DNA of 35,000 nucleotides from Deltaproteobacteria bacterium (lineage in GTDB: Bacteria > Desulfobacterota > Dissulfuribacteria > Dissulfuribacterales > QOAL01): positions 1 to 35,000 of the forward strand of contig JALWNK010000048.1 in the NCBI GenBank assembly GCA_026995935.1. The letters are read 5' to 3'. Position numbers and translations under genes: made by a program. The notes beneath the pieces are model-generated. The model did no database searches and was not told where the DNA came from. It saw only the letters and a program-made list of their open reading frames with translations. This document shows, in pieces, positions 1 through 35,000 of the stretch (position 1 is its first letter; every line of letters begins with the position of its first letter).

Positions 1-45
1 GAATCTCATAAGTTTGATCTCCTCCATTATATGTGCCCGGCTCAT
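1..45 (-). CDS. 5' end of an unidentified leftward gene (partial)
   Basis: Only the first 15 codons lie in the window. On the minus strand an AGGAGGT Shine-Dalgarno stands 6 nt before an ATG at 45, and the reading frame stays open to the window edge (MSRAHIMEEIKLMRF). A second in-frame ATG at position 9 is preceded by GGAGGAG at 9 nt, so the true start could be either. The peptide is too short to assign a family. It is transcribed divergently from the rubredoxin gene across a 188-bp gap. Confidence 0.45.
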   Translation of the reverse strand, partial: MSRAHIMEEIKLMRF

Positions 46-171
46 ATGGATACCTCCTAAACTCCCATATAAATCCGGACAAGTTATGTGTTAAAATGGA
101 GGACAATTTATTTGCTCGTAACACACCAAAACGGTGATTTACCATTTAAGAATATTGAGTCATATTTTTTA

Positions 172-200
172 TTGACAACTAAAAAGATAAATTTTATCCT
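172..200 (+). promoter_or_regulatory. Sigma-70 type promoter of the rubredoxin gene
   Basis: A perfect TTGACA -35 box (172-177), a 17-nt spacer and a TATCCT -10 box (195-200) lie 34 bp before the rubredoxin start. An odd palindrome, GATAAA-T-TTTATC (186-198), covers the spacer and -10, as expected for a repressor operator. The regulator is not identifiable from sequence. Confidence 0.7.
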
Positions 201-233
201 ATAAAAAATTTTTAAAAGAAGGAGGAAGAGAAG

Positions 234-401
234 ATGAGTAACATGCAGAGAATGGAATGTCCTTGTGGTTATATTTACGACCCGGCAGAGGGCGACATCG
301 AACACGGCATTGAGCCAGGTACCCCTTTTGAGGATCTGCCAGATGATTGGGTCTGCCCAAAGTGCGGTGCCGAGAAGGAAAACTTTTATCCTGCCGACTG
401 A
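234..401 (+). CDS. Rubredoxin with C-x-C first metal-binding pair
   Basis: This 55-residue cytoplasmic protein carries one iron bound by four cysteines and shuttles single electrons, typically to oxygen or superoxide detoxifying enzymes in anaerobes. The family signature is clear: [11 protein letters not shown] near the N-terminus, then [18 protein letters not shown]. The second pair (C41, C44) is the usual C-x2-C. The first pair is C9-P-C11, one residue short of the normal C-x2-C, which is unusual. GGAGG lies 8 nt before the ATG. The gene has its own promoter and a hairpin terminator after the stop, so it is probably a single-gene transcript. The family assignment is firm; the partner is unknown. 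Confidence 0.93.
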
Positions 402-421
402 TTTTATTTGAAAAAACCTTT

Positions 422-449
422 GGCCCCTGGAATTGCTAGGGGCCTTTTT
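422..449 (+). terminator. Rho-independent terminator after rubredoxin
   Basis: GGCCCCT (422-428) and AGGGGCC (438-444) form a 7-bp GC-rich stem with a 9-nt loop, followed by TTTTT (445-449). It ends 11 bp before the thiE ATG, so thiE either has an unseen promoter or depends on read-through. Confidence 0.8.
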
Positions 450-460
450 GATTGTTGGAA

Positions 461-1087
461 ATGGCGGCACTCAAGGGCCTTTATGCAATTACAGATGAAA
501 GGCTGACCCGTAAAGACACTGTGTTGGACCAGGTGAAGGAGTGTCTTAAGGGCGGGGCAAGGATTGTTCAGCTTCGGGACAAAAGCTCTCCGGATGAGAT
601 ACTTTTGCCTTTGGCCAGGAAACTAAAGCGGCTTTGTGAGGGCTTTGGGGCAGTTTTCCTTGTAAATGACCGCGTGGAGCTGGCCCGGCAGGCAGGCGCA
701 GATGGGGTTCATCTTGGAAAGGACGATACAGATATGGAGAAGGCCAGGCAGATCCTGGGCCCTTCAGCCATAATTGGAATATCCTGTTACAATGAGCTTG
801 AAAGGGCGGTCTTTTATGAAAAAAAGGGGGCAGATTATGTGGCCTTTGGCTCATTTTTCCCTTCTCCAACAAAGCCTGATGCCGTAAAGGCCCCTGTTGA
901 ACTTATAGCAAGGGCAAAGGCCCTGCTGAATATCCCTGTTTGTGCAATAGGGGGAATAACCTCGGAAAATGCCAGAGAGTTGATCAGTCAGGGCGTGGAC
1001 ATGGTTGCGGTCATAAGTGATCTGTGGAAGGCAAGGGATATCCGGGCCAAGGCACAAATGTTTCAAAGGCTTTTTGAGCGTCTTTGA
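461..1087 (+). CDS. thiE: Thiamine-phosphate synthase
   Basis: ThiE joins hydroxymethylpyrimidine diphosphate and the thiazole phosphate to give thiamine monophosphate in the cytoplasm. The 208-residue TIM-barrel has the family landmarks in order: YAITDE at the N-terminus, QLRDK (substrate phosphate binding), LVNDRVELA with ADGVHLG, IIGISCYN, the FGSFFPSPTKP loop, CAIGGI and the C-terminal phosphate-binding VAVISDLW. I chose ATG 461; TTG codons at 452 and 455 are possible. None has a good Shine-Dalgarno. It follows a terminator closely. No other thiamine gene is in the window. Confidence 0.9.
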   Translation: MAALKGLYAITDERLTRKDTVLDQVKECLKGGARIVQLRDKSSPDEILLPLARKLKRLCEGFGAVFLVNDRVELARQAGADGVHLGKDDTDMEKARQILGPSAIIGISCYNELERAVFYEKKGADYVAFGSFFPSPTKPDAVKAPVELIARAKALLNIPVCAIGGITSENARELISQGVDMVAVISDLWKARDIRAKAQMFQRLFERL

Positions 1088-1157
1088 TTTTCCAGGCGGC
1101 CCTGGTTATTTTTGCTAAAAAATTTAAGACCAAAGACATCAAGGAGGAACGGATAAT

Positions 1158-1385
1158 ATGAAGAAAAAGGTAGAGGAAGCCCTGGGAAAGGTTCGCCCCA
1201 TGCTACAGGCAGACGGGGGAGATGTCGAGCTTGTTGATGTGGATGAAGAGACAGGTGTAGTAAACGTAAGGCTTACAGGGGCCTGCAAGGGTTGCCCCAT
1301 GAGCCAGATGACACTCAAGGCCGGAATCGAGCGCTTTCTTAAAAGCGAGGTGCCGGAGGTTTCTTCAGTGGAATCCGTGGAGTAG
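1158..1385 (+). CDS. NifU C-terminal-domain Fe-S scaffold protein
   Basis: A 75-residue stand-alone NifU-C (Nfu-type) domain. Such proteins assemble or deliver a [4Fe-4S] cluster bridged between two monomers. The signature is plain: [18 protein letters not shown] at residues 12-29 and C43-x2-C46 (GACKGCPMS). The start has AAGGAGG at 1141-1147, 10 nt before the ATG. It reads the same way as thiE after a 70-bp gap and converges on rlmH. The family is firm; the client proteins are unknown, though an anaerobe with rubredoxin and an IscR-like regulator should have many. Confidence 0.92.
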
Positions 1386-1415
1386 ATAGGCCCGTTTTGT
1401 ATCACTTTAACAAAG

Positions 1416-1889
1416 TTAGTGGTGATAAGGGCTTCCAGCATTTATTGATGCGGCCCTGTAGAGCTGTTCCGCCAGGATGAGGCGCGCCATTTCATGTGTA
1501 AAGGTCATCTTAGAAAGGCTCAAAATAAGATTAGCACGCCTTTTGATCTCCTCTGTAACTCCGTAAGCGCCACCAACGAGAAAACAGAAGGAATTTATCC
1601 CCATCTCCTGCCTCTTTTTTAAAAAACTGGCCAGTTCTTCAGACGACATCTCCCTTCCTGTCATATCAAGGACAACGAGAAAATCCCTGTTCCTGGAAAG
1701 GGCCTTTGCAAGATGCTGGGCCTCCTGTTTTGCTGCCTGATCCATCTCACGCCGCGAAAATCTTGCAGCCCTTGTTTCAACCACGTTTACCTGGTAGTAA
1801 TTTTTGAGTCTTTTAAGAAAAAATTCGATACCTTGTTTCAACCACTGTTCTCTTGTTTTACCAGGCCACAGGAGCTGGATTTTTGCCAT
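1416..1889 (-). CDS. rlmH: 23S rRNA (pseudouridine1915-N3)-methyltransferase
   Basis: RlmH is a SPOUT methyltransferase that methylates pseudouridine 1915 in helix 69 of 23S rRNA. At 157 residues it has the family's usual length. Visible marks are LVVLDMTGREMSSEELA (residues 71-87), the SAM-binding knot FLVGGAYGV (103-111), LSLSKMTFTHEMARLILAEQ (124-143) and the C-terminal SPYHH. I start it at ATG 1889; the frame is open further upstream to 2204 but that extension runs antisense to selA. Its ATG interlocks with the selA ATG within one CATG. Confidence 0.95.
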   Translation of the reverse strand: MAKIQLLWPGKTREQWLKQGIEFFLKRLKNYYQVNVVETRAARFSRREMDQAAKQEAQHLAKALSRNRDFLVVLDMTGREMSSEELASFLKKRQEMGINSFCFLVGGAYGVTEEIKRRANLILSLSKMTFTHEMARLILAEQLYRAASINAGSPYHH

Positions 1890-3321
1890 GACAGAACCCC
1901 AAAATAGAAACGAGCTTTTAAAAAGTATTCCCAAGACAGACAGGATACTTGAACGGATTCCAAAAAGCATCCCCCACACGCTAAAGGTGACCGTGTGCCG
2001 GGAGGTCCTTGACGGCCTTAGACGACAGATTCTAAAGGGACGTATTTCCTCTGCAGAGGCCCTGGGGCTTGAGCGCGTGGTGGGGCTTGTAAAGGATGCC
2101 CTTGAAAGAAGGCTGAGGCCGTCTCTTAGGCCGCTCATAAATGCTACGGGAGTTGTGGTGCACACGAACCTTGGCAGGTCCCTTCTTCCAGAAGACGTCT
2201 TCAAGCAGATATTCGAGGTGGCAGTAAACTATTCGAACCTGGAATATGATCTTGAAGCAGGAAGGCGTGGCTCCAGGTATTCCCATGTGGAGCCAATACT
2301 TTGTGAGCTTACGGGCGCAGAGTCCGCCCTTGTGGTAAACAACAATGCAGCGGCCGTGTTACTTACCCTGGAGACCCTTGCCAGGGGCAGAGAGGTAATT
2401 GTTTCAAGGGGAGAGCTGGTGGAGATTGGCGGATCCTTCAGGATACCAGACGTCATGGCAAGGAGCGGGGCAATCTTGCGTGAGGTTGGCGCAACCAACA
2501 GGACGCACCTTCGGGACTATGAAAACGCAATAAACGAGAATACGGCCCTCTTGATGAAGGTTCACCAGAGTAACTTTGCGGTTGTGGGCTTTACCTCCAA
2601 GGTCTCCATGGGCGAGCTCAAGGAGCTTGGAAGACGGCATAACATCCCCGTGATAGAAGACCTTGGAAGCGGAAACCTCGTGGACCTCACCCCCTATGGC
2701 TTTACACACGAGCCAACGGTCCAGGAGTCCCTAAAGGCCGGGGCAGACCTTGTAAGTTTTAGCGGGGATAAGATGCTTGGAGGGCCCCAGGCCGGAATCA
2801 TAGTGGGAAAGACGGAGCTTGTTGACAGGATAAAGAAAAACCCAATGAACAGGGCCGTAAGGATAGACAAGCTCACACTGGCTGGCCTTGAGGCAATCCT
2901 TTCCATTTACAGAAATCCCGAAGAGGCCCTAAAGAGGATTCCCACCCTGAAGATGCTCTCCATGCCTTATGAGGAGACGAAAAAGCGCGCCCAGCGCCTT
3001 GCAAGGCACCTGAGGAGGCAGGGATTGGAAGGGGTTGAGGTAGATTACATGGATACCATCTCAAGGGTTGGAGGCGGGGCCATGCCCCTTCAGGAGCTCA
3101 AATCCAGGGGCGTAGTCCTTGACCTTTCCAGGCTGTCGCCAAAAGGGGTGGATGCAGCGGCCCTTGAGCGCGAGCTTAGGGCAGGCGAGCCCCCTGTGAT
3201 TGCACGGATAGAGGATGAAAGGATACTTTTTGATACGAGAACCATTAGGGACAGGGAGCTTCCCGTCCTTTCTGAGTGTGTAAAGATGGCCCTAAAGCGT
3301 GCTGAAAGGGCATCTGCCTGA
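1888..3321 (+). CDS. selA: L-seryl-tRNA(Sec) selenium transferase
   Basis: SelA is a PLP enzyme that converts Ser-tRNA(Sec) to Sec-tRNA(Sec) using selenophosphate from SelD. The 477-residue protein is of family length. It has the INATGVVVHTNLGR segment near residue 85, ESALVVNNNAAAVLLTL, and the PLP-lysine motif SFSGDKMLGGPQAG, where the lysine is residue 295, the number of the E. coli catalytic lysine. The open frame extends upstream to 1804, but ATG 1888 matches the family N-terminus and avoids running antisense through rlmH. The start overlaps that of rlmH on the other strand. The next gene begins 2 nt after the stop. Confidence 0.96.
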   Translation: MTEPQNRNELLKSIPKTDRILERIPKSIPHTLKVTVCREVLDGLRRQILKGRISSAEALGLERVVGLVKDALERRLRPSLRPLINATGVVVHTNLGRSLLPEDVFKQIFEVAVNYSNLEYDLEAGRRGSRYSHVEPILCELTGAESALVVNNNAAAVLLTLETLARGREVIVSRGELVEIGGSFRIPDVMARSGAILREVGATNRTHLRDYENAINENTALLMKVHQSNFAVVGFTSKVSMGELKELGRRHNIPVIEDLGSGNLVDLTPYGFTHEPTVQESLKAGADLVSFSGDKMLGGPQAGIIVGKTELVDRIKKNPMNRAVRIDKLTLAGLEAILSIYRNPEEALKRIPTLKMLSMPYEETKKRAQRLARHLRRQGLEGVEVDYMDTISRVGGGAMPLQELKSRGVVLDLSRLSPKGVDAAALERELRAGEPPVIARIEDERILFDTRTIRDRELPVLSECVKMALKRAERASA

Positions 3322-3323
3322 CA

Positions 3324-5186
3324 ATGAGACCAGCCCTAAAAAATCCTGAAATCCTGCCAGTTGATCTCTCGCTTTTTAAGGAGCAGGTGTCAAAGGGCCT
3401 TGGAGGACTTTTCCCCTTTAAATCCCTGGATCTTTTCCATGCGGCAGATAGCCGTGAACTAAAGGGCCTTTTGGCCCGGATAGGTCTTTCAGAAAGACAA
3501 CAGGAAAGGGCACTAAATATGATCTTGAATGGAGATCCCTTTTGGGACCGCATCTCCAATCAGGCCCTTATCCCCATGGCAAGTGAGAAGGGGCAAGGCA
3601 CTTTTTTGTGCAGGATTTTTGGGATGCCAAAAAGTATTGGAGCAGAAGAAGGTGCCTGGTTTCTTGGTCTTTCAAAAAAAGCTATCGGAAATATCTTTTT
3701 TAGGGCCAAGGAAGACAGCCTTTTTTCTGAAAAAAAGGGCATTCCCTCCTATTTGCAGCAGATTATAGAAGGGGAAAATTGCCCCCTTCACATCTTAGAG
3801 CTTTCCTTTTACCGGGCTTTTTTCCCGGATTTAAATACCCTTAAGGGGCAGCTTGAGAGGCTTTTTCGTGCTCCAGGCCTCTTTTTCTGTGGGTTTTGTG
3901 AAGCCTCTTTCTGGTTTGGCATTAAGGATGGTGAAGAAAAACAGCTTGAGGCGGGTTTAAGGCGTGCACTTGCCCATTTCAGGAGGCAGGGAGTGCCTTT
4001 AAAAAGGTTTTTGGCCTATAGTTTCATTTCAGACCGGGAAGATCTGATTGGTTTCAGGGACTTTTCAAAGGGGTTTAAGGCAGCAGTTTTTGCATCTCAC
4101 CAGGTACGAGATCTCCTTTCAGAGACAGGGCTTGACTACAAGGATTTCTTTCGCATCTCAAGGATCAAGTCCCCATCATCATCTGTCGGGCTAATGTTAA
4201 GGTTTGGAAGCCAGGCCAAAAGGGATGTGGCCCTTTCCATGTTAAAGGATTGCCATTTCAAAACAGGGCTTGGAGAAAGGTGCCTCTTTGCATGCCTTAA
4301 GGCTTCTAGCTTAAAGACATCTCTCCAGGGTTCTGGGATCGGAGAGTACTGTGAGAGACTTTTTTCTTCCATAAAAAGGGCAGTTGACAAAGAGGCAACA
4401 GGAGGGTTTGCAGGAGTGATTCAGCCCTTTGTCACAAGGGATAACCTTGCCGTTTCCACCTTTCTTGCCCTTTATCACGCACATCTTTTGGGACCTGGAA
4501 ACTGGGCCCTTTTTGACCACGTAACCTGCAATGTTCACGGAGACATACTCTTTTCATGGGGAGACATTTCAGGGGCCATGGTCTCTTTCAGGCGGGGGCT
4601 CAGGCTTAAAGAAGATGACGTAAATCTCCTTAACAGCCTGGGGGCTTGCCTTGCAGATGTGTCAAGATTCTCCAAGGCCAAGGCCCTTTTTCAAAGGGTG
4701 CTGGAGGTTGAGCCAGGAAACGTCATGGCACTTTATAACCTTTCTTCCATTTATCTCAAACAAAACAGGCCCAAGGAGGCCAAGGAGATGGCAAAAAGGG
4801 CCTATGAGCAAAATCCATCAGATATTGCCTTACAAAAAAGACTCCTTGAGCTTCATATTAATGATGAGGAGTGGCCTGATGCCTACAAGCTTTCCCGCAG
4901 GATTTTTGAAAGCGGCTGCAGGTGCACTCCAGGGGTTTTCAAGCTGTGCGCCAGGGCCGCCATGGAGATGGGAAAGTGGCAGGAGGCCAGGGAGCTTCTA
5001 AGAAACTGTCTTGAGAAAGGCCAAGAAGACCAGGAGGCAATTCTTCTTCTTGCAAAGGGCTTTCTCGATTTTGACAGGGACGTTGAAACGGCAAGACACC
5101 TCCTTGCCCGTTTCAAGGAGAAGGATATGCCCAAGGGGCCTCTTAAAAGGATGGCCAGTGGGCTTTGGGAGCGAATTGGCAAGTAG
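3324..5186 (+). CDS. TPR-repeat protein coupled to selA, possible degenerate GGDEF
   Basis: A 620-residue soluble protein without signal peptide or membrane segment. The C-terminal part (about residues 410-610) has TPR-like helical pairs, for example DVNLLNSLGACLADVSRFSK, then NVMALYNLSSIYLKQNRPKE, so it probably scaffolds protein contacts. The N-terminal 400 residues match nothing I can name with confidence. Residues about 180-285 follow the helix/strand order of a GGDEF domain but lack any GGDEF motif, so a dead diguanylate cyclase fold is only a guess. The ATG is 2 nt past the selA stop, implying translational coupling. A link to selenium metabolism is suggested by position only. Confidence 0.7.
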   Translation: MRPALKNPEILPVDLSLFKEQVSKGLGGLFPFKSLDLFHAADSRELKGLLARIGLSERQQERALNMILNGDPFWDRISNQALIPMASEKGQGTFLCRIFGMPKSIGAEEGAWFLGLSKKAIGNIFFRAKEDSLFSEKKGIPSYLQQIIEGENCPLHILELSFYRAFFPDLNTLKGQLERLFRAPGLFFCGFCEASFWFGIKDGEEKQLEAGLRRALAHFRRQGVPLKRFLAYSFISDREDLIGFRDFSKGFKAAVFASHQVRDLLSETGLDYKDFFRISRIKSPSSSVGLMLRFGSQAKRDVALSMLKDCHFKTGLGERCLFACLKASSLKTSLQGSGIGEYCERLFSSIKRAVDKEATGGFAGVIQPFVTRDNLAVSTFLALYHAHLLGPGNWALFDHVTCNVHGDILFSWGDISGAMVSFRRGLRLKEDDVNLLNSLGACLADVSRFSKAKALFQRVLEVEPGNVMALYNLSSIYLKQNRPKEAKEMAKRAYEQNPSDIALQKRLLELHINDEEWPDAYKLSRRIFESGCRCTPGVFKLCARAAMEMGKWQEARELLRNCLEKGQEDQEAILLLAKGFLDFDRDVETARHLLARFKEKDMPKGPLKRMASGLWERIGK

Positions 5187-5236
5187 CGAGGTTTCAGTCA
5201 GGCATGAGGCCAGTTAGTGGAAAGGTAGCAAAGTCC

Positions 5237-5265
5237 TTGACAAAAAGGGATTTGACAATAATAAT
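5237..5265 (+). promoter_or_regulatory. Promoter of tRNA-Phe
   Basis: A perfect TTGACA (5237-5242) is followed after 17 nt by AATAAT (5260-5265, five of six matches to TATAAT). Transcription would begin about 15 bp before the mature tRNA. A second TTGACA at 5252 has no partner -10. Confidence 0.65.
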
Positions 5266-5286
5266 TGCCACACCTTGCAAATAACT

Positions 5287-5359
5287 GCCGAGGTAGCTCA
5301 GTCGGTAGAGCAGGGGACTGAAAATCCCCGTGTCGGTGGTTCGATTCCGCCCCTCGGCA
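5287..5359 (+). tRNA. tRNA-Phe (anticodon GAA)
   Basis: A 73-nt cloverleaf. GCCGAGG pairs with CCTCGGC in the acceptor; the anticodon stem GGGGA/TCCCC encloses the loop CTGAAAA, giving anticodon GAA at 5320-5322; the T-loop is GGTTCGATTCC. The 3' CCA is not encoded (sequence after the discriminator A is CAA), so it must be added enzymatically. It has its own promoter upstream and terminator downstream. Confidence 0.97.
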
Positions 5360-5370
5360 CAAACACTTAT

Positions 5371-5392
5371 GGAGGCTCTGGCCTCCTTTTTT
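5371..5392 (+). terminator. Terminator of tRNA-Phe
   Basis: GGAGGC (5371-5376), a TCTG loop and GCCTCC (5381-5386), followed by six Ts. It lies 11 bp after the tRNA and also separates it from the convergent serS. Confidence 0.85.
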
Positions 5393-5413
5393 GTTTCCCA
5401 ATCTCAAACTTTC

Positions 5414-7475
<2,062 letters not shown>

Positions 7476-8964
7476 GGCCTGTTTCTATGGTGGTTTTACC
7501 TTCAAGGTCTGCAATGGTCCTTGCTATTTTCAAGATGCGGTGGTACGCCCTGGCGCTCAGGCTGAGTTTTGAGCATATCTTTTCCAGAAAGCCCTTGCAC
7601 CCTTTTCCAAGAACACAGAATTTATCGATTTCTTTAACAGACATCTGGGCATTTGAAAACAGGGGCAATTCGGCAAAGCGCTCCTGCTGTATCCTTCGTG
7701 CAGCCACAACCCGTTTCTTTATTGTGCTTGAAGGCTCCCCCCTTCTTTTTTCAGTAAGCTCCTCCAGGGGCACTGCAGGCACGTCTATGTGTATGTCTAT
7801 TCGGTCAAGAAGCGGTCCGGAGACCCTTGTCCTGTATCTGTGGATCTGGGACGGCGTGCAGGTGCATGTCTGGTTCTCCTGGCCAAAGAAACCGCATGGG
7901 CACGGGTTTTGGGCGGCAACAAGCGTGAATCTGGAAGGAAAGCGAAGGCTGATGGCAGCTCGTGAGATGGTTACAAATCCGTCTTCAAGGGGCTGTCTCA
8001 GGCTGTCAAGCACATGACGTTTGAACTCTGGAAGCTCGTCAAGGAAAAGTACTCCGTTGTGGGCTAGGCTTACCTGCCCGGGCCTTGGATATGTGCCGCC
8101 TCCAATGATCCCGGCATCTGATATGGTGTGGTGTGGGGCACAAAAGGGCCTTTTGACCACAAGAGGGGTATTTTCATGGAGAAGGCCGGCAACGCTGTAG
8201 ATGGAGGTGGTTTCAAGGGCCTCGTCAAAGGTTAGTGGCGGAAGTATGGATGGAAGTCTCCTTGCAAGCATTGTCTTGCCAGATCCTGGAGGCCCGGTCA
8301 TAAGGACATTGTGTCCGCCTGCGGCGGCAACCTCAAGGGCCCTCTTTGCTGATTCCTGGCCTGAAATGTCTGCAAAGTCTTCTTGCCCGTTTTCCTGGGC
8401 ATCAAGGAGCTCTTTAAGGCTAGACTGTATTGGTGAAAGCCCTATCTCGCCCCGAAAAAATTCCACTGTTTGACTCAGGTGGGAGACAGGATAGATGTTT
8501 ATCCCCTCAACCACGGCTGCCTCTTTGCCGTTTTTCTCTGGAACCACTATGTTTTTAAAACCCCACTTCCTTGCGGCCAGACATATTGGAAGTATCCCCC
8601 TTGAAGAGCGAATGGCCCCATCAAGAGACAGCTCACCAACAAAGAGAAAATCCTCCAGTCTTTCCTGGTTCAGTACCTTTGAAGCGCAAAGGATTGCCAT
8701 GGAAATGGGGAGATCAAGCCCAGTGCCCTCCTTTTTGATGTCAGCCGGTGCAAGGTTTGCGGTGATTTTCTGGGTGGGAAAGCGGTAGCCGCAGTTTTTT
8801 ATGGCCGCCTTCACCCGTTCCCTGCTCTCTTTTACTGCGTTTTCTGCAAGGCCAACGATGTTGAATCCTGGAAGGCCGGCAGAGACATCAAGCTCTGCCT
8901 CCACCTTAAAGGCGGTAATGCCCACTACTACGCTGCCATAGGTTCTTGCCAACATACCTTAGAA

Positions 8965-8996
8965 GATAAGAAAAAGGTTCCTTTCCTTTTCTTATC
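8965..8996 (-). repeat. Inverted repeat in the comM leader
   Basis: GATAAG-AAAAAGG (8965-8977) and CCTTTTCTTATC (8985-8996) are complementary over 12 bp with a single extra A, separated by 7 nt. On the comM strand the structure ends 9 nt before the ATG and would flank or occlude the ribosome site. It could be an operator or an mRNA hairpin. It lacks a T-tract, so it is not a terminator. Confidence 0.6.
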
Positions 8997-9013
8997 GGCG
9001 CAACCACCTATAA

Positions 9014-9051
9014 GTGAAAAATAAAAGGCCCTGACGGATTCCGCCAGGGCC
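9014..9051 (-). terminator. Terminator after groEL
   Basis: On the minus strand an 11-bp stem with one mismatch (9041-9051 with 9027-9037, 3-nt loop) is followed by TTTTATTTTT. It begins 41 bp after the groEL stop and separates the chaperonin operon from comM. Confidence 0.88.
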
Positions 9052-9091
9052 CTTGATAGGCTAGTAAACAGTATCTTTTATTTGGAGGCCA

Positions 9092-10738
<1,647 letters not shown>

Positions 10739-10815
10739 TTATCCTCCGTTACATTTTTAATTGTAGTAATTTCTGATTTAAATTTTTGGATTACTGTTCA
10801 ATTTGGGGTAGGTTG

Positions 10816-11106
10816 CTAGTCTTCTATGATTCCAAGGATATCGTCTTCCCTCATGATGAGATATTCTTCTCCGCCTATCTTCACCTCAGTACCAGCGTAC
10901 TTGCCAAAGAGAACCTTGTCGCCAACCTTGACATCAAGCGGTTTTACCTCTCCGTTTTCAAGCATCTTGCCATTTCCTACTGCCACCACCTTTCCCTCAA
11001 TGGGTTTTTCCTTGGCGGTGTCGGGAATTATGATTCCTCCCTTTGTCTTTTCCTCTTCTTCAAGGCGCTGAACCAAGATTCTGTCATGAAGTGGACGTAT
11101 CTTCAT
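10816..11106 (-). CDS. groS: Co-chaperonin GroES
   Basis: The 96-residue lid of the GroEL chamber. It starts [19 protein letters not shown], followed by the mobile-loop region [16 protein letters not shown], and ends [16 protein letters not shown]. The start at 11106 has AAAGGAG 8 nt upstream; the frame is open to 11184, but that extension overlaps the CIRCE element and has no homology. First gene of the groESL operon. Confidence 0.98.
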
Positions 11107-11177
11107 AGCTGCTTCTCCTTTAATTTTAGTTTTTTTGTTGGTTTTAAAACTTTTATGAGGATGGCCATCCTTCAATA

Positions 11178-11204
11178 TTAGCACTCGTTAATTGCGAGTG
11201 CTAA
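11178..11204 (-). promoter_or_regulatory. CIRCE operator (HrcA-binding site)
   Basis: A perfect CIRCE: TTAGCACTC (11178-11186), 9-nt spacer, GAGTGCTAA (11196-11204). It is the known operator of the HrcA heat-shock repressor. It lies 72 bp upstream of the groES ATG and abuts the -10 box. hrcA itself is not in the window. Confidence 0.97.
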
Positions 11205-11230
11205 TATAAGCACGACTTTTCAAAATGCAA
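11203..11230 (-). promoter_or_regulatory. Promoter of groESL
   Basis: On the minus strand TTGCAT (11230-11225), a 16-nt spacer and TATATT (11208-11203). The -10 overlaps the first two bases of CIRCE, placing the start point within the operator, the classical arrangement for HrcA repression. Confidence 0.75.
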
Positions 11231-11268
11231 GATGTTCAAAAAAATTTTTTGCTTTTTGGGGGAGGAGG

Positions 11269-11766
11269 TCAGTCGGTACGATCAAGCAGAAAGTTGAGTA
11301 TTATCAGGAAGACTCCCACTGTTATGGCGCTGTCTGCAATGTTAAATGCAGGCCAGTGAAGGCCTTTTATGAAAAAATCAAAGAAATCCACCACGTAACC
11401 AAGGCGGATTCGGTCTGCAAGGTTTCCTGCCGCCCCTCCACAGATAAGCCCTGTACCTATCACCACCAGTGGTTTGTCATGGTTTGAATAAAAAAAACGA
11501 AAAATGAGTATTAGGGCCAGCAGCCCTACGGAGAGGAAAAAGTAGATTCGCCACTTTTCCGATCCAGAAAGTATTCCAAAGGCGGCACCTGTATTTCTCA
11601 CATAGGTCAGGCTGAAAAAACCAGGGATCACATCAATGGACTGATGGAGGTGCAGGTGCGCTATTACCGCCTGCTTGGTGAACTGATCCAGGCCAAAGAC
11701 CGACAGCGCAACAAGTATGAAACAGATGGTACTTTGAAGTTTTCTAATTGTAAGGTTTCCTGACAA
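11269..11766 (-). CDS. lspA: Lipoprotein signal peptidase (signal peptidase II)
   Basis: LspA is an inner-membrane aspartyl protease that cleaves signal peptides of diacylglyceryl-modified prolipoproteins. The 165 residues contain four hydrophobic segments and the conserved boxes LDQFTKQ, VRNTGAAFG, the catalytic NLADRIRLGYVVDF and FNIADSAI, which supply both catalytic aspartates. The start is TTG at 11766, preceded by a GGGGG Shine-Dalgarno, and lies one base beyond the M48 stop, so translation is coupled. The TlpA-like protein at 26675 is a predicted client lipoprotein. Confidence 0.95.
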   Translation of the reverse strand: MSGNLTIRKLQSTICFILVALSVFGLDQFTKQAVIAHLHLHQSIDVIPGFFSLTYVRNTGAAFGILSGSEKWRIYFFLSVGLLALILIFRFFYSNHDKPLVVIGTGLICGGAAGNLADRIRLGYVVDFFDFFIKGLHWPAFNIADSAITVGVFLIILNFLLDRTD

Positions 11767-11767
11767 T

Positions 11768-13219
11768 CTAGTCCCCCTTCTCCTCCTCCTTGGTAAGGCG
11801 TTTTCTCATGGGACTGGTCTTTGGAAGCAATGCCAGTGCCCGCTTCCTGTGGTACTGTGCAGCTTGGGGTTTTCCGCTAAGAGCATAGAATCTATAAAAA
11901 TAGTAGTGGGCAAGGCCATCCTTTTTTACTCCAGCATAGCAGCGGCCAAGCTGAAAAAGAAAGGGGGTATTTTCTTCCCAGCGCGGAAGCAGCCTCTCAA
12001 AATAGTATAGGGCCTTTTGGGGCATGCCACCCTCCAGGTAGGATCTTCCGAGAAAATACATGGTGGTCACGTCCCTTGGATGGCCCTTCTCGTATTTTTT
12101 CAGAAGGGAGACGGCCTCCTTGTATTTCCCCATGTGAAAATAGGTTATGGCCTTGTCTCTTAAAAATACGTCCTTGTCTGGGAATAGGAAAAGGAGCTTG
12201 TCATAGGTTTCGATCGCCTTGTCGAATCTTCTGGCCTTGTCCAGGCTCAGGGCATATCCATAAAGGTATTCAAGCTTTTTGGGAGATTTTTTTAACAGAT
12301 GCTCGTATCTTGCCATAAGTTCTGCGGGATCTGTGGAGAGCACTTTGATCTTTATCTGTATCCTTTTGAGCCTGAAGGGATCTTCCTTGTGTTTCAGATA
12401 GCATGGGTGACTCTTCCACAGGTCTTCAAGGTAGGTGATCCTTTCTTCTGGAACCGGATGGGTAGAAAGATACTTGGGAATGTGCGGGGAGCCCAGCCAG
12501 TTATTCTTCATCATCTTTTCCAGGGTGGTCTTTAGCCCTCGGGGATCCCAGCCTGCCTTGCAAAGCCACTGGAAGGCCCTGCGGTCCGCCTCTTGTTCAT
12601 CGGCCCTGCTGTATTTAAGGGCAATGGCCTGGTTCATGGCCATGGAACCTGTAAGAATAGCGGAGCCAAGTTCCCCCCTGCCCAAAAAGAGCCCCGCTAT
12701 GGCCATTACAGCAGTCCCAATACTTACATACTTCATGTTGTCCATGCGATGGGCCACGTGGCGGCCCTGGACATGGCCAAATTCGTGGGCAAGAACGCAT
12801 GCAAGCTCGTTCTGGCTGCCGATTGCCTCAAGCAGGCCCGAATGGACAAAGACAAGTCCTCCTGGCATGGCAAAGGCGTTAAGGGCCGGATCCATTATGA
12901 CGAAAAAGCGGTACTTGAAGTACTTTCTGTCAACTACACTGAGAACGCTTTCGCCGGTCTGCCTGACAAAATTTTCTATTTCAGGATCATCCACCAGCCG
13001 GACCTGGGAAAGGACCTGTTTCAATAGCTTCTGCCCAAGCTCCCTTTCCTCTGAAATGGACATAAGGGCAAGGGCTGGCGTCAAGGTGGCGCTTAAAAAA
13101 AATATAAATGAAAGGCCAAGGGTTATGCCTGAAAAGAAACGGCTATCTTTTTTTCCTTTTGCCCTTGATCTTTTCTTTTTTGGCTCTTCTGCGTGCCCTT
13201 TTGCCTTTTTCAGCGACAA
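11768..13219 (-). CDS. M48-family metalloprotease with C-terminal TPRs (BepA-like)
   Basis: A periplasmic zinc protease of the BepA/YfgC type, which in E. coli degrades or assists misassembled outer-membrane proteins. The active site HEFGH lies in LAHEFGHVQGRH, and the third zinc ligand in RADEQEADRRAF. About 200 C-terminal residues form TPR-like helices. A hydrophobic signal segment (SGITLGLSFIFFLSATLTPALA) precedes MSISEERELGQ. The start is uncertain: the frame is open to 13399, overlapping the KptA-like gene. I give TTG 13219; a CTG at 13213 has an ideally spaced AGGAG; ATG 13276 or the signal-less ATG 13063 are other options. Confidence 0.88.
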   Translation of the reverse strand: MSLKKAKGHAEEPKKKRSRAKGKKDSRFFSGITLGLSFIFFLSATLTPALALMSISEERELGQKLLKQVLSQVRLVDDPEIENFVRQTGESVLSVVDRKYFKYRFFVIMDPALNAFAMPGGLVFVHSGLLEAIGSQNELACVLAHEFGHVQGRHVAHRMDNMKYVSIGTAVMAIAGLFLGRGELGSAILTGSMAMNQAIALKYSRADEQEADRRAFQWLCKAGWDPRGLKTTLEKMMKNNWLGSPHIPKYLSTHPVPEERITYLEDLWKSHPCYLKHKEDPFRLKRIQIKIKVLSTDPAELMARYEHLLKKSPKKLEYLYGYALSLDKARRFDKAIETYDKLLFLFPDKDVFLRDKAITYFHMGKYKEAVSLLKKYEKGHPRDVTTMYFLGRSYLEGGMPQKALYYFERLLPRWEENTPFLFQLGRCYAGVKKDGLAHYYFYRFYALSGKPQAAQYHRKRALALLPKTSPMRKRLTKEEEKGD

Positions 13220-13928
13220 ACTCCTGAAAATAGTCAAGGGATGGCATAAATGAGCCAGGAAGTATTGGAGTATCATCATCTCTTTCTTCAGAACCTGAAG
13301 GCATGACCTTCTTTTCCTTCTTGTTTTTCTCGGTTTTTTCCTGTTCCATTTCAAGGCTTTTTTTAGGGGCAGGTGGGAGCTTAAGCCATACGGGTTCAAG
13401 CCACTCCTTTGTTAAATATAATTCCGAACCTGCATAATGGAATATGTGCCCCTGGTTAAAGGCCCTCCTGGAAAGGACCTTAATAATCAAGGGCGTGTGA
13501 TGAAACCTTCTCCCAACAACCCTTGCTGCATCTCTTGAGGCACACAGACAAAGCCATGTCTTGCCCTGCGGGCCAATCCCCCTTTTTTCTACTGAGAAGT
13601 AGGCCTTTGGCCTTATGGGGCAAAAAAGAAAGGGGGGTGGCTCCTTGGGAGGGTAATCAAATATGCCTGGCCTTATGGATTCGGGCCTTGCACGCACCAG
13701 CCCTTCCTTCTCCCTGATCTCAAACTGGCCGGGTCGATATAGACAAAAATACTGTTTCAGGGAGCTTGGTGTCAAAAATGGCAACATTTTTTCCTCAGAA
13801 AGCACCTTGTGAAGATCCTTAAGCCTTATCCAGCCCTCTTTATCGCCCACAAGTAGAAACTCAGCGGGATTTTTCCCAAGAATATTAAGTAGAAGTTTAT
13901 TTAGCCTCTTTTGCTGTTTTTTGTCCAT
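13143..13928 (-). CDS. KptA/Tpt1-like RNA 2'-phosphotransferase homologue, probably inactive or divergent
   Basis: KptA/Tpt1 enzymes remove a 2'-phosphate from RNA using NAD+. This 261-residue protein follows the family plan: LNKLLLNILGKNPAEFLLVGDKEGW (residues 9-33), VRARPESIRPG (78-88), AARVVGRRFHHTPLIIKV (134-151) and FHYAGSELYLTKEWLEP (163-179). But the Arg-His of the usual LRH motif is Gly-Lys (18-19), and the RAxxGHS histidine is absent. Residues about 190-261 are a charged, Lys/Arg-rich tail, suggesting nucleic-acid contact. It sits 6 bp after the HDOD gene and overlaps the M48 start. The homology is reasonably supported; activity is doubtful. Confidence 0.65.
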   Translation of the reverse strand: MDKKQQKRLNKLLLNILGKNPAEFLLVGDKEGWIRLKDLHKVLSEEKMLPFLTPSSLKQYFCLYRPGQFEIREKEGLVRARPESIRPGIFDYPPKEPPPFLFCPIRPKAYFSVEKRGIGPQGKTWLCLCASRDAARVVGRRFHHTPLIIKVLSRRAFNQGHIFHYAGSELYLTKEWLEPVWLKLPPAPKKSLEMEQEKTEKNKKEKKVMPSGSEERDDDTPILPGSFMPSLDYFQEFVAEKGKRARRRAKKEKIKGKRKKR

Positions 13929-13934
13929 GAATAC

Positions 13935-14816
13935 CTAAAAGGCCAGAAGTCTGTCCAACATACCAATCTTTTTTAGATTTTTATGGAAAATGGGGCACTT
14001 TGTTTCAAGATCAGATACGGCAGCGAAAAATTCGTGGTCGAGTTCTGTCATTTTAAGCTTTAACAGATCGCAAAGGTCAAGACATACGGACTTCACGTGG
14101 GATTTTAGGGCCCTTCTTGAAAGGGCCTCCTTAATAAAGTGGTTGAGGAGACTGACTAATTTAATTATGTTCCTGTCTCCTTCGGCAATGCTGTTAAGAT
14201 CAAAGTCGTCCGGGGTAATGGCCATTTTCACGAGTTCAGGCAGGTTCCAGTGTCGGACGAGCTGGACCCCAAGCCTTCTTGGATTGTATCCTCCGCACAT
14301 CCTTGAAAATCGTTTTCTCATTATGACAAAGGAGTCTGGCAGAAGGCTTGCCTTAACGATTTTGGGAACAGATATGGCCGCTGCCACCTCTCCAATGTTC
14401 TGCAGCATTCCACATACTTCTGCCTTGTCCGTATCAAGGCCGGAAACACCCGCCAGCCTTCTTGCCAAAAAGGAGACAAGAAGACCTGTACCAAGATAGA
14501 GGATCACAATGTTTTCCTCTTCTTTTGTCAATATCGGGGCCTTAATGATGATGTTGCTCAGGTTAAGCATGCCCAGAAGCACCACCATATATCTTATGGA
14601 AAGGATGTCCTTCCTTTCAAGGGAGAAAAACGCCGAATAGACTGTGGTGAAGATACGAAGCGTAAGTCCATAGTCTGCCGCTATCACCTCTGCCAGGCGG
14701 CCAGAGGTGGCTTTTGGGTCCTGGCATATAACCAGGGCGGCTCGGTAATTGTAGGACTGAACCGGTACAGAAATATTTCTTGCCTTTGCAAAAAGTGTAT
14801 CGGATCTGATTTTCAT
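13935..14816 (-). CDS. HDOD-domain protein
   Basis: A 293-residue cytoplasmic protein with an HDOD domain, a degenerate HD fold found in signalling proteins. The pattern is ATSGRLAEVIAADYGLTLRIF (residues 37-57), ILSIRYMVVLLGMLNLSNII, GMLQNIGEVAAAI where an active HD protein has an HD pair, and NPRRLGVQLVRHWNLPELV. There is no kinase, GGDEF or receiver domain fused to it. It is the first gene of the leftward run HDOD, KptA-like, M48, lspA. Its Shine-Dalgarno is weak. The output is unknown. Confidence 0.8.
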   Translation of the reverse strand: MKIRSDTLFAKARNISVPVQSYNYRAALVICQDPKATSGRLAEVIAADYGLTLRIFTTVYSAFFSLERKDILSIRYMVVLLGMLNLSNIIIKAPILTKEEENIVILYLGTGLLVSFLARRLAGVSGLDTDKAEVCGMLQNIGEVAAAISVPKIVKASLLPDSFVIMRKRFSRMCGGYNPRRLGVQLVRHWNLPELVKMAITPDDFDLNSIAEGDRNIIKLVSLLNHFIKEALSRRALKSHVKSVCLDLCDLLKLKMTELDHEFFAAVSDLETKCPIFHKNLKKIGMLDRLLAF

Positions 14817-15127
14817 TGATGCTTTAAGGAGTTTTTTGATTAACTAATTCAACTTTTTCAATTTTCTTGCCAAAATTAGGATATTGGGGCATTGGGTGAA
14901 TTCATCGTGCAGATTGGACACCCTGTGTTATTTTAAAACTAACAAATATTTACTGGTATGCCACAGTTATATCTTCAAGCACCTAATGATGAGCGGGTAA
15001 AAATGATGAGACAGGCAGGTTATCTTTTGTTATAATACCGTAACTGTGCCAAATATTAACTGATTTTCGTCTTGGCACTGGTCGCAAACATTAATTGTTA
15101 AATTTCAATATATAGATTTTTAAAAAA
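14817..15127. other. 311-bp divergent intergenic region with repeated elements
   Basis: This gap separates the leftward HDOD gene from the rightward exopolysaccharide operon. It holds CAAATATTTACTG (14943-14955), repeated with one mismatch at 15050-15062; CACAGTTA (14962-14969) with its exact complement TAACTGTG (15041-15048); and GTGCCAA (15046-15052) with TTGGCAC (15072-15078). A TATAAT promoter lies among them. No small gene is visible. Confidence 0.5.
15008..15036 (+). promoter_or_regulatory. Candidate promoter of the exopolysaccharide operon
   Basis: GAGACA (15008-15013, four of six matches to TTGACA), 17-nt spacer, perfect TATAAT (15031-15036). It is flanked by the repeats described for this gap and would give a leader of roughly 85 nt before the HNH gene. 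Confidence 0.5.
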
Positions 15128-15397
15128 TTGACCGAAGAAGAAATTAGGCAGGAGCGAAGCAAGGCCAGGCAGTTGAGGAATACCAGGTGGTGGCGTAAAA
15201 AGTGCGCCTCTGGCAGGTGCTATTACTGTGGCAGGTTTGTTGGTCCGGCACATTTGACAATGGATCATCTGGTGCCCTTATCGAGGGGTGGGAAAAGTAT
15301 TCGGGCCAACCTTGTGCCTGCATGCAAGGAATGTAACAACAAGAAAAAGAATAATCTGGCATTTGAGTGGGACGATTTTGGGAATATCCAATTGTGA
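15128..15397 (+). CDS. Small HNH-endonuclease-domain protein
   Basis: An 89-residue protein that is essentially one HNH domain: C31-x2-C34, the DH pair D46-H47 in TMDHLVPLSRGG, N61 in ANLVPAC, and C66-x2-C69-N70. The two CxxC pairs would bind a structural zinc and the DH/N set a catalytic metal, so nuclease activity is plausible. The N-terminal 25 residues are basic with paired tryptophans (WW). The start is TTG at 15128 without a Shine-Dalgarno. The stop is 10 bp before the polysaccharide export gene, whose ribosome site overlaps the HNH stop, so they are probably co-transcribed. Its role in such an operon is unknown. Confidence 0.82.
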   Translation: MTEEEIRQERSKARQLRNTRWWRKKCASGRCYYCGRFVGPAHLTMDHLVPLSRGGKSIRANLVPACKECNNKKKNNLAFEWDDFGNIQL

Positions 15398-15407
15398 GGG
15401 ACCTTTT

Positions 15408-16013
15408 ATGAAACCGTTTCATATGAAAAACAATATTATTTTCTTTTGCGTTTCAGTAGTTTTTTTTATCTGCTTTGTTCAGGGAGTTGCCTTTGCAGAA
15501 GGGAAAAAAGTTTCCAGCAGTGTTGATAGAGATACCTATGTAATTGGCTGCGGAGATACACTTTCCATACAGGTATGGAGAGAGCCCAATTTGTCCGGGA
15601 ATTTTACCGTAAGGCCTGACGGCAAGATAACCTTTCCATTACTTAATGATATCAAGGCCGATGGACTCACCCCCTTGCAACTTAAAAAGGTCATCGAGAC
15701 GGGACTTGCAAAATATATTGCCACCCCGGTAGTTACTGTTGTTGTCTCATCAGCAAACAGCAAGAATATTTTTGTTCTTGGCAAGGTAAACAGCCCGGGG
15801 AAATATCCCCTGACCGGGCCGACCACTGTTTTACAGGCACTCGCAGAGGCAGGTGGACTTGCCGAATGGGCCAAGGGCGATGACATCGTTATACTTAGAA
15901 ACAAAAATGGCAAGCAGGTGAAAATAGAGTTTGACTACGACGACGTTTCAAGGGGTAAGCACCTTGAACAAAACATCTTTTTAAAGCCAGGTGATACTAT
16001 TGTGGTGCCTTAA
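15408..16013 (+). CDS. Polysaccharide export protein (Wza-like, SLBB domain)
   Basis: A 201-residue periplasmic/outer-membrane export component. The signal peptide spans residues 1-30 (cut after AFA); there is no lipobox cysteine, so it is not a typical Wza lipoprotein. A poly_export domain follows (YVIGCGDTLSIQVWREPNLS to VTVVVSSANS), then one SLBB domain beginning FVLGKVNSPGKYPL. It resembles the export protein of XrtA/EpsH-type loci. ATG 15408 has GAGGG 7 nt upstream; a second ATG at 15423 is possible. The next gene starts within its 3' end. Confidence 0.9.
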   Translation: MKPFHMKNNIIFFCVSVVFFICFVQGVAFAEGKKVSSSVDRDTYVIGCGDTLSIQVWREPNLSGNFTVRPDGKITFPLLNDIKADGLTPLQLKKVIETGLAKYIATPVVTVVVSSANSKNIFVLGKVNSPGKYPLTGPTTVLQALAEAGGLAEWAKGDDIVILRNKNGKQVKIEFDYDDVSRGKHLEQNIFLKPGDTIVVP

Positions 16014-17382
16014 AGACGCGAAAAATATATCCACTCGTTTTTTCTTATGTTTGACCGTGTTCTTGGTGTTTTCAGGCGTGGTTTCCACAGATGCGCTGGC
16101 TGACTGGATACCTTACGTCCGGGCAACGGTTGAGCAGCTTTACGACTCAAATATCTTCCTGGACCCGGATGGAGTTCATAGACCTGGTGCCAACAAGTCC
16201 GACTTTAGAACCAATATAACCCCTGGAATAGGTCTCAGAAACGAAACAGAGACTCAGACCTTCAGTGCTGAGTATGTCTTCAACTATTCATATTTTGTGA
16301 ATAACAGTGATCAGAATTATGCAGGGCATACGGGAAATTTTGATTTTGAAAGGCACCTGAGCCAGCATCTTCGCTGGTATGTTCATGATAGTATCTCGGT
16401 AAGCGAAGAACCCAGAACCGATACCTATGACTACGTGACAGTGAACTATGGCAGGCGAAGAAACCTTACAAATGACGGGGAAACCGGTATTGAGTATGCC
16501 TTTGGGCCAGAAAACACAGTTGAGTTTCACTATTCCGACAGCAGGCTCGATTATTTAAGTGATGGAGACGCAAGAGACGAGCTGGAGGCAAGGCTTGGGT
16601 CTGATGATTCGGTCACCTATGGTCCAGGCATTGAATTTAGGTATTGGTTCACATTGCACCACGGCATTGATCTGGCCTACGAATGGGAGCGAACGGACTA
16701 CAAAATAAGAGCGTCTGAGAGGCGGGATCACCTGGATCTCGGCTATACCTACAGGTTCTCTCCACATACCTCAGTACGCTGCGATTTCATCCTTGATTAT
16801 GTAGATTCAAAGGATCCATTACTCTTTGACTACAAGATTTATCAGGCAACAGTTGGTTTTTCAAAGGTCTTCAGCCCTGCCTGGAGTCTAGACGTACATG
16901 GCGGTTTTTACTACAGGCCTTCCAGTGATGTTCCTGATATAATTGAATCCTCTGATAACGAGGGTTTTTCTGGTGGTTTTGACCTCACTTACACCCAGGA
17001 GGTCTGGCACGTCACACTCAGTGGAGAGGCAGGGGCGCGCATCGAATATGGTGATTACAACAACAGGGGTTACACACCATACAGGACCATTTCCCTTGAT
17101 TTTGGATATGACGTCACCTCCAGGCTTAGAAGCTCTATCACCGCCTCATACGATTATGAAAAATCACCAGATACCTTGGTGGCAGTGGTGACAGGTGAAA
17201 ACAGAAGGGAGACTTACGACATTACTGCCGGTTTGGAATACGAAATTTTGCCTTGGCTCCATTCAAGGGCAGAGTATGGTTACTCGGAAGAGTCAGCAAC
17301 AGATCTATCTGGTCATTTGCCAGCCGGTTACAAGGATCACAGGTTCCTCATATCACTAACCGCCAATTACGATTGGTTATAG
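16000..17382 (+). CDS. Outer-membrane beta-barrel protein of the EPS locus
   Basis: About 460 residues with a signal peptide (FFLCLTVFLVFSGVVSTDALA) and then alternating aromatic/polar strands typical of an outer-membrane barrel, ending in the aromatic pattern ANYDWL. It fits the beta-barrel found in XrtA/PEP-CTERM exopolysaccharide loci (TIGR03016-like), presumed to be the outer-membrane exit channel. I place the start at TTG 16000, preceded by AGGTGA at 5 nt; GTG 15991 is an alternative. Either overlaps the export gene end by 14-23 nt. Confidence 0.8.
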   Translation: MWCLKDAKNISTRFFLCLTVFLVFSGVVSTDALADWIPYVRATVEQLYDSNIFLDPDGVHRPGANKSDFRTNITPGIGLRNETETQTFSAEYVFNYSYFVNNSDQNYAGHTGNFDFERHLSQHLRWYVHDSISVSEEPRTDTYDYVTVNYGRRRNLTNDGETGIEYAFGPENTVEFHYSDSRLDYLSDGDARDELEARLGSDDSVTYGPGIEFRYWFTLHHGIDLAYEWERTDYKIRASERRDHLDLGYTYRFSPHTSVRCDFILDYVDSKDPLLFDYKIYQATVGFSKVFSPAWSLDVHGGFYYRPSSDVPDIIESSDNEGFSGGFDLTYTQEVWHVTLSGEAGARIEYGDYNNRGYTPYRTISLDFGYDVTSRLRSSITASYDYEKSPDTLVAVVTGENRRETYDITAGLEYEILPWLHSRAEYGYSEESATDLSGHLPAGYKDHRFLISLTANYDWL

Positions 17383-17396
17383 GGTAAGATATTTGT

Positions 17397-18983
17397 ATGA
17401 CTGAGACAAAACAGAATTCAATCCAGCAGACCATTTACCCCTATATTCAACTAATCCTAAGAAGAAAGTGGATAATTTTATTTGGAGCCATTCCCATTTT
17501 AATTGCTGGCCTAATTTATTGTTTGACTGCACCACTTACTTACAAGGCAAGTGCGCTCATTGTTGTTGTTCCCCAAAAAGTGCCAGAGTCTTATGTTCGT
17601 ACAACGGTAACAGGACGAAATGATGAACGAATACGAGGGATTGTTCAGCAGATTACCAGTCGGACTTCCTTAGAAAAGCTTATTAAACAATATAATCTTT
17701 ATCCAGAAATGCGCCAAAAATATCCCATGGAAATTGTCGTGGAGCATATGAAAAAAGATTTGGAGGTAGAAAGTCCAAGAAATGAGCGTCAGACTACTTT
17801 TCATGTAAGTTTTCAGGGAAGGAATCCCAGGCTAGTTGCAAAAGTAACCAATGCGTTTGCAAATCTGTTCGTTGAACAGAATCTCAAGTTAAGAGAAAGT
17901 CAATCTACCAATACGGCAAAGTTCTTAGAGGAGGAGCTTGGTAAAATTTATGTGAAATTAAAGAAGAGAGAGGAAACACTCAAAAAATATAAAATGGAGC
18001 ATATGGGCGAGCTTCCCGAGCAGCGCCAAAGTAATCTTACAACATTAGCAGCCCTGCAGAGGCAGCTTCAAGATATACAGGAAAATATCAGGCGCGCAGA
18101 GGATCGCAAACTTCTGATAAGACAACAGCTTTCGGATCAGAGGACTTCCTTAAATCTAGTGCAGTCTCAGCAAGGAGCACAGTCTCGTCACGGAGCCACC
18201 TCAAATTTATCACTTCCGGAACTTAAAGAGAGATTACGTATTCTCCTTTCTCGTTATACAGAAAACCATCCTGATGTAATCGCCTTGAAAAAGGCCATTG
18301 CCAAACAAGAAAAGTTGTTGCAGATTCATAAAGAAAATGCTGCGGAATCTTCAGCTCCAGCTCCTAGTCTGACAGGAAATCCAGCACTTGATGCACTTAA
18401 GCTACAGCTTAGGAGTACGGAATTTGAGATAAGACAACTAAAAGAAGAAAAAAGAAACGTTGAAAAACAGATTGCCCTTTATCAAAAGAGAATAGAAAAT
18501 ACCCCAAAAAGGGAGCAGGAATTAATAGATCTTACAAGGGATTATGAAAATCTTAAACAGACCTATGATGACCTTCTGCAGAAAAAGCTTGAGGCCGAAC
18601 AGGCTGCCGCTCTGGAAAGGCGTCAGCAGGGAGAACAATTTAGGATAGTGGACCCGGCCAGGGTTCCAGAACGTCCTGTTAAACCCGATCTAAAGAAATT
18701 GATACCTATTATTCTGGTGGTTGCCTTCGGTTTCAGTGTTGGGCTGGCCTTTATAATAGATCTGTTGAGCAACAAGTATTATGATCCGGACGATGTTAAG
18801 GCGGACTTAGGCCTTGAAATCCTCGCATGTATTCCTTTGTTGCTAAGTCCGGAGGAGATTAGGAGGAGGCGTCTTAAAAATTTGGCTCTTTCCTTTGCAG
18901 CCGTTTGTGGATATGCAGTTGTCCTTGGCCTTTCCGTCTTGTTGTTTTTAAAGGGTCCTGGATCCTTCTCAGGCCTCATCTGA
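17397..18983 (+). CDS. Polysaccharide chain-length determinant (Wzz/GumC family)
   Basis: A 528-residue inner-membrane polysaccharide co-polymerase. It has a Wzz domain with a first membrane helix (about 25-43), a long periplasmic coiled-coil region (about 170-420), the family PxxP-type segment before a second helix (about 436-457; VPERPVKPDLKK), and a third helix near 496-518. It lacks a cytoplasmic kinase domain; that function is supplied by the separate tyrosine kinase two genes on. It resembles the XrtA-system chain-length protein (TIGR03007). The base composition is somewhat more AT-rich than the genes at 1-14 kb. Confidence 0.9.
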   Translation: MTETKQNSIQQTIYPYIQLILRRKWIILFGAIPILIAGLIYCLTAPLTYKASALIVVVPQKVPESYVRTTVTGRNDERIRGIVQQITSRTSLEKLIKQYNLYPEMRQKYPMEIVVEHMKKDLEVESPRNERQTTFHVSFQGRNPRLVAKVTNAFANLFVEQNLKLRESQSTNTAKFLEEELGKIYVKLKKREETLKKYKMEHMGELPEQRQSNLTTLAALQRQLQDIQENIRRAEDRKLLIRQQLSDQRTSLNLVQSQQGAQSRHGATSNLSLPELKERLRILLSRYTENHPDVIALKKAIAKQEKLLQIHKENAAESSAPAPSLTGNPALDALKLQLRSTEFEIRQLKEEKRNVEKQIALYQKRIENTPKREQELIDLTRDYENLKQTYDDLLQKKLEAEQAAALERRQQGEQFRIVDPARVPERPVKPDLKKLIPIILVVAFGFSVGLAFIIDLLSNKYYDPDDVKADLGLEILACIPLLLSPEEIRRRRLKNLALSFAAVCGYAVVLGLSVLLFLKGPGSFSGLI

Positions 18984-18987
18984 TATA

Positions 18988-19971
18988 ATGTATTTTGATT
19001 TTTATGGTCTAAAATATGAGCCTTTTTCCCTGTCTCCAGATCCGCGTTTTCTATATCTTGCAGCATCTCACAAGGAGGCATTGGCACATCTTCGGTACGG
19101 ACTCATTCAGCAAAAGGGTTTTGTGGTAATAACTGGAGAGGTGGGAACCGGTAAGACAACTCTTATCTACTCCTTGCTTTCCCAAATGCCACAACAGGTG
19201 ATAAGTGCCTTCATTTCGAATCCAGTTCTTACCCGAAATGAATTTTTTTATCTGCTTGCCCATAAATATGGCCTGGGTGAGATAGAGAACAAGGGTGATT
19301 TTTTGGTAAAATTCACTCGTTTTTTGGAAGAGGCCCATAAAAAAAAGAAAAACGTCGTCCTAATAATTGATGAGGCCCACTGTCTGGAAAAAGAAATACT
19401 TGAAGAGATAAGGCTCCTTTCAAATCTCGAGACCCCCCATTCAAAATTGATAAACATCATTTTAACAGGCCAGCCAGAATTTAATGAAAAATTAAATGTT
19501 CCGGATCTTAGGGCCTTGAGACAGAGGATTACCTTAAGATATGAGTTGGAGCCACTGGATTTGAAGGAAACAAATGCCTATGTTCAACTGCGTATGGCCA
19601 AGGCGGGTGCCAAGGACGCAGGAATTTTTACTCATGCTGCAATTGACAGTATATATGAGTATTCCGGGGGTATACCTCGTATAATTAATCTACTTTGTGA
19701 CCATGCCCTTTTAACCGGTTTTGTTAAGGAAGCCAAAATCATAGACGATAAAATTATTGGAGAATGTGCAAAAGAGACCGGTTGTTTAAAAGGGGATAGA
19801 AGGGGTAAACAAACTCGTACACTCAGCGGGAAGACAGACCACAAAAAACATATTTTAATGTGGTTCCTTATTGTTTTATTGTTGTCTGCCTCTGCTGCCT
19901 TTGTGTATGTTTTTTTCTCAAAACTTGAGCAAGGCCGGGAAATTTTAGAGAAGATATATCAATATTTCTAG
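18988..19971 (+). CDS. ExeA/GspA-like AAA ATPase, XrtA-locus type
   Basis: A 327-residue ATPase beginning MYFDFYGLKYEPFSLSPDPR, the hallmark of the ExeA-like family. Walker A is GEVGTGKTT (50-58) and Walker B VVLIIDEAH (122-130); GGIPRIINLLCDHAL is sensor 2. A membrane helix near 289-310 leaves a short C-terminal tail, whereas many ExeA proteins carry a peptidoglycan-binding domain there. It fits the XrtA-associated ATPase (TIGR03015). It starts 4 bp after the chain-length gene, so the two are coupled. Its exact role is not established. Confidence 0.88.
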   Translation: MYFDFYGLKYEPFSLSPDPRFLYLAASHKEALAHLRYGLIQQKGFVVITGEVGTGKTTLIYSLLSQMPQQVISAFISNPVLTRNEFFYLLAHKYGLGEIENKGDFLVKFTRFLEEAHKKKKNVVLIIDEAHCLEKEILEEIRLLSNLETPHSKLINIILTGQPEFNEKLNVPDLRALRQRITLRYELEPLDLKETNAYVQLRMAKAGAKDAGIFTHAAIDSIYEYSGGIPRIINLLCDHALLTGFVKEAKIIDDKIIGECAKETGCLKGDRRGKQTRTLSGKTDHKKHILMWFLIVLLLSASAAFVYVFFSKLEQGREILEKIYQYF

Positions 19972-19980
19972 GTGGTTAAA

Positions 19981-20841
19981 ATGGGTAAACTTTACAAGGC
20001 CCTTGAAAAGGCAAACATTTCTGAATCAAAAGAGTGGCCTTCTCATGATGAATCCGACGAGGCTGTATCAAACAGAAATACACATAGAGATATTAGTGCA
20101 GACACAAAGGCAGCTTCACAAGATAAACTAATTGCAGAAAAAGATCATATAAGCAGTCCAGTGGATTTCAGGGTTGTAGTGTATCATAATCCCGAGTCGC
20201 TGGCAGCAGAGCACTTTAAGGTCCTTCGTGGCTCTATAATGCATTCGTCTGAGAGGAAAATTAAGTCTGTTCTGATTACATCTGCCCTGGAGCAGGAAGG
20301 CAAAACCATGGTTTCGTGCAATTTGGCAGTAAGTATTGCACAAAGCATAGATCCATACGTTTTGTTGATAGATGGCGATGTCAGAAGGCCAAGTGTGCAA
20401 AAGATGCTTGGTTTAAGGAAGGCAAAGGGGCTTACAGACTATCTTCTTTCTGGTAAACCCCTTTCGGAATATTTAATGAAGGGCATCCTTGATAAAATGA
20501 CTGTTTTGCAGGCCGGTTCTACGGTTCGAAATCCAGCGGAACTCATGACTTCGGAAAAGATGCAACATCTGATAGAAGAGGCTCGTGACAGATATGCCGA
20601 TCGCTTGATAGTCATTGATTCGCCTCCTGTAAATCTAGCCGCAGAGACACTGGTTTTGGCAAGGCAGGTGGACGCGGTGGTGATGGTGGTTCGTTATGGG
20701 GTTTCTGACAAAAATGCCGTCGATGAGGCTGTTAACAAGCTTGGAAGAGACAAGATACTTGGTTTTGTTTTTAATGGATTTGAAATAACTCCTAGAAAAT
20801 ATACATACTATAAGAAAAAATATTATAAAAGTGCCTATTGA
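19981..20841 (+). CDS. Polysaccharide tyrosine autokinase (CpsD/BY-kinase)
   Basis: A 286-residue cytoplasmic bacterial tyrosine kinase that phosphorylates its own C-terminal tyrosines and regulates the chain-length protein. Walker A is SALEQEGKT (101-109), Walker A' LLIDGDVRRP (128-137), Walker B LIVIDSPP. The tail YTYYKKKYYKSAY holds six tyrosines. The N-terminal 60 residues are a variable hydrophilic linker starting MGKLYKALEKA, as in XrtA-associated kinases (TIGR03018). I start at ATG 19981 with AGGTGG at 5 nt; a GTG at 19972 is also in frame. Confidence 0.92.
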   Translation: MGKLYKALEKANISESKEWPSHDESDEAVSNRNTHRDISADTKAASQDKLIAEKDHISSPVDFRVVVYHNPESLAAEHFKVLRGSIMHSSERKIKSVLITSALEQEGKTMVSCNLAVSIAQSIDPYVLLIDGDVRRPSVQKMLGLRKAKGLTDYLLSGKPLSEYLMKGILDKMTVLQAGSTVRNPAELMTSEKMQHLIEEARDRYADRLIVIDSPPVNLAAETLVLARQVDAVVMVVRYGVSDKNAVDEAVNKLGRDKILGFVFNGFEITPRKYTYYKKKYYKSAY

Positions 20842-20856
20842 GAAAAACCTGCCTTT

Positions 20857-22236
20857 ATGCTCCGCATTTTTGGTAAAAAATACCCCTTAAGAAAACTCAT
20901 TCTCTTTCTGGGAGAGGGCTTCTTCCTTTTTCTGACCCTTTATGTTGTTTATTTTAACCAATCCCCGTCTGCTTTTGAGAATCATCTTCACGCAATATTA
21001 AGGATATCCTTTGCTGTTGTTATATGCTTACTCTCCTTGTATTACTTTGATCTGTATACATTCAGATATGGCTATAGCTACCTGGAAATGTCTACCAGGC
21101 TTTTTCAGGCAGTAGGAAGTGCCTGTATTTTTCTTGGTTTCTTTTATTTCCTTTTTCCAGGTTTTATGCCTGGTAGGGGTGTGTTTCTAAAAGAGATTAT
21201 TGCTTTCATAGTTTTTAGCAGTATATGGAGATATTTTTATATCTGGTTTTTAAAAAGAAATATTGGGTCTAAACCCGTCTTGGTAGTTGGTCAAGGTGCA
21301 GCAGTCAAGCAACTTTTAGATGAGATTAAAGAAAATAGCGATTGTGGGTATTTGATAAAGGGCATCATAGTCCCAAACAACGAAAAAAAGTTACAAGATA
21401 CAGATGTCCCCATCTGGCATGGCTTTGATAAGATAATCAAAAAGGCAAAGGAGCTTGATGTCGATGAGATAATAGTGGCCATGGAGGAAAAACGTGGCCT
21501 TTTACCCATAAATGAGTTGCTTGCATGCAAAATGCAAGGCCTTTCAATCATTGACGGAGAGACATTCATAGAAGAAATATCCGGGAAGCTCGCCATTGAT
21601 AGTATAAATCCCAGTTGGCTGATATTTAAGGAAGGATTCCAAAAGGACCGGCTCACCATGATAGGCAAGCAGCTTATAGGAAGCTTTTTTGCCCTTATCG
21701 GCCTGATCGTTTCCTTCCCAGTGTCATTGCTGGTGGCCATTTTGATAAAGCTTGAGTCAGAAGGCCCTGTTTTTTTTAGACAGACCAGGGTAGGGCGTGA
21801 TGGCAAGGTATTCACTCTGGTAAAGTTCAGGTCAATGCGCTCTGATGCAGAAAAAGATGGCGCCAAATGGGCAAGGCCCGATGATGACAGGGTTACCAAG
21901 ATAGGAAGAATCATACGCAAGCTGCGTATTGATGAGATTCCTCAGATGTGGAACGTTCTAAAGGGGGACATGAACTTTGTTGGACCAAGGCCAGAGCGCC
22001 CAGAGTTCGTAGAAGACCTCAGGAGAAAGATAAAGTACTACGATCAGCGTCACACAGTAAAACCTGGAATAACCGGTTGGGCCCAGATAAACTATCCTTA
22101 TGGCGCCTCCATTGAGGATGCCAAAAAAAAGCTTGAATATGACCTATACTACATAAAACATATGTCCGTTCTGCTGGATCTTTATATAATTTTAAAGACT
22201 GTTAAGACCATCCTTTTCAGGGAAGGATCACGGTAA
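20857..22236 (+). CDS. Undecaprenyl-phosphate sugar transferase (priming, XrtA-type)
   Basis: A 459-residue polyisoprenyl-phosphate sugar-1-phosphate transferase that starts the repeat unit on the lipid carrier. Several N-terminal membrane helices (to about residue 130) precede a CoA-binding-like domain (KPVLVVGQGAAVKQLL), then a membrane re-entry helix near 270-297 and the catalytic domain with GPVFFRQTRVGRDGK, KFRSM, RKLRIDEIPQMWNVLKGDM, FVGPRPERPEF and KPGITGWAQINY. The architecture fits the glycosyltransferase of XrtA/PEP-CTERM loci (TIGR03013). The sugar is not predictable. Confidence 0.92.
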   Translation: MLRIFGKKYPLRKLILFLGEGFFLFLTLYVVYFNQSPSAFENHLHAILRISFAVVICLLSLYYFDLYTFRYGYSYLEMSTRLFQAVGSACIFLGFFYFLFPGFMPGRGVFLKEIIAFIVFSSIWRYFYIWFLKRNIGSKPVLVVGQGAAVKQLLDEIKENSDCGYLIKGIIVPNNEKKLQDTDVPIWHGFDKIIKKAKELDVDEIIVAMEEKRGLLPINELLACKMQGLSIIDGETFIEEISGKLAIDSINPSWLIFKEGFQKDRLTMIGKQLIGSFFALIGLIVSFPVSLLVAILIKLESEGPVFFRQTRVGRDGKVFTLVKFRSMRSDAEKDGAKWARPDDDRVTKIGRIIRKLRIDEIPQMWNVLKGDMNFVGPRPERPEFVEDLRRKIKYYDQRHTVKPGITGWAQINYPYGASIEDAKKKLEYDLYYIKHMSVLLDLYIILKTVKTILFREGSR

Positions 22237-22247
22237 AGGGAGGTATC

Positions 22248-24086
22248 ATGTGCGGTATTGTTGGTTACGTTGGTCACAGGCGCATTCTTCCAGTCCTTTT
22301 AGATGGCCTCAGGAGACTTGAATACAGGGGATATGACTCGGCAGGGGTGGCGTGGCCAGAAAATGGTGATCTTAAAAGGGTGAGGGCCAAGGGAAAGCTC
22401 AATATCCTTGAGGAGGCCCTTGAAGATTTCAGGAGTACAAGGAGCAGCATCGGCCTTGGACACACCCGCTGGGCAACACACGGAAGGCCAACAGAAGAAA
22501 ATGCCCATCCACATGCAGACTGCACTGGCAGGCTTGTTGTGGTGCATAACGGCATCATAGAAAACTACTTTGCCCTCAGGGAACAGCTAAAGAAAGAGGG
22601 CCATGTCTTTAAATCCGATACCGATACGGAGGTCCTCGCCCATCTCATAGAAAAATATCTCGAGGATGACCTTGTGGAGGCGGTTTTAAAGGCCCTAAAG
22701 GATGTCGAAGGGGCCTATGCCCTTGGTGTCCTGTGGGCCGATAAGCCAGATACCCTGGTTGCCGCAAGAAAACAGAGTCCATTGGTCCTGGGTATAGCTG
22801 AAAATGAGTGCTTTATGGCCTCTGACATCCCTGCACTCCTTCCCTACACCAAAAGGGTGGTTTTTCTTGACGATGGAGAGCTTGCCGTACTCTCAAGTGG
22901 TGGCATAAAGGTCCTTTCCATAAGCAGCGGAGATGAAATAGAAAAAGAGGTCCAGGAAATAAAATGGGATGCGGCCATGGCTGAAAAGGCCGGGTACAAG
23001 CACTTTATGCTCAAGGAGATATACGAGCAGCCCCAGGCCATCCTCAACACATTTCGGGGACGCATGCTTCCGGATACTGGCGAGGTGGAGCTTCCGGAAA
23101 TGGAGCTTTCCGATGAGGTGATAAGAGGGCTGAACAAGGTGGTTCTTCTTGCCTGCGGAACCTCGTGGCACGCAGGCCTTGTGGGCAAGTACTGGATAGA
23201 GAAGTGGGCAAGGCTTCCGGTGGAGGTGGAGCTTGCCTCTGAGTTCAGGTACAGGGGCCTTCTTCTTGATGAAAAAAGCCTGACCATTCCCATCTCGCAG
23301 TCTGGAGAGACGGCGGACACCCTGGCAGGTCTAAGGATTGCAAAGGAGCTTGGCTCCCATATAGTCTCCATATGTAATGTGGTTGGCAGCACCATAACGC
23401 GGGAGTCAGATGGCACCGTCTATACCCATGCTGGCCCAGAAATTGGGGTTGCCTCCACAAAGGCCTTTACAAGCCAGCTTACTGCCCTGTATCTGCTAGC
23501 CCTCTACATGGCAGAGAAGAGAGGAACCCTCAACGAACAGGAACGCTCAAGGCTTTTAAAGGCGCTCCTTGATGTACCAAAGATTATTGAGGACAGGCTT
23601 GGTGAGTGGCACGAAGACGCTTCAGCCCTTGCAGATGAATTTTACACCTACAGTGATTTTCTCTATCTTGGAAGGCATCTTCAGTTTCCCATTGCCCTTG
23701 AAGGGGCCCTCAAGCTTAAGGAGATATCCTATATCCATGCGGAAGGTTATGCGGCAGGTGAGATGAAGCATGGCCCCATTGCGCTTATTGACAGAAACAT
23801 GCCTGTGGTGGCCCTGGTGCCAAAGGATCACGTGTATGAAAAGATGGTAAGCAACGTTGAAGAGGTAAAATCCAGGCGAGGGATAGTGATTTCCGTAGGA
23901 ATTGATGGCGATGAAGGGCTTAACAGGTTAAGTAGTGTCATGATACGTGTGCCTGAGGTGGAAGCCGAGATCAATCCCTTCATATTTACCATTCCGCTTC
24001 AGCTTGTGGCCTATGAAATTGCCCTTGCCCGCGGATGTGATGTTGATCAGCCAAGGAACCTGGCAAAGAGTGTTACCGTGGAATAG
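22248..24086 (+). CDS. glmS: Glutamine-fructose-6-phosphate aminotransferase (isomerising)
   Basis: GlmS makes glucosamine-6-phosphate, the entry to UDP-GlcNAc for peptidoglycan, lipid A and the exopolysaccharide of this operon. The 612-residue protein has the N-terminal glutaminase with catalytic Cys2 (MCGIVGYVG), GHTRWATHGRPTEENAHPH and VVVHNGIIENY, then two SIS domains (ACGTSWHAGL, SQSGETADTL, IALEGALKLKEISYIHAEGY) and the C-terminal QPRNLAKSVTVE. GGGAGGT lies just before the ATG. No glmS ribozyme was seen in the 11-bp gap. Confidence 0.98.
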   Translation: MCGIVGYVGHRRILPVLLDGLRRLEYRGYDSAGVAWPENGDLKRVRAKGKLNILEEALEDFRSTRSSIGLGHTRWATHGRPTEENAHPHADCTGRLVVVHNGIIENYFALREQLKKEGHVFKSDTDTEVLAHLIEKYLEDDLVEAVLKALKDVEGAYALGVLWADKPDTLVAARKQSPLVLGIAENECFMASDIPALLPYTKRVVFLDDGELAVLSSGGIKVLSISSGDEIEKEVQEIKWDAAMAEKAGYKHFMLKEIYEQPQAILNTFRGRMLPDTGEVELPEMELSDEVIRGLNKVVLLACGTSWHAGLVGKYWIEKWARLPVEVELASEFRYRGLLLDEKSLTIPISQSGETADTLAGLRIAKELGSHIVSICNVVGSTITRESDGTVYTHAGPEIGVASTKAFTSQLTALYLLALYMAEKRGTLNEQERSRLLKALLDVPKIIEDRLGEWHEDASALADEFYTYSDFLYLGRHLQFPIALEGALKLKEISYIHAEGYAAGEMKHGPIALIDRNMPVVALVPKDHVYEKMVSNVEEVKSRRGIVISVGIDGDEGLNRLSSVMIRVPEVEAEINPFIFTIPLQLVAYEIALARGCDVDQPRNLAKSVTVE

Positions 24087-24107
24087 ATACTTGGAAGGAA
24101 CATTTTG

Positions 24108-25130
24108 ATGAGAAAGGAATTTAATAAGATACTTGTTACCGGTGCGGCAGGCTTTATTGGCTTTCATCTTTCAAAAAGGCTTCTTGACGAAGGCTGCCAG
24201 GTCGTAGGTCTTGATATAGTAAACGACTATTACGACCCTGCAATAAAGGAGGCAAGGCTCGAAATACTTAAACCCCACGAGGGGTTCAAGTTTGTAAAGA
24301 TAGACCTTGCGGACAAGGACTCCATGGAAAGGCTTTTCAAGGAGGAGAAGTTTGATGCAGTGGTGAATCTTGCAGCCCAGGCCGGGGTCAGATATTCACT
24401 GGTCAATCCCCAGTCCTATGTGGACTCAAACCTTGTTGGGTTTGTAAACATCCTGGAAGGATGCAGGCACAATGATGTGAAACACCTGGTCTTTGCCTCA
24501 TCGAGTTCCGTTTACGGCTCAAACACAAAGATGCCCTTTAGCGTGCACGACAACGTGGACCACCCGGTCTCCCTTTATGCGGCAAGCAAAAAGTCAAATG
24601 AGCTCATGGCCCACGCATATGCACACCTTTTTTCCATTCCATGCACGGGCCTTCGTTTTTTTACCGTGTATGGTCCATGGGGAAGGCCGGACATGGCGCT
24701 TTTCCTGTTTACAAAGGCAATCCTTGAAGACAGGCCAATAGATGTCTTCAACTACGGGAAGATGCAGCGGGACTTCACATACATAGACGATATAGTAGAG
24801 GGCGTGGTGAGAGTTATTGAAAGGCCAGCACAACCCAATCCAGATTGGAATGGTGACAGCCCGGACCCTGGCTCCAGTTACGCCCCTTACAAGATCTACA
24901 ATATTGGGAACAATCAGCCGGTTGAACTCATGCATTTCATAGAGGTCATCGAAGATACCCTTGGGAAAAAGGCAGAAAAGAACCTTCTGCCACTTCAGCC
25001 TGGGGATGTGCCTGCCACCTATGCCAACATAGACGATCTTGTTCGGGATACGGGGTTTAAGCCAGCCACACCTCTTGAGGTCGGCATACCAAAATTCATC
25101 AAGTGGTACAGGGATTATTTCAGGGTTTGA
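24108..25130 (+). CDS. NAD-dependent epimerase, likely UDP-glucuronate 4-epimerase
   Basis: A 340-residue extended short-chain dehydrogenase. The NAD site is [12 protein letters not shown] near the N-terminus; the catalytic Ser-Tyr-Lys set is in [16 protein letters not shown] and [13 protein letters not shown]. The [18 protein letters not shown] segment and the [17 protein letters not shown] motif are typical of UDP-glucuronate 4-epimerases, which make UDP-galacturonate; this substrate is inferred. ATG 24108 has AAGGAA at 7 nt; a TTG at 24105 also exists. It lies 21 bp after glmS and is the last gene of the operon, which suggests a galacturonate-containing polymer. Confidence 0.85.
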
Positions 25131-25202
25131 CACCCTTTTCTTGACTATTTAGTGTAAAAGTGTTAATCGAAAAGTCCTCTTTTGGGGAAGGCTAAGACCT
25201 GT

Positions 25203-25279
25203 CGGGACGTGGCGCAGTCTGGAAGCGCACCTGAATGGGGTTCAGGGGGTCGGAGGTTCAAATCCTCTCGTCCCGACCA
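25203..25279 (+). tRNA. tRNA-Pro (anticodon GGG)
   Basis: A 77-nt cloverleaf with encoded CCA (25277-25279). CGGGACG pairs with CGTCCCG; the anticodon stem CCTGA/TCAGG encloses ATGGGGT, giving anticodon GGG at 25237-25239; the T-loop is GGTTCAAATCC. A TTGACT at 25141-25146 with a weak GTTAAT 15 nt later may be its promoter. Confidence 0.97.
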
Positions 25280-25290
25280 ATTGAAAAATT

Positions 25291-25316
25291 AAGGCGTCCA
25301 ATGGACGCCTTTTTTA
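25291..25316 (+). terminator. Terminator of tRNA-Pro (possibly bidirectional)
   Basis: AAGGCGTCC (25291-25299), loop AAT, GGACGCCTT (25303-25311), then a T-run. The left flank is A-rich (TTGAAAAATT), so it may also end the leftward Rrf2 transcript. Confidence 0.9.
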
Positions 25317-25339
25317 TTTGGTGCCCGTGATTTTCGCTG

Positions 25340-25777
25340 TTACTGGCTCTGGGCCTCAAAATTTGGAATGCATGAGGGATCCTTGGCAAGTTCCTTGAAT
25401 GTTACTGACTGCAAGGTCCTTCTCAGCTCGTTTCTTGCCTTGCCCCATACCTTGTGGACGGCGCACGTTGAGCTTGCGCTGCACTGGTTTGGTCTTGCGA
25501 TGCAGTCGTTTAAATAGATTTCACCTATAATGGCCTCCACCACATCCAGCAGCGTAAGTTCATCCGGTTCACTGGTAAGGACAAATCCTCCCTTTGGTCC
25601 CTGTTTTATTTCAAGGATACGTGCCTTTTGCAGTTCCTGTGCAATTTTTGACAGAAACTGTGGGGGAATTGCACATCTAGCGGCAATTTCCTTTTTACTG
25701 ACAAGAACCCCGGGGCCCTTATAAGCCAGGTACAAAATGCATCTGATTGCGTATTCTCCTGCTCGTGTAAGTCTCAT
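25340..25777 (-). CDS. Rrf2-family regulator (IscR-like)
   Basis: A 145-residue winged-helix repressor starting MRLTRAGEYAIRCILYLA, with the recognition helix region PPQFLSKIAQELQKARIL and wing GPKGGFVL. It has three cysteines, C92-x6-C99-x5-C105, almost where IscR holds its [2Fe-2S] cluster (C92, C98, C104 in E. coli), so Fe-S sensing is likely. No isc genes adjoin it. A 6-bp-arm palindrome lies 27 bp upstream of its start, a probable autoregulatory site. It diverges from the creatininase-like gene and may control that pair. Confidence 0.9.
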   Translation of the reverse strand: MRLTRAGEYAIRCILYLAYKGPGVLVSKKEIAARCAIPPQFLSKIAQELQKARILEIKQGPKGGFVLTSEPDELTLLDVVEAIIGEIYLNDCIARPNQCSASSTCAVHKVWGKARNELRRTLQSVTFKELAKDPSCIPNFEAQSQ

Positions 25778-25803
25778 TTTGTCGCTCGGATATTTAAGAT
25801 TAA

Positions 25804-25818
25804 AAAAGTCTAACTTTT
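25804..25818 (-). promoter_or_regulatory. Candidate operator upstream of the Rrf2 gene
   Basis: A perfect palindrome AAAAGT-CTA-ACTTTT, located 27-41 bp before the Rrf2 ATG. Its position suits repression of the regulator's own promoter. Binding is inference. Confidence 0.4.
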
Positions 25819-25905
25819 GACGGCAAGCTTACATGGCTCTTGGGTTTTGGTCAAGTCTTTTTTTGGGTTTATCAACTGTACAAGTGTACGAGGCGACGGC
25901 CCAAA

Positions 25906-25934
25906 TTGACATAGCATTTCACCACAATTAAACT
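25906..25934 (+). promoter_or_regulatory. Candidate promoter of the creatininase-like gene
   Basis: TTGACA (25906-25911), 17-nt spacer, TAAACT (25929-25934, four of six matches). Transcription would begin within a few bases of the ATG at 25943, and no Shine-Dalgarno is present, so the mRNA may be leaderless. Confidence 0.5.
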
Positions 25935-25942
25935 GGCAGACC

Positions 25943-26662
25943 ATGTTGCTTGAAAAGATTACAATGGATCACTTCAAGGAGGGACTGTCCCGGACCAATA
26001 CGGTGATTGTCCCCTTTGGGTCAGTGGAAGAACATGGTAGCCATCTTCCACTTGGTACTGATACCATCCATGTCTATGAACTTGCCAGGGAAACCTCCAT
26101 GCTCCGGCCCGTCTTTGTAGTGCCTCCTGTATGGTACGGCCTTTGCCGAAGCACAAAACAGCATCCCGGAACGGTGGGTATCAGTTCGGAAACACTAAAG
26201 GCCATTGTAAGGGATGTATGTAAGTCACTTTACCGCCAGGGGCTAAGAAACTTCGTTCTTATCTCCGGCCATGCAGGCGGAACCCACATGGCCTCCATAC
26301 TTGATGCGGCAGATTCGCTTATCGAAGAGCTTGATGAAAGCAGGTTTGCGGTGTTGTCTATTCTGGATCTTGTTGCCATGCTTCCTGAAGGGGTTGTGCA
26401 GACCTCTGGAGATGCCCATGCCGGGGAGGTTGAAACATCGCTGATGAAACATCTTCGCCCCAACCTGGTTAATGGGACAAGTCCAAGGGAGTTTCCCTCC
26501 TTCCCCAGGTTTATCATTGCCCGCAACAAGCTCGCCTACTGGCCTGGCGGTGTCTGGGGAGACCCTGCTCCTGCGACATCTGGGAAGGGTAAGCAGATAA
26601 TCGAGCTCGAGGCGCAAAAACTTTCAGAACTCATAGAAGATCTCGAAAATTTCCACGAGTAA
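25943..26662 (+). CDS. Creatininase-family metal-dependent amidohydrolase
   Basis: A 239-residue cytoplasmic member of the creatininase/ArfB/MftE superfamily, which opens amide bonds using two metal ions. The metal-ligand motifs are intact: FGSVEEHGSHLPLGTD (residues 25-40), ISGHAGGTH and SGDAHAGEVETS. The superfamily acts on creatinine, formamidopyrimidines or peptide cofactor precursors; the sequence does not tell which. No radical-SAM or flavin-biosynthesis partner is adjacent. The stop overlaps the ribosome site of the next gene, TlpA-like, so they form a two-gene operon. Confidence 0.85.
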   Translation: MLLEKITMDHFKEGLSRTNTVIVPFGSVEEHGSHLPLGTDTIHVYELARETSMLRPVFVVPPVWYGLCRSTKQHPGTVGISSETLKAIVRDVCKSLYRQGLRNFVLISGHAGGTHMASILDAADSLIEELDESRFAVLSILDLVAMLPEGVVQTSGDAHAGEVETSLMKHLRPNLVNGTSPREFPSFPRFIIARNKLAYWPGGVWGDPAPATSGKGKQIIELEAQKLSELIEDLENFHE

Positions 26663-26674
26663 GGAGTCTGTGAC

Positions 26675-27217
26675 ATGAAAACACTAAAACATATGATGCT
26701 GTTTTTTGCCTGCCTTTTGGTTTTGACACTTATGCCGGCCTGTCAGGGTCAGAGCGAGGTGTCCAGGGCGCCTGACTTTACCCTGCTTAACCTTGCAGGC
26801 AACACGGTTAATCTCTCCGACTTTAAAGGCAAGGTGGTATTGATCAATTTTTTTGCAACATACTGTCCCCCCTGCAGGATGGAAATTCCTGACTTTATCA
26901 GGCTTCAAGAGGAGTTTTCGCCCAAGGGGTTCACTGTAATAGGCATTTCAGTGGATAATGATGGAGAAAGGGTGCTTCCTCCCTTTGTTAAGAGGCTTGG
27001 AATGAACTATCCTGTTCTCATGGCCACCACCAAGGTACTGAAGGATTATGGAGACATCTACGCCCTTCCCGTAACATTTATCCTGGATAGAGATCACAAA
27101 ATAGTTAAAAAGATAACAGGTATGGTTAACGAGGAAGAGCTACGTCCCATAATCGAAAGGCTTCTGCAAGCTACTACCAAGCAAGACGATAAGAATCACG
27201 CAAAAAAAGAAAAATAG
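26675..27217 (+). CDS. TlpA/ResA-like thioredoxin-fold lipoprotein
   Basis: A 180-residue membrane-anchored disulfide oxidoreductase facing the periplasm. The signal peptide ends in a lipobox-like MPAC with C23 as lipid anchor. The redox motif is C64-P-P-C67 in FFATYCPPCRMEIPDF, and the cis-proline is in ALPVTFILD. The C-terminus is a lysine-rich tail. Such proteins typically keep apocytochrome c or other thiols reduced; no cytochrome genes adjoin it. AAGGAG (26661-26666) overlaps the preceding stop. Confidence 0.93.
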   Translation: MKTLKHMMLFFACLLVLTLMPACQGQSEVSRAPDFTLLNLAGNTVNLSDFKGKVVLINFFATYCPPCRMEIPDFIRLQEEFSPKGFTVIGISVDNDGERVLPPFVKRLGMNYPVLMATTKVLKDYGDIYALPVTFILDRDHKIVKKITGMVNEEELRPIIERLLQATTKQDDKNHAKKEK

Positions 27218-27246
27218 ATGAAATGTTAAGGTTTATTTCAGCAAGC

Positions 27247-28296
27247 CTAGTGCCAGTCCTGGACTATTTGTACTCTGCCGGGGCCCTCTTTGACGTTTCC
27301 AATTATTGATGCGTGTTCGTGCCCCAGCTTATGGAGCCTATTAATAAGATTTTCCCCCTCAGATTCCTTTATGCTGATTAGAAGGCCCCCTGAGGTCTGG
27401 GCGTCGAACAACACGGTTACGAGTTCGTCATCCAGGCCTTTGTCAATCTCAAAGGATTTTTTGCAAAATTCCTTGTTGGAATAATCCCCTTCAGGAATAA
27501 AGCCCATTTTTAGAAATTCCATGGTCTCAGGAAGAACTGGCACCTTCCTGGCAGCTATATTTATGGTGCATTTGCTGGCAATGGCCATTTCCAGGGCATG
27601 TCCTGCCAGGCCAAAGCCGGTTATGTCTGTTGCCCCAGAGGCGCCAAGCTCCACCATGAGCCTTGATGCATCTCTGTTTAAGGTCTTCATTACATGGATG
27701 AGCAGATATTTGGCCTCTCCCTTTAACATACCCGCCTTGAGGGCAGTGGACAGTATGCCCGTTCCTATAGGCTTGGTCAGGACAAGCACGTCTCCCGGCC
27801 TTGCCCCGCTGTTGGAGATAAATTTTTTTGGATGAACCAGCCCTGTAACAGAAAGTCCGTATTTGGGTTCCGGATCTTCAACGCTGTGTCCACCCACTAG
27901 AAGGGCCTCTGCCTCATGGATTTTCTCAATCCCTCCTTTCAAGATGGCCTTTAAAACATCCTTTGGTTGCTCCTTTATGGGAAAGCAAAGGATGTTCATG
28001 GCAGTAACGGGTGTTGCTCCAACTGCATAGATGTCGCTAAGGGAGTTTGCCGCTGCAATCTGGCCAAATTCATAGGGGTCATCCACAATGGGAGTGAAGA
28101 AATCCAGGCTCTGCACAATGGCCAGCTCGTCTGACAGGCGGTAAATGCCTGCATCTGCTGCAGCCTCCATTCCCATCAAAAGGTTGGGGTGGGAGGAAAG
28201 GGGAAGATCGCAAAGGATGTCTGCCAGGTCTCCCGGACCTATTTTTGCCGCTCAACCCGCGGCCTTGGAAAGAGAGGTTAATCTTTTCTTGTCCAT
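27247..28296 (-). CDS. selD: Selenide, water dikinase, a UGA-encoded selenoprotein
   Basis: SelD makes selenophosphate from selenide and ATP, the selenium donor for SelA. The 349-residue product begins MDKKRLTSLSKAAG, then an in-frame TGA (28254-28252) as codon 15, then AAKIGPGDLADIL. The UGA sits exactly where other SelDs carry the catalytic Cys or Sec, and essential Lys18 follows, so it encodes selenocysteine. A caller treating UGA as stop would start at the ATG at 28179 and lose 39 residues, including the active site. The rest is canonical (ADAGIYRLSDELAIVQSLDFFTP, GGHSVEDPEPKYGL, GASGATDITGFGLAGHALEMA). The ATG at 28296 lies 15 bp after the HAD gene stop. Confidence 0.96.
28226..28254 (-). 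promoter_or_regulatory. Putative bacterial SECIS element in selD
   Basis: Just downstream of the UGA (28254-28252) the mRNA can form AGGUC/GACCU (28240-28236 with 28230-28226) around the loop CGGGA. The apical loop starts 17 nt after the UGA and has G as its second base, consistent with known bacterial SECIS hairpins bound by SelB. Folding was done by eye. Confidence 0.65.
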
Positions 28297-28311
28297 GAAG
28301 ATTTGCAGGAT

Positions 28312-28809
28312 CTATTTCCTGAGTGTGGCAATCATCCTGTTTTTCTTAAGGAAGATGTCTAGGGCGTCACAGATATTCAAAAAGACCGCTTGACTTGCAG
28401 AAAGGGCCTCCATGGATGCCCCTTCTGGGCCTATGACGGAAATTCCAAGGGCCGCCTCCCTGAGAAGCAGTGCATCGTTGCATCCGTTTCCTATGGCAGC
28501 AGTGCGTTCTCTACCTAGTTTTTCCAGAAAATTCAGCTTTTGGATGTCCCCCCTTCCTGAATCCAGTTTGTGCACCTCAATGGATGTGTCTTTCTTCAGG
28601 GAGTCGAGGATTTCATCGGCTGTCTGATGGGTATCAGCAGTTAGGAGATAAACGTTTAGGATTTCGGACAGCTTCTTTAATCGTTCTTCCACGCCCTCTA
28701 TGAACTTTCCGTCAACTGTTAGGGTGCCATTTAGATCAAGTACCAGGTTGGAAAGGTCATAAAAAACACCGCATGGCAGGTCAATTTCCAGATTTTTCTT
28801 GACTATCAT
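28312..28809 (-). CDS. HAD-family protein, soluble P-type-ATPase-like
   Basis: A 165-residue cytoplasmic HAD fold with motif I LDLNGTLT (nucleophile D25), motif II LLTADT, a conserved lysine region and motif IV GNGCNDALLL. It is close to the catalytic domain of P-type ATPases without membrane segments (COG4087 type). Position +2 after the nucleophile, Asp in most HAD phosphatases, is Asn27, so the phosphatase rate may be low. AGGTGA stands before the ATG. It lies 15 bp after YkvA and 15 bp before selD, implying one transcript. The substrate is unknown. Confidence 0.85.
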   Translation of the reverse strand: MIVKKNLEIDLPCGVFYDLSNLVLDLNGTLTVDGKFIEGVEERLKKLSEILNVYLLTADTHQTADEILDSLKKDTSIEVHKLDSGRGDIQKLNFLEKLGRERTAAIGNGCNDALLLREAALGISVIGPEGASMEALSASQAVFLNICDALDIFLKKNRMIATLRK

Positions 28810-28824
28810 GGTTCTGTCACCTGT

Positions 28825-29214
28825 TTAATGTTGTTCCACCTTGGCAAGCAGTGCCCTTCTGACTCTCGGAGGCAGAAATGCCACTGCCCACTCAGATATT
28901 TGCTTGAGAAGGGTTACTAGCTCTTCAGGCCCGTCCCAGTACTGGGCCAGGACCTTTTCGTCTGTCCTGAGGATGAGGCGCAAAAGGGCAAGGGCTATCA
29001 GATAAAGGTCATCTACCATCCCCAAAAAAGGAATCCAGTCAGGTACGATATCGGCAGGATTTATCAGATAGGCTATGGTGGCGCCAAGAATTGCCTTGTC
29101 TGTAGCAGAAACCCTCGAATCTCTAAGGAGGTTTAAAAGCAGCCTGAAAAATCTGGGGATATAATTCAAAAAACCAGGTGACCTTGTTGGTGTTGTCCTT
29201 TTAAATTTGGCCAT
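28825..29214 (-). CDS. YkvA/DUF1232 membrane-associated protein
   Basis: A 129-residue protein with the DUF1232 core AYLINPADIVPDWIPFLGMVDD (residues about 48-69), followed by a hydrophobic helix LYLIALALLRLIL. The family is widespread and functionally undefined. The start at 29214 lacks a Shine-Dalgarno. It is first in the leftward unit YkvA, HAD, SelD and diverges from the unknown gene at 29366. Confidence 0.88.
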   Translation of the reverse strand: MAKFKRTTPTRSPGFLNYIPRFFRLLLNLLRDSRVSATDKAILGATIAYLINPADIVPDWIPFLGMVDDLYLIALALLRLILRTDEKVLAQYWDGPEELVTLLKQISEWAVAFLPPRVRRALLAKVEQH

Positions 29215-29365
29215 AATCGTTATTATTAACTACTGCCATGGTAGAATAGGTTCATTTACATCTTAACTGGTAAGTAAAAAACTAAAAAAATTATTGAAAA
29301 TAGTCAACTTTAATGGAGTTTTTTCAGGGTCTGACAGTAAAACGGCAGTTAAGAGGAGAAAATTC

Positions 29366-30400
29366 GTGGAAAAGTCCAAGGCCATTCTTTATCCAAGGTG
29401 TTTTGTTAAAAGGAAAACAGGCTCATTTATGGCTCCCTTCTTTGAAGAGCTTTTGGTTCTTTCCCCCACAGAGGCGGATAGTACCAAAATAGACACCGCC
29501 CATTTTGAAAATAAATATTCTCTGAAGGTTACCTCATGGATTGCCCGTGAAAATGGCAAGCTATCCAAAGAGCTTGCACAGGGAATAAAGGCACTGACAG
29601 AGTGGGGTGAGCAGCTTGGTCTGGGCCAGAGCGTAAGCTTCGAGACCCTTTACTCGGCCCTGAGCTCGTCACAGGATTCAGAGATGAAGTCTGTCATGCA
29701 GGCACTGAAGGGTGGCAAAAAGGAGGACAGGCTCACGGCTGCACTGGCCTTTCTTTCTCTCTCAGTGGAGGCTGACAAAAGAGAAGACGATCTGGAGTTG
29801 GAGCTTGAAAGGGTTGAAGAGAGGGCAAAAAGTATTTCAAGGCTTGTGGAGGATGAAACCATACTGCCAGAGGCACAGGAAAGCTATTACTACGTCAGGC
29901 CCTTAAACAAGGCAAGGGAGAGAATGAGGGCCTGGGCCCGGCTGGCCCTTTCAGAAAACCATATCCCAGGTGCCTGGCCAGTGGGGGAAAGCATTGCCGT
30001 AAAGGACCTCGTTGATGCAGCCTATGAGTCCCTTTCCGGAGGGAAAGCGGTTCTGGATGTTATGAGCGTGTACATACCGGCAGAAGAGGAAAAATTGTCG
30101 GATAGGGACTTGATTTTTCGCTCGCGCACCATATTTAAAGATATTTTAGCACTCCTTCAAAACACCTGTGCTGATCAGTCCTTCAAGGAGGAGGCGGAAT
30201 TCAAGGAGCTTGTCCTTGCCCTGGCAGAGTCCCTCGATTCAAAACGCTGGGAAGAGGTGAGAGGGCCGCGGCTAGTGCTAAGTTTATACCCGGGTTTTTC
30301 CTGGCAGGAACTTGTTTTAGAGGCTGCAAAGATAGACAAAAAGGAGTTTGAGCTCAAGGAACACCAAGGGAAGCTGTGCGCCTCATTTTTTATCCTTTAG
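29366..30400 (+). CDS. Unrecognised helical protein
   Basis: A 344-residue protein I do not recognise. It has no signal peptide or membrane segment. Composition and spacing suggest mostly alpha-helix, with a highly acidic/basic heptad stretch (about residues 130-160: KREDDLELELERVEERAKS) likely to form a coiled coil. I start at GTG 29366, preceded by GAGGAG at 7 nt; the frame is open from a TTG at 29294 that has no ribosome site. Its 3' end overlaps the convergent hflC end by 18 bp. Codon use resembles its neighbours, so recent transfer is not indicated. Confidence 0.72.
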   Translation: MEKSKAILYPRCFVKRKTGSFMAPFFEELLVLSPTEADSTKIDTAHFENKYSLKVTSWIARENGKLSKELAQGIKALTEWGEQLGLGQSVSFETLYSALSSSQDSEMKSVMQALKGGKKEDRLTAALAFLSLSVEADKREDDLELELERVEERAKSISRLVEDETILPEAQESYYYVRPLNKARERMRAWARLALSENHIPGAWPVGESIAVKDLVDAAYESLSGGKAVLDVMSVYIPAEEEKLSDRDLIFRSRTIFKDILALLQNTCADQSFKEEAEFKELVLALAESLDSKRWEEVRGPRLVLSLYPGFSWQELVLEAAKIDKKEFELKEHQGKLCASFFIL

Positions 30401-31324
30401 CCTCTTCTCCTCTTCCTCCAGGGAGTTTCCCTTAATGAATTTCAGAAATTCGTTGTCAGGTGTGATGACAAGGGTGGTGCCATTTTTAAGCGAGTTTCTA
30501 TAGGCATCAAGGCTTCTCAAAAACTTGAAAAATTTTGGATCCTTGTTGTAGGCGGCTGCATAGATTCTTGCCGCGTCTGCATCTGCACGCCCCTTGATTT
30601 CTTTGGCTGTCTTGTAGGCCTCAGAGGTTATTATCCTTAACTGCCTTTCTTTTTCCCCTGCAATCCGTGCAGCCTCTCCGGCCCCTTCTGCCCGGTACTG
30701 CTCGGCGATCCTTTTTCTTTCCGCTATCATTCTTGCGTAAACCTTTTGCCTTACGTCTTCCACGTAGTTTATGCGCTTGAACCTGAAGTCGAGTATTTCA
30801 ATGCCAAGGTCCTTTGCCTTCTCTGCCGCTTGTTTCAATACCTCTTTGGACAGTACCTCACGGCCATACTTTATGGGCTCAAGCTTCTTGTTGGCCTTTT
30901 TTTCTATGCCGCTTCTCACCAGTTCAATGAGTCTGTGGCTTGCTACGACATTTCGAGTACCACCATCAAGGATGTCGTCTAGCCTGCTTTGGGCGATTCT
31001 CTGATTTCTGAGCCTCTGAAAGAAAAGGAGTGGATCTGCAATCCTCCACCTGGCATATGTATCCACCCAGATGAACCTCTTGTCCTTGGTGGGAATCTGG
31101 TTGGGGTCGCCATCCCAGGCGAGAAATCTTTTCTCAAAATAGTTGGCTTCCTGGATAAAGGGTATCTTGAAGTGAAGGCCTGGCTCCAGAATGGGTTTCC
31201 CAATGGGTTTTCCGAACTGGGTGATAACAACCTGCTGGGTCTCGTTGACCGTATAAAATGCCCCGCTCAGGACCAGTGCAATACCTATGAGCACCAATAT
31301 TACAAGTGAAGAAAATATCCTCAT
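30383..31324 (-). CDS. hflC: HflC, band-7/SPFH protease modulator
   Basis: HflC and HflK form a large membrane complex that encases and modulates the FtsH protease. The 313-residue protein has an N-terminal membrane anchor (LVILVLIGIALVLSGAFYTV), the SPFH domain beginning NETQQVVITQFGKPIG, and a helical region rich in Ala/Glu/Arg (ERKRIAEQYRAEGAGEAARI). The ATG overlaps the hflK stop (ATGA, 31324-31321), so translation is coupled. ftsH is not in the window. Confidence 0.95.
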   Translation of the reverse strand: MRIFSSLVILVLIGIALVLSGAFYTVNETQQVVITQFGKPIGKPILEPGLHFKIPFIQEANYFEKRFLAWDGDPNQIPTKDKRFIWVDTYARWRIADPLLFFQRLRNQRIAQSRLDDILDGGTRNVVASHRLIELVRSGIEKKANKKLEPIKYGREVLSKEVLKQAAEKAKDLGIEILDFRFKRINYVEDVRQKVYARMIAERKRIAEQYRAEGAGEAARIAGEKERQLRIITSEAYKTAKEIKGRADADAARIYAAAYNKDPKFFKFLRSLDAYRNSLKNGTTLVITPDNEFLKFIKGNSLEEEEKRLKDKK

Positions 31325-32307
31325 GGCTTCACCTTCTTATCAATGTTGAGAAATGGTATGAGCCCCTTCACCTTTTCATCCACGATGACCTTTCGCTGGA
31401 ATCTCGGATAGATCTCCTCCATGGTCTCCAGGAAAATCCTTGTTCTTGTGACCTGGGGCGCCTCCTTGTAGGCCTTGAGTATCTGTTCGAAAAACAGGGC
31501 ATCACCCTTTGCCCTGTTTATTCGGTCTGCTGCATAGCCCTTGGCCTCCTGGATGGTTTGAAGGGCCTGGCCCTTGGCCCTTGGAATCACCTTGTTGTAC
31601 TCTGCCCAGGCATCGTTTATCATTCGCTCCTTTTCCTGCTGGGCCTGGTTCACCTCATTGAAGGAGGGCTTGACAGGGTCAGGCGGGTTGGCGTCCTGGA
31701 GCACGATTTGTTCCACTACGATGCCTGTTTTATACTGGTTGCAAAGCTCCTGCAGTTTTTTCTTGACCTCGTCTGCAATTTCCTGCCTGCCTACGGTGAG
31801 CACCTCTGTAACCGTCTTGTCCCCCACCACCTCGCGCATTATTGCCTCGTTCATGTCCCTGAATGTCTGGCGGGGGTTTTTCACCTTGAAGAGGTAGAAA
31901 TATGGATTCCTTATCCTGTACTGGGTGATCCATTCCACAACCGCCACGTTCAGGTCCCCGGTTAGCATGAGGGATTCATGTTCGAAATTTTTTTGTGAAT
32001 AGCGAGTCCTGACCCCAGGCACCTCAGTACGAAACCCGAATTCTTCCTTGAGCTGTCTCTGCACGGGGATTTTTATCACCTGCTCTATTGGATATGGAAA
32101 CTTAAAGTGGAGTCCAGGCTGGGTCTCCTTTTGAAATTTCCCGAATCTGAGTACAAGCCCAACTTCTTCGGGCTCTACAGTGTACCAGCAGTTCCATAGA
32201 ATAACGCCAACAAGAAACAAAATTACAATGGGAAGGGCAGACCTGAACTGTTTCTTGATTTGTTTCCCGTCTGGCGGGTTGAAATTGGCCGGATTCTTTA
32301 AGTCCAT
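31321..32307 (-). CDS. hflK: HflK, band-7/SPFH protease modulator
   Basis: The 328-residue partner of HflC. A cytoplasmic proline-containing N-terminus (FNPPDGKQIKK) precedes the membrane helix ALPIVILFLVGVILWNC, then the SPFH domain (YTVEPEEVGLVLRFGKFQ, QPGLHFKFPYPIEQV) and the C-terminal helical region with DANPPDPVKPSFNEVNQAQQ, diagnostic of HflK. The usual long Gly-rich N-terminal tail of some HflKs is absent. It is the first gene of the hflKC operon. Confidence 0.95.
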   Translation of the reverse strand: MDLKNPANFNPPDGKQIKKQFRSALPIVILFLVGVILWNCWYTVEPEEVGLVLRFGKFQKETQPGLHFKFPYPIEQVIKIPVQRQLKEEFGFRTEVPGVRTRYSQKNFEHESLMLTGDLNVAVVEWITQYRIRNPYFYLFKVKNPRQTFRDMNEAIMREVVGDKTVTEVLTVGRQEIADEVKKKLQELCNQYKTGIVVEQIVLQDANPPDPVKPSFNEVNQAQQEKERMINDAWAEYNKVIPRAKGQALQTIQEAKGYAADRINRAKGDALFFEQILKAYKEAPQVTRTRIFLETMEEIYPRFQRKVIVDEKVKGLIPFLNIDKKVKP

Positions 32308-32408
32308 CTGCTTTGACCGTCCTTGGGTTTGTTTTTATTTTGTATAATTTTGACAATGATGTGACTTATTTCAAACAAACAATACTTTGCCCTTTTTAAT
32401 AAAGAAAG

Positions 32409-33326
32409 CTATTTCCTTTTGCCATGGGGATGGGACCTTCCAAAGATTTCTTTCAGTCTGGCCACATCAAGGCTAGTGTAGACCTGAGTGGTACTAACCG
32501 AGGCATGTCCGAGGAGTTTTTGAATTGATCTTAGATCCGCCCCTGCCTCCAGGAGGTGGGTGGCCATTGAGTGGCGAAAGACATGGGGAGTCAGGCGTTC
32601 GGACGTTGGAAGGCTCCAGCCCAAACGCTGGATCATGCGCTGGACGCTTCTCTGGGTGAGCCTGCCACCTCTTGCGTTTATAAAAAGGGCCTTTTCCCTT
32701 TTCAGGTGGAGCCTTTCAAGGAGATTTGCCCTTTCTGGTAGATACCTTTCGAGGCTCTCCCTGGCCTTTTGCCCAAAAGGAACGATTCGCTCCTTTCTCC
32801 CTTTTCCCCGCACCCTGACTATCTCAGGGGAGAAAAGCGTATCATCCACATCAAGCCCTGTGAGCTCGCTCACTCTGATTCCGGTACTGTACAATAACTC
32901 CTTGATTGCCTGGTCCCTGATACCAACAAAGTCGTTTCTAGGTTGGTTATCAAGGAGCCTTTTCATGTCATCTGCAGTGATGCTTTTAGGCAGGGGCCGC
33001 ATGCGCAGCGGAAAGCCTATGGGCTCAGCCGGATTTGAGCGCACATATCCTGACCTTGTTAAAAATTTGTAAAGACTCCTTACAGAAGACAGTTTTCTGG
33101 AAATGGTGGTGCGTTTAAGGCCCTTTTTCCCTAGAAGCATGAGCCATCTTCTTATGTCCTTTGGTTCAACATTTTGAACCGTCCTTTTTATAGACTTTAA
33201 ATAGGAGCCGAATTCCTCAAGGTCCCTCTTGTAGGCCTCTATTGTATTTTGAGAGCAGTTTCTTTCTGAGTCCAGAAACATGAGGAACTGCCCAAGAAGT
33301 GATGAAAAATCTTGATGCTTGCCCAT
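32409..33326 (-). CDS. xerC: Tyrosine recombinase XerC
   Basis: XerC with XerD resolves chromosome dimers at dif. The 305-residue form has an N-terminal core-binding domain (FLMFLDSERNCSQNTIEAYK) and a catalytic domain with all active residues: Arg in STGIRVSELTGLD, Lys in VRGKGRKERIVPFG, H-x-x-R in TPHVFRHSMATHLLE, His in LGHASVSTTQ and Tyr in VYTSLD. The C-terminus resembles XerC more than XerD. I place the start at ATG 33326, matching the family N-terminus; a GTG at 33368 is also in frame. It diverges from dprA. Confidence 0.88.
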   Translation of the reverse strand: MGKHQDFSSLLGQFLMFLDSERNCSQNTIEAYKRDLEEFGSYLKSIKRTVQNVEPKDIRRWLMLLGKKGLKRTTISRKLSSVRSLYKFLTRSGYVRSNPAEPIGFPLRMRPLPKSITADDMKRLLDNQPRNDFVGIRDQAIKELLYSTGIRVSELTGLDVDDTLFSPEIVRVRGKGRKERIVPFGQKARESLERYLPERANLLERLHLKREKALFINARGGRLTQRSVQRMIQRLGWSLPTSERLTPHVFRHSMATHLLEAGADLRSIQKLLGHASVSTTQVYTSLDVARLKEIFGRSHPHGKRK

Positions 33327-33449
33327 TTTTACCGATGATAGTACAAAAGGACCTTCTTGTTCAGCCACTTAAGGTCAAAAAATAAACGTTTTCTGTCTGC
33401 TTTTTTGGATAATACAGGCTAATCAGGGGCGGATAAAGGAAAAGTTTTC

Positions 33450-34565
33450 ATGCAGGTAGATATGTCAGAAAAGGACGCAACCCTTTCGTTGCTGCTTATA
33501 AAGGGTCTTGGCTCAAGGAGGTTTTTTAGGCTGAGAAAGGTCTTTGGCTCTGCCCTGGATGTCTGGAAACATGCAAGCAGAAAGGGATTGGAAGGCTTGG
33601 TACCTGATTCGGTTTTACAGGCAATACTCAAGGGGCCGGATGAAAAAGGGCTAAAAAAGCTAAAAGAAACCTGCAAAAGAGAGGGCTTTTGGCTCCTTTT
33701 TTACAATGACCCTGACTATCCGCCTTCTTTGAGGCACATACATGACCCACCTGCCCTGCTTTTTGGAGCAGGAAACAGGAAGGTGCTTTCCAGCAGATGC
33801 GTTGCCATTGTTGGCTCAAGAAAATCGTCCACCTATGGTCAAAGAGTTTGCGTTTCCATTGCGAAGAGTCTTTCTGAGGCAGGGCTTACCATAGTTTCAG
33901 GCCTTGCTCTGGGCATCGATGCCTGTGCGCACCGTGCGGCCGTGGAGTCAGGGGGCTCCACCATTGCGGTAAAGGGATGCGGCCTTGACGTCAGGTATCC
34001 CATGAGAAACGTATCCCTTGCAGAGAAAATTTCGGAAAATGGCGCAGTAATAAGCGAGTTTTTTCCAGAGGTAATGGCCGAGCCTGGGAATTTTCCTGCC
34101 AGAAACAGGATAATAAGTGGACTCAGCCTGGGTGTGGTGGTTGTGGAGGGTGGGGTAAAAAGTGGCTCCCTCATTACGGCATATCTTGCCCTTGAACAGG
34201 GACGGGAGGTCATGGCCGTACCAGGAAGCGTTTTTTCTCATGGTAGTAAGGGTTGCCACAAGCTTATAAAGGAGGGGGCCACACTTGTTGAATCTGGTAA
34301 GGATGTTCTTGAAACACTTGGGCTTGACAAGGGATTTGCCAACACCAATTCCCCTGAAAAGCCCCATAAGAGACCTGCCATATCAGGAGAGGCCGGCAAG
34401 GTTATTGACAAACTGGAGGCCGACCCTCAACATATTGATGAAATAGCTTTTAAATGTTCCATGCCCGCTTCAAGGGTGGCCTCCATTCTTATAGAGCTTG
34501 AGCTCAAGGACCTGGTCACCTCCTGGGGAAGCGGGATGTATAGCTTAATAAAGAGTAACGAGTAA
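33450..34565 (+). CDS. dprA: DNA-processing protein DprA
   Basis: DprA loads RecA on incoming single-stranded DNA during natural transformation; it is also conserved in non-competent species. The 371-residue protein has an N-terminal helical domain, the Rossmann core (VAIVGSRKSSTYGQRV, VSGLALGIDACAHRAA, FPARNRIISGLS, VVVEGGVKSGSLITAYLALE, MAVPGS) and a C-terminal winged helix (IDEIAFKCSMPASRVASILI). ATG 33450 has AAAGGA upstream; an ATG at 33462 is possible. topA follows after 6 bp, a conserved pairing in many bacteria. Confidence 0.95.
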   Translation: MQVDMSEKDATLSLLLIKGLGSRRFFRLRKVFGSALDVWKHASRKGLEGLVPDSVLQAILKGPDEKGLKKLKETCKREGFWLLFYNDPDYPPSLRHIHDPPALLFGAGNRKVLSSRCVAIVGSRKSSTYGQRVCVSIAKSLSEAGLTIVSGLALGIDACAHRAAVESGGSTIAVKGCGLDVRYPMRNVSLAEKISENGAVISEFFPEVMAEPGNFPARNRIISGLSLGVVVVEGGVKSGSLITAYLALEQGREVMAVPGSVFSHGSKGCHKLIKEGATLVESGKDVLETLGLDKGFANTNSPEKPHKRPAISGEAGKVIDKLEADPQHIDEIAFKCSMPASRVASILIELELKDLVTSWGSGMYSLIKSNE

Positions 34566-34571
34566 GAGAGT

Positions 34572-35000
34572 ATGAAAAAAGGACTGGTAATAGTTGAATC
34601 ACCCACAAAGGTAAGAACGCTCAAGAGATATCTGGGCGGAGACTATGAAATCATGGCCTCTGTTGGCCACGTAAAGGATCTTCCGCCAAAAAGGCTAGGC
34701 GTTGACAAGGAAAAGGGTTTTAAGCCTGAGTACGTGGTCATAAGGGGCAAGGGTCAGGTCTTAAAAAAGCTCAAAAACGCCGCTTCAAAGGTTCAGGACG
34801 TGTATCTTGCCCCCGACCCTGACCGGGAGGGAGAGGCCATTGCCTGGCATATAGCAGAGGAGCTCAAGAAGGCGAAGGCTGGAAATGGCAGGCGATACCA
34901 TAGGGTTCTGTTCCATGAGCTTACGAGGCGGGCAATCTTAGATGCCCTAAAGACTCCCACAACCCTCAACAAGAACCGGTTTGAATCCCAGCAGGCCCGC
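34572..35000 (+). CDS. topA: DNA topoisomerase I (3' end beyond window)
   Basis: The first 143 codons of the type IA topoisomerase that relaxes negative supercoils. The TOPRIM domain is visible: VIVESPTKVRTLKRYL with the catalytic Glu, ASVGHVKDLPPKRLGVD, and the acidic metal site LAPDPDREGEAIAWHI. The active-site tyrosine and zinc fingers lie beyond 35000. The start is 6 bp after dprA and the two are probably co-transcribed. Confidence 0.97.
   Translation, partial: MKKGLVIVESPTKVRTLKRYLGGDYEIMASVGHVKDLPPKRLGVDKEKGFKPEYVVIRGKGQVLKKLKNAASKVQDVYLAPDPDREGEAIAWHIAEELKKAKAGNGRRYHRVLFHELTRRAILDALKTPTTLNKNRFESQQAR

Follow-up and report, generated by a model that had tools for sequence, protein, structure and literature searches.

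Organization of the selD locus

The window analysed here, a stretch of 35,000 nucleotides from a Deltaproteobacteria bacterium (contig JALWNK010000048.1, positions 1 to 35,000), carries a selD gene on its minus strand, with a gene for an HAD-like protein directly upstream, and also contains selA (Table 1). Elsewhere in the window, positions 15288-25130 on the plus strand hold an XrtA/PEP-CTERM-type exopolysaccharide cluster that comprises genes for an export protein, a chain-length determinant, an ATPase, a tyrosine kinase, a glycosyltransferase, glmS and an epimerase. A minus-strand frame at 13143-13928 shows weak similarity to RNA 2′-phosphotransferase, well below cut-offs.

Table 1. Coordinates of selD and associated features in the window.
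Feature	Position	Strand	Basis
selA, L-seryl-tRNA(Sec) selenium transferase	1804..3321	+	TIGR00474, 617.5 bits (cut-off 267.9)
selD, selenide, water dikinase, selenocysteine form, 349 aa	27247..28296	-	Matches to TIGR00476, 2yye and 3u0o
Putative bSECIS apical hairpin, AGGUC-CGGGA-GACCU	28226..28240	-	Pairing in relatives, geometry
In-frame TGA at codon 15 (catalytic position), proposed to encode Sec	28252..28254	-	TGA/Cys column; opposite Cys of 3u0o
ATG start codon of selD	28294..28296	-	Conserved in 8/9 same-genus loci
Gene for a HAD-like protein of 165 aa, immediately upstream of selD	28312..28809	-	Weak HAD and P-type ATPase domain matches

With TGA read as selenocysteine (U), the frame from 28296 to 27247 gives 349 residues, contains one TGA only and shows no other damage. 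The ORF finder, run with translation table 11, returned only a shorter call of 310 aa (27247-28179) that begins with TTG and has its first ATG at 28176-28174. In the ninth same-genus locus, which does not share the ATG at 28296, the gene begins two codons further upstream.

The frame matches the SelD family model TIGR00476 with 374 bits (cut-off 125), over positions 1-309 of the 311 in the model and residues 5 to 312 of the protein. Because this match includes the part upstream of the TGA, the full-length frame lies far beyond chance. AIRS and AIRS_C domains were identified by Pfam, and the solved SelD structures from Aquifex (2yye, E 2e-68) and E. coli (3u0o, E 3.9e-63) align with the same frame. 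At the active site, GUAAK in our sequence stands opposite GCAAK in 2yye and GCGCK in 3u0o, and G-U-A-A-K thus shows the arrangement that marks the SelD family, Cys or Sec followed by Lys at +3. By these matches the protein is a bacterial SelD, which would form selenophosphate from selenide and ATP.

A preceding analysis made without database searches (the sequence-only reading) had extended the frame through a single TGA at 28254-28252 to an ATG at 28296, and reading TGA as U bears this out. It had placed U at the catalytic position with Lys three residues on, in agreement with our alignment to the Cys-type solved proteins, and had stated that the shorter call lacks the active site; the extension upstream of 28179 does carry the catalytic residue. 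One detail requires correction: position 28179, described there as an apparent ATG, begins a TTG codon, and the ATG is at 28176. The gene model should accordingly run for 349 aa from 28296, as a product of about 310 aa beginning at 28179 or 28176 would lose the active site.

Conservation of the in-frame TGA

SelD loci were drawn from whole genomes of relatives and from genome contigs, and the codon aligned with the TGA was scored in 95 loci. It was TGA in 83 and a Cys codon (TGC or TGT) in the remaining 12; no other codon was seen, and a Trp codon never occurred. A few of these loci are duplicates of one another, and 74 Sec-type and 12 Cys-type genes remained once identical stretches had been removed. 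Upstream of the TGA, in codons 2-14, differences among same-genus sequences numbered 25, 15 and 61 at codon positions 1, 2 and 3, which by its distribution is change of the coding type. The locus thus displays a feature by which bacterial selenoproteins are recognized, an in-frame TGA within conserved coding sequence that has Cys homologues.

Selenocysteine machinery and additional candidate genes

The genome (79 contigs totalling 2.59 Mb, with an estimated completeness of 100%) was searched for the remaining components of selenocysteine insertion. The sequence-only reading had proposed looking for selB and selC, whose absence would have counted against it, and both were found. A tRNA-Sec gene (selC) with anticodon TCA is located on contig C7 (74.4 bits), and contig C23 carries selB as an open frame of 662 aa that scores above cut-off. 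Together with selA, these genes complete the selA, selB and selC set that is likewise expected of a selenoprotein-producing bacterium. A second strong tRNA-Sec match (contig C47, 50 bits) was rejected, as it is a tRNA-Ser.

At least three more genes in the genome have TGA at known Sec positions. Two encode formate dehydrogenase alpha subunits (FdhA), with the internal TGA in the contexts CARV-U-HAPS (contig C62) and QARI-U-HSTT (contig C67), and one encodes FlpD (FTGG-U-HLGECHYQSGN, contig C62). Only one SelD above the family cut-off is present genome-wide, and it is the one encoded at 27247-28296.

Among 60 relatives searched, selA was above cut-off in 53 and selB in 54. Four relatives (G026, G025, G031 and G048) have selA and selB and no SelD above the family cut-off. 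These absences are probably assembly gaps; G026 is rated 99% complete. Three others (G021, G052 and G055) each give multiple SelD matches that are full-length or long, and in G021 one match has no internal stop and one has a TGA.

A putative bSECIS hairpin downstream of the TGA

The candidate hairpin listed in Table 1, whose sequence is shared by relatives, consists of a 5-bp stem and a 5-nt loop that begins 16 nt past the UGA, and the loop, CGGGA, has GG from its second position. The bSECIS consensus model calls for a stem of at least 4 bp, a loop with GG starting at its first or second position, and an energy limit of -7.5 kcal/mol (PMC13188914). The selD hairpin resembles this model in its 5-nt loop, GG placement, stem length and 16-nt spacing between UGA and loop; it differs in its energy, -5.8 kcal/mol for the hairpin alone, and the spacing is at the lower bound.

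Comparative evidence favors the structure. Across 27 relatives at the order and phylum level, pairing is preserved in 96.3% of cells. Two of the five pairs have changed at both positions, U-A being replaced by C-G in one and G-C by A-U in the other. The control for covariation, in which letters were shuffled among the related sequences, is a generous one, and weight is therefore placed on the two double-changed pairs and on the disappearance of the hairpin from Cys-type genes. All five pairs are kept in half of the 74 Sec-type genes and in none of the 12 Cys-type genes, a contrast confounded by relatedness. Some distant Sec-type genes do not keep the hairpin.

Single-sequence folding of the 54 nt after the TGA was no better than that of shuffled sequences (z 0.37); the hairpin was not the main fold, with a pairing probability of about 0.02 in this isolated segment. 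Support for a SECIS element thus comes from the comparative hairpin and not from folding of the single sequence. An Rfam search at the TGA gave no match to a SECIS family and only chance matches. We regard the hairpin as a likely, as opposed to an established, bSECIS core, and it may serve in recoding of the UGA.

Alternative readings of the TGA

An open frame by itself does not identify the residue inserted at UGA, and the codon could in principle be decoded as Trp or Cys through a reassigned code or readthrough. We consider this very unlikely, since tRNA-Sec, selA and selB are all present, the homologues have Cys and never Trp, and the other TGA-bearing frames that were found carry the codon at known Sec positions. 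Even less probable is that the true product is the short form, initiated at TTG 28179 or ATG 28176, with the TGA serving as the real stop of a tiny upstream frame. A 310-aa table 11 ORF does exist, but the N-terminal extension is covered by the TIGR00476 match and aligns with the solved structures, is under coding constraint and bears the catalytic residue; in addition, 12 homologues have Cys in place of the TGA, and the genome contains the Sec machinery.

The TGA is one base away from both TGC and TGT, and the sequence-only reading had itself raised the prospect of an error at 28252-28254. That the codon arose through such an error, or through recent nonsense mutation of a SelD of the Cys type, is hardly credible given that all eight same-genus relatives and nearly the whole order share the TGA and that the frame is otherwise undamaged; by this conservation the explanation is already refuted. 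Sequencing error in particular is excluded in practice, because the identical TGA occurs in separate assemblies at 90, 80, 77, 76 and 75% protein identity.

Considering the frame, its membership of the SelD family, the conserved column that holds either TGA or Cys, the complete complement of selABC genes and the sole SelD above cut-off, all observed directly in the sequence, we estimate a probability of roughly 97% that the gene encodes a bacterial SelD with Sec as its catalytic residue, decoded from UGA at codon 15 by way of SelB, selC and SelA. According to this model, the selD mRNA would present UGA at codon 15, and SelB would bind a short hairpin immediately past the UGA and deliver Sec-tRNA(Sec), the selC product charged by SelA, allowing translation to run on to the normal stop. 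SelD would convert selenide and ATP to selenophosphate, from which SelA would make the same Sec-tRNA that SelD itself requires. Sec insertion at this codon is what the comparisons predict, and the sequence-only reading, which took selenocysteine decoding as shown to operate, was right insofar as the sequence argues strongly for it, a step short of demonstration. Its corollary, a SelD reliant on its own product, holds provided that the TGA is read as Sec, because the genome has no second SelD above cut-off.

A conserved HAD-like neighbor of selD

The HAD-like gene adjoins selD in 23 same-order loci, with 62-90% identity among the proteins. In 58 other loci, most of them more distant, it was not found beside selD. 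The two genes probably form one operon. A functional pairing of their products within the order, for example with the HAD-like protein as a phosphatase protecting or recycling selenophosphate, is a speculative and rather improbable idea; if true, the operon would add a step to selenium metabolism. This conserved neighbor is the sole fresh lead to come from the locus.

Comparison with known SelD proteins

The closest named relatives are metagenome-assembled genomes of uncultured Deltaproteobacteria, at no more than 90% identity. Sec-type SelD and its mis-annotation have already been published (PMC1794560, PMC4561486): Zhang et al. (2006) counted 38 Sec-type SelD proteins and listed SelD for most selenoprotein-rich Deltaproteobacteria (PMC1794560), and Mariotti et al. 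belong to the earlier literature on this form (PMC4561486). Each claim of a Sec-type SelD made here is therefore right and none is new, the trait being well known in related bacteria and on record as a common one. The finding contributes one more uncultured deltaproteobacterium with good support for Sec use and leaves knowledge of selenium metabolism unchanged.

SelD of E. coli (3u0o) shares the family and the active-site layout with our protein and differs in having Cys instead of Sec. The Sec-type proteins of Desulfovibrio, Geobacter and Syntrophobacter (PMC1794560) and SelD of Aquifex aeolicus (2yye, 2zod) belong to the same family, and the likeness extends to the positions of U and Lys, the one in-frame UGA close to the N terminus, the presence of selABC and a host of the deltaproteobacterial kind, with nothing of substance to set the present SelD apart from them.
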